Shown piece by piece: positions 1 through 64,000 of a DNA stretch of 64,000 nt (positions within the stretch are counted from its first letter, which is position 1; every line of letters begins with the position of its first letter). The stretch is from Eretmocerus hayati (lineage: Eukaryota; Arthropoda; Insecta; Hymenoptera; Aphelinidae), in contig CM056743.1 of assembly GCA_029851415.1 (NCBI GenBank), positions 16,112,727 through 16,176,726 of the forward strand, in the 5' to 3' direction. A program made the translations under genes and the position numbers. The notes under the pieces are model-generated. The model was not told where the DNA came from. It was given only the letters and a program-made list of their open reading frames with translations, and ran no database searches.

Positions 1-1
1 A

Positions 2-2603
2 GTTCTGATCAACTTGATCCAAGTTTTCATTCGGGCAATTAGAACGGGAAATTTTCAGTTATTGCTCGACACTCTCGTGAAGATTCAACCAATATTTCAT
101 GTAATGGACAGAACGAATTATTCAAGGTGGGCCTCCATTTACACAGAAGATATGTTGACTCTCAAAGATACTGCTCCCGAAGTTTATAGAGAATTCAGTA
201 ACGGCCATTGCAGTGTTGTAAGACTAAACATTCCGAACTTGTCTGTTCCGGATGATCAAGCTTTGGAAGCATCCTACAATCGAATGTCAAAAAGTTCAGG
301 TGGAATAAGTCGTATCAGCGAAAAAAGAGAGTCTGCGGCAGTGTGGGATCTAATGTACCACGAATTCTTGGACATTTCCAATAGTCTCAAAGAAATATTG
401 TGTTTGAATGATAACGATGAAGAATTGCAAACTCATCGAGAATACTCCGAGAACTACATTGTAAAGAGCGAGACATCTGTTTGTAAAGTCCTCACATTTT
501 TGTGTGAGAGAAACGTCAATCCATTTGTACCCGGCAGCCACCCACTTGAAAACGTAAGCACAGAAGAACTAGCCCATCCTGATGCCGTTGAGCAACTTTT
601 GAACGTTTTTGAGGCAGGAATAAAAGCTCACGAGACTTTCAGAAACGAGCGAATAGTGACACGATCGAAATCATTGTCGGCAACTATCATCAAGCATAAC
701 TTGCCAGATCTTACAAGTATTCCCCCGTGCGAGGAGAAAGAAAGTGTTGAGAGAAATATCAAGTGCAGTGCGAGTGACACGCAGCGCTTAATATCAATTG
801 CCAATGAACGTCATTTTCCATTGAAAGAGTTGTTGGAGTATGATCTTACGTTCAACAATCCATTGATGGATAGTGATGGTCTTTTAGAAAAAGAAAAGAA
901 TAAAAGTCTTCTGATGCATGAACTAGAAAAGAAAGCTCCTCCCGATATGATTGACAGAGATAGTCAAATTGAGACTGCATTGATCGTTGATGTGATGCTC
1001 GTATTGCGACAAATCAAATGGAAAGGACTCGAAACATTCAAACGTCTTGCAAATTCTTTTTGCGATAGAATAATTCTGAGAGCCGGAATGCAGAACACCA
1101 AGAGGATCGATTTTGTATTTGACTCGTATTTTGAAAACTCACCAAAACATTCAGAACGTTTGAGGAGGAAGAAATCTCACTTCATAAATTATCACGAGAT
1201 TGAAGGAGAGATTATCTTACCCAAACAAGAGGACACATTTTGGGGATCTTCGCATAATAAAATCCTGTTGCAAAAATTCTCACGATCATTCCTACTCCAC
1301 GACAAAAAACTTTCGACATTTGATTTTATCTTTAGCTCAATGAATGATGTCGGATGTATGTCGAGATATGAAGATGATGGGAACAATATTTTGAAGAAAT
1401 TACAATGCCCTGACATCGAGGAAGCTGACGTAAAAATAATATTGCATATTAATCATGCAGCTAATCAAAAGTATCAAAACATCTATTTGATATCATCAGA
1501 CACTGATGTCATTGTATTGGTACTCCACTTTTTCAAGTGTTTCAAGAGTGTTGGACTAAAAGTGAGTGTGGAAAATATTGTACTCGGTCATTGTGACAGT
1601 CGAAGCTTGCAAACTTGGTAGATGGTGGTTGTGACAAATTATCTCAGCAAGGACAGCTTTTTCGTTGGGAGTAAAAATTGTAGATTTGTATGTAATACCT
1701 CTATGGATACTTCCGACTTGATAGGTGTGAAATTGATGGCTATAACATTCTTTGTTTGTTCTTCATCGTCATGACCGCCCCTAACCGACTTGTGAGAATC
1801 AATTGTCATGTATGTAGAGAGAATTGACTGATCAATTTTTGCATTGTTTCAGACGCTATGGGTTCGAGCAGGAGCATCAAAGGCGATGAGAGACACTGCT
1901 ATTCACCAACTGGCTGATTACCATGGCGATGACTTATGCTCCGTACTACCAGCTATGCATCATCTAACTGGTGCTGACTATACGAGCGAAGTTGGTACCA
2001 AATTGAAAGCTCTTCAAGAGAAAATTTTTTACTGAGATTTGCTAAAGGTTTGACTCTAGCAGAATTATATCTCACAGTTGGTTATGTTCCAAAATTAATT
2101 AAATATATGATCATTATTCATCATTAGATCAGTCACAAATTTGCATCAAAGAGAGTCTGATAGAAGCTGAAAAGTATCTCGTTAACGTTGTTTACAAATC
2201 TGCCTGCTGTAACACATTCGATGAGCTGAGATTATGGTCTTATCATCACTCGAAGAATTTATCCATCGAAGATATGCCTCCCACCAGCAAATCGATCCAG
2301 TTACACATCTTACGTGCTCTTGATATTGTTTATAGTCAAATACATTGTTTAAATGGAGACGCCGAACTATTGGATCCATTGAAGTTAGGATATACTATGA
2401 AAGATCATCTGATGATTCCTGCAAGAACCCAAATTCTCATACCTCCATCATCGGAGTTGGTACTGAGCTGTCACGGCCATAATTGGCTTGGGTGCATCGA
2501 GAAATTTCAATTTGCAACCGAGCGGCAACAATCTGAATATTGCAAAAATCGACTTTTTTCAAACTTTGGGAATTATTTGCGGGAAAACTACGCATTTCCA
2601 TGA
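2..2603 (+). pseudogene. FEN1/XPG-like nuclease family gene, 5' partial, frameshifted
   Basis: I see an open frame from the left edge, so the true start lies outside; the first ATG-independent codons are not a start. Exon 1 runs to 1561, a phase-0 intron follows (GTGAGT at 1562, AG at 1851-1852), exon 2 is 1853-2080, a 47-bp intron is proposed at 2081-2127 (GTTATG...TTAG), and exon 3 is 2128-2603. Exon 1 carries SSDTDVIVL (acidic pair D496/D498, counting from base 14) and exon 2 carries LTGADYTSEVGTK. Together these resemble the Asp motifs and GSDY-type helical arch of FEN1/XPG nucleases. The downstream EAEKYLVNVVYK and LPPTS-like segment match a multi-copy, uncharacterised animal family as I recall it. 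A one-base deficit in the A/T run at 2021-2030 throws exon 2 out of frame before the C-terminal part resumes. The Cys-rich tail usual in relatives is absent. Probably transposon-derived (AcademX elements are reported to carry XPG-like nucleases), but that link is inference. Confidence 0.7.
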
Positions 2604-2993
2604 GAAATGTCAAGAGACCTTTTCGACGCAAAATTGCCCAAAAAATATAAAATGATGTGCGTGGCGACCACGTACGTAGGAAGGTGAAACCACTTGACCG
2701 CAGGTTGAGATCTCTCTTATTTTCTTATTTTCAAATAAAATGTATCCAGTAACTATGTGATACGATGTTCCACATCCTCAAGTGAAGGGGATGCCTCCGC
2801 TGGCTGATAGTCTGGTTGAGTAATTGATCTTGCTATATTTCCATTGCCTAAAGTTAGACTGAAGATTATGAAATAGTTCTTAGATTAAAAATTTGAATGT
2901 ATTGTCCAAGTTCAGAATGTTCTGAATTTTATTTGTAGAATATTGGCAAATTTCTCATCTTGATTTTTTTCAATTGTCAAATACAGTTTACAT
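2604..2993. other. 3' flank of the nuclease-like gene
   Basis: AT-rich and non-coding in both directions. An AATAAA hexamer at 2734-2739, about 130 bases after the stop, is a plausible polyadenylation signal for the upstream gene. Nothing else is recognised. Confidence 0.5.
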
Positions 2994-3952
2994 AAGTACA
3001 CAGCCAAAATTGGCAAACTAATCACCATCATCCCTCATCTGAATCAAGAAACTAGTTCAAGGAAATTGAGAAGTCGAGTCTCAGTTTTCTTCTTTTGGAT
3101 CTAAGAGAACACTTACTAGTATGCAACTTTTGGCTACGTACTTACGTAGGCTATTCTGAACATTCAGATGACACTCATCTTAATGACACTTTTGAAAAGA
3201 CCAATATTAGGAATTCCAACATTCAACTCATACACAAGTACGCAGTCAAAAGTGGCAAACTAATTACCGTAACCCCTCATCCAAACCCAAAAACTGGTTA
3301 AGGGAATTAAGTAGCCGGGTCTCAGTTTTCTCCTTTTGGGTGAAAGGCAACGGTTACTAGTTTGCTACTTGTGGTTGCGCACTCATGTAGACTATTTTCA
3401 ACATTTTGAAGACACTTTTGATAAGACTATGCTGAATTCCAACATTCAACTCATCACACACAAGTATGCAGACAACAGTGGCAAACCAATTACTGTAACC
3501 TCTCATCCAAACCCAAAAACTTGTTTAAACTGGTTTGCGACAATTGAGATGCCGAACCTCAGTTTCCTTCTTTTGGAGGTGAGATATCGTTTACTAGTTT
3601 GCAACTTCTTGCTGCGTACTCTAGTAGACTATACAACAGTTAGAATACATTCATCATGATGACACTTTTGATAAGACTATGAGGAATTCTAACATTCAAC
3701 TCATCATACACAAGTACGCAGCCAAAAGTGGCAAACTAATAACTGTAACCTTTCATCCGAACCCCAAAACTGGTTCAAGACAATTGACTAGCTGCAGGTC
3801 TCAGTTTTCTCCTTTTGGATGTGAGGTTACGGTTACTAGTTTGCAACTTTTGGCTACGCACTCATGAAGACTATTTGCAATATTTAGAGTGACACTCTTG
3901 ATAAGACTATGAGAAATTCCAACATTCAACTAATGAACTGGACAATTCAGTC
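2994..3952. repeat. Tandem repeat, ~240-bp unit, four diverged copies
   Basis: Four successive copies share anchors such as GTGGCAAACTAATTAC, CTCAGTTTTCTCCTTTTGG, GGTTACTAGTTTGCAACTT and GATAAGACTATGAG. Spacing is roughly 225-255 bp, so copies differ by indels. Short open frames in several copies are by-products of the shared sequence and shift between copies. The array is flanked by ordinary AT-rich DNA. Confidence 0.85.
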
Positions 3953-5856
3953 CAGAATTGATGTTAACTGATGTGCACACTCATGAGTGATCTGACACTT
4001 TCAGACACTTTTGGTTAAGATTTGACTCAATCTGTTGTCAATTCACTCATAAACACATATTCTCTCACATGTAGTTGTTAATGTAGCCAGTGTAAGGCTG
4101 ATCATTCAAACACTGATGATCACTCTATTTCATATTTCATGCAGTAAATAAACTATAGCTACATGCAGCACAATCGCAAATTCACATCAGGCCTAATAAC
4201 AGTAACACTACCTGATACTACCTGACACTACCACAGCTCACGCTGTTATACCCCAGCTAGATGCCGGGAACCGCACTGACAAGCAATCCACGGCGATCAC
4301 ACGGTAAACCCGGCGTTTACGCGGCTGATGAGTTACGCGCCGTAGGAATCACACGGATTCCGCAGTTTGCATCGAGCAGAATTTTTCCTCGGGTCGAGAG
4401 GCGCCGGTAAAGAAGGTTTCACCTTCAAAAATGATTCTTTCCCGTCGATTTATCGATTTTTTCATTTGTTCATGAGAATTTGCTTATAACAATTCACCAC
4501 ACGCTCGGACGACTTTGCACCCTCGAGAATCGGATTCAGCGGGTCAAAATACATCGGAATCACCAACTTTTACCCGGCGACCTCGAAGATGCTACGGAAC
4601 CCTGCTCGGCTCCCGGACTACTTCGACTGGAGCACACAGAACCGTTTCAATTTCGCAGGTGTTGCATCCGTGAGAGCCACCATGCCCTAAAAAATTGCCG
4701 ACTTTGGTTCGAGCTCGTGCATTATACTATCTCTACAGTAACCTGAAACCTTCGGATAAGCTGACCACTCAAATATACATACATCCGCCTTCCATCTTAC
4801 TCGTGCATTGACTGATTTGTGCTGTTATCTCTATGCATATTTAACGCGTTTATCATCTTCTCAAAAGTCCAAAAACATCAAGGATGAAAATCGAGCCGAA
4901 TCAACGGGTGTTCAATTTGCAGGGGATGGATCGAGGACTCAGAGAAGAGAATTATATTCTTTACGTGCTCATCCAAATTGCATCGTATCAGCTGTCATCA
5001 CCGATGGTTCGTGGCAACGAAGAAATTATAGATAGAATTCCACATTCGCTATTGTCGATGATACGCCCAATTTAATCTATATCGTCACCCCAACGAGTTA
5101 ACTATTCACAAAATAACGATCTTGTCACTCACGAATGCGACCATTCATGTACGCGAAATGAATTTTCCAAAGATTTATCACAAAACCCTTTTTTGTTCCA
5201 TATTCAAGGGGCTCCCAACCTGCACATGATGGATCTTTCCCCCTTCATCCTCCTCATTGCTACTAGGCTAACTCCGCGAAGACGATCATCACCTCCCTTA
5301 TCACTCCATCTGAGATCCAAATATGAAGTTCAAGTCTCGAGAGTCATGATCTCAGGGCCAAGATATCGACTAATATTCCATCAAAATCTGAATGAGTAAA
5401 GAATCAAAAGGCATATTGCACAATATTCATACCTAGTCAAGAAAGTCATGAGATCAGAAAAACTATGCCGAGAAACTTTTTCGCAAGATATTACTGTGAA
5501 ACGTATGAGAAAGGATTGATTACATTACTATTCGACTATCTCCATAATTATGACTCATTAAAAATGCCAGAGATAATCTAATCGCAATGCATTCAATCCT
5601 TTTGTACGAGCTCACGTTCAGAATTGAAAAAAAATTACTCTAAATATTTTGCCTGATTGCATCACTCTAAAGAGTTGAAACGAATAGTTCGCAATCACTT
5701 CTTATCAAATTCGTGACCACGATCTTCGATGAACTTTTTACATACCTTCCCCCTGATCTCATGACTTGAAATGCACATTTTGATCTCTGATCAAGCTCTA
5801 AGGGAGAAAAGATGGCCATACTTGCCAAGTTAGACTTTTGAATAATTGAAGAGGGT

Positions 5857-5870
5857 GGGGGGGGGGGGGG
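5857..5870 (+). repeat. Poly-G run (14 G)
   Basis: Fourteen uninterrupted G residues preceded by GAGGGT. Such runs are often miscounted in assemblies and can form G-quadruplex structures. Confidence 0.9.
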
Positions 5871-6461
5871 AGATCTCAACACTTGGCTATGATAATGGTC
5901 AGAAATTCTCTAATTGAATATTATTATCCTTGAATATTAATTTGTAGAATCACCGAAAAGAAATTGTACATACATTACGGAATGTATAATCCCCTTGATG
6001 CAAAGTGTGTTAAGTTCCGAGATGAATATTCTCCAATCATAATTAAATGAATCAGAAACAGCTTCACTTTGCGATTTTCATATCAAAATTCGGGAAATTT
6101 TAGTTGCTTCAATGTCAAGTCTCTCAACTCCACTTGTAACAGTCGTTGGTGAGAGGAAGTTTTTCGGTGATGAGTCTCGTGGATTGCAAAAATTCCCATA
6201 TGGATCGATCACTCACGTGTTGACAAGAGAGAATGTCACCGATCGAACTGACAGAATAACGATTACCAACGAATAATCACGGTGATACATTTTGCAGTAT
6301 TTACAGACTAGGCCAATGATTTGTTCGAGTTCTTTATTATTTCAACCTTATGCACAAAATATATAGTCAGGTAGACATATGTTTACTCGTCACTGAGCTA
6401 CAGTAGACTGCTGGAAAGAGCGAGACCAAGGAGAGGCCCGAGAATACATCAACACATCAAC

Positions 6462-6490
6462 AGTGTGTGTGTGAGCATACACACACACTA
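6462..6490. repeat. GT/AC microsatellite hairpin
   Basis: AGTGTGTGTGTG is followed within four bases by TACACACACACT, so the two halves are near-perfect reverse complements. Likely an inverted microsatellite. Confidence 0.7.
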
Positions 6491-7429
6491 CACTTTACAT
6501 ACTACTGGCCACAGCACATCTTTACCCAACATTGTTTGAGTACTGAAAATAACTAAATTGGTAAATAGTGACATATTAAAAAGTTAAGATAATACGTTCT
6601 CATATTCGATCCTAGAGAGAAACTCGATACCATTCTGTGAGACGTACTTTGATCCTCGATGAATAATCCCCAACGTTCATCCAGGTGGATGTATGAACTC
6701 AGTTTTTTCATTGATCCACGTCTCAAAGTGGAACCTCTCTAATTTAACTGGCCATTTTCCACCAAAACCGTAAACGAGCTACTCCGGATAATCATTTTGA
6801 CGAAACAGAAGAACCTTGCACAATCCTTGACTTATTTAGAAATGAATTGATGCCACTCAGCTCTCAATCAAGTTGATAACAAGAATGTGAGTGTCATGTC
6901 AAGACAGGAAAGGCCCATATAGTATCACAAAAAGTTTTGCTGAGGCTATTGGATTTGAGTAATTCGCATTAGGAAAATGTAGTTACATAAAATTAGTCAG
7001 AGCAGCACCAGCGACCACTGCACGTCTCACAACAATTGTTTAGAACAGTCAAAAGGTTTGATTATTCTCACAACATCTACATGTACAAGATGACTTCTCT
7101 TGTGTTTAACATGGATGCTTTCAATTGTTGATAGCGTTTCGTCACCCGGCCGCGGACTGTTGGCAACGGAAAAGTTAGCGTCGCAAATGTCAAGAATACT
7201 TGCAAAGTAGATATTTCCGTGGCTCAATTTATTTGTGATCGCGTTTTAACGTTAATATAATATCTTTGGCATCATTTGAGTCAATTTTCAGATTTCATAG
7301 ATTTAACTAAGTGAAATTCGAGTGAGACATCGCCCTCATATATCTGCATTTAGTGCAACTGTGGACCCGATTGCTAATTTACTAACTCACCCTTCATTTC
7401 TTTCAGTAGCTCATAACGACAACTTTGAG

Positions 7430-10400
7430 ATATCGAGGAAGTTAGCCGGGGTGAAGTAGCCGGGGTGAATTATTTTCCCGCGCAGAATCTGTCTGGGGCC
7501 TTGTCCACCGGGGGATCCGATTTGTCAGCCTGCGGGCACATCCAATACACCCTTCTGCGGTATTTTCAGTCAATTCAGAGCATGCGCAACTTGAGAATCG
7601 AATGTTTTGTAAGTGATTGCACGACTTTTTCGGAGATTCGAGGACACAAAGTGGAGACAGCACCTTCACGGGATCGTGTGAACACCTAGAATTGATCGAA
7701 TGATGTTTAGACATCTGACAAATACCCTTTCGCAGTATTTCTAGACACTTGGGTTTATGCGCGAGTGAGGATTTGCCCACTCTTCGTCCCAAACGAAGGG
7801 ATTCCCGATGGTTCCATCACATTGTACGAATGTGGGACTATCGTAAGGTCCTGCCCACCCGAGAAAACAATCGGAGAGTATATTTATAACGTAGAACTAT
7901 GATTTCCAATAGTTTAGCCCCGACTCTGAGCATGCGGGAGCCTGTGTTGAGCTCTTTTTGTCCGTGAGAAGTTAGCCGGGGTAAATTATTTTCCCGCGCA
8001 GAATCTATCTGGGGCCTTGTCCACCAGGGAAACCGATTTGTCAGCCTGCGGGCACATCCGATACACCCCTTTGCGGTATTTTTAGTCATTTCCGAGCATG
8101 CGCAAGATGGGAATCGCATGTTTTGTGGGTCATTGCACGACTTTTTCGAAAATTCGAGGACACAAAGTGGGAATAGCACCCTGACAGGATTGTGTGAACA
8201 CCTAGAATTGATCGAATGATGTTAAGACATCAAATAAATACCCTTTCGCAGTATTCCTAGACACTTGCGTGTATGCGCGAGTGAGGATTTGCCCACTCTT
8301 CGTCCCAAACGAAGGAATTCCCGATGGTTTCATCACATTGTACGAATGTGAGACCATCGTAAGGTCCTGCCTACCCAGAGACACAATCAGAAAGTATATT
8401 TATAACGTATAACTATGATTTCCAATAGTTTTCCCCACCTCCGAGCATGCGGGAGCCTGTGTTGAGTTCTTTTCGTCCGTGAAAAATTAGCCGGGGTAAA
8501 TTATTTTCCCGCGCAGAATCTATCTGGGGCCTTGTCCACCGGGGAAACCGATTCCCAGCCTGCGGGCACATCCGATACACCCCGTTGCAGTATTTTCTGT
8601 CATTTCCGAGCATGCGCAAGATGGGAATCGCATGTTTTGTGGGTCATTGCACGACTTCTTCGAAAATTCGAGGACACAAAGTGGGAATAGCACCTTGACA
8701 GGATTATGTAAACACCTAGAATTGATCGAATGATGTTTAGACATCAAATTAATACTCTTTTGCAGTATTTCTAGACACTCGGGTGTATGCGCGAGTCAGG
8801 ATTTGCCCACTTCTCGTCCCAAACGAAGGGTTTCCGGATGGTTCCATCAGATTATGTGAGACTGTCGTAAGGTCCTGTCCACCCGAGGAAACAATCAGAA
8901 AGTATATTAATAATGTATCACTATGATTTCCAATAGCTTTCCCCACCTTCCTGATTAGATGAGGGCTCTGTGGTTAGGGTAGTTTTTGTCATTCATTGCC
9001 GCGGTCTTAGACTGAATTGCAGTTATTCATTGGTTATGGGCAGTCCATCCTCGTGGAATGATGGTTCGTACATCATTACAGGCTCTTCGAAGTAGTTTCT
9101 CTTGCTCTAGGAAAAAGGATGAATTAAGTCCAGAGCGCTCTTTTCAGAAGCAATCGATTGTGTCTCGAGGAGACTCAGCGTGTGAGACTCTTATGATACT
9201 TGTGGCAATTTTTAGATCGTCTCACAATCATTGAGGGCTGTACACATAGACTTCTTATGAGACTTTCTGCATTTTAGAATAAGTCTTCACCTCATTCCAT
9301 CGGATGTTTATTGTCCCATGAGATGACAATATGGGAATTCGATTCCCCGCGGCTTGAGGAACTCCCAGGTATGAGGAAGATCACGTCGTCATGGATTCTA
9401 ATAGGTGAGGCGCTCTCATCGCCTGAACAGCGGACAGGGCGCGACAAAATTAACTCGACATCGCGTGAGCATCCCGTGAGCTGGATCCAGCTTGCCAGTA
9501 TCAAGGGAGTCAAACTTGTGCACGCTCGGAGACGACTGAAAATACCACAGAGGGGTGTATTGCATGTGCCCGCAGGCTGACGAATCGGTTTCCCCGGTGA
9601 ACAAGGACCCAGATGGATTCTGCGCGGGGAACAAATTTACCCCGGCTAACTTCTCACGGATGTAAACAGCTCAACACGGGCTCCCGCATGCTCAGAGGTG
9701 GAGGGAAACTATTGCGAATCATTGTTATACGTTATAAATATACATTCTCATTGTTTCTTCGGGTGGACAGGACCTTACGATAGTATCACATTCGTACAAT
9801 GGGATGGAACCATCGGGAGTCCCTTCGTTCGCGACGAAGAGTGGTTAAATCCTCACTCGCGCATACACTCAAGTGTCTAAAAATACTGCGAAAGGGTATT
9901 CATCAGATGTATCAACAGCATTCGATCAATTCTTGGTGTTCACAAAATCCTGTTGAGGTGGTATACACACATTGTGCCCTCGAATTTTCGAAAAAGTCGT
10001 GCAATGACCCACAAAACATGCGATTCCCATCTTGCGCATGCTCGGAAATGACTTCAAATACCGCAGGAGGGTGTATTGGATGTGTCCGGAGGCTGACAAC
10101 CCGGGTTCCTCGGTGGAGGAGACCCCAGATAGATTCTGCGCGGGAAAATAATTTACCCCGGCTAACTTCTTACGGACGAGAAGAGCTCAATACAGGCTCC
10201 CGCATGCTCAGAGGTGGGGCAAAACTATTGCGAATCATAGTTATACGTTATAAATATACTTTCTGATTGTTTCTTCGGGTGGACAGGACCTTACGGCAGT
10301 CTCACATCCGTACAATGTGATGGAACCATCGGGGAACCCTCCGTTTGGGACGAAAAGTGGGCGAATCCTCAAACGCGCATAAACCCAAGTGTCTAGAAAT

Positions 10401-11223
10401 ACTGCGAAAGGGTATTCATTTGATGTCTAAACATCATTCGATCAATTCTAAGTGTTTACACAATCCTGTCAAGGTGCTATTCCCACTTTGTGTCCTCTAA
10501 TTTTTGAAAAAGTCGTGCAATGACCCACAAAACATGCGATTCCCATCTTGCGCCTGCTCGGAAATGACTGAAGATACTGCAAAGGGGTGTATTGGATATG
10601 CTCGCAGGCTGACAAATCGGTTTCCCCGGTGGACAAGGCCCCAGATAGATTCTGCGCGGGAAAAAAGTGTACCCCAGCTAACTTCTCACGGACGGAAACA
10701 GCTCAACACAGGCTCTCGCATGCTCAGAAGTGGGGCACAACTGTTGGAAATCATAGTTATACGTTATAAATACATTTTCTGATTGTTTTCTCGGGTGGAC
10801 AGGAGCTCACGATAGTCTCACATCCGTACAATGTGATGGAACCATCGGAGAACCCTCCGTTTGGGACGAAGAGTGGGCAAATCCTCAAACGCGCATACAC
10901 CCAAGTGTCTAGAAATACTGCGAAAGAGTATTCATCAGATGTCTAAACATCATTTGATCAATTCTAGGTTTCTACACAATCCTGTCAAGGTGCTATTCCC
11001 ACTTTGTGTCCCCGAATTTCCGAAAAGGTCGTGCAATGACCCACAAAACATGCGATTCCCATCTTGCGCATACTCGGAAATGACTAAAAATACCGCAGAG
11101 GGGTGTATTCGATGTGCCCGCAGGCTGACAAATCGGTTTCCCCGGTTGACAAGGCCCCAGGTAGATTCTGCGCGGGAAAATGATTTACCCCGGATACTTC
11201 ACCCCGGCTAACTTCCACGATAT
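7430..11223. mobile_element. Foldback (FB/MULE-like) transposon with 9-bp target duplication
   Basis: The element is bounded by AACTTTGAG at 7421-7429 and again at 11224-11232, a perfect 9-bp target-site duplication. Termini are inverted: ATATCGAGGAAGTTAGCC on the left matches the complement of the right end with one mismatch. Each arm is a tandem array of a 516-bp unit. The junction GTTAGCCGGGGT lies near 7441, 7971 and 8487, and its complement near 9650, 10166, 10682 and 11212. The terminal unit in each arm is 14 bases longer because of a duplicated GTAGCCGGGGTGAA. Arms are about 7430-8948 and 9515-11223, around a ~565-bp loop. Long inverted arms of tandem repeats plus a 9-bp duplication are hallmarks of Drosophila FB elements and MULE relatives. 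No transposase is present, so it is non-autonomous. Confidence 0.88.
8949..9514. other. Loop segment of the foldback element
   Basis: This segment separates the two inverted arms and shows no match to the 516-bp unit. It holds no transposase-like frame; the open frames at about 9292-9580 overlap on opposite strands and have no motif I recognise. Confidence 0.6.
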
Positions 11224-11232
11224 AACTTTGAG

Positions 11233-12694
11233 ATATGCCCGTGGATATGTCCGTAAACCTTGGTTTGTGTTCAAATGAAGCAGGAATATTCAACGTACAA
11301 GAGTTCCACGTGTACATTTCGGAGTCTTGCTATTCTCAAAGAACGAAAAATCGACAAGTTAACTGCGATGAATCCAATTCCTGATACCCTTCCGATATAA
11401 TATTCGTACGCGTCAACACATTTTTAGGAACCTACTCGCTTTTTCTAGATTCACTCAAGCTAGTATGATACAATGAGCCTAATAATCAGTGAATCTATTT
11501 GGTGAACTGATTCATCTTTACAAGCTACAGGCTCGAGCAGTTACAGTTTCTCGTGGCAAAATGAAATATTGCGTACAATTTCACACTGCAGTATCTCCGA
11601 TCATGTACATCACTATGAGATTCCTTCACTATAGACGTTCTAATCATTTACGCAAAGAATCAAGACATCTTTGCACATGTATCGATGGATCAATCAAGGA
11701 TATGTATTCAGTCATAGCTTGTTTCTCTCAATCACACTGGAATACCTATCACAATACTGTAGTTATCGCGATAGAAAAGTACGGTGGTACATGCTAGCAA
11801 CCAAAATCAGTCCTTTAACGCAATCCAAAGGTCAAAGAAATATATCACTTGCATATTCTATGAAATTTCCATTCGTTGCCGACTTCTCGCTCCCAACATC
11901 GCGATGCATAGTGGCTGGACTCGTCAGGGGCGGACGGTACACTGTAACGAATGTCGTAAATAGGATCGTAGTGCCAAATCAAAATCACCTCATTCAATGT
12001 ATCTAATGGCTTGTTACAGCACTCAACGTACAGATCTTGAGCTAAAGCAATTTGATACTTAACTTCTTTGGCGGAGAGTGATAATACTTCATGTGGATTG
12101 ATCCTATTATGAACATGTAAAATCACTACATTGAACTTTGTAAATTTTCGGGGACCAACAATGAATAAGGTTATTCTACTTCTGCGTTGTGATTCTACAC
12201 AAGAATTCTTTACATTCTATGCACACTATCCGGTCTGCCCAATGCTTATTACAGCGCCATCTCTAACTTTCATAAGTATGTTCATAATTTGCAAGCTCTC
12301 GCAGACGACTTTCAAATGAATTTGCTACGTTATCCAGGGAACGATCAAGTAAATTCCAGGCCTCCATACCGAATGCAATAAAATAATCGTCCGAAAGTTA
12401 TATACACATGCATTACTAACATAAACATCCAGCATCTTACTATGGCCGATCATTCATTATTATCCACCAGAAAATAATTAGCGGGAGTACAATTGTCGAG
12501 GTATCATTCAGATTTTCAACATTATTCTGATCTTTGTTCAGCCCTGGACTATCGACATGTTACATCTGAGCTGGATGCGATCAAGTTGGAAGGAAATTGC
12601 ATATTTGGATGTTAGTGGGAGTATGAGTGAAGTCCGTAATCCACTTTGGAAAGGCCCACAAGACGCCGTCAGTATCTTCGAGCTGTAATTATTT
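11233..12694. other. Intergenic, no gene recognised
   Basis: AT-rich sequence with several short, mutually overlapping open frames, the longest about 110 codons, and no recognisable domain, splice chain or repeat. Confidence 0.45.
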
Positions 12695-13047
12695 TTAACC
12701 TGATGTCAATCCACCTCATTTACAATAGTGTCTGACGCAGGTATCTCTTCGTCTCACTGACGAGCCCAAGAGAGAGACCAGGGCGAAACACACATTCAAT
12801 ATCACACATCCCTCCACAGTTTGAATAATTCAGTACGGTGGAGAGACAAGGATGGAAACTATCATCAGCTCTACATTTGAGACTTATAATGATATTGAAG
12901 TTGGGTTCTTGGCATCTTCCCGACGGCTCTGTGGCTCTATAGGGGATGTATATTCTCCAGACCATCAGAGTGAAGGAAGCTCTGTCAAGAAACTTAGCTT
13001 CGATAAGGAATGCCTCGCAATTTGGCCGTTCCTCCCATCATATATTG
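12695..13047. repeat. Direct repeat, copy 1 (~353 bp)
   Basis: Begins TTTAACCTGATGTCAATCC and ends CCTCCCATCATATATTG, matched along its whole length by 13206-13559. The interior reads TG...CA (TGATGTC to CCATCA), as LTRs do. The minus strand holds an 81-codon frame (12720-12965) of the same length as in copy 2. Confidence 0.8.
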
Positions 13048-13205
13048 AAACATAACGAGGGTATAATTTTCATTATTTCACCGAACGACATGAGGACGTA
13101 TGAAGTCATTTACCACACAAAGCCTAACATCTGGTTCTTGCCTTCACAACTAGATGGCAACCTTTCTTCATGGTTGTTCTACAAAAATTCCAATGTTAAC
13201 CCTTC

Positions 13206-13559
13206 TTTAACCTGATGTCAATCCTCCGAATTTACAATAGTGTCTGAGACAGGTCTCTCTTCGTCTCACTGACGAGCCCCAGAGAGAGACCAAGGCGGAA
13301 CACACACTCAATATCACACATCTTTTCAGTATTTAAATAATTCAATACGGTGTAGAGACAAGGATGGCAACTATCATCAGCTCTACATTTGAGACTTATA
13401 ATGATATTGAAGTTGGGTTCTTGGCATCTTCCCGATAGCTCTGTGGCTATATAAGGGATGTATGTTCCCCAGACCATCAGAAAGAAGGAAGCTCTGTCAA
13501 GAAATCTAGCTTCGATAAGGAATGCCTCGCAATTCGGCCGTTCCTCCCATCATATATTG
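13206..13559. repeat. Direct repeat, copy 2 (~354 bp)
   Basis: Second copy, 158 bp downstream of the first and in the same orientation. It contains a TATA-like GCTATATAAGGG where copy 1 has GCTCTATAGGGG. Either a local tandem duplication with a ~511-bp period or a miniature LTR element (TRIM) with a very short interior; no primer-binding site was identified. Confidence 0.8.
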
Positions 13560-13608
13560 TTATTATTCTCTCAGTACACTTGGTCGAAGCCTGTGGTTTC
13601 CGCCCCGA

Positions 13609-13753
13609 TGCCGGGGCAGAAAATCCCGCATTGCCGCCCAGGGCAGAAAACGACTGAGCATGCGCATCAGACCTCGGGCTGCGCCCTCGGTCTGCTAAAG
13701 TGCATGCTCCGACGTTATTTAACCTGTGCGGCGGTGCGGGATTTTACCCCGAA
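13609..13753. mobile_element. GC-rich hairpin element (MITE-like) 1
   Basis: CCGGGGCAGAAAATCCCGC at the left is inverted as GCGGGATTTTACCCCG at the right. The centre is a second hairpin: GAGCATGCGCATCAGACC pairs with the complement of GGTCTGCTAAAGTGCATG, around CTCGGGCTGCGCCC. Nearly the whole ~145 bp can fold on itself. No clear target duplication. Confidence 0.75.
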
Positions 13754-13803
13754 ATCGTGTCGGATATCATAGAATTTCGATGAAAGTGTACTGAAAAGAA
13801 CTA

Positions 13804-13929
13804 TACGCACCTCGGGACGAAAGCAACCCATTGCGGCCACGGTTATGCCGCTCTCACCTATCGGCTCGTGCGGCAACTCACCCGGGCCGCAATGTGTCAC
13901 TTTCGGCCCCTCGCGGACGCAGGTGCGTA
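13804..13929. mobile_element. GC-rich hairpin element (MITE-like) 2
   Basis: TACGCACCTCGGGACGAAAG and CATTGCGGCC on the left are inverted as GGCCGCAATG and AGGTGCGTA on the right. TA flanks each end if the inverted repeat is taken to begin at CGCACCT, which suits a Tc1/mariner-type TA duplication. Confidence 0.7.
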
Positions 13930-14510
13930 ATATACTATTCTTCAAATAATCCATCATCAACCAAAACTCATATTTCATGACTTTCCGTTGCGAAATAAAT
14001 ACCTTGATTTTGTGTAGAATACCCTGTATAGAACAGAAACTCATAACTCTTCATTCAACATTTCAAATGTGATTCTAAAGTGTTAGTGCAAGCAAGTAAC
14101 ACATATATCATTGGCATCTATAACATGCACGAATGCCATTTCAATCAAATTGCTTGGCACATGGCCAGTCTCTGCTCGCATCTTTTGCATGCACGCACTG
14201 TACTTGAATGCATCTTTTTTATGCGGTCAATCACATTTTCGCATCTTTTTCATGCAGTATTCGAGGTGTCAACCCTAACTACAGCGCCAAAATACCACGA
14301 GAGAACGCGTGAGGTGGTCAAATAATGAGCTGTCGCAATGCCTACGCTTACCTGGAATACATTGTCTACTAGGGCACGCATGCCACCTCGAATCGCGATC
14401 GCAATCCAAAAGCCAGGCCTTTCATTGCTGAGCAGATGCATATCCACGATCTTATATATCATGGCCTTGTTCAACTCTTCTGCACCTGTGGGGTGTCTCA
14501 CCTTGATTTG
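13930..14510. other. Intergenic, no gene recognised
   Basis: Contains three short related strings at 14174-14255 (CGCATCTTTTGCATGCA and variants) but no coding signal I can support. Confidence 0.4.
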
Positions 14511-15983
14511 TCAAAAAAGTCCTATTAGATGACAACACTTAATCGGTCCTGTGCTCAAACTTGAATGCTTCACCAAGCTCAAATACTCCATTGTGCGCTT
14601 ACATAGGTCACAAGTAACCTCTGTCTGAAGTTCGAGATTCTTCATGTGTTGGTTGAGATAGCTCCGGGCAATTCTCTTCTTGCACGACGGAATAGGGCAG
14701 ATGCACTCTTCCCCCTCGTGCACTCTCTTTGCGTGTTTATATACCGCTTGTCTCGTGAAATATTTCTTTCCACGATTATTAAACTTACACAGGAACGTCG
14801 TTTTTTTGTGACGAAACTGCAGGTGGCGATACAGCTCTGCCTTCCTAATAAAGCTTTAATTACACATCGGAATCGAGCTTCGGTAGGGGTTTCTCTTCAC
14901 TCGAAGGCTATCAACATCACTTTCCTCAATGTCTCCATTATCGGGATCGGTTGCAGCCTCTATTGGTGGCGTCAGATCTACATTAATTCCAGTTTTTCCA
15001 GCTTGTTCTTTCCCGGCGTGACACATTTCCTCAGATCTCCAAGCCTTAGTCATATTCTGCTCACAAGAAGTGGATGAAGGTTGGACATTTCCTGATGGAG
15101 CCGCATCAACAGAATTTTCTGCTTCATCGCCCTTTTGTATCCCAGATCTACAATCGCTTTCGCATTTGAATAGTTCAGCTATGCCGTTTCCAGCCATGCC
15201 TCTCTCGCCTGGTGTCGAATCCCCATCCATTTGAGCGACTAATGTCTCCACATTTTGCGTTTCGGAAATCTCCTCAACTCCGCAAGCTTCAGCAACTTCT
15301 TGGTGAAGACAGTTGGAATTATCTTGACAGATTTGTAACAACCGGCCATCATTTGTATCTCCTGCTGTAGGACTCTTCTGCGGGTTAGTTTCAAAATCAC
15401 CCACGTTAGCAGATGGTTCTGCTCTCGTTTGACTTGCTTGGTCCTCGTTATCACTGTCTCGGCCAGCTTCCAGTTTTTTCTTGAAATTAAAAAATGGCCT
15501 GGGAAGACGTTCATTTTCTGGGCATTTGCAATGTTCTCTATCCACCGTCTCCGCCGTTTCCGATGTGGAAAAATTTTTCGCCACGGCAACAACTAACGCG
15601 TTGTTGAATACCGCATGAATGACGTATCCTTTCAGGTCAATAGTATCTCCTCGCCTCTGCCACACATACTCTGCCTCAATGCCCCACTCGTCGAGAAGTC
15701 TTGGGCTCACCAAAATGGATGCGGGCTTGTGCAAGATCTGGCACGGCGGCAATTCCAAAGGCAAGACTTCCGATAGCTTGACACCCAATCTTTTCGCCTG
15801 CCCCAAACGAAACATTTGCCATCCTGTATCACCCCCTCTCTCGCTATGATTCGAGGCTTCTAGGCCACCGTTTCCGCAATGCGTGAGCGTGAAACTGGCT
15901 CGTCCTCCGATGTACCTATACTGCCTGTTGACTCCAGGGATAAGAGGCACGGTTTCAAGGTGATTCCAGTCAAAAGTTACCAT
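14511..15983 (-). pseudogene. JmjC domain + C2H2 zinc-finger protein, interrupted by in-frame stop
   Basis: An ATG at 15983 opens a 375-codon frame ending in TAA at 14856-14858. Residues ~12-140 resemble a JmjC domain. GVNRQYRYIGG and FTLTHCG align with the strand holding the first Fe(II) ligand, ILVSPRLLDEWGI with the SP-LL-GI helix, and YVIHAVFNN with the last His motif (H123). The HxE/D motif is replaced by H35-C-G, so demethylase or hydroxylase activity is doubtful. A low-complexity acidic linker follows. The same frame continues past the stop to 14511 with C2H2 fingers: SFIRKAELYRHLQFRH directly follows the stop, then YFTRQAVYKHAKRVH, CPIPSCKKRIARSYLNQH and CDLCKRTMEYLSLVKH. The first finger is split by the stop, where a Lys codon would fit, and finger 2 has Arg where the second Cys belongs. 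Probably a decaying copy of a chromatin or DNA-binding gene; stop read-through is the alternative. Confidence 0.7.
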
Positions 15984-16237
15984 CTCTTTTTATTCGCTTT
16001 TATTGAACTCTCCCGCGATCGGACGGAATCTTGTCACCAAAATCTACGTTTGAGCGCGTCAATGATTACGGTTCGCGTGCATTTGTGTTAGTTTCGGGCT
16101 CTCCGCGTTTCAACATTGTGTCAACGTAAAAAGGGTTACTGCGCAGCATCGGACATCTCTCTCTTCCTCATTGCATATTTATCCGCGCGATCAGCAAGAG
16201 CCAGACTCACTCTAGAATATCACAGTAGCCAACGCAA
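15984..16237 (-). repeat. Dispersed repeat copy at the 5' flank of the JmjC gene
   Basis: Read on the minus strand, this ~250-bp block matches 49291-49550 on the plus strand. Anchors are TTTGGTGACAAGATTCCG, ACAAATGCACGCGA, a TCCGAYGCTGCGCA segment and TAAAAGCGAATRA. It ends exactly at the JmjC ATG, so it may be a duplicated promoter/5' untranslated region or a transposon fragment. Confidence 0.7.
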
Positions 16238-17684
16238 CTCGTCGACTCTTTGCATACCCTAGAAATTTCACTTCTTCCAGCTCTGATTGATCAAAACATA
16301 CTGATCATCAACAAGTAGAAATTTCCTCTCTGAGATATGCCTATAACAAGTATAACAACTGCCTGTAGGACCCATAACCTCCCCGAAGTGCTGTTACCTG
16401 CCACGCGATGCTGTCTTGTCAAGCCTCAACTGCTGCTGGCTGTGTTACTGTTTCTAGTGCTGTTATTGTGATGATTCGATGTTTCTCAGTTTTCAGCAAT
16501 TTTCAAAGTTTGGTCGATCTCACCTTACTATTGGATTCTTACAAGTTTTCTGCATGCGGCCTCGCTATACCATGAACTTATCAAAAGTTTCTCTCCACCA
16601 CGTGTGATCAATAAGTTTGTGATTAGTGTTGGCAGATAAAAAAGAATAAGTACCTCTAACAATTGAATGGTTTCATCTTTTTGCAAGCTCTGTGAGGAAG
16701 TTGAGGCCTCAGTGTGCAATCAAGTTCGTGGTGTATGTGCAGTAAGTGCACTGAGCCAAAGTCCTGGTCTTCAAATCATGAAGCACAATCAAGGTGATGA
16801 GTTATATTTCATGAGATACTATGTGCTTCTTGATTTGTCATCGGAATAAGACTTTATCCTCACTGTTAGTATTGTATGCTTCAAGAAACTTCAGATGAAT
16901 GACGGAATGGACTACATTCAAAAGTAAAATAGTTACAGTGGCTCTACGCGTTATGAGCTTGTTCATTTCATGCATTGATGATGCTTCCTGTCATTTCTTG
17001 ATGCATCACAGAGATTCAACTGTCTTTTTTGGTTGAATCTTCATGGGTCCAGCCATTAAAGTGTAGCATACCATGTTATATTGGGCTCAAGACTCATTCC
17101 ATTTCTGATAAATTTCACTCTGCTGATTTAGGAATATGATCATCCATGTTCGAGCTTTGGCATGTGATATATCATGTGATCTTAACAGATAGAGATGTCC
17201 TGATGATAAATTGATATATCATCCATTCCTCATATTCTTGTAATAAGGGTAACACAGACTCTTAAATGTGATTTGACTGTAGCTTGTGAATCAATCAAGA
17301 ACTATCGGTATGCTTAACATGAGATGAGAACTTTTTTCTGATCAGCCATAGCTGCCTAATTTTTTCCACTCTTCATCGATCTGCATTCTGAAGCGCTTGA
17401 GCAAAAATGAATACTCAAGAAATCTTAAGAATAATATCTCAAGATCCAAGCTGACATTATTATCCTTCATTCATGTTCCATATTACGAAAGATTAGGAGT
17501 GAACTAAAATTGAGAAAATGAAATGATTGAAGAAAAAAAAATTCTCAAATTTGCTCTTATGTGAATCGTTAAGCATAGCATGTCAAAATTCGAAGAGAAT
17601 GAGAACCGTTATCTACGTTTCTGTCATAAACCAAGAGTAAATCAGTTGATGTCCAGCTTCACGAATTCCATGATTTCAAGATTG
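16238..17684. other. Intergenic, no gene recognised
   Basis: AT-rich DNA with no convincing exon, repeat or RNA gene; I searched for missing upstream exons of the JmjC gene here and saw none I can support. Confidence 0.45.
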
Positions 17685-20600
17685 ATTGTCAAACTTGCTC
17701 CAGTCGAGATGATAGATTTAGCTCAATCCCTCCAGCAAGCTTGACAAATCTCAGAAGATATGCAAAATTATATGTTCTTATTCTTGGAGCGAAGTCTCAT
17801 GTTTCAGTTCGAATACCGAAAGAGTGTCAAACCCGACGGAGCATGGTTGACAAATTTCATCTAGAGACTCGAGCAGGTTTGATAAACTCGCGATTCTCGT
17901 CGGGCATCAATGGGACTGTCGTTCTTTCGAATGTGACCAGTCAGTCAACTCTCGCCCGAGCGAGTTCTCTAATTTTTTCGATGATATCAGGAGATATTCA
18001 AACTTGCTCCAGTCAATATGATTAGTTCAGCTGAGATTCTGCAGCAAGCTTGGAAAATACCACAAAATCGATTCAAATTCATATGTTCTTATTCTTGGAG
18101 TCTCATGTTTGATTTCGAATGAAGAAAGGGTGTCAAACTCGACGCAGCAAGGTTGACAAATGTGATCAGCCTGGAGCAAGTTTGATAAGCCTCTCATTCT
18201 CGTTTAACCAGTCAGTCGACTCTCGCCTGAGCTTCTCTTATTTTTTCGATGATATCAGGAGATTGTCAAACTTGCTCCAGTCGACATGATAGATTCAGCT
18301 CAATTCCTCCAGCAAGCTTGACAAATCTCAGAAGATATGCAAAATTATATGTTCTCATTCTTGGAGCGAAGTCTCATGTTTCATTTCGAATACCGAAAGA
18401 GTGTCAAACCCGACGGAGCAAGCTTGACAAATTTCATACAGAGACTCGAGCAGGTGTGATAAGCTTGCAATTCTCGTCGGGCATCGCAGCAAGGTTGACA
18501 AATGTGATCAGCCTGGAGCAAGTTTGATAAGCCTCTCATTCTCGTCGGGAATCAATGGGACTGTCGTTCTTTTGAATGTGACCAGTCAGTCAACTCTCGC
18601 CTGGACTTCTCTAATTTTTTCTATGATATCAGGAATTTGTCAAACTTGCTGCTGTAGATATGATCAGTTTAGCTGAAAATCTGCAGCAAGCTTGACGAAC
18701 ACCACGAAATCGAACCAAATTCATCTGTTCTCATTCTCAGAGGGAGTCGGTCGTTTCTTACGCAAGTCTCATGTTTGATTTCGAATAAAGAAAAGGCGTC
18801 AAACGCGATGCAGCAAGGTTGACAAATTCAATCTGAGGACTGGAGCAAATTTGATAAGCTTGCGATTGTCGTCGGGCATCAATGAGACTGTCTTTCTTTT
18901 GCATGTGACCAGTCAGTCAACGCTCGCCTGGACTTCTCTAATTTTTTCGATGATATCAGGAAATTGTCAAACTTGCTGCCGTAGATATGATAAGTTCAGC
19001 GGGAATCTGCAGCAAGCTTGACAAACACCACGAAATCGAACCAAATTCATCTGTTCTCATTCTCGGAGCGAGTCGGTCGTTTCTTACGCAAGTCTCATGT
19101 TTGATCTCGAATAAAGAAAAGGCAACAAACGCGATGCAGCAAGGTTGACAAATTCAATCTGGAGCCTGGAGCAAGTTTGATGAGCCCCCGATTCTTGTCG
19201 GGAATCAATGAGACTGTCTTTCTTTTGCATGTGACCAGTCAGTCAACTCTCGCCTGGACTTCTCTAATTTTTTCTATGATATCAGGAATTTGTCAAACTT
19301 GCTGCTGTAGATATGATCAGTTTAGCTGAAAATCTGCAGCAAGCTTGACAAACACCACGAAATCGAACCAAATTCATCTGTTCTCATTCTCAGAGGGAGT
19401 CGGTCGTTTCTTACGCAAGTCTCATGTTTGATTTCGAATAAAGAAAAGGCGTCAAACGCGATGCAGCAAGGTTGACAAATTCAATCTGAGGACTGGAGCA
19501 AATTTGATAAGCTTGCGATTGTCGTCGGGCATCAATGAGACTGTCTTTCTTTTGCATGTGACCAGTCAGTCAACGCTCGCCTGGACTTCTCTAATTTTTT
19601 CGATGATATCAGGAAATTGTCAAACTTGCTGCCGTAGATATGATAAGTTCAGCGGGAATCTGCAGCAAGCTTGACAAACACCACGGAATCGAACCAAATT
19701 CATCTGTTCTCATTCTCGGAGCGAGTCGGTCGTTTCTTACGCAAGTCTCATGTTTGATCTCGAATAAAGAAAAGGCGTCAAACGCGATGCAGCAAGGTTG
19801 ACAAATTCAATCTGGAGCCTGGAGCAAGTTTGATGAGCCCCCGATTCTTGTCGGGAATCAATGAGACTGTCTTTCTTTTGCATGTGACCAGTCAGTCAAC
19901 TCTCGCCTGGACTTCTCTAATTTTTTCTATGATATCAGGAATTTGTCAAACTTGCTGCTGTAGATATGATCAGTTTAGCTGAAAATCTGCAGCAAGCTTG
20001 ACAAACACCACGAAATCGAACCAAATTCATCTGTTCTCATTCTCAGAGGGAGTCGGTCGTTTCTTACGCAAGTCTCATGTTTGATTTCGAATAAAGAAAA
20101 GGCGTCAAACGCGATGCAGCAAGGTTGACAAATTCAATCTGAGGACTGGAGCAAATTTGATAAGCTTGCGATTGTCGTCGGGCATCTATGAGACTGTCTT
20201 TCTTTTGCATGTGACCAGTCAGTCAACGCTCGCCTGGACTTCTCTAATTTTTTCGATGATATCAGGAAATTGTCAAACTTGCTGCCGTAGATATGATAAG
20301 TTCAGCGAGAATCTGCAGCAAGCTTGACAAACACCACGAAATCGAACCAAATTCATCTGTTCTCATTCTCGGAGCGAGTCGGTCGTTTCTTACGCAAGTC
20401 TCATGTTTGATCTCGAATAAAGAAAAGGCGTCGAACGCGATGCAGCGAGGTTGACAAATTCAATCTGAAGACTGGAGCAAATTTGATAAGCTTGCGATTG
20501 TCGTCGGGCATCAATGAGACTGTCTTTCTTTTGCATGTGACCAGTCAGTCAACGCTCGCCTGGACTTCTCTAATTTTTTCGATGATATCAGGAAATTGTC

Positions 20601-23600
20601 AAACTTGCTGCCGTAGATATGATAAGTTCAGCGGGAATCTGCAGCAAGCTTGACAAACACCACGAAATCGAACCAAATTCATCTGTTCTCATTCTCGGAG
20701 CGAGTCGGTCGTTTCTTACGCAAGTCTCATGTTTGATCTCGAATAAAGAAAAGGCGTCAAACGCGATGCAGCAAGGTTGACGAATTCAATCTGAAGACTG
20801 GAGCAAATTTGATAAGCTTGCGATTGTCGTCGGGCATCAATGAGACTGTCTTTCTTTTGCATGTGACCAGTCAGTCAACGCTCGCCTGGACTTCTCTAAT
20901 TTTTTCGATGATATCAGGAAATTGTCAAACTTGCTGCTGTAGATATGATAAGGTCAGCGGGAATCTGCAGCAAGCTTGACAAACACCACGAAATCGAACC
21001 AAATTCATCTGTTCTCATTCTCGGAGCGAGTCGGTCGTTTCTTACGCAAGTCTCATGTTTGATCTCGAATAAAGAAAAGGTGTCAAACGCGATGCAGCAA
21101 GGTTGACAAATTTAATCTAAAGAATGGAGCAAATTTGATGAGCTTGCGATTGTCGTCGGGCATCAATGAGACTGTCTTTCTTTTGCATGTGACCACTCAG
21201 TCAACGCTCGCCTGGACTTCTCTAATTTTTTCTATGATATCAGGAATTTGTCAAACTTGCTGCTGTAGATATGATCAGTTTAGCTGAAAATCTGCAGCAA
21301 GCTTGACAAACACCACGAAATCGAACCAAATTCATCTGTTCTCATTCTCAGAGGGAGTCGGTCGTTTCTTACGCAAGTCTCATGTTTGATTCCGAATAAA
21401 GAAAAGGAGTCAAACGCGATGCAGCAAGGTTGACAAATTCAATCTGAGGACTGGAGCAAATTTGATAAGCTTGCGATTGTCGTCGGGCATCAATGAGACT
21501 GTCTTTCTTTTGCATGTGACCAGTCAGTCAACGCTCGCCTGGACTTCTCTAATTTTTTCGATGATATCAGGAAATTGTCAAACTTGCTGCTGTAGATATG
21601 ATAAGGTCAGCGGGAATCTGCAGCAAGCTTGACAAACACCACGAAATCGAACCAAATTCATCTGTTCTCATTCTCGGAGCGAGTCGGTCGTTTCTTACGC
21701 AAGTCTCATGTTTGATCTCGAATAAAGAAAAGGCGTCAAACGCGATGCAGCAAGGTTGACAAATTCAATCTGAAGACTGGAGCAAATTTGATAAGCTTGC
21801 GATTGTCGTCGGGCATCAATGAGACTGTCCTTCTTTTGCATGTGACCAGTCAGTCAACGCTCGCCTGGACTTCTCTAATTTTTTCGATGATATCAGGAAA
21901 TTGTCAAACTTGCTGCTGTAGATATGATAAGGTCAGCGGGAATCTGCAGCAAGCTCGACAAACACCACGAAATCGAACCAAATTCATCTGTTCTCATTCT
22001 CGGAGCGAGTCGGTCGTTTCTTACGCAAGTCTCATGTTTGATCTCGAATAAAGAGAAGGTGTCAAACGCGATGCAGCAAGGTTGACAAATTTAATCTAAA
22101 GAATGGAGCAAATTTGATGAGCTTGCGATTGTCGTCGGGCATCAATGAGACTGTCTTTCTTTTGCATGTGACCAGTCAGTCAACGCTCGCCTGGACTTCT
22201 CTAATTTTTTCTATGATATCAGGAATTTGTCAAACTTGCTGCTGTAGATATGATCAGTTTAGCTGAAAATCTGCAGCAAGCTTGACAAACACCACGAAAT
22301 CGAACCAAATTCATCTGTTCTCATTCTCAGAGGGAGTCGGTCGTTTCTTACGCAAGTCTCATGTTTGATCTCGAATAAAGAAAAGGCGTCGAACGCGATG
22401 CAGCGAGGTTGACAAATTCAATCTGAAGACTGGAGCAAATTTGATGAGCTTGCGATTGTCGTCGGGCATCAATGAGACTGTCTTTCTTTTGCATGTGACC
22501 AGTCAGTCAACGCTCGCCTGGACTTCTCTAATTTTTTCGATGATATCAGGAAATTGTCAAACTTGCTGCCGTAGATATGATAAGTTCAGCGGGAATCTGC
22601 AGCAAGCTTGACAAACACCACGAAATCGAACCAAATTCATCTGTTCTCATTCTCGGAGCGAGTCGGTCGTTTCTTACGCAAGTCTCATGTTTGATCTCGA
22701 ATAAAGAAAAGGCGTCAAACGCGATGCAGCAAGGTTGACAAATTCAATCTGAAGACTGGAGCAAATTTGATAAGCTTGCGATTGTCGTCGGGCATCAATG
22801 AGACTGTCCTTCTTTTGCATGTGACCAGTCAGTCAACGCTCGCCTGGACTTCTCTAATTTTTTCGATGATATCAGGAAATTGTCAAACTTGCTGCTGTAG
22901 ATATGATAAGGTCAGCGGGAATCTGCAGCAAGCTTGACAAACACCACGAAATCGAACCAAATTCATCTGTTCTCATTCTCGGAGCGAGTCGGTCGTTTCT
23001 TACGCAAGTCTCATGTTTGATCTCGAATAAAGAAAAGGTGTCAAACGCGATGCAGCAAGGTTGACAAATTTAATCTAAAGAATGGAGCAAATTTGATGAG
23101 CTTGCGATTGTCGTCGGGCATCAATGAGACTGTCTTTCTTTTGCATGTGACCAGTCAGTCAACGCTCGATGGACTTCTCTAATTTTTTCTATGATATCAG
23201 GAATTTGTCAAACTTGCTGCTGTAGATATGATCAGTTTAGCTGAAAATCTGCAGCAAGCTTGACAAACACCACGAAATCGAACCAAATTCATCTGTTCTC
23301 ATTCTCAGAGGGAGTCGGTCGTTTCTTACGCAAGTCTCATGTTTGATTCCGAATAAAGAAAAGGAGTCAAACGCGATGCAGCAAGGTTGACAAATTCAAT
23401 CTGAGGACTGGAGCAAATTTGATAAGCTTGCGATTGTCGTCGGGCATCAATGAGACTGTCTTTCTTTTGCATGTGACCAGTCAGTCAACGCTCGCCTGGA
23501 CTTCTCTGATTTTTTCTATGATATCAGAAATTTGTCAAACTTGCTGCTGTAGATATGATCAGTTTAGCTGAAAATCTGCAGCAAGCTTGACAAACACCAC

Positions 23601-26600
23601 GAAATCGAACCAAATTCATCTGTTCTCTATCTCAGAGGGAGTCGGTCGTTTCTTACGCAAGTCTCATGTTTGATTTCGGATAAAGAAAAGGCGTCAAACG
23701 CGATGCAGCAAGGTTGACAAATTCAATCTGAAGACTGGAGCAAATTTGATAAGCTTGCGATTGTCGTCGGGCATCGATGAGACTGTCTTCCTTTTGCATG
23801 TGACCAGTCAGTCAACTCTCGCCTGGACTTCTCTAATTTTTTCTATGATATCAGAAATTTGTCAAACTTGCTGCTGTAGATATGTTCAGTTTAGCTGAAA
23901 ATCTGCAGCAAGCTTGACAAACACCACGAAATCGAACCAAATTCATCTGTTCTCTATCTCAGAGGGAGTCGGTCGTTTCTTACGCAAGTCTCATGTTTGA
24001 TTTCGGATAAAGAAAAGGCGTCAAACGCGATGCAGCAAGGTTGACAAATTCAATCTGAAGACTGGAGCAAATTTGATAAGCTTGCGATTGTCGTCGGGCA
24101 TCGATGAGACTGTCTTTCTTTTGCATGTGACCAGTCAGTCAACTCTCGCCTGGACTTCTCTAATTTTTTCTATGATATCAGGAATTTGTCAAACTTGCTG
24201 CTGTAGATATGATCAGTTTAGCTGAAAATCTGCAGCAAGCTTGACAAACACCACGAAATCGAACCAAATTCATCTGTTCTCATCCTCAGAGGGAGTCGGT
24301 CGTTTCTTACGCAAGTCTCATGTTTGATTTCGAATAAAGGAAAGGCGTCAAACGCGATGCAGCAAGGTTGACAAATTCAATCTGAGGACTGGAGCAAATT
24401 TCATAAGCTTGCGATTGTCGTCGGGCATCAATGAGACTGTCTTTCTTTTGCATGTGACCAGTCAGTCAACGCTCGCCTGGACTTCTCTAATTTTTTTCTA
24501 TGATATCAGGAATTTGTCAAACTTGCTGCTGTAGATATGATCAGTTTAGCTGAAAATCTGCAGCAAGCTTGACAAACACCACGAAATCGAACCAAATTCA
24601 TCTGTTCTCATTCTCAGAGGGAGTCGGTCGTTTCTTACGCAAGTCTCATGTTTGATTTCGAATAAAGAAAAGGCGTCAAACGCGATGCAGCAAGGTTGAC
24701 AAATTCAATCTGAAGACTGGAGCAAATTTGATAAGCTTGCGATTGTCGTCGGGCATCAATGAGACTGTCTTTCTTTTGCATGTGACCAGTCAGTCAACGC
24801 TCGCCTGGACTTCTCTAATTTTTTCGATGATATCAGGAAATTGTCAAACTTGCTGCTGTAGATATGATAAGGTCAGCGGGAATCTGCAGCAAGCTTGACA
24901 AACACCACGAAATCGAACCAAATTCATCTGTTCTCATTCTCGGAGCGAGTCGGTCGTTTCTTACGCAAGTCTCATGTTTGATCTCGAATAAAGAAAAGGC
25001 GTCAAACGCGATGCAGCAAGGTTGACAAATTCAATCTGAAGACTGGAGCAAATTTGATAAGCTTGCGATTGTCGTCGGGCATCAATGAGACTGTCTTTCT
25101 TTTGCATGTGACCAGTCAGTCAACTCTCGCCTGGACTTCTCTAATTTTTTCTATGATATCAGGAATTTGTCAAACTTGCTGCTGTAGATATGATCAGTTT
25201 AGCTGAAAATCTGCAGCAAGCTTGACAAACACCACGAAATCGAACCAAATTCATCCGTTCTCATTCTCAGAGGGAGTCGGTCGTTTCTTACGCAAGTCTC
25301 ATGTTCGATTTCGAATAAAGAAAAGGCGTCAAACGCGATGCAGCAAGGTTGACAAATTCAATCTGAAGACTGGAGCAAATTTGATAAGCTTGCGATTGTC
25401 GTCGGGCATCAATGAGACTGTCTTTCTTTTGCATGTGACCAGTCAGTCAACGCTCGCCTGGACTTCTCTAATTTTTTCGATGATATCAGGAAATTGTCAA
25501 ACTTGCTGCTGTAGATATGATAAGGTCAGCGGGAATCTGCAGCAAGCTTGACAAACACCACGAAATCGAACCAAATTCATCTGTTCTCATTCTCGGAGCG
25601 AGTCGGTCGTTTCTTACGCAAGTCTCATGTTTGATCTCGAATAAAGAAAAGGTGTCAAACGCGATGCAGCAAGGTTGACAAATTTAATCTAAAGAATGGA
25701 GCAAATTTGATGAGCTTGCGATTGTCGTCGGGCATCAATGAGACTGTCTTCCTTTTGCATGTGACCAGTCAGTCAACTCTCGCCTGGACTTCTCTAATTT
25801 TTTCTATGATATCAGGAATTTGTCAAACTTGCTGCTGTAGATATGATCAGTTTAGCTGAAAATCTGCAGCAAGCTTGACAAACACCACGAAATCGAACCA
25901 AATTCATCTGTTCTCATTCTCAGAGGGAGTCGGTCGTTTCTTACGCAAGTCTCATGTTTGATTTCGAATAAAGAAAAGGCGTCAAACGCGATGCAGCAAG
26001 GTTGACAAATTCAATCTGAGGACTGGAGCAAATTTGATAAGCTTGCGATTGTCGTCGGGCATCAATGAGACTGTCTTTCTTTTGCATGTGACCAGTCAGT
26101 CAACGCTCGCCTGGACTCCTCTAATTTTTTCGATGATATCAGGAAATTGTCAAACTTGCTGCCGTAGATATGATAAGTTCAGCGGGAATCTGCAGCAAGC
26201 TTGACAAACACCACGAAATCGAACCAAATTCATCTGTTCTCATTCTCGGAGCGAGTCGGTCGTTTCTTACGCAAGTCTCATGTTTGATCTCGAATAAAGA
26301 AAAGGCGTCAAACGCGATGCAGCAAGGTTGACAAATTCAATCTGAAGACTGGAGCAAATTTGATAAGCTTGCGATTGTCGTCGGGCATCAATGAGACTGT
26401 CTTTCTTTTGCATGTGACCAGTCAGTCAACTCTCGCCTGGACTTCTCTAATTTTTTCTATGATATCAGGAATTTGTCAAACTTGCTGCTGTAGATATGAT
26501 CAGTTTAGCTGAAAATCTGCAGCAAGCTTGACAAACACCACGAAATCGAACCAAATTCATCTGTTCTCATTCTCAGAGGGAGTCGGTCGTTTCTTACGCA

Positions 26601-27420
26601 AGTCTCATGTTTGATTTCGAATAAAGAAAAGGCGTCAAACGCGATGCAGCAAGGTTGACAAATTCAATCTGAAGACTGGAGCAAATTTGATAAGCTTGCG
26701 ATTGTCGTCGGGCATCAATGAGACTGTCTTTCTTTTGCATGTGACCAGTCAGTCAACGCTCGCCTGGACTTCTCTAATTTTTTCGATGATATCGGGAAAT
26801 TGTCAAACTTGCTGCTGTAGATATGATAAGGTCAGCGGGAATCTGCAGCAAGCTTGACAAACACCACGGAATCGAACCAAATTCATCTGTTCTCATTCTC
26901 GGAGCGAGTCGGTCGTTTCTTACGCAAGTCTCATGTTTGATCTCGAATAAAGAAAAGGTGTCAGACTCGATGCAGCAAGGGTGACAAATGTGATGTGGAG
27001 CCTGGAGCAAGTTTGATGATCCCCCGATTCTTGTCGGGAATCAATGAGACTGTCTTTCTTTTGCATGTGACCAGTCAGTCAACTCTCGCCTGAACTTCTC
27101 TAATTTTTTCGATGATATCAGGAAATTGTCAAACTTGCTGCTGTGGATATGATGAGTTCAGCTGAGAATCTGCAGCAAGCTTGAAAAATACCACGAAATC
27201 GAACCAAATTCATCTGTTCTCATTCTCAGAGCGAGTCGGTCGTTCAGGAAATTGTCAAACTTGCTACTGTGGATATGATGCTGACTGGTTACATTCAGAA
27301 GAACGACAGATCAAACTTGCTTCAGTCTCGTCGTCAACCTTCAGGAATTTGTCAAATTTGCTCATGTGGATATGATAAGTTTAGTTCAGTACCTGCAGCA
27401 AGCTTGACAAATTCCGAGGA
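17685..27420. repeat. Satellite array 1, ~326-bp monomer with 653-bp dimer
   Basis: The anchor CAAACTTGCT recurs at 18641, 18968, 19294, 19621, 19947 and on to about 27127, alternating 327- and 326-bp steps; that is 26 steps. Type A monomers read GCTGTAGATATGATCAG and CTCAGAGGGAGTC; type B read GATATGATAAGTTCAGCGGG or the variant with AAGGTCAGCGGG, and CTCGGAGCGAGTC. A-B dimers dominate, with runs of B and a run of five A at about 23.2-24.5 kb. Copies at 17.7-18.6 kb and after 27.1 kb are shorter or more diverged, as at array edges. Each monomer holds inverted copies of a TGTCAAACTTGCTGC motif. Open frames inside the array are incidental. Confidence 0.95.
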
Positions 27421-27634
27421 TCCTGTAAATTTTGTCATACTTGCTCGAGCATTATTGACATTTTGTCCATCCCAAGAAAAAAAATCAAAAGAAACTGGAA
27501 GAGATCGGTTAGATTCTTTGGGCTGTCTGGATGGTGTGAAGGACTGGTATCAGAGTATATCCAACTGAATCCTCCATCTATTTACACTTTTCCATCTATT
27601 TACACTTTTTACATACTATCAGTTTATCTATAAT
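27421..27634. other. Gap between satellite array 1 and the minus-strand paralog's 3' end
   Basis: Includes a doubled string TCCATCTATTTACACTTTT at about 27573-27610, just past the stop codon of the minus-strand gene. No AATAAA was found for that gene here. Confidence 0.4.
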
Positions 27635-30329
27635 TCAGGTGGTCTTTTTCTTTTTGGTCAAATTTCCGTCCTGGTCACCTGCAACTTGAGCCCTGAAGGT
27701 ACGAGGTAAGTTGTCGAGAATGAGTGTATTTCAAACAATACGCGATTGGTAGTCGGTTCAAGTTCTCATACTTACGGAGAAGGAACCATCGACTTGTCCA
27801 GATCGTCCATCAATGACCTAGCCCTGGTTCGGATATGCTTGAACCCGAGTCCTTTTTTCCCCTTTTTCTGATTTTTATCTTCCTCTTTCATTGCGTGATT
27901 GTGTACTTCACATTCCCTGTGGACAAATCAATCGTGTTTCACCTTCAAATAAGCACGGAATGAAGTGAGAGGGAGAGTCTGGTTTCAATCGGATTTGACA
28001 CTTACAATTCCAATCTCTTTTCCAAACAATGAACGCATTTGAATGTTTGATTTGTAGTAATGCTATCGAGATACTGCAACATCTCCGATAGGATTGTCAC
28101 ATATTGAGTCCTCACAACCAGACTCAGTGATTCGTTGGCAACGCGGGCCAGAGCATGAGTAAAAAGGTTCAGAGCCAACTTGGGTTCTGGCTCCGGAGGT
28201 GAGAGACGGGTTGGTTTTGACAAGGGGCTGGTTTTCTCCTGTGCAAACTTCAACATACTGGAAGAGGAGATGCTCAAGTTTGCGAACAATGAAATCTAAA
28301 TTCAGAGTAGTGCAATGCTCACAGATTGTGGATCAGATTTGTTTGAACTTCTTCAAACGTATCGTAGACTGGTTTTTTTTGGTATTTATCGACCAAACTG
28401 TTGAAGTCTGACCGGATGAAGCATAGTTTCATAAACGAGGTGGTACCGCTGATGATGGCCCGTTGCCTCCTCGCTTCTGCCTCATCGGTCTGTTCTGCGT
28501 TTTGATCGAAGCAGGCCACAAACAAAACTTCCGCAAAACTTTTGGGCCCGTTGTTATTAAATCTCTCTCCACCCTTGTACAACGCTAGCCTGGTGATTGA
28601 ATGTCACTTTCTTAAATCTCTAGCTTGATTGATACTAGTACCCACCATAAATAATGGAACACGTAGGGGCTCATCCGAACAATGATATTTCCAATTCGAT
28701 TGGTCATACGGGAATTTTAAAAAAAAAAGGTTTTGTAGGTCACAAAAAATCTATCAATTCATGGGTTTTGATAAATTTCTATGTGCTTTTTGATTGCCCG
28801 TAAAGGTGGTTGAGAATCATGAAAAAATCTCCCTCAATCAATCACCTACAATTTTGACGGGAGTGATCCGATCACAAAAAAAAAATACTCACAAGATCTT
28901 GTCGATCGTTCAAAATATAAAAATTTGATCCTCTGTAAAATTTTCGTACGACCCTTTTCGTCTGACTTACGAGCTCCGAAAGAAAACTTTGTATTAGCAT
29001 AGGGTGCTTATGTAGATACCGAGCCTGGCAACTTTATCATTTTCTCTCGCAAAATTCTGGGCCAAAATTGGATTCAAAAAATATCATGGGACATGATTTC
29101 TACGTGAAATGATCTCGTCTTTCAGAATATTTGATCAAATTTTGTCTAAGATTTGAGGTAGCAACGATTTCTGTAAATATGACATGAGATTGCTCCAATT
29201 CCAATCGAAACAGTAATACTTCGATTACTGTTTGAATGACACCCTACGCTTTCCATTATTTACGGTGGGTATCATGTGAGCTCGTCAAGCTCGACATATA
29301 TCATCAGATATATTTATCATCTCAGTTACAGCAAGTTTGACAACTCTCTGATACTGGAGAGATTGAATTTTCGCGATGAATGTAATAATGACAACCTTGC
29401 TCACTTTGAGAAAAATTGAATTGAATTTCATTCCTCTGTAAAATTTTCTTCGCGATGGATGGAATAATGACGACCTTGCTCACTTTGAGAAAAATTGAAT
29501 TGAATTTCATTCCTCTGTAAAATTTTCTTCGCGATGAATGGAATAATGACGACCTTGCTCACTTTGAGAAAAATTGAATTGAATTTCATTCCTCTGTAAA
29601 ATTTTCGTACGACCCTTCTCGTCTGACTTACGAGCTCTGGAAGACAACTTTGTATTAGCATAGGGTGCCTATGTAGATACTGAGCCTGGCAAGTTTTAAC
29701 TACTCAAAACGTGTTCACCGCATCAAAATAGGTCGAAAACAGTGTTTTGGGGCGGCTGAAAGCTATAAATGTTGCAATTTTTCAATCGCGTATTATGTTG
29801 AGAATTCACTACGTGTGTTAAATCTTTGATTATGAATGTTCGATCTTAGAAAGCTTTTGGTAATTAATATTATTGTTATTGTATATGGTGCATCGATCAT
29901 GTGAGCCCGTCAAGCTCGCCATATATAATCGGACCTTTTTATCATTTCAGTTTGAGCAAGTTTGACACTTCCCATCAGATCTTTTCATCATCTCAGTTCG
30001 AGCAAGTTTGAGAGATTGAATTTTCGCGATGAATGGAATAATGACACCCATACTCACGCGTGTGCGACCATGCTGGGCCCATGGAGGTGTGCAGAGTCTT
30101 TGTTTAAAAACTCATCAACTGGGCCAACATATTCTGATATCGCCGCCGCGAGCTCGAGGTTCTTGTTCTTTGTAGGGACACCCAGCCTCGTCAACATAGC
30201 CAATGAATTAATTATTTTATTATTGCTAACGAAAGCTGAGTCCCTGCAACATTGTCGAAGTGTCTCAAGTGTTGACAAACAACCACCGAATATCTTGTCT
30301 TCCACGTAATTCATTGTGATAGATATCAT
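27635..30329 (-). CDS. Uncharacterised five-exon gene, basic C-terminus (minus partner of divergent pair)
   Basis: Exons read on the minus strand: 30329-30058, 28589-28323, 28257-28006, 27916-27776 and 27692-27635. Every junction is GT-AG (GTGAGT, GTGAGC, GTAAGT and GTAAGT donors), every intron is phase 2, and the joined frame is open for 329 aa. The start at 30329 is chosen as the first ATG after a TATA-like box near 30381-30372; 30314 is an alternative. I do not recognise the family. Visible features: a mostly helical-looking N-terminal half with YVGPVDEFLN and GPSMVAHALALYKGG, a Pro-rich stretch (SPPEPEPK), a CVHC motif at residues 254-257, then a basic tail (NQKKGKKG, final TKKKKTT) suggesting nuclear or nucleic-acid contact. 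Exon lengths, phases, CxxC position and the segments above resemble the divergent gene at 30529-33811, so the two look like paralogs. The 1468-bp intron 1 holds minisatellite and satellite-like motifs. Confidence 0.8.
28590..30057 (-). repeat. Intron 1 of the minus-strand paralog: internal duplications
   Basis: A 79-bp unit repeats from about 29365 to 29605 (CGCGATG at 29372, 29451 and 29530). A block around CTCTGTAAAATTTTCGTACG is present at about 28931-29030 and again at 29592-29692. A related TTTTCGCGATGAATGGAATA string lies at about 30021-30040, next to the 5' splice site. Fragments AGCAAGTTTGACA near 29330 and 29950-30010 resemble the neighbouring satellite motif. Confidence 0.75.
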
Positions 30330-30528
30330 GCACCGGCGAAGAAACAAAACAATGTTTCGCCGGTCTCGCTAGCCTTTATATGTCTGCTGCGGCTCGACTT
30401 GCGCGCGCAGCGTTGCTATGCGGCGTTGTGGGGAGCGGAGCACGTGTGCCGTCAACGCTCGCTCCTGGCGAGCAAGCGAATTGACACAGTTCAGGCTGAG
30501 TCGCTCAGCAGTGCACATCGTTCCGATT
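30330..30528. promoter_or_regulatory. Putative bidirectional promoter of the divergent paralogs
   Basis: The start codons at 30329 (minus) and 30529 (plus) are 200 bp apart; an upstream in-frame ATG at 30418 would shorten this. The interval holds a CCTTTATATG box at 30372-30382 that reads as ACATATAAAGG on the minus strand and could serve either direction. It also has a palindrome at 30332-30364, a CpG-rich stretch from 30385 and a CACGTG E-box near 30439. No transcript evidence is available. Confidence 0.5.
30332..30364. promoter_or_regulatory. Palindrome at the divergent promoter
   Basis: ACCGGCGAA at 30332-30340 is the exact reverse complement of TTCGCCGGT at 30356-30364, and GAAAC/GTTTC extends the arms inward across a short A-rich centre. 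It sits beside the minus-strand start codon and roughly where that gene's transcription start is expected. Confidence 0.7.
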
Positions 30529-33500
30529 ATGTCGAATACACTCCTAGAAAAGTACCCTTGGCGGATGGGGGCGGAGATAGCTATGATAAGAGCATGGATG
30601 CTCAACGTAACTGCGGAGACCTGGAGTGATGCTGAGGAATCGAGAAGTGTATGCAGTAAGATGGCCCGCGAAATATTGAAGAAGAGGCCACACCTCATTG
30701 ATTTGACTGTGTGTAGAAAAATGCGCAATTTCATTGGCGAGGATGTGGCGGGATTCATCAACACACCGATCCAGCTGCAGTCACCAACTCATGCGCTGGC
30801 GAGCTGGATGGAGTGAGTACAGATTGAATAGTTTATGAGCTCATCAGGGAATTGTCAAACTTGCTGCAGTCGTGATGATAAAATTGGTCGAATCCCTGCA
30901 GCAAGCTTGACAAATCTGAGAAGATACATGCAAAATCATATGTTCTCATTCTCGGAGCGAGTCGGTCGTTTCTTACGCAAGTCTATTGTTTTATTTCGAA
31001 TCTCGAAAGAGTGTCAAACGAGACAAAGCAAGGTTGACAAATGTGATCTGGAGCCTGGAGCAGATTTGATCGTGTACTTGCTGCCGTAGATACCGATTTT
31101 CGGCGCGAATCAATGAGACTGTCTTTCTTTTTAATGTGACCAGTCAGTCAACTCTCCTCTAATTTTTTTGATGATATCAGGGGATTGTCAAACTTGCTGC
31201 AGTCGACATGATGAGATCAGCTTAATTTCTGCAGCAAGCTTGACAAATACCACAAAATTCATTCAAATTCATATTTTCTTATTTTTGGAGCGAGTCGGTC
31301 GTTTCTTACGCGGGTCTCATGTTTGATTTCGAATACAGAAAGGGTGTGTAACCCGACGCAGCAAGGTTGACAAATGTCATCTAGAGACTGAAGCAAGATT
31401 GATGAGCTCGCGATCCTCGTCGGGCATCAATGAGACTGTCTTTCTTTTGCATGTGACCAGTCAGTCAACTCTCGCCTGAACTTCTCAAATTTTTTCGATG
31501 ATATTAGGAGATTGTCAAACTTGCTGCTGTGGATATGATGAGTTTAGCTGAAAATCTGCAGCAAGCTTGACAAACACCACGAAATCGAACCAATTCATCT
31601 GTTCTCATTCTCAGAGCGAGTCCGTCGTTTCTTACACAAGTCTCATGTTTCATTTCGAATACCGAGAGAGTGTCAAACGCGACGCAGCAAGGTTGACAAA
31701 TTTGATCTGGAGCCTGGAGCAAGTTTGATGTGTCTACGATTCCCGTCGGGCATCAATGAGACTGCCTTTTTTTAATGTGACCAGTCAGTCAACTCTCGCC
31801 CGAGCTTCTCTAATTTTTTCTATGATATCAGGAGATTTTCAAACTTGCTGCAGTCGAAATGATAAGTTTAGCTCAATTCCTGCAGCAAGCTTGACAAATC
31901 CGAGAAGATACATGCAAAATCATATGTTCTTATTCTTGGAGCGAGTCGGTCGTTTCTTACGCAACTCTCATGTTTGATTTCGAATGAAGAAAGGGTGTCA
32001 AACGCGACGCAGCAAGGTTGACAAATCGGATCTGGAGCCTGAAGCAGGTTTGATGAGCCCCCGATTTTCGGCGCGAATCAATGAGACTGTCTTTCTTTCT
32101 AATGTGACCAGTCAGTCAACTCTCGCCCGAGCTTCTCTAATTTTCTCGAAGATATCAGGACATTGTCAAACTTGCTGCAGTCGAAATGATGAAATTAGTC
32201 GAATTCCTCCAGCAAGCTTGACAAATCCGTCGTTTCTTACGCAAGTCTCATGTTGGATTTCGAATGAAGAAAGGATGTCAAAGCCGACGAAGCAAGGTTG
32301 ACAAGTTTGATGAGCTCGTGATTCTCGTCAACTTGCTGCCGTGGATATGATTGGTTCACCCGAAAATCTGCAGCAAGCTTGACAAATACCACAAAATTAA
32401 TTCAAATTCATATGTTCTTATTCTCGGAGCGAGTCGGTCGTTTCTTACGCAACTCTCATGTTTGATTTCGAATGAAGAAAGGGTGTCAAACGCGACGCAG
32501 CAAGGTTGACAAATTAAATCTGGAGCCTGGAGCAGGTCTGATGAGCCCCCGATTTTCGGCGCGAATCAATGAGACTATCTTTCTTTCTAATGTGACCAGT
32601 CAGTCAACTCTCGCCCGAGCTTCTCTAATTTTCTCGAAGATATCAGGACATTGTCAAACTTGCTGCAGTCGAAATGATAAGTTTAGCTCAATTCCTGCAG
32701 CAAGCTTGACAAATCCGAGAAGATACATGCGAAATCATGTTTTTATTCTCTGAGCGAGTCCGTCGTTTCTTACGCAAGTCCATGTTTTATCTCGAATACA
32801 GAAAGAGTGTCAAACGCATCGCAGCAAGGTTGACAAATGTGACTAAAGACTGGAGCAAGTTTGATAAGCTTTCTTGGCCGTAATATGGCAGTGCTCGAGC
32901 ACCCTTGATAGTTGCCTCGATGGATCTGTCGAACTTGCTCACTAAATCATGGGAGAATTCCAGCAAGCTTGATAAATCTATGATGGATTCGAGCAATTCA
33001 TCTGACTACAGCTGAGATGACAAAACCTACAGGAGGGCATGAGTCTTATTTTGGATTCGTTCTTTGTTGCAGATACTGCTATCGAGAGACAGAGGAACCA
33101 AAAAATTTGGACCGCAAACCCTCTGAGGCCCGGTCCGAGCATTGCACAAAACTTTTGTGGGACAACCGGCTCACCCCGGCTGAAATTAAGATGTTTAGTT
33201 TCATATTTCGAAGCAAGGCAACTGGGGCGGTTGTCTCCTCTCTTTTGCTCGATCCACCTAGCATCGCCATAGCTGAGGAGCACCTAGAAGACATGAAAGT
33301 GTACTTACGCGAAGCCATGTAAGTTCCATGTAAAGTCCGTCTGATCTGTACTCGATTTCCTGATTTCCACGATAAACAATCTCATTTTATGTTTTCTACA
33401 GCACTTATGCTGCAGACGAGTATTATAGAGGCGATAGGACCCAGTTCCAGGCGGTCCTAATGGCCAAAAATAAACATATAAAAGAGAGAAAGGACTACGA

Positions 33501-33811
33501 CGAGCAATTCCAGATGTTAAAAGACCAGATGGAAGAGCTCAAAAATACGACGTCCAAAGCAGAGTATAGTCGGAGAGTGGAGGAGCTGGGGCTCGTCGCC
33601 CACCCCCTCTTAGCCTTCTATGATCTAACCCTCAATTGCGAACACTGCAACGTGGAAGTGTAAGTATTGCTTATGCATTCTTATTGGACTTAATGAGACA
33701 GTGATTCAATACTAGTTTCTTTGCAGACCAAAAATCGACACTTGGGTGAGGGGACTGAATGATTCGGATGAAGATGAAGAGAAGGAGGAGGGAGATGAGG
33801 TTGATGAATGA
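30529..33811 (+). CDS. Uncharacterised four-exon gene, acidic C-terminus (plus partner of divergent pair)
   Basis: Exons are 30529-30812, 33073-33318, 33402-33659 and 33727-33811. Donors are GTGAGT, GTAAGT and GTAAGT; acceptors are TTGCAG, CTACAG and TTGCAG. All introns are phase 2 and the joined frame encodes 290 aa. An in-frame ATG at 30418 would add 37 basic residues; I prefer 30529 because those residues have no counterpart in the minus-strand paralog. Family not recognised. Visible features: FIGEDVAGFINTP and SPTHALASWMEY (matching YVGPVDEFLN and GPSMVAHALALY in the partner), a charged helical stretch with coiled-coil character (residues ~200-235), CEHC at residues 256-259, and a tail with 12 Asp/Glu in the last 17 residues. 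The 2260-bp intron 1 is largely satellite DNA. Confidence 0.8.
30845..32960. repeat. Satellite array 2, inside intron 1 of the plus-strand paralog
   Basis: Diverged copies of the array-1 monomer, with the CAAACTTGCTGCAGTC anchor near 30858, 31189, 31518, 31838, 32168 and 32657, plus truncated pieces. The hairpin motif, the GAGCGAGTCGGTCGTTTCTT segment and the GTGACCAGTCAGTCAACTC segment are shared with array 1. Copies differ from each other more than array-1 copies do, so this looks older or less homogenised. Confidence 0.92.
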
Positions 33812-34030
33812 ATGAGTAAATGAATGAATGAGTATTTTGAAAATCTGTACATATTAATTAATTACGATTAGAATGATAATGATGAATGAATGAGTAAATT
33901 AATGAAAATACATCTCTACATATTAATTAATTACAATTAGAATGATAATGATGAATGAATGAGTAAATTAATGAAAATACATCTCTACATATTAATTAAT
34001 TAATTAATTACAATTAGAATGATAATTTTC
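33812..34030. repeat. Minisatellite 3' of the plus-strand paralog
   Basis: Three copies of a 69-78-bp AT-rich unit (GAATGATAATGATGAATGAA ... TACATATTAATTAATTAC) start at the stop codon of the upstream gene, whose TGAATGAATGAG shares the motif. The last copy is lengthened by TAAT iteration. Confidence 0.85.
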
Positions 34031-34084
34031 TACTTAACCCTTGTTTTGTGATTTTCTCCCTTGTGATTCTCACCTGAGCTTCGC

Positions 34085-35197
34085 TCATTTTCTCAGTAAT
34101 ATCGAGTGATTGTCAAACTTGCTCCAAAATAATGATGAGTTTAGCTCACTATCTATAGCAAGCTTGACAAATACTTGAAGATACATGCAGAGGTCGTTTC
34201 TTACACAAGTCTCATGTTTCATTTCGAATACCGAAAGAGTGTCAGACGCGACGCAGCAAAGTTGACAAATTTGATCTGGAACCTGGAGCAAGTTTGATGT
34301 GTCTACGATTCCCGTCGGGCATGAATGAGACTGCCTTTTTCTTCAACGTGACCAGTCAGTCAACTCTCGCCCGAGCTCTTCTAATTTTTTCTATGATATC
34401 AGGAGATTTTCAAACTTGCTGCCGTAAATATGATTAGTTTAGCTGGTAATCTGCAGCAAGCTTGACAAATACCACGAAATCGATTCGAATTCATATGTTC
34501 TTATTCTTGGAGCGAGTCGGTCGTTTCTTACCTAAGTCTCATGTTTCATTTCGAATACCGAGAGAGTGTCAAACGCGACGCAGCAAGGCTGACAAATTTG
34601 ATCTGAAGACTGAAGCAAATTTGATGAGCTCGCGATTCTCGTCGGGCAGCAATGAGACTGCCTTTTTCTTCAATGTGACCAGTCAGTAAACTCTCGCCCG
34701 AACTCCTCTAATTTTTTCTATGATATCAGGAGATTTTCAAACTTGCTGCCGTAAGTATGATGAGTTTAGCTGGTGATCTGCAGCAAGCTTGACAAATACC
34801 ACGAAATCGATTCGAATTCATATGTTCTTATTCTTGGAGCGAGTCGGTCGTTTCTTACGCAACTCTCATGTTTGATTTCGAATGAAGAGAGGGTGTCAAA
34901 CGCAACGCAGCAAGGTTGACAAATTGGATCTGGAGCCTGAAGCAGGTTTGATAAGCCCCCGATATTCGGCGCGAATCAATGAGACTGTCTTTCTTTCTAA
35001 TGTGACCAGTCAGTCAACTCTCGCCCGAGCTTCTCTAATTTTCTCGAAGATATCAGGACATTGTCAAACTTGCTGCAGTCGAAATGATAAGTTTAGCTCA
35101 ATTCCTGCAGCAAGCTTGACAAATCCGAGAAGATACATGCAAAATCATAAGTTCTTATTCTTGGAGCGAGTCCGTCGTTTCTTACACAAGTCCCATG
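34085..35197. repeat. Satellite array 3, 3' of the plus-strand paralog
   Basis: Three to four diverged monomers of the same satellite, with anchors near 34113, 34411, 34737 and 35067. The array stops abruptly at about 35197 inside a monomer (after TTTCTTACACAAGTCCCATG), which suggests a breakpoint or insertion. Confidence 0.9.
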
Positions 35198-35690
35198 TGC
35201 CGGTGTGTGGGGTTCGACTCCTGGAGCTCCCAGGAAGCCTACAGGGGGGGTGTGATTCTACTGCCACGGAGGAGCTCCCTCCAGGCTAAAAGGGTGTGTC
35301 CGAGTGACGGTGTCACGGTCGCGGACTAGTGCGACTCTTGGCGCTCCCAAGGAGTCGTCTACTGGATGTTCTCATCTGTCTATAGAGCTCCTATGAACAG
35401 AGAGGAGTTGCCAGCTGCAAGACTCTAGAGCCATCTCTTGAACCAGAGCTCCTGATTCCAAGAGAGGCGCATGAGTCCGCTGCTCGGTGCAGACTGATTT
35501 GTTCGAAGCGGTCGTCGGGTGGATATCAATGCTGGCAGGTGCTTTGCTTGCGAACGGTGTATTGGAGACAGCCATCTGGCGGCGGAAGGTCGAATTACGC
35601 TGTCTGCTCGATGAATTGCGCGGGTACCGGAGCTATACTGGTATCATAGCGAAGGGGCCCGTCGCAACCAATCAATCGTAACAATATGGT
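35198..35690. other. GC-richer block abutting satellite array 3, origin unclear
   Basis: Begins at the satellite breakpoint. It contains two related strings, CGACTCCTGGAGCTCCCAGG and CGACTCTTGGCGCTCCCAAG, about 110 bp apart. The first includes GGTTCGACTCC, which resembles a Pol III B box as in tRNA-derived SINEs, but no A box or tRNA fold was found. A 64-codon plus-strand frame (35487-35681) has no recognisable motif. Could be a transposon fragment. Confidence 0.35.
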
Positions 35691-37139
35691 CTTCAGTGAA
35701 TGAACAAATAAATATATGTCCAGTCATAAATAGAAAATCAGCTTACAAATTCCATTTCACGTGGACTAAGGTATCATCGATACACTTTTTCTACTTGCTA
35801 TATATAGTTGTCTAATCAAGAATTCCCGCGGAACCCATCAGATTTTTACGCTTAACTCAAAAATTGTTTGAGAAGGAAATAATGTGCTTAAGTTGATGTG
35901 TTAACACAATATTGTGATTTCGATATGTCCGGGAATATTTCCGTGGAGCTTGAATCTCACAAGCAGCTGTAAAAATATGTTGAGAATCCAAGACTATTAT
36001 GAAACATGTAGTCACTATTATCACTCCACGGTTCGAGGAATATTTGAGGCAGGATTAATTTTTGATCAATCTTACTTCGAAAAATAATTCTGCAAAAGTG
36101 TCCTAAGTGACTTTTCACACCGTGTTTGTAGCTATATTCGTTCCAGTATGATGAGAGTGGTCAATTTTATACTTTGAAACCGTCAAAGTAGAAAATTTTT
36201 CAAAAATTTGAGGAAAGCGCCAAGAAGGCCTTATTTCTCTTGAGTACTTGTTATATTGTACTTATATATTTATACTAATAGATAAGAAATTGAGCAATTG
36301 AGCAGAAAAATTGGTTTAAAAAATGCCTTGTTTGATTAGCAGTACGATCACTGTTTGAGAGATTGTTTATGCTCAAAGGAAAAACTCAATGAGAAGAGCT
36401 GATTCTATGAAAAATCTTGCCAGCAACTGAAAATATCCGGAAAAAACGGAAGGTGAAGTAGCGAATCGGAGAACATTTTCAGGACAATAATTTTTGTGTA
36501 CACAAAAAGTATGGATAATACAAAATCACTTTATTGACATGATTCAAGTTGACTTTTGTCGTTCTACTCGTCACAATGAATATGATGACCTCAATGCAGT
36601 TTTCATAACGCAGTGCAAATTTGATGGCGCCATTACAGTAAATTTTCGCATATCATTAGAATTGGGCTATACTTTACAAAGTGCTTCGATTCAACTGTGG
36701 TATTGTGAGTAAATTCTCAAGTAAGGCACAATATTCACGTTTGACGTAGGCCTAAATTGAATCATATTGTGTTCATATAATGATATTTGCAAGCCATTCA
36801 AAGATGTTGATCATACAACACCTTCTAAAATTCCCTCTTCCCGAATTTTTCTCTAGAAACGAGTAGATTAGACTATCTGGCGAGTTTCCATCAATCAGTG
36901 CGAGACTGCATCGAGTTTATCTTGACATCAGCCCTAATTGCATGCAGGACTTGACCTCCATGAAGAGTGAACCCTATTCATTACTTCTCCGGCTCCTGCG
37001 CCACTGCAACCTCGCCACCGATGGGTGTTGGGCCCTCCGTGTTCAAACGCGAATGTCTATTGTCGCACTTCTGAGATAATAGCTGACGAAGGTTCTTAGA
37101 GCAATGAAATATCAATAAAGTATAGGCTAAGTTAGGTGT
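35691..37139. other. Intergenic, no gene recognised
   Basis: AT-rich DNA. The longest frames are under 75 codons and carry no motif, splice context or repeat I can support. Confidence 0.45.
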
Positions 37140-37830
37140 TGAAGGGTCGGCCAAAACCTAATGTTTGTGCTGGGTCTACACGGAACACAGCACAAACTCT
37201 CATATTTCCGCCGGAAGTTGCCCTAAGGGGATGATCGGAACGGACTCTGAGAGCAATAAATTAGCAATAAAATATGAGCTAAGTCAAGTTTCGATAAGTC
37301 GGCCAAAACTCGATGTTTGTGCTGACTCCACATTGAACTCAGCACAAACTCTCATATCTCCGCCGGAAGTTGCCCTAAGGGGATGATCGGAACGGATTCT
37401 GAGAGCAATAAATTAGCAATAAAATATAAGATAAGTCAGGTTTCGATAAGTCGGCCAAAACTCGATGTTTGTGCTGACTCCACATTGAACTCAGCACAAA
37501 CTCTCATATCTCCGCCAGAAGTTGCCCTAAGGGGATGATCGAAACGGATTCTGAGAGCAATAAATGAGCAATAAAATATGAGCCTTAGTTAGGTTTGGAT
37601 AGGTCGACAACAACCTAATGTTTGTGCTGGCTCCACATTGAACTCAGCACAAACTCTCATATCTCCGCCGGAAGTTGCCCTAAGGGGATGATCGAAACGG
37701 ATTCTGAGAGCAATAAATTAGCAATAAAATATGAGCTAAGTTAGGTTTAGATAGGTCGACAAGAACCTGATGTTTGTGCTGGCTCCACACTGAACTCAGC
37801 ACAAACACTCATAACTCGAGAAAATGAAGA
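37140..37830. repeat. Tandem repeat, ~153-bp unit with built-in hairpin
   Basis: TGTTTGTGCTG recurs near 37160, 37313, 37467, 37620 and 37770, with AGTTGCCCTAAGGGGATGAT in between. Each unit holds GTTTGTGCTGA and its exact complement TCAGCACAAAC about 13 bases apart. The right end degrades, with a lone TTTGTGCTGAGTTCA near 37917. Confidence 0.9.
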
Positions 37831-38248
37831 GCAATAAATTCCGCAATACAGCAATAAATTAGCAATAAAAAAGCAATAAAATATCAGATAGTTCATTTTC
37901 GTTTGTGCGGAAATGTTTGTGCTGAGTTCAGGCACCCCTTAACCACTCAGTGATCGAATTTTGAGAGTTGCGCACCGGTCTATATCTGCGGCTTGAACTG
38001 AACGAAATATGCGCGCCAATAATAGGAACTACTTGACCATTGTGTCCAAATAATCACATTCGAACATCGACACTCCAATCAAGATAGTATATATGTCTTG
38101 CTCATCCCATAACAAGAGCTTTCACGTTATTTGTGCAAGCTCCGTGTTAGGACTGTGAACTCCGTGGCTTACCAATGTACATGAATTCATTTTACGTTGC
38201 TGTGCGTTCAGATTTGGTTGACCAGGTTAGGTTGAGATTTTGCTATAT
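37831..38248. other. Intergenic, no gene recognised
   Basis: No coding or repeat signal other than the decayed end of the preceding tandem array. Confidence 0.4.
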
Positions 38249-39815
38249 CCCTAGTAGAAATCGAAATCAGGGTCCAGTCAGTAACTGATCAGTGTCCTGA
38301 CGCATTTCATGACCGGGGACTGGTCGGGCACCCCGAGTTGCTAAAGAAATATGAGACGTTTGGAATTTTGAATGACTCCGAGAACTCCTAATATCCACGA
38401 AAATGGATTGTATTATTAAAGCGGGATTTTGAGGGAATTTTGAGATCTGGTTTCGTGATAGAGAGGATAGTGGGTGAATTTTTACACCATATCCTAATAT
38501 TTATATTCAATTTTTTCTAAAAAAAAAAATAGCTTTAGACAAAATAACATTTCAACATAAAGTCATAATCATGAGCATCGGTGACGTAGGACACGAAATC
38601 TTATCTATGTCAACAATAACTTAAGGGGAGGGTACACACATTTTCGAAATGTCTACATTATCAGTGATTTTAGCGCTTATATTACATATTTGACGAAAGT
38701 AGCCATAAATGTATCTCATATTGGTGCTAAATTGGCCATTCTGATAGCTCAGATACTCAAAATATCAAACTTAACCTCAAAAAAGCACTAATTACCAAAA
38801 TTGAGGTTGGGGCATACTCTACGATGAACATATCTATGCTTGCAGGTATATATTCGAAGGGTCAAGAGGCAACTTTTTGTATTGAGATAATGATGGAATC
38901 CATTCTGTTATGAATTCTGGATTGATATTCATCAATAAGATTACCAATTCATTGATAATTTAACAATAAATCAGTGGGAATTATTTAACAAATCACCTTA
39001 AAAGAAGAATCTCACCATTATCTGAATACATAAAGTTGACTTCTGACCCTTCGAATACATACCCCCAAGCACAGATGTGTTCATCGATAGAGTAAGCGTA
39101 AACTTCAATTCTGGTAATTAGTGCTGTTTTGAGGTTAAGTTTGATATTTTGAGTATCTGAGCTATCACAATGGCCAATTTATCACCAGTATAAGATGTAT
39201 TTATGGGTACTTTCATATAATATGTAATATGAGCACTAATAATGTAGAAATTCACTAGTAATGAATCACTAATAATGTAGAAATTCCGAAAATGTGTGCA
39301 CCCATCCCTTGAACGTACACGTATGTTTCAGGAGACCAAAATCAATTTACTACAGATCCAAGCGAGCATGACATGTATGAATTTGAGATGAAATACTGAT
39401 TTTTGTGTCTTGAGAAACTACGGAGACTCTGGGGAAAAGCGGAATCGAATTCGCTAATTGCATAAAAACCTCTCTGATGTTTACAAGTATTAGGCGAAAA
39501 TACCTCTCATCACTCAATTCATAGTTTTGAAAGAATTATTGCCTGACATGATACTGTTATCAGATCTATTGAAGGCAGTTGTACAAATTTTGTGCATGCA
39601 CTGAAAATTTGCGAGAAATGTCTGACAAGAGTTGTTTATTTACGCAGAGGAGTAGCAGCCGACAATTTGAACGCAGTATATTTTGCTAGCAACTCGGGGT
39701 ACCCGGTCAGTCCCCGGCCATGAAATGCGTCAGAAGACTGGTCAGTTCCCGGTCAGTTTTAACTGACCGGGGACTGGCTGGAAGTCAGTTTACACTGATT
39801 TGATTTCTACTAGGG
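38249..39815. mobile_element. Inverted-repeat element with a second element nested inside
   Basis: Outer ends are CCCTAGTAGAAATC at 38249 and GATTTCTACTAGGG ending at 39815. The arms continue for about 100-125 bp (shared GACGCATTTCATG and CCCCGAGTTGCTA segments). No transposase and no clear target duplication. The interior is split by the nested element at 38621-39312. Confidence 0.8.
38621..39312. mobile_element. Nested foldback element, ~690 bp
   Basis: The left arm begins TTAAGGGGAGGGTACACAC. The right arm ends with GTGTGCACCCATCCCTTGAA, its near complement. Arms of ~250 bp match throughout (AACTTAACCTCAAAA/TTTTGAGGTTAAGTT; CGAAGGGTCA/TGACCCTTCG). The TTAA at the left end, mutated to TTGA at the right, would fit a piggyBac-type TTAA target, but that is only suggestive. 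Confidence 0.78.
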
Positions 39816-42800
39816 TAATGACCCATATACTCACCAGCAAGGTGCTACTGAGCCACATGCTCATGAGTATGACACTGCTTGTGTGGTCTATATGTACATT
39901 GCATCCTACATGTTACAGCAGACGAAACGGCCCTACATATATTGTGACTCGTATGGCACTTACAGGTCAGCTTAGAGGCCTATATGACGGAGCTGTATAC
40001 CTATACCTGTCGTAGAACATTTTCTCGTCTTACAATATGGTGTCTGAATTATGTAACTCACGTGATCACTCTGAGATTCTTCTCCTCACCTGACGTCAGG
40101 AAAGGAACTCAGCTTCCAAATGCACGTGGAATTGTAGGAATATTGGTTTTCTGTGATCAATCCAACTCGGAACTATAAAGCAGGCGCAGGAGCGGCAATA
40201 ATATCCTCGAAAACGTTTGAAGAGAGCTCCTGGATGACCTGAGTTGAATATTATTACGACTCTCTAGTTCCCAATTATCAACCTATTGCATTCAAGCAAT
40301 TGTTCATTGATTGGTCTTCGAACTTTGATCGCTAGTGCACATCGATCGATTCTGAGAATTGATTGTTGAGGTTTCTGCTATCCCAAAACCTAGAGAATCT
40401 CCAACGCTTATTCGTAGTACTTTCTCGATCACGGAACGATATCGAATTAGTAAGGAGGATATGAATCGAAGTATGCCACATTGTTTTTCAATCTTTCGTA
40501 AAAGAATGCTGTCAATCACGTCCAATCAATAACAGGAAATTGCGAAAATTCCGCACATGTCAGAGAAAGATAGTGTCTCACGCTCATTTGGCTATCCTAT
40601 CTATTTCATTTGCTCAATTACACCAAGTTTTCGGCTGAACGAGCCCCACAGTCTTAATCTCCCGGAAGGACTAATACGATCTTAATAACGCGTCGCAAGA
40701 GTATAGCTGGAGCTAGCATCAGCTGTGCCCCAAGCACCTTTACTCTCAATTACAGTGGCAAAATTATTTGGAAGCTTCCTGTGGAATCTGAAATATACTC
40801 ATACAGTGTAACAGGATGGTGAGAGCGAGAGAAAGGCAGAATGAGGAAACAATTTGAGCACGAAACGCTGTTGGTTTGGTGGTGCGAGTACGAATTGCTC
40901 GTATTGTAGTAAAGGTAACCACCACCCTCTCTCTCGCTCTCTCCCTCGATCCCCTGGTAAGCTGATTCTGCACGTTTTCAACCGACCGCTCTGAACGTAG
41001 GGTGTGCAAATTTGAATTGGATTTCGTGAATACGCGATCACGAGCCGTAGTTGAACCACCCTCTCGTTTTCTACAAAGTTACTCCAGGATCGATCGGACA
41101 TCACCATTGGACTATGTCTGACACCAAATTTCAAACTATTGGTTTAATCGTGCGGTTAAGTACAACACTTGAGTATATCATATTGCGTTGAAGAATTGAT
41201 GATGTCAACATTCTGATAACTATCTCGACCTTTCTGGAACCACAACGTACTGCTCTCGATTTTTTGATAGGTATGCGTGAACATCGACGTTTATGAAGAT
41301 CTTATGGTAGAAACTATTCTCAATCAAATGTTGAACAGTTGAGGGTTTGAGACGTGGATTGATGAGCAATAATTCCATTCAACTGGTTGACACTGAATCA
41401 TTTCATGTTCGGGATTGGCTGGCTCTTCTTGAATTATCACAGGTATTCCAAGGATCTCCTGGATTGATATTCCATATGATTTGGGCGAATCCTATGCCGA
41501 TTCTGAAACCCTGACGGTTGTGTTGTTCCTTTCTATTCTCGATTCATGAATTTAGAGGGAAAAGATTGCTCTCAACAAAATTAGATACACGGAGTAGATC
41601 CATGTTAACGAAAATTGGGGGTATCATACACGATTAGATGATTCATATAACTAGCATATGAATGTAAGGCACTCCTGATATATATGCGGTGAATAAGATG
41701 AAATCATTGCACATTTTTGGTTAGATCGTCATATGAGGCAGCGAATCTGAATACAGCGTACGAGGCTGCTTTGTAATTCGTCAGCGCTTCAATATTCCGT
41801 ATTTCATCAGAGAGCGCATTCCAATAAGAAGTTTCTCCAATATCGTCTCAATTCATGACCCGACGAATAATGTAGCCAATTACGGCTACCGCATCCTCCT
41901 CTGATAGTCCTAAATGAATAGACATTATATACCGCAGGATGCTCACTAGGGAGGTTGTGTATCCTATCACTTGAAAAGGAATAATTCTGAATGTTGAAAG
42001 GAAAGAAACGCTCAACATAGCAATGATAATTCGGTGATTTCATCGAATTGTATTTTTCTCTAACAGAATCATAATCATGATCAGTGAGTTTCATAGGGTT
42101 GCCACTCTCATAGGATGAATACATGAGGAATTCATTTTGGACATTCGTGCTCTCGGATGTTCGATAGTGGAAAGTGCTGACTTGTTGAAGACTACTGCAC
42201 TCATTGAGTTATGATAACAGAATAGATTATATACTGACGTTGGATGAGGTCAACTTTCACTATCCATCATGGATGCATTGCTGATTATCCATTCGGATAT
42301 TTCTCGCCACCAAGCCATTTTCTCAACAATTCAAGTTCACTCGAATGCTTTTCACCATATCATAGCTCATTTAAGAGTTTGTTCCTAGAGTCTTGGATGA
42401 ACTGAATTCCGTTTGATTTCGAAGAATCAGAGCCAAACTATCTCAACTTTCTCAAAGAACGATTCTCGACGGTTTGTCAGGGGGTGTACTTAATTTGCCG
42501 TCAATGTACAAGAGATCTGCAGCTCAAGGAACGAGCAAATCCATATGAGAATGAGTTTCGTAGAATCGTAGTATCTGGGCTCCTGCATATCCAGATGATA
42601 TGCCAGCCAGTAGCTCATCTTCGAGCTAATTTTGTATGATTTGAGAAGAATATGGATCTTTCAGATAAATCTCCAAGACTGGAAAGCCCAAATCATAAAA
42701 GAGGAATGGGAGCAAATTAGGTACAACCACACCTTCCATGACTAATCTCTGTGCTTTGCTGGCAAAATCACTCGTGATCCAAATCTTCCAATTTAGGAAA

Positions 42801-45536
42801 GGGAACTCAAGAAGTTCCAAGACCACAAGTCAAATGCACTGAGGTTCATTCTGATTGGTCGAACCAAGAATATTTGTTACAGTTTTCTCGACCACGCATT
42901 TCACGTGTTCTAACACAAAGAATGCCTCCTGAATATCCTGAGAGATGTGAAACCTATTATGAATCGGCCCAAATCACCTTCTCCTTCGTATTTCATCGTA
43001 ATGTACATTCAAAAAGTCTATGGCGAGTTCAACGATAGTCCATATCTAGGATCGGCATATGGTCAGAACTCGGGCACAGGGAGACTGAGAATTTCCAAAT
43101 TGGTGTGGCGAATAGTCCAGCGATGGCTCTTGATAGACTAAACTACCGAAATATTCACGGATTCCTCTGTATAGGATCATTTTGAAAAGCTCGATAACCC
43201 GACATGTTTCCTTATCCATTAAACAAGAACGGCTCGGCACAACCGTTGGTCACCGCACAATCGTCATTTCCTCACCACCAATGACCTATTGAACAATCAC
43301 ATGTCGTACAAAAAGTCACTAAAAATTGATGTCTGTTAGTTTCCAGTCTCTTAAACCCACCTTCCATATAGTATTTTAGGGTTGGTGAGGAGAGATTACT
43401 GCTCTTGACTTTATTTCCTTCTATCCGCGAAATTCTCGGAAGAGAATATCTTCGTGAATCTTTCTCTACGATTATCAAAAAAACTTCCAAATCATCAATT
43501 GGTCAGTAAAGTTACATGGAAATGGATAGAAATCAGCACATACCATTAGGGGGTTCTTTATCCTGATTGTGGTCAAAATTGTTATTCTCCCATTTTTTTC
43601 CTTCTTTTGAATGTCTATGGCAAATCTGAGAACTCGAAAGTTTGTAATCACCCACTCTGTTTGCGTATCACGTAGGAGATTTCACAAAACTTCCTCTGTT
43701 CTCTATTTCGCTTCGGCTTGTCTTTCTTCTTCTCATTCCCTGCTATCCTTTGCTTCCTCCTGCCACGAACATAGCCTCTTTAGCCTGACCTGCTCCCGTA
43801 ATTAGAAATGCGAGAGAGATTTTAATTTAGAGAACTGTCCTTGGGAAATTATTTGTTTGAGCTCTGAATGTGACAGATAAGAGATAGGTTGGCGTGAAAA
43901 ATGTATCGATGTTCTCCAACGCATATTGACAAAGAGTTCCTCAGTCGATGTTTGTTGCTCCCTCTTTAATATGATACTAAAGTTATGAATTGGAAATTCC
44001 TTGTCCCCCTATTAACTCAGTGATCTTCATCTTTATATACAGGTTCGTAGTCCACATTCTCTGATTTCTCGCGAATATGCTGATTCTATACACATGGTTA
44101 CAAAGTTTCCCCTGATACGAACCTAATTCTAGTACAACTCCCTCTCAGGGTGCATCATTCGCCATGTCCGATATCACAAGAGATGAACTCAAGAATCACG
44201 AAACTATCCATTGTAACTCCATCTGAATGCCACGTGGTTCCAGTTGTCTACAGCTATCGCCACTTGATGAATCCGATCCCCATGCAGCCACGATTCGCTT
44301 ATTAGATATGTTTCTGAAAATAAAAAAGATTGGTAATGTATGAAACCTCCGAAAGCCAGTGTTGTATTATCTTTGTTCCTAAGAATGATTTGTACAAACA
44401 ATTATACATTCGTAATTATTTGAATGGATCTCAACCTAGTCGATACCTTTCAGATTCACTATCCTCGAACTGTCGTCTTAGCAACGGGCAATAAATTTTC
44501 AAAATAAAGTTCATGACCTGAGCAATTTCTAGGAATCACAAAGACGATGGGTTATGTGTCTTCAACGATATGGTTTCCTATTTCTTTGAGATACACTATC
44601 GGTCCGAAGTGTGATACATCTGGAAATGAGAAGCACAGTCGAGGCTATTCGGTTCTTCCAGCCTCATTGGTCAAAGACAACTTCGACCCACCTCAATTTG
44701 TAGCTTTTCGGAGTTGCGCTGCGAACTCTTCATGGTTTTTTTGCGGGATCTATCAGATTTCTGAAAGGTTTCATTCGGATTCTTGGGAAAATTCATAAAC
44801 ATTGACTAGAAACTGAAACCTCTGTTGTCAGACATGAGTTGACAAATCAAAACGACTGAAAAATATCCGAGACTGGAACTCGAAAACTCTGAAATCCATC
44901 CCGAGAACCATCCTAGGTCGCTTTTGGTCCGAGAAGTAACTCTTCTGGTGACGGGAGGTTTCTCTTAGTATAGTGTCCCAAATTTCATGGACCGGAGAAA
45001 AAATCGCATTCCCAGCGACATCACCTTGATTCCTCGAGATTCTTATCATAGAGTTGGCGGGAGAACTCGAATATGGTGCTTATATCACTTTCCGTATAAG
45101 TCCCTCTGGGAACTCCCAATGGCCGGTCTTCTCTCTGAGAGAAATCTTCTTCCACAAAAACTGTCACATCTCCGACCAGGACCGAACTAGAATGAATTCC
45201 ACAGACTCTTGACTCTGGGTTTTAGATGAATGTCGAATAAAATTGATCCACCAAGCCATGTCTGATTTGCAGAGCTCTGGATGTTGATTCTATTCATATA
45301 AACTTCTCCGAAAATTCGACTCAACCCAACAAAACTATGTTGTGTAGTACAGAGATAATCCTGAAGAGTCCTTGGAGTGTTCAGAAAGAGTTACGAAATG
45401 TGTCAATATCGAGAGGTCATGATCTGTGAGTCGTAGATTCGGCTGAATTTCTGGAAATTGTCTCCTTCTGATACTGGAAGGTGAAACCAGAACCGTTGAA
45501 TGCTTAAGCGTTTTTGTCGCTACAGCTCTTGACATT
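39816..45536. other. Long gene-poor stretch
   Basis: About 5.7 kb with only short, scattered frames (under about 110 codons) on both strands and no domain I recognise. Several minus-strand frames (for example 41807-42124, 44204-44401 and 45335-45559) read like protein fragments but could not be chained by splice sites. A CT/GA-rich patch lies at 40810-40950. Confidence 0.4.
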
Positions 45537-45855
45537 ACCCGATCAGAAAAGTTATTCAAGCTGCAATCCAGCCTCGATCAATGGGCTTGATCCCTTGAAT
45601 CAAGATTTGTAATGGCGCCTTGATCAAGCGTGGATCAACCCTTGATCAAGATCACGATGTATGCTCAAATTTGTCGAGGATCTCGGTGTGTGTTTTGTCG
45701 CTCGTTCAAAGACAAAAGTTTTGATAACCTAACCTCGTAGCAAATTTCAAGATCTTGATCAAGGCGCCATCACAATCTTGATCAAGGAGTGTTCAAGGCA
45801 GTTGATCAAGGCTTGATCTCTGATTCAAGGGGCTTGACTAACTTTTCGATCGGGT
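45537..45855. mobile_element. MITE-like palindrome rich in CTTGATCAAG
   Basis: ACCCGATCAGAAAAGTTATT on the left is inverted as AACTTTTCGATCGGGT on the right. Inside, GGCGCCTTGATCAAG and CTTGATCAAGGCGCC are inverted partners, and TTGATCAAG recurs several times. CATT flanks both ends within one base, a possible short target duplication. Confidence 0.75.
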
Positions 45856-47083
45856 AGCATTGCCCGTCCTATGATTTCCGCAGAATTTCCAAAAGTTGAC
45901 CCTCTAGAATCAGGAAAGAACTGTTTCCATCGTAAGCGTTGGAGATGGATTTCACATTATGACCTTGAAAAAATATTGAAAAGTGGTGTCCCTCGTTTCC
46001 GAACTGAAGTAGTTGGTTCAGAATGACAAATACGGAACTACATTTTGTCAATATTTCTGAAGCAATTCCAGTTGAATATATTTGACTCAAATCATCGTTG
46101 AAACGATGGTGGAGATTCCAAAAATCGAAGCATCACCCATGGCTTAGAGTTTCAGTTCTCGGAGATCACTGTAGTGTGATGGCATTTATGACCCAGCCAT
46201 ATACCATGAAAACATCAAGAAATTCGCAATGCCGTGACATTGTGAGACTTATTTTGTTTATCTTAAGGATCAACTATTCCAACTCAGATTCTCACAGGAA
46301 TACCAATCAACAACTGCGAGTCAAAACATTGCGTTCTAATCTCTCTTGAGAAGGGGGAAAAATGGCAGGATTCTCTTCACCTACGCCTTACTTCCCTCTC
46401 AGCGCGCCATTAGAGAATCAAGATTTTTTGAGTCAACGCTGCGATAACTTCATGAGTTCTGGAATTTTATGGGATTCGTTTGAATCACGGTACACTAGCT
46501 AATGGAATGAAATACATTTTTTTTGTTTTGAATTTCGAGGAAATCTTGCTACTTCCCCTGTTCCGCGCGAAGTGTTTCAATAGTTCAGCAAACATTAGCT
46601 AATGTGCTTTCTTCCATTGAACTTGATTACATGGGAAAATAACAGCTTATATTGTAGTAAGAACATACCTCATATCATAGCAAAAGCATACCTTATATCA
46701 TAGAACTATCCATACCTCAAGATCAGATCTCTTCATAAAATATGATCATTAAACAAAGCAGATGAAGATGTAGTTTTTTCAGAGTCGTTGAGAGTTAGAT
46801 ATTCTCGATACAGCATTGTCAATCCAAGAAAAAGCGTTAGGTCGCTTGTGAATCACCTAAAAAACAACAATCTTGGCCTGCGGTTGACGGACCGACATGC
46901 GTCTTAGCAAACGTAAGTGGAGTACGTACTGTTGATGACGGAAACTACATATATACATATCATGCCAATTTCTCACGGTTGCAATAGCTCAAGATACTGC
47001 TGGAATGCCACAGTAGTACAAAACTCAAAAATTTCACGGAAACCTTCGTAGAGGCCCATACTCGAAAGTGTCACCTTTAAGTA
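45856..47083. other. Intergenic, no gene recognised
   Basis: AT-rich, short frames only. A doubled ACCTYATATCATAG string lies near 46667-46703. Confidence 0.4.
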
Positions 47084-47344
47084 TACACTGTAAAAGAAGT
47101 TCCGAAAAAATCACTAAGCCGAGAGTAGGAAATCGGGTGAGCTACGCTGAGCGCAGTGAAATCACTACTGCGATCTTGTGAATTTGATGATTTCGGCGAG
47201 TGATTTCGTGGTACCTAATCATGAGAATCGCCAACCAGGATGGTAAATTCACAAGATCGCAGTAGTCATTTCAGTACGCTCAGCTTAGGTCACGCGATTT
47301 CCTACTCTCAGCACTGTGATTTTTTCGGAACTTTTTCTACAGTA
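47084..47344. mobile_element. TA-flanked MITE (Tc1/mariner-like ends)
   Basis: TACACTGTAAAAGAAGTTCC on the left matches the complement of the right end (GGAACTTTTTCTACAGTA). The arms then run inward for about 100 bp through GAGAGTAGGAAATCG and CTACTGCGATCTTGTGAATT. The TA at each end fits a Tc1/mariner target duplication. Non-coding. Confidence 0.82.
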
Positions 47345-48540
47345 TACTGTCAATGCTCATGTCATGGGCTGTAGCCCCAAATTGCTTAAGCATTCAATTG
47401 AGCGGTGTCGGATATTACCTGTAGCTGCAAAAAGGAGGTGATCGCCGAAGTTTTGGCCAAATCCATGACTCACGGGCCATGACTTTTTCTTGTAAGTCAG
47501 ATCTTCGTTTCAGACCAACAAAACCGGAGAAATCGAATTTCCTGAGATAAAGTTCCCATTTTTAATCATGAACCAACTTGCAATCAATAGTGTCAGTTAT
47601 ATGATTATTTAGAATCGAGGACATATTTGGAATATAACACAACAATAACCACTATTGGATATATGAACAATGCAAACGATTGTGTAAAGAGAAGAGTTCA
47701 TCTCTCGACAGCAATCATACTTTAACACACCCTTCAATCAATCTACCCCTAATATCTCCCCAACACTTCTCTCTGAATCGAGCGGGAGTGTCAAGTTTCT
47801 CTACCTGGAAAATGATCAATCAAGCTCCCCAATCTGTTGCCTCGAATCATCTCAGCAATTTCATGGCAGGAGGCAAACAACCAAGTCCGTCGAATTTCCG
47901 GATACAACGTCTCTCTCTGACTCCAATCAATACAACTCATTTAGAGCCAGGAATTAGTCTTTCTCCTTCTACTATGCCACCCTCGTCCAGATTTTCATCT
48001 CGTTTGTTTGTCCACGGCTGTACCAATTTCTACCTCGCCTCTTCCAGTTCTGGCGTTCTCAAAAATCCCAAAATGAAAGTTTCCGATTCAATCGAGGGCG
48101 CACATGTACATTATAGTCAATGAAGCTTGTCTGGACTGGAAATTGAAAGGAAACGTCGCGTTTAATTGGCTGTAGAGCATAGACAGAGCACTTCTAGTTC
48201 TATGCTAGCGTTCACTCGCAAAAAAACATAAAATTTAACAATCGAGAGGAAGGCAGAGAACTATGTGGTGGCCGACCAACCGACTGGCCTCTTGTCGAGC
48301 ACTCGTAAAAATCAGCTGTACCGCAGGGAACAGAGAAACCGCGTGTCTCTATTCCGTTGATTGCGCGCGCCAGATTGTACGAGCAGACCTCTGTCCATGT
48401 GTTCGTGCATACATACGTGGATTTTGGGTATGTATGTACAGGTACGCCTGCCAGCTATTTCAGGATGCTTTTTATCCTCTCCTGATACGATTTTTCTCCA
48501 CGCAGAAAGAGTACAAACTAAAATGTGCAAACTAAAAAGT
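47345..48540. other. Intergenic, one uncertain open frame
   Basis: A 147-codon plus-strand frame at 47680-48123 (Ser/Pro-rich, no domain recognised) is the longest here, but no splice or promoter context supports it. The rest shows no gene. Confidence 0.35.
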
Positions 48541-49002
48541 ACAAACTGAAATAATGAGAATAGAATAATTGAAAAATAATATTCTGGAAAATTCACTCTT
48601 ATATGAACTGTTGAGAATAGGCGCAACTCAAAATGTGAACATAGTCTTAGACCCATCGTTTGTTTCTGTCTTAGGCTTTCGCTGAGACAACTGACATACT
48701 CCAAATTTTTCATATTTTGGTGTCAAAATGATGAAAGCGTGGGTTGTAGATTGAGTAGTTAATATGTCTAAAATGACCCTTGATGGATTATATCTACAAC
48801 CCACGCTTTTATCATCTTTATACCAAATCATGAAAAATTTAAATTACGTCAAATTGTCTTAGCAAAAATCTAAGACAGGAACAAATGATGGGTCTAAGAC
48901 CATTATCACATTTTGAGTTGCGCCCATGTTCAACAGTTTACTCACAAGTGAATTTCCAAGAGTATCCCTTCAATTATTCTGTCCTCATCATTTTAGTTTA
49001 TA
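48541..49002. mobile_element. Palindromic element, ~460 bp
   Basis: Arms match from both outer ends (ACAAACTGAAATAATGAG versus the complement of the right end near 48990) through GGCGCAACTCAAAATGTGA and GTCTTAGACCCATC to the centre, where AAAGCGTGGGTTGTAGAT and ATCTACAACCCACGCTTTT form a tight inner hairpin. Confidence 0.8.
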
Positions 49003-49290
49003 ATTGATAATTTAGAAAACTAGCACCGAGCAGCGACGCGCGTAAGTATATCAATGATGATCGCGCGGCTAGCACCCCGGAGAGGTTAGACGAATCGAGC
49101 AGCGTGCAGCAACAGTGGCTTGGCATAAAGCTCTGGAACGAATTTTCCGGAGAGCATACTGAATTATCCAATGATCATTCATTGAATGACCGATGAATTT
49201 TCATCCGTAATATCCCAATCGAGCAATACGCCGACCACCAGCATGTATGGCCACAGACGGGTTAAGACTGATTGTGCCGGATGCTATGAT
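49003..49290. other. Intergenic, no gene recognised
   Basis: Moderately CpG-rich, with GCTAGCACC repeated twice near 49020 and 49070. No gene seen. Confidence 0.35.
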
Positions 49291-49550
49291 CAGCTGTGAT
49301 TGTGATATTCTGATGCAAGGCTCTTGCTCACGCGGATGAATATGCGTCCGATGAGGAACAGAGAGAGGTCCGACGCTGCGCACGAACCCATTATGCGTTC
49401 ACCCAACGTTGCATCGCGCAGAACCTCGAAACTAATACAAATGCACGCGATCCCAAGCCGAAACGTGTCATGGACACACTCACACAAAGAATTTGGTGAC
49501 AAGATTCCGGCCAGCCGCGGCCGACTTCAGTAAAAGCGAATGAGAAGGAA
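49291..49550 (+). repeat. Second copy of the JmjC-gene 5' flank repeat
   Basis: Matches 16237-15984 (minus strand) with scattered substitutions and indels over ~250 bp. No JmjC reading frame follows it here, so it is either an orphan promoter copy or a transposon piece. Confidence 0.7.
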
Positions 49551-50446
49551 AACATCCTGGCTTTCACTTTTTCCATTAACTTGGCTGGTTTGCCTTTGGG
49601 AAACAGTGAAACGTGAGGCGAAAAACAGAGTAGGACAGATTCGTTGGTTGCCTTTTTGGAATGCCTGTTTCCTTGTCTCTCCTTTCTTTTCCCTCCTTAC
49701 CTTTTACTGTAGTGACTGCTCCTTGTCTTCATTCTTGATGTCAGAGAAAACGCAAGCACGCTCATTTCCTCCCCACTGTGCGGTTATCACATAATACACA
49801 ACACCAATGAGCGACATCGGTTTCCATCAAGGTAAAGAGGAAGAGTTGTACCTCCGAGAGGTCGTTAGATAGAATATTACCAAACGGATGGTTTCGCGAG
49901 GTGTTGGAACAAAAAGACAAATCAATTTGTAGTAGTGGAAATTATTGGTTTGGGAACTAGTCTATTGTAGAAGAATTGTTATGGAGAGATCATCACTGTA
50001 TTAATAACTATTGTGACGATGAAGATTTCTGAGACTGGTTTTGAGGGGATGTGATCGAACCAGCTCATCGAGTATTCAACCTTTGCTTACCTTGCTGATA
50101 TAGTGGGGCTATTCCAGTTAAGACCGTCCAATGGAGCGAGGTCGAAAAATTAGATTCCCTCCGGGATGAAGTACATCATTCTAGAGCTGAAATGAGGTGT
50201 CACGTGCTTTTTTGTTTAGTCCAGATCGACTTTCCATCGGAGCTATGCAAATTCCCAGTTTGGAGCCAAAAATTGAGATTGGCATTCTGAAATTGGTAAA
50301 CGCTTGACAACTTTGCTCTCAATGGGCTTTCTGCGATGAGGCTTGATAGGGAATATGAAACAAAACATATTCTATCAGAACAGAATCCTATGGTGCTCAA
50401 AATTTTGCATGGAGTATCAAAAAGCGACAATTTGATGGAAAATGGA
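49551..50446. other. Intergenic, no gene recognised
   Basis: Pyrimidine-rich at 49560-49740; short frames only. Confidence 0.35.
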
Positions 50447-51022
50447 AAAATACATTTACTCAAGAACATAAATTCATATCCCTTTGAAATCTTTTTTGAG
50501 AGTACTTTGAACGATGCCAAACATTATACGTTTGCTCCAGTGGGCGCTAAAAATTCGTGGAAGGCGCTAAGAAAAATTTTCTGAGTAAGAATTTTAGAAA
50601 TCAAATTATTGTTGGATTACGGCAACGACTATTGTGGAAAGGTCTATTACCTCTGCAAAGAGTATCGTCATCCCACAGAAATGTCCCAAGATTATTAATT
50701 ACGGGATCCATCACTAAATTCCGTTTTGATTCCGAATGATTACAGCTCAATTAAGCGATAGATCCCGTAATTAATCATCTTGGAACATTTCCATGGCATG
50801 ACGATACCCTTCGCAGAGAAAATCGATCTGTCCCCAATAGTTGTTACCGTATTCCAACAATGATTCGATTTCTAAATGTTTTTCAGAAAATTTTTTCTTG
50901 CGCCTTCCACGAATTTTTTGCGCCTACCGAAGCAAACGTATCATATTCAGCATCGTTCAAAGTGCTCTAAAAAAAAATTCCAAAGGGATACGAATCTATG
51001 TTATTGAGTAATTGTATTGTAA
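50447..51022. mobile_element. Palindromic element, ~575 bp
   Basis: Two ~270-bp arms meet near 50740. Paired segments include AATTACGGGATC/GATCCCGTAATT and GCAAACGTATCAT against its partner near 50530. Others are GAAGGCGCTAAG/CTTGCGCCTTC and CATATCCCTTTG/CAAAGGGATACG. No coding capacity of its own. Confidence 0.82.
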
Positions 51023-54000
51023 GGTTTTTTCCTCTAGAATTTTCCAAGAATACATCCGCCTTGATTTTAAGATTGTTCGAGCATGTCGGAATAGGTTCCA
51101 TCTGCGATCCCTCACGGTGACACTGAGAAAATTAAATCATTTTCAGGAATTGTGCCATTTGGCTACCACCTATTTTGGAATGTGAGTGAGTCTCGCTCTC
51201 ATTACTAAAGATTCATTCATTATAACGTCTATGATCTGAAAATCTATTTTCATTTCAATCTCGGAATGTGCGGAGCTGGTACATAAAAACTGGTATCCTT
51301 TTGTGTAATAAATTAGTTGTGTGCAATAGTAGCGAATTGTTCAAAGTTTGGAAGAAGATATCTCAGTATTCTTCTTGAGGATGCAAGAGCTTCGGCTACT
51401 TCGGCTACGTTAATACATTTCTCGAGTACAACTCTGCCACTTTGAGAAAAGCTGGCAGTTTTAGCGATCCCGATGGAGAGCTTTGACCGGTGAAGGATGA
51501 AATAGTCCCAATGGAAATTCCTTGTTCGACTTGCAAGAGAGTAAGAAGTTTTTTGCTGGCTGATTGAAATTCTCCACAAGGCTTTTTCTATAAAGTCCAT
51601 CTCCTCAGGAGCCAGAAGGGAAGTAGTTTTTTTAACTCTGTAGATTTTCTTGCGTCTTCAAAATCTAATGTTAGAGCTCTACCATTTAATTGCTCTTGTT
51701 AAGTTTGGAATAGCTGATGATGGGTGTTCAAAGCATCTGACTTGGCATCTCCATCGATGTCCAAAAGTACTGAGCTTTATTGGTTCATCCGTGGATCTAC
51801 GTGAACAGCACAGATTCTTCCATGTAATGTCACATTGATGAATAGTGGGTGAGCTAGACATGAAGTGAGCGTGCCTCACATGCCCCCTCCTTTCAGCCAT
51901 CTTGCCAGAAGTTTAGGCCCACTCCAATATTTTTTAACGTGTTTTTAGTTCATCTCAAAACTTGTTTCAACACCTTCAGAATGGGCTGAGGGGAGTTCAA
52001 ATTTGACTCATTAATGCTGTGGTACCGCGATTTCTCCAAAATTGATTCTTAGCAAGTTCACCAAAGGGTATATTCAACATGCCTCCATCCCTTAAGATAA
52101 TTCTAATCGGCGAAGAGTCATATGAGTAGTTCTGTGGGAACTTTGGGATAATGCGTGCCTGTTTGTACAAACCCTTGGAACGCTTGGGAAAAAATTCGTA
52201 CAGGTCATTTTCGACGTACTCTTTGGTGTTTTTCCTGGCGCAATCATGAGTTTGGCGATCCAGGTTCGCCATAGAAAATTATTATCGAAAACGGGGTCAA
52301 AATGTCAGTTCCGTGCGCTGTGGTTCCTCATTTTTCAACCTTTGTAAGTGTAAAGCGTCGCGGTGAGGCTCGTGTGAGATTCGGTCGTGTGAACTTATCA
52401 AATACAATGCCATAGAGCACCAAATCTGATTGCTATGAGAGCCCAAAGACCACTTTGTGGATGTACGCGGAGCACATACATTTTGTGGCGCAGTTTTCTT
52501 AAACTTCTATTCCCTCAGTTCCCTCGATGAAATTGTATTTGCTTCATCCCAGGCCTTCCCATACCAATTCATTCTTAAGAAAAATCGTTAGGTGCAACTT
52601 CACCATGTCACCGAATTCCGGAGAAATTGGTTTTCATACTTTGCGGAGCTCTTTCCCGCAAAAATCTGGTTTTGCTAAATGTTTTGGTTAGTTCCGTGTG
52701 TTACTAGTGTGACCCTAAAATGCGAGATTACGGAGACCCTAAGCAGTTTTTTTTTCAGAGTATCTGCTGGCCAAATGGAAACCCCGACATCTCAAGACTG
52801 TAGCTTGAACCGTTTGGCCATTACATCAATTTTTGTGACAAAATGTCAAGTTTCCGTGTGCAGTTCAAAGGTCAGGTTCCGTGCGCTACTACCGTGTTAT
52901 GCGTGTTATCCTTATGGTACCGATGGGTGGAAATTTTCAAATCCGTGCGCCAGTTGAATTATGCATTATATGTTTGAAAAAGTCGAAAAATACATGGCAG
53001 AACCTTCTGTAGTGGGTTTTGGGGTTGGCACATTATCGGCCTCCAAATGATGAAATTTCAACGGTACTACTCATGTGAAGACGTTTGCATTGACGTGCAA
53101 CTACAGTCAAAGCTCTTCGTGGTTCCAAAATACTATCCCCGACCTGTTTTGACCAGATGAATACGTTCTGAGTGGTTACAAAAGTTGTACTGTACACCTT
53201 TTCATGATAACCATATGGGAGCTAGTTGAGTACACCCCGAAGTTGGCATTCGTGTTTATTCAATGACTTCCGTATATTACCCATAGAATAGCTCTGAATC
53301 AAGCTTTCGAAATGCAAGATTATGAATCTCAAGTCCCTTGAGACGAGAGATCAGGTACGCTTATTTTCTCCGGAGAATCAGTTCGCCATGCATGGAAAAT
53401 TACCAGAAGATTCCTTGCATCATCCTGACCAAAATGTGCTTTTGAACAAGATTTGAGGGTTGCTCGTGATGGAGAGATACATCCGCACCTTGATTGCAAG
53501 CTTTTTTCGGCACTGAAGGATGTATCTCGATTGCAATGCCCAAGAAGAGCTAACCCGTCAACACCTGAGATGTACTATTTGTCCCGCCCTCTTCCCCTTG
53601 GGATTGCATCAATTCTAGAGTGAAAGGCGCGAATCTGAATGAACAGATTGACAAATGGAGATTGAGGGACATCTTGTACTATTATAATGATGAATTTTGC
53701 CTCTTTTTCCTGAAAATGACACTATTTTATGAGGTTCCTGAATAGAATGAAAAGCTAATGGATTTTTGCTGACAAGGCCTCTTTTTGCGAAAACTTCCTC
53801 AACCTTTGAGACTCCTGGTGCCATGTTCTTGGGAATTAAGGTTCGTGTCAGAGAACTTATAGACAACGTAATTTGTTCTTGATTGAATTTTATTGATCAA
53901 TAATGTTGATAGTCGATGATCATCTACTCATTGATTTATGTTACATACGTATTCATCTGTAGCTCCATCCCAAATAACGAGGGGAATCATACACAGAGGG

Positions 54001-55244
54001 AATGGCTAATGCTCATATTTACAGTCTTCATCTGAGTATGAAAATGTTCCACCTGCTACTAAACGGATTCACCATATATATAATGCTATGTAAATATTTG
54101 CCTATCACTAATTTCGGAAATTCCAAGGCCTGGAAAATTTGTACAAAATTGATCTCATGATCGGAAGTTCACTGCACATCAGAAACAAACACGAGGAGCG
54201 TTAATCATGATTTCCATTCGTTCATAAGCTAAGAAGTGGTCCTACTTGGATTCGTGAGTCGTGAATCTTGGAAATTCCGAGGATGTTTTGGAGTCTATAG
54301 AATAATCGAAATGATAATTCCATTTCCCAAGTCCGAAACATAATATTTGAAGCGTCAAATATGATACTCATATGATTCTGCATTGATAAACATGAGTTGT
54401 GATCAAGAGTCCAAACATGAAAGTCTACACCAAGAGAATGATCCAATATATAGAGTATGGTCGGTCGAGTCATCGGTCAGATGTCGCGGCAATGTAATAT
54501 GTATTCAACAAGGAATTCTTAGAACGATTTGATAATCTTTCAAAATTAGCAAAATCTATGACTCATTCTGGATTTGATTCGATTCACGAATGCGGAAGGA
54601 TAATTCCTATTGCTACTCTCGCACTCACATTTCTCACACAAATAGCCTCAGCATTCATGTTCAAAAGGATGGTTGGGAATAGTCGATGGTAGATAATTGA
54701 TACAACGATTCCATCACGCTCCAACTGCGAACGTAAGAGACAAAAATGAAATCACTCAACATTAAAAATCTTACCAAATGTGAATTTTGATGCAACGAAA
54801 AATTCTCAGAGTGAAATGTAGCCGATCACATTTTCCTTCCCAGCTCAACGGTGAACATTCGAAATAATTTTAGTTGAAAATTTGTCTCATTGCTCCTTTG
54901 ATTCACGTAATAAACTGCGATGACGAGGAAGTCGATGTATTTATGTAGACTTCATTTGACTCTCTCCGTTTTGTCAATGATTGATGAGTGATAATCTATT
55001 TGTATTCTCTCATCTAAACACATAATATTGAAATTTTCATGACAAGAATCAAGAACTCTGCAACGAACTTCGAGAATCGGCCGCGAGAATATGATCAACG
55101 ATGGTTTTATTAATCCAGCTAACAGAATATCATGATTTAGTATCTTCCGGCTCGCTACACGACTCTCATGAGGGTGATAGTCGGCTCACTCAAATTTGAA
55201 TCCACAGTACTCTTGGCAGTGAATTGCAGACTCAAGTATTTCAG
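51023..55244. other. Long gene-poor stretch
   Basis: Frames are under 100 codons and unrecognised. A loose motif TTCCGTGCGCT and variants recurs near 52305, 52690, 52850, 52877 and 52938, with irregular spacing. Nothing else is supported. Confidence 0.4.
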
Positions 55245-55410
55245 CAAGTGTGCACTCTCCGCACGAATCAGTAAAAATTGATCCCAATCAGAGGATTCAG
55301 CTGAATTTCAGTGGAATTTCACTCATTTCTGGTGTAATTTCACTGTGATTTTGTGAAAATGCACTGGATGGGATCAATTATTACTGATTCGTGCGGAGAT
55401 AGTGGACTTG
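55245..55410. mobile_element. Short MITE-like hairpin, ~166 bp
   Basis: CTCCGCACGAATCAGTAAAA on the left is inverted as TTACTGATTCGTGCGGAG on the right, followed on both sides by matching TGATCCCA/TGGGATCA. The outer CAAGTG/CACTTG-like bases also pair. Confidence 0.75.
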
Positions 55411-56641
55411 TGTTAGTTTAGGGTAAGTAGCTACTCTCTCAGATATTTTTCTTTGGACTGATGGAGATGAAAATGCTATGAACACCAATCTTGATGGAAT
55501 CCAAATCTACCAAGTAAACTTAACAATGATGAATTGATATGTGTGAAAGCGATTCTCACTATAGCAATTCTAAAGATTGCAGATATAAGAATATCTCAAC
55601 ATATTCTGCATTCAGCACCAATATATTTTTATATCTTGGGCATCTCGATCTTTCTCATTCAGTATGCACATACACTACATACACATTCACAGTAGAACTG
55701 AATGGAGATTTGGTAGGCTATACATCCATCATGCTTGACTTCTGTCAGAGGCGATGACGGCAAAACAGATGTCTGTACACGAGAGATGACGAGAAAACGG
55801 AAAGTCTTGGCTCTCGTATAGCGGCATTGTATACTACTACACATCACCTCTTTCATCTCTTGCCAGGCTGGTTTGATATATATTTATATCCTCGGCAATG
55901 TATAGCAACTATATATACATCGAGTCAGAAATGCTGTTTCCATGAGGGTATGAGCCTCACAGCAGCAGTCACCTTGCAAATGAGCTTGCGTGGAGTAATA
56001 GCAGTAGAAGGGCTAGAGTCCGTGCCGTTGCTCCACCATTGCTCGAGTTCCCGTGCTGCATTGCTGCAGGATGTTCACCTACGGGCAGAAAATGGATAAA
56101 GTTGTTTTGAGGTTATGAAATAGGATTTTGAACCATATTCAGAGAACATATTGTATGGAATACGAGGACAGGATGTCATAGATGAATGGAGATATCCTCA
56201 ATGTTTTTGTGTTTCGATCGTAGACCTTAATGGAACGGGCTATGGAACGTCATTTTAGGTTATGTATGTCAATTTGTTCTGTATTTGGATGTCCGCAAAG
56301 GGTTCAAGAATTTAGAGTAGAGCTCGATTGATGGATGTAGGTGAATACCAAAGTCATAGATACGCAGGGAAACACCTAAAGATCGAGGAATGTATGTGTC
56401 GCAAAATTAAATTTCTGAAATTCGGCAGGCTTTCGTGAGTGGAACATTATTAAGCGAATTCTGTAACCTCTCAGATTCATTCTTCATTATCCAGAGGGGT
56501 AATTCGTCGTACTCACCCGTGGAACGTTTGATATGGGAGTGTCACGAATTTTAGAGCTGAAGTCGTTACGTCACCTTGGGTGGTACAAATTGTGGCGCAG
56601 AATCCAAAAAAAATTCTATTGAAAAATCAGGAGGGCTCAGT
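55411..56641. other. Intergenic, no gene recognised
   Basis: AT-rich with short frames only. Confidence 0.4.
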
Positions 56642-57812
56642 GATGCAAGCTAATTTTAATCAAGGGATCTGTTGATTAAGTGACATAGATCGATATTGGA
56701 TTACTCCGATTCGATCTATGTACCTTCAAGGTACCTCGCAATTCGAGTGTCGTAACTTGAAGGATTTTGATGGAATTCCAAATACATGAAAAAATGAGAT
56801 GAGAAACAAAAAATTTTGACTCTACGCTAAATGTTGGTGCGTTTCGTCTTTCCTCTCCGGATCAGACTCTTCAGGGGGGCTGAAGAGATCCGAGTAGAGG
56901 TTGACCCCCGACGTCACCTACACTGTGAAAAATTTGTTGAATTTTCAACCAACATTTCAACCGGCTGGTTGAATTTTCAACCAGACTGGTTGAATTTTTT
57001 ATTCAACCAACTGGTTTAATTTCCAACTAAGCGATTATATTGCGTGATGGATGTATCCGTCCATTATCCACCCATCATTCATCACTCCGTCCATACATCC
57101 ATCCGTCCACCCACCATTCATTTCTCAATCCATTCATCGACCTCATCAATTATCCATCCATCGACCATCGACCCATCATCCATAAGTCCACACCTCCATC
57201 CATCCTTATCCACCCGTATGACCATCCATCATATTTTACCCCTCACGTGCAAGCAACCTGATATGCAGGAACCGCACGGACAGATTGTGATAATCCACAT
57301 TGGTGGAATTTTCAACCAGACTGGTTGAATTTTTCATCCAACCAGCTGGTTGAAGTTTTCATTCAACCAGTGGTTGAATTTTGTGTTCAACCAGTTGGTT
57401 GAAGTTTTTCGGAAAAATTTTTTACAGTGTAGCCAAAGTGGCTTGATGGTCATGATTTTGATCGGGCTTATATGTCACACGAGTGGCTGCAAAAGCCCTG
57501 ACCATCAAGCCACTTTGGTTAGGTGACGTCGGGGGCCAAACTCTACTCGGATCTCTTCAGCCCCCCTGAGGAGTCTGATCCGGAGAGGAAAGACGAAACG
57601 CACCAATATCTAGCGTAGAGTCAACATTTTTCGTTTCTCATCTCATTTTTTCATGTATTTGAAATTCCATCAAAACCCTTCAAGTTCCGACACTCGAAAT
57701 GCGAGGTACTTTGAATGGATCGAATTGGTACATAGATCGAATTCCAGTAATCCAATATCAATCTATGTCACTTAATCAACAGATCCGTTGATTGAAATTA
57801 GCTTGCATTAGC
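56642..57812. mobile_element. Compound inverted-repeat element with nested MITE and hairpin
   Basis: Outer arms of ~290 bp, 56642-56930 and 57523-57812, are reverse complements through ATGCAAGCTAAT, GTTGATTAAGTGACATAGAT, GACTCTACGCTA and CTGAAGAGATCCGAGTAGAG. The interior holds a TA-flanked MITE (56919-57430; ACACTGTGAAAAATTT ... AAATTTTTTACAGTGT) and a separate hairpin at 57431-57522 (CCAAAGTGGCTTGATGGTCA and its complement). Confidence 0.82.
56919..57430. mobile_element. Nested TA-flanked MITE carrying CATC-rich and GGTTGAATTTT repeats
   Basis: Ends are TACACTGTGAAAAATTT and AAATTTTTTACAGTGTA. Near both ends CTGGTTGAATTTTCAACCA-type strings recur. The middle (about 57050-57240) is a degenerate CATC/CCAT simple repeat that gives spurious Pro/His/Ser-rich frames. 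Confidence 0.75.
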
Positions 57813-58655
57813 CGAGTCATGTAATAATATGATTTGAATTTCCCGCGAGAGATGAAGTCCCGATCTATCATATCGATCGAGACAAAAATTGAAATTTTTT
57901 TTAGATTCCACGAAAGAATTCCATCGTATCTTCAATGTAAAAACGAATGAATTCAGAGATTCCAAAGTTATTTATTTTGACGAAAAAACCAAGATTACCG
58001 ATAAAAGAGGAAAGTCATTCCTATGACAGGTGAGTACGCGAAGTTTCATGGAATGCACATCTAGTGTACGTCGGATAAGGATTCCTAAACGCTGTGAACT
58101 TACCATGAATATCCTAAAGATATCCTAACACCCTGCCTCCCACCCAGACCTCCACGCATTTGGGTGCCATCTATTTGGATGACGGCAATGCAGCCACTGT
58201 TTTGGAGGACTCTTGTCAAGACTTGAGTGTATCTCAGATCTAAATCTTAGAACTATCTTTAATCTCCTGTTAGCACCTACACATGACCCATTCATGAGGT
58301 TGAATGAGAGGCTTCATTCATGTATCTTGATCTCCGCAATTATTTTTCTTCCTCTAAGACCAAAAATCGGAAGTCTAAGAGGTATTCTCAATTCCGATGC
58401 CATTGATTGACAACACAGGCTGACAAATTGGAAGAATGATATTGATCCTTCTACAGAGACCAGACATGTAAGTTCTTACATGAAATCTTGCACAAAATAT
58501 CAAAATGACATCAGTTCCCCACGAACAGCCCCAAGTTTTCGAGAAAATCGCAAGAAATATTTTTCACAACCATGTATCGGATTCTTGATCTCGGAGTCTG
58601 GAAGAGCAGGGGATTCTCTGTCCAGATGAGAACTTTTGGAGATCTTCCGGTGATG
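57813..58655. other. Intergenic, no gene recognised
   Basis: No coding, RNA or repeat signal I can support. Confidence 0.4.
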
Positions 58656-59140
58656 ATCGCGAACTCAATGTGGTGTTTGTGATCGAACTCAATGTAGCCC
58701 TCGTAATGCAGAACTCATGAACGAGAACGACATAGAGTTCTTGATCTTGAAACCCCCATTGATTTCTCGGTCACGATTACCACATTGAGTTTTCGATCAC
58801 GAGTTCCACATTCAGTTCACGATCACGAGTACCACATTGAATTCTGGATCATAAGTACCACATTGAGTTCTCGATCACGAGTACCACATGGAGTTCTGGA
58901 TTACGAGTAACACATTGAGTTCTTGATCACGATTACCACATTGAGTTCTCGATCACGAGCACCACATTGAGTTCTCGATCGCGAGTGCTGGATTAAATTC
59001 TCGACCTCCAGTACCACTTCGAGTTCTCGGTCATGAGTACCACATCAAGTTCTCGATCACAAGGACCACATCGAGTTCTCGATCGCGAGTGCCAGATCAA
59101 GTTCTCGATCACGCCTACCAAATTGAATTCTGGATCAGGA
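58656..59140. repeat. Minisatellite, 26-bp unit, with inverted first copies
   Basis: The unit ACCACATTGAGTTCTCGATC plus ACGAGT repeats about 15 times from 58745, with variants. At 58656-58720 two or three units run in the opposite orientation (GAACTCAATGTGGTGTT, GATCGAACTCAATGTAG). The unit contains the near-palindrome CTCGATCACGAG. Confidence 0.88.
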
Positions 59141-59336
59141 TCACCATCGGTAATAGATATTTGCAAGAGTCCATTAGCGCGGATCCCCTCCTTTTTTAAC
59201 ATCGAATGTCAATTTCAACAACTCACGGTTCTCTCGAAAATCCAGGGGTTCCTGGGAGGAACTGACGTCATGTTTGGATCGAACGCATGCTTCACTGGAA
59301 GACTCATTTCCATTTGTTACTCATTTTGTTCGACTG
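59141..59336. other. Spacer between minisatellite and LTR
   Basis: Unremarkable sequence ending in TTGTTCGAC, the flank next to the LTR terminus; one half of any target duplication should be here. Confidence 0.4.
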
Positions 59337-60143
59337 TGTAATATCGCCCGTGAGCCAGACGAATCGAGAGAGATTTATACCCTCACGCGAATTCGATGTT
59401 AATATAGTGCGATAGGGGGACGAACCTAATATGATGCACCCTTATCGTTCACATCTCATCCAGAAGGGATGAGGAATTTTATAGGATAATCCGAGCTGGA
59501 TATATATATCTATATAGTGACTCGAGACTGAAATAAATAAATGAAACTCAAACGCAATATTTAGTATTGACTGTGGATCACTTCTCCGTGATCTTCGAAA
59601 GTTTATTATAGTAAGAATAATATAGATGGATTCTGGTACATTCAATTTACAACATCACGCGATTATTATACGCGCAGGATAAACCTAACTATTACGCGCG
59701 AGAGAGAGATGCCGCAACTATGAGAGAGACTCACCATATCTCGCACACATGTTCATATTCTCGCGCGTGCCGGCGTCTCGCACCCGGGTCGACAAATCCC
59801 ATCCTGGGCCCGGCCCGGTCGACGTCTCGGCCTACTCCTTGTCGACGGTGCTCATTCCACACTCTCGCGGAAGGCCGTCGGTCGAGGCCATACGCGGGTC
59901 ACTCACACCAACACACATCTCGCGTCGCGCGCAGTATAATCTTATCCGACGGATCGCGGCTGCTCGCTTCCGCGGCTCGCGCCAAGCTGATCATCCACGA
60001 CGACGACAACGGCGACGACGCCGGTGATGACAGCTGATGATCTCTTTTCTCTCTCTCTCTCTTTCTTCGCGCTCTTTCTGCTATTTCGGCTGCTTCTCTC
60101 TCAATATATAATTTCAGCGCGTGTGGCGATTTACCTCGTCACA
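59337..60143 (-). mobile_element. 3' LTR of a Ty3/Gypsy-like retroelement
   Basis: On the minus strand it begins TGTGACGAGGTAAATCG at 60143 and ends GGCGATATTACA at 59337, giving TGT...ACA termini and ~807 bp. A TATA-like ATTATATATTGAG lies at about 60109-60097 and an AATAAA signal at 59607-59602, in the order expected for U3-R-U5. The polypurine tract directly precedes it. The 5' LTR lies outside the window, so the ends are not confirmed by a second copy. Confidence 0.72.
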
Positions 60144-60156
60144 GAGCCCCCCGCTA
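60144..60156 (-). promoter_or_regulatory. Polypurine tract of the retroelement
   Basis: On the minus strand, TAGCGGGGGGCTC lies immediately upstream of the LTR's TGTGACG. A G-rich tract at this position is the usual plus-strand primer site for reverse transcription. Confidence 0.6.
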
Positions 60157-60750
60157 AGTTTTGAGCCCCGTGAAAAAACTGAAAACACTCGCGCTCGAAT
60201 CTTTTTAAATAAACTAACTGAATATAACCTCAAAATACAAAAATGAAAATTATGCTTCGCGTAACCAAGTAAACTCAAGCACAATATATCTTTGGAAAAA
60301 AAAACTTTTCCCTCAATAATCACGCATTTTAACGACTAAACCTTTACCATAGTACTACTTTGTACTTCACTGCTACAAAATAATAATGTCCCATTTCTTC
60401 ACTTGTAAATAACCTGTAAATAAGCCTTAATCTTTTCTCATGTATAGAACCTGTAAATAATATGATATTATCTTGTAAATAGGAACTTCTTCTTTGTACA
60501 TATGTTAATACTTATAACTATCAATACGAGTCTCTCTCTTGATTTATATATATGTCTCTCTCTCTCGCTTGTGACGCAAAGTACTCTATTACGCGTTGTA
60601 AATAACGCTTCTTTCTGAACAAAAAAAGAAATGACTGCATATTTGATTCGAAAACTGAACCGAAAATTGACGAATAGCAAATTAATCATACTCTTGATCT
60701 TGCTGTTGTTGAATCGATGATGATGATGAACGCGCTGCTGTTGCTGCTGC
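60157..60750 (-). other. 3' untranslated part of the retroelement
   Basis: AT-rich, non-coding, between the terminal ORF and the polypurine tract. Five TGTAAATA strings (about 60405-60605) lie on the strand opposite to element transcription. A GCTGCTGTTGCTGCTGCT run lies near 60732. Confidence 0.5.
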
Positions 60751-62088
60751 TCACTCTAAGTCGCGTTCTCCTGGTAGAAAATGTGCATCTGCCCACGCTT
60801 TATTCATTCTCCTTTGCTCCTTTTTTCTGTTATCGAAATAATCATTCACCTCTTGTGCTCGCCTTATCCGCTCTGCCTGTGTGATATAGACGCGTGCCTG
60901 ACGCTCAGCTGTTGTGCGATAGCCTCTGATTGGACTCCACGCTCTATTCACTACTTGTTGCTGCGGTGGCGGCGGCTCAACACTTGGACGCGGGTTTTCC
61001 TGGATCTGATGTTGTGGCTCAATTTCTCTCTGTTGTGCCTCTTGTATACATATCTGCGGCTCATCACTCGGCAGTGGCGGCTCCTCCTCTATCTCTTCGA
61101 TGATGACTTGATCACGTAATTGCTGTCCTGGCGCGTAAAAATCAAAGTCAATTTGTAAATCTACAGATATACGACGCCGATGATTTTGTTTACAAGGGGG
61201 TGGACCACGCTGCTGGTGTCTTGCGCGTGATCTCTCTTCTTGTAGTCTCCTCACTAGAGCACGATTTTCTGCTGCCCAACGATCAGCTGACCGTTGTATA
61301 TGGTGTTCTCGCGCGTGGACGTCTGCCTCGCGCTGCATCACTGCTTCTTCTCGAACTTGCAGCATATCTTCACGATACTGCAACGATAAATGCAGCTGCT
61401 CCGCATTTTGTATGGCGCGTGGCAGATCCACCGCGAATCTCTCCAGCACTTCTTGCCTTTCATAATTCATCCGCCTTTCGAATTCTCGTTCCCGCAACTG
61501 CAAAAAATGTGCACGTTGACGTTCTTGAAGAGCAACACTGCATTGCACTTCCAAACCCAAACGCGCATTTCCAACGGCACCATTTAGCTCAGCCGCACAA
61601 GTTGCTGCATGAGCATCGGCGCGCGCTTTTCTCACGAGCTGCTGCTCTTCGAGGAATTCGGGCGTCGGTGTTGTTGCTATTGTTGCTACCGCGCGCGACT
61701 CTGCTTCTCGACGGCGCTTATCTTCCTCCTTCCATGGCTGTGCTATAGCTTTCAAACTTTGCATAAGAGCTGATTTCTCTCGCACTCGGCGACGTGCATG
61801 GAATTCAGCGATGTCATCTGCGCTAATTTCTTCTTGCTCTCGACGCACTGGTGGAACGATTGCGGGTACATTGGGGTTATTTTGTGCTGGCACTATAACC
61901 TCTTTTACTATGGGGTTATGAGCGTCCAAAGGCACATTCATCTCCACACTATCTACACTATCTACACTGTCTCTGTCCTGTACCACACTGTTATTCACGC
62001 GCGTATTAGAGTCATTATTTACACTTTCCTGTTCCTTCTTACTGTCTTTTTCTAGCCATTTTAACACTGCCTCTTTTATAGGTCCCAT
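60751..62088 (-). CDS. Retroelement ORF3 in the env position, coiled-coil protein of unknown function
   Basis: A 445-aa frame starts with ATG at 62088, 168 bp after the pol stop, and ends 607 bp before the LTR. It has no signal peptide, no membrane segment and no Cys pattern, so it does not look like an envelope glycoprotein. The N-terminus carries DSVDSVDSVE. Residues ~90-295 are rich in Arg, Glu, Gln and Ala with heptad-like spacing (REREFERRMNYERQEV, QYREDMLQVREEAVMQRE), a long predicted coiled coil. A Pro/Gln-rich segment (SVEPPPPQQQVV) precedes a basic C-terminus (RKKEQRRMNKAWADAHF). I do not recognise the family. Possible roles are a relocated Gag-like structural protein or an accessory factor; both are inference. 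Expression would need a spliced or reinitiated transcript. Confidence 0.7.
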   Translation of the reverse strand: MGPIKEAVLKWLEKDSKKEQESVNNDSNTRVNNSVVQDRDSVDSVDSVEMNVPLDAHNPIVKEVIVPAQNNPNVPAIVPPVRREQEEISADDIAEFHARRRVREKSALMQSLKAIAQPWKEEDKRRREAESRAVATIATTPTPEFLEEQQLVRKARADAHAATCAAELNGAVGNARLGLEVQCSVALQERQRAHFLQLREREFERRMNYERQEVLERFAVDLPRAIQNAEQLHLSLQYREDMLQVREEAVMQREADVHAREHHIQRSADRWAAENRALVRRLQEERSRARHQQRGPPPCKQNHRRRISVDLQIDFDFYAPGQQLRDQVIIEEIEEEPPLPSDEPQICIQEAQQREIEPQHQIQENPRPSVEPPPPQQQVVNRAWSPIRGYRTTAERQARVYITQAERIRRAQEVNDYFDNRKKEQRRMNKAWADAHFLPGERDLE

Positions 62089-62256
62089 TTTAACACTTTT
62101 CTAGTCAATCTTCTAGTCACTAATTTTATACACTTAGCTTTAATTCACTCTAGTCACTTAGTTTTATACACACACTAGTCTGTTTATACACAATAGTCAC
62201 TAGTTCATAAGTTTATAGATTTATAAGTTTTTATTACACCACTGCTTTATAACAAT

Positions 62257-64000
62257 CTAGTCACCCGCTTTAGCCTTAGATCGCGTAACTGGACCTGTCA
62301 TGCGCGTGGGCTTTTGATCGGGCTCGCGTGCGATGCGCTCACCTGTAGCTCCTCGCGGCTTCTGCCGGCTCTTCTTCCGGACGCGTGCCGCTGCTGCGGA
62401 GTGGGGAGGCTCGCCGGTACTTGACGACGCCGAATTTTCTTTCTGCTGCTGATGTGATGATTGCTCGAGCGTATTATTTTTGTTCGTCTGATTTGATGCA
62501 ACGCTTGCATATTTCAGATCCTTGGCGTGGACAGATGATTGTAATTCAGCTCCATCCTTTGATAATATGTATACGTTTTCGCCCAATTTCTTGCTGATTT
62601 CATATGGACCGATGAATTTTTCTGCCAATTTCGCTGTGAAATTCTTCTCTGCTGATGACAATGGTCGATTCTTCTTCAGTACCTTATCACCTATTTTAAA
62701 TCTAACATCACGCTTTGATACATTATAATTCAATTTTTGTTTTTCGCTCGCTTTTTCGATCTTATTTATAGTAGAGTCGTGTACCTCGGGTAACTTATTC
62801 ATACGATCTGACCAATTTTCTACTGATTCCTGAGAAACAATAAAATCTGAATTGAGCTTCTCGTGTTGAATAGTAAATTTCTCGGGCTCATCGACTCGCG
62901 AACGCTCATTTGATTGGTTTGAACTCTGATTTTCTGATTCGCTTTCTACCTTATTTTCTGACTTTACATTTGAACTGATTTCTGCTCCGTCTAAACCTTT
63001 TAATGACTCTATTAATTCGGTTTGGTTACCGTTTTTCATGAAATTTTTCAAGCTCTTCCCGAATATTTCCACGCGTCTTCTCCATAATTTTGGCGCTTTA
63101 ATCTCGCGTCCATAAATCATGAACGCTGGTGATTTTCCGGTTGAACTTGAAAAATTCGAATTGTGACAAAATTGAAATTGTTGAATATGCTTATTCCACT
63201 CTTTGTGGTTATCAGCAAATATTGCTATCATGGTCTTAATATCTTTATTAACCCTCTCAACTGGATTTGCTTGGGGATGGAAACTAGGGGTGAATTCATG
63301 CTCTATACCGTTTTCCTCGCAGAATTTATTCATTAATTCGTTTTTGAACTCTAACCCATTATCGCTAATCAGAATTTCCGGTGTCCCATAATGTGTACAT
63401 AATACATTTTCCAGTGCATTCTGAACCGCTTGCCCAGTCTTTTTACGTAATGGTACGCAGACTATATAACGGCTAAAAATACACTCAAAAATGAGTAAAT
63501 ATTCAAATTGTTCTCTCGATTTTGGGAATCGTCCCATTAAATCCATTGCTATAATTTTCATCGGTCTGTCGACTGTGCGCGTACCCATCATACCTATCTG
63601 ACCGCGTTGATCTACCTTATATAACGCGCAACTATCGCAATTTTTCACGTAATTCGCGACGTCTAGGTAAATACCGGGCCAATAGTATGACTGCGCGACC
63701 TTTCTATACGTTTTTTCTTTTCCCATATGACCGGCTGATGGCTCGTCATGGCTTTCTTTAATTATTTTTACGCGGTTTTCTTCCGGAACTACTAATTTCC
63801 ACGCATCTAAATCATCAATTATTTCATTTAATTCGTGATCTGGCCTGTATTTATAAATTCTACCATCCATAATTTTCCAATCTCTGTATCTCTTTGGATG
63901 TTTCAAAATTTGAAAAAATCTTTTGTTGTACCACTTATCTGATGTTTTCTCAAGAACTCCAACTGAACCGATATTCATCGTGTCGTCTTCAAACATTCTT
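62257..64000 (-). CDS. pol: Ty3/Gypsy-like Pol polyprotein, C-terminal part with integrase (5' partial)
   Basis: The frame is open through the right edge of the window, so protease, reverse transcriptase and RNase H lie outside. Numbering from the Met at 63996: an HHCC zinc-binding module uses H83, H90, C120 and C123. The integrase core has D152 (IAMDLMGRF), D212 (ISDNGLEF) and E247 (NPVERVN), a D,D-35-E arrangement with 34 residues between the last two. A C-terminal SH3-like segment (RFKIGDKVLKKN, KFIGPYEISKKL, SVHAKDLKY) follows, then a Lys/Arg-rich tail of about 75 residues (VRKKSRQKPRG). The HHCC-DDE-SH3 order is that of LTR-retrotransposon integrases, closest in feel to Ty3/Gypsy. No stop or frameshift interrupts the visible part, so this copy may be young. 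Confidence 0.9.
   Translation of the reverse strand, partial: RMFEDDTMNIGSVGVLEKTSDKWYNKRFFQILKHPKRYRDWKIMDGRIYKYRPDHELNEIIDDLDAWKLVVPEENRVKIIKESHDEPSAGHMGKEKTYRKVAQSYYWPGIYLDVANYVKNCDSCALYKVDQRGQIGMMGTRTVDRPMKIIAMDLMGRFPKSREQFEYLLIFECIFSRYIVCVPLRKKTGQAVQNALENVLCTHYGTPEILISDNGLEFKNELMNKFCEENGIEHEFTPSFHPQANPVERVNKDIKTMIAIFADNHKEWNKHIQQFQFCHNSNFSSSTGKSPAFMIYGREIKAPKLWRRRVEIFGKSLKNFMKNGNQTELIESLKGLDGAEISSNVKSENKVESESENQSSNQSNERSRVDEPEKFTIQHEKLNSDFIVSQESVENWSDRMNKLPEVHDSTINKIEKASEKQKLNYNVSKRDVRFKIGDKVLKKNRPLSSAEKNFTAKLAEKFIGPYEISKKLGENVYILSKDGAELQSSVHAKDLKYASVASNQTNKNNTLEQSSHQQQKENSASSSTGEPPHSAAAARVRKKSRQKPRGATGERIAREPDQKPTRMTGPVTRSKAKAGD

Follow-up and report, generated by a model that had tools for sequence, protein, structure and literature searches.

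A head-to-head pair of spliced genes in Eretmocerus hayati, possibly an old inverted duplicate diverged beyond sequence recognition

Organization of the locus

Eretmocerus hayati is a chalcid wasp and a whitefly parasitoid. The window analyzed here is a stretch of 64,000 nucleotides of its genome (assembly GCA_029851415.1, contig CM056743.1, positions 16,112,727 to 16,176,726), and it contains two genes arranged head to head on opposite strands: gene A, which starts at 30529 on the plus strand, and gene B, which starts at 30329 on the minus strand. The initial annotation had placed the two starts about 200 bp apart, and the measured distance between the start codons is 199 bp. This intergenic region is presumed to act as a shared promoter (Table 1). 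By eye, a TATAAAG motif can be discerned on its minus strand, approximately 50 bp ahead of the gene B start codon.

After splicing, both frames are open to the stop codon and encode products of 290 amino acids (gene A) and 329 amino acids (gene B), in agreement with the earlier description of two intact spliced genes. The introns measure 2260, 83 and 67 nt in gene A and 1468, 65, 89 and 83 nt in gene B, and all seven have GT-AG ends. The GC content at codon positions 1, 2 and 3 is 0.52, 0.37 and 0.57 in gene A and 0.48, 0.36 and 0.51 in gene B, which is the pattern expected of coding DNA, while the two other frames are interrupted by 17 and 22 stops in gene A and by 16 and 17 stops in gene B. 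The anatomy of both gene models, as read from the window sequence, is right.

Table 1. Positions of the gene pair and of the repeats in its first introns, numbered from the first nucleotide of the window.
Feature	Position	Strand	Remarks
Gene B exon 5	27635..27692	-	58 nt including stop; lysine-rich end
Gene B exon 4	27776..27916	-	141 nt; basic
Gene B exon 3	28006..28257	-	252 nt; CxxC at residues 254-257
Gene B exon 2	28323..28589	-	267 nt
MITE-like insert	28639..29271		gene B intron 1; 48-nt ends 81% complementary
Second degenerate satellite hairpin unit	29276..29360	-	gene B intron 1, B sense; 32.4 bits on minus strand, 6.7 on plus
Degenerate satellite hairpin unit	29889..29973	-	gene B intron 1, B sense; 20.4 bits, E 7.5e-6
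Gene B exon 1	30058..30329	-	272 nt
Divergent intergenic region	30330..30528		199 bp; presumed shared promoter, from sequence
Gene A exon 1	30529..30812	+	284 nt, ends in phase 2; 3' junction same in QAD02_000681
Satellite copies, ~327 bp unit	30843..32871	+	fill most of gene A intron 1, A sense direction
Gene A exon 2	33073..33318	+	246 nt; both junctions same in QAD02_000681
Gene A exon 3	33402..33659	+	258 nt; CxxC at residues 256-259; acceptor same in QAD02_000681
Gene A exon 4	33727..33811	+	85 nt including stop; acidic tail; absent from public model

The gene A protein corresponds to a single database entry, the hypothetical protein QAD02_000681 of E. hayati, with 100% identity over 91% of the query. 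The junctions of exons 1-3 agree between this entry and the window model. QAD02_000681 begins at an upstream ATG inside the intergenic region, and at its other end it reads through the intron 3 donor to a TAA. Because the public model thus continues into intron 3, gene A exon 4 is read from the window sequence alone. Gene prediction in E. hayati is described as drawing on de novo, homology and RNA-seq evidence, weighted 4, 5 and 10 (PMC10482854), and exons 1-3 of gene A have accordingly been annotated independently by a pipeline that includes RNA-seq evidence.

Several other features of the window were recorded. On the minus strand, a 377-codon open frame at 14859-15989 matches the JmjC domain with 24.8 bits, against a Pfam cut-off of 24 bits, and a retroelement-type integrase reading frame (Integrase_H2C2, rve) at 62260-63999 is open at the window edge. 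It is followed by a 449-codon reading frame at 60754-62100 and, at the opposite end of the window, a 539-codon open frame on the plus strand (2-1618) enters from the edge; neither has a Pfam match at E 0.01. A 26-bp tandem repeat occurs in sixteen copies at 58721-59137.

Searches for relatives of the two proteins

The search for similar proteins depends on shared exact words, and for gene B it covered proteins of 0.55-1.75 times the query length, so that a truncated or fused gene B model would escape it. Among 3412 word-sharing candidates, no match to the gene B protein was found at E≤10. A word search with the first exon and the opening of the second exon of gene A (residues 39-145 of P0001, the gene A protein) returned only the query itself among 13 candidates. 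Within the window, tblastn of both proteins gave nothing better than E 0.10 beyond their own exons.

Neither protein has a Pfam domain above the curated cut-off. Two matches lie below it: VWA7_N for gene A, with E 0.002 and 18 bits where the cut-off is 27.5, and DUF1247, which we take to be a baculovirus family, for gene B, with E 0.003 and 17.9 bits where it is 27. As a control, the reversed proteins gave nothing for gene A and at best E 0.14 for gene B; since these controls are weaker, the two matches remain weak leads and are not explained away. In the NCBIfam library, which represents prokaryotes, nothing reached E 10 for either protein, and two scans of viral contigs confirmed no candidate. 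A bacterial origin was considered for gene A only, for which no relative was confirmed in prokaryote genome contigs.

In the PDB, no match was found for gene B, and five were found for the gene A protein (P0001), four with an E of at least 0.34 and one, to kinesin light chain, with an overall E of 4e-4. The latter comprises four matches of 4.1-5.8 bits, all starting from residue 32 or 33 of P0001 and lying mostly in exon 1. It was discounted because these matches fall on successive repeats of one chain, so that a single short resemblance is counted four times over. AlphaFold2 run on the gene A protein alone gave a mostly helical model with a mean pLDDT of 38.2 and a pTM of 0.23, which is not usable.

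Apart from QAD02_000681, therefore, the protein, Pfam, NCBIfam, PDB and viral searches, together with the prokaryote searches for gene A, revealed no relative above threshold, and none from outside E. hayati. The earlier statement that neither protein could be placed in a known family stands.

Shared architecture of the two genes

Several points of likeness that the initial annotation had listed were recovered on splicing. The first three introns are in phase 2 in both genes, and exons 1-3 measure 284, 246 and 258 nt in gene A versus 272, 267 and 252 nt in gene B. Each protein contains a single CxxC motif, which starts at residue 256 in gene A and at residue 254 in gene B. In addition, the introns follow the same size order of long, short and short (2260/83/67 versus 1468/65/89 nt). 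The genes differ in that gene B possesses a fourth intron, which gene A does not.

The probability of such a match in phase and exon length was estimated by Monte Carlo simulation, which scored the phases together with the summed difference in exon length. For a pair of unrelated genes it was 5e-5 to 1e-4, and given the values of gene A it was 7e-6 to 5e-5. These odds are rough: the three sets of exon-length distributions and the phase frequencies are assumed rather than measured values, and the two genes were singled out for their likeness. Under these assumed statistics only, the exon match is more than would be expected by chance. Correspondence of the introns was judged from their number, phase and spacing, and matching their positions at the level of residues would need a trusted alignment.

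Comparison of the two proteins

Significant protein similarity, which is expected of head-to-head paralogues, was not found between A and B in three comparisons. The best BLASTP pair had an E of 1.2 and spans 7 residues around the CxxC motif. Local alignment of the whole proteins, assessed with 500 shuffles, gave p values of 0.16, 0.19 and 0.91 with three matrices. Global alignment exon by exon, with 1000 shuffles, gave totals with p values of 0.35 (BLOSUM62), 0.085 (BLOSUM45) and 0.023 (PAM250), uncorrected for the use of three matrices. Like-numbered exons were favored inconsistently in this alignment: B3 was the best partner of A3 under two matrices, and B1 that of A1 under one, whereas A2 scored highest with B3, and not with B2, under all three.

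When exons 1-3 of both genes were paired in all 15 ways and aligned semi-globally, using 2000 shuffles and two matrices, no p value fell below 0.08. The lowest belonged to the pair A1-B1, for which p was 0.08 with BLOSUM45 but 0.77 with BLOSUM62. Internal exon duplication was likewise considered, and none of the 15 pairs reached p 0.05.

The initial annotation had further proposed that particular segments of the two proteins align. This alignment does not exceed chance, and because the shuffle and BLASTP tests are near chance, the quoted segments carry no weight for paralogy. Moreover, the proposed ungapped pairing of GPSMVAHALALY with SPTHALASWMEY puts intron 1 three residues apart in the two proteins, and is therefore inconsistent with a shared intron position.

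Satellite hairpins in both first introns

A satellite array with a 326-bp unit occupies 18486-27244 in about 27 copies, and more copies lie past gene A at 34065-35198; the gene pair is thus flanked by the satellite on both sides, in addition to the copies within gene A intron 1. The 326-bp unit contains a partly palindromic segment, TTGTCAAACTTGCTGC...GCAAGCTTGACAAA. For the hairpin, a 130-nt part of the unit was modeled from 40 copies, obtained by a plus-strand anchor search, and the model was run on both strands of the window. It gave 183 matches up to E 10, of which 89 are on the plus strand and 94 on the minus strand. All 43 strong matches (at least 36 bits) are on the plus strand.

Owing to the partial palindrome, copies on the plus strand give weaker shadows on the minus strand. 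Of 37 minus-strand matches above 20 bits, 35 sit on a stronger plus-strand match, and the other two are both located in gene B intron 1 (Table 1). Ten further minus-strand matches lack a stronger plus-strand match, none of them exceeding 11.6 bits; one, at 30013-29984 with 7.5 bits, falls within gene B intron 1, and the rest are elsewhere. In both first introns, therefore, the hairpin unit is oriented along the sense strand of the gene that contains it. When the two introns were compared directly, 86 nt matched at 66% in the sense orientation (E 3.6e-6), whereas antisense matches were weaker, with E 0.027 at best.

This sense orientation hints at the trace that would be expected from the inverted duplication of a gene with such an intron. 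However, a single inverted insertion followed by local duplication may give the same orientation at even odds. As the copies in gene B intron 1 may stem from one locally duplicated event, their orientation amounts to approximately a one-in-two observation.

Gene B intron 1 also holds three 79-bp tandem copies at 29370-29606. By eye, the 79-bp unit resembles the donor sequence of this intron; the segment 30010-30057 has one further copy in the window.

Origin of the gene pair

The reading that we favor, with about even confidence, is that A and B are two real, spliced, probably lineage-restricted genes on either side of a promoter region of about 200 bp, and that they most likely represent an old inverted duplicate that has diverged beyond recognition. 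One ancestral gene would already have carried a satellite hairpin in its first intron. An old inverted duplication of this gene would have yielded A and B, which would then have diverged past sequence recognition and would be transcribed outward from the region between them. Paralogy is probable yet unproven, and is argued for by the architecture and the intron hairpin, not by protein sequence. The inverted duplication put forward in the initial annotation thus remains plausible on the grounds of phases, exon lengths, intron sizes, CxxC placement and hairpin orientation, but is unsupported by the protein comparisons.

The lack of a clear signal in those comparisons would also be expected if A and B were two unrelated, lineage-restricted neighbors on a divergent promoter, with a likeness in exon size and phase that arose by coincidence in a long window. 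One study of E. hayati (PMC13116730) counts 6171 genes specific to the species, in 962 orthogroups that are likewise species-specific, so that, by that count, genes without relatives are ordinary in this wasp. Yet agreement in three phases and three exon lengths together would be improbable given the assumed statistics, the intron size order and the place of the CxxC motif agree as well, and the hairpin runs in the sense direction in both introns. A coincidence of neighbors is consequently a tentative alternative, which we nonetheless regard as a real possibility.

The repeats raise the question as to whether both genes, or one of the two, derive from a mobile element or endogenous virus and arrived together with them. 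Satellite copies on both flanks, the MITE-like insert, the integrase reading frame elsewhere in the window and the sub-threshold DUF1247 match of gene B, whose reversed control gave at best E 0.14, would be consistent with such an origin. It is nevertheless unlikely, given the multi-intron structure, the failure to confirm a relative in viral contigs and the lack of Pfam domains above the cut-off in both proteins. Furthermore, among the 25 longest of the 154 inverted repeats detected within 27250-35400, none resembles a pair of ends bounding both genes. Finally, that gene B is no functional gene, but a run of open exons next to gene A left by decay or strung together by chance, is barely credible, for although the protein search returned no match, its 329 codons are open over five exons, its four introns all have GT-AG ends, its coding periodicity is like that of gene A and its other frames are closed by stops.

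Relation to known systems and implications

With start codons 199 bp apart, the head-to-head pair resembles bidirectional-promoter genes, although the likeness is drawn from start codons alone, whereas pairs of that kind are defined by their transcription start sites. Such pairs are often co-expressed, and the divergent layout suggests that A and B probably are as well. The exon architecture and mirrored orientation recall inverted tandem duplicates, but recent duplicates of this type would keep their protein similarity, and A and B have no clear residual similarity. Finally, the pair is akin to the orphan genes of parasitoid wasps, in that the searches run found no relative outside E. hayati; it differs in consisting of multi-exon genes, possibly duplicates, instead of a lone short reading frame.

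As to function, no obvious signal peptide is apparent by eye, and both products could conceivably be intracellular. The gene A protein is acidic (pI 5.07), with an acidic tail, and the gene B protein is basic (pI 8.65), with a lysine-rich tail; this charge contrast, together with the presumed shared promoter, suggests that the two might be partners, and pairing as a heterodimer is conceivable. Divergent H2A-H2B genes provide both members of a pair simultaneously. By analogy, A and B might represent a new insect protein family of inverted duplicates with one promoter and opposite charge that form an obligate acidic/basic heterodimer, a speculation to which we assign only a slim chance. Until relatives or expression are seen, the biology of the pair is unexceptional.

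For the annotation of this biocontrol wasp, the analysis offers gene B, which was not encountered in the protein search, and exon 4 of gene A. Should the two genes not be duplicates, they would be two ordinary species-specific genes. If, on the other hand, they are a true inverted duplicate, gene architecture would have outlived sequence similarity, and what look like two orphans would prove to be members of a single family that has diverged.
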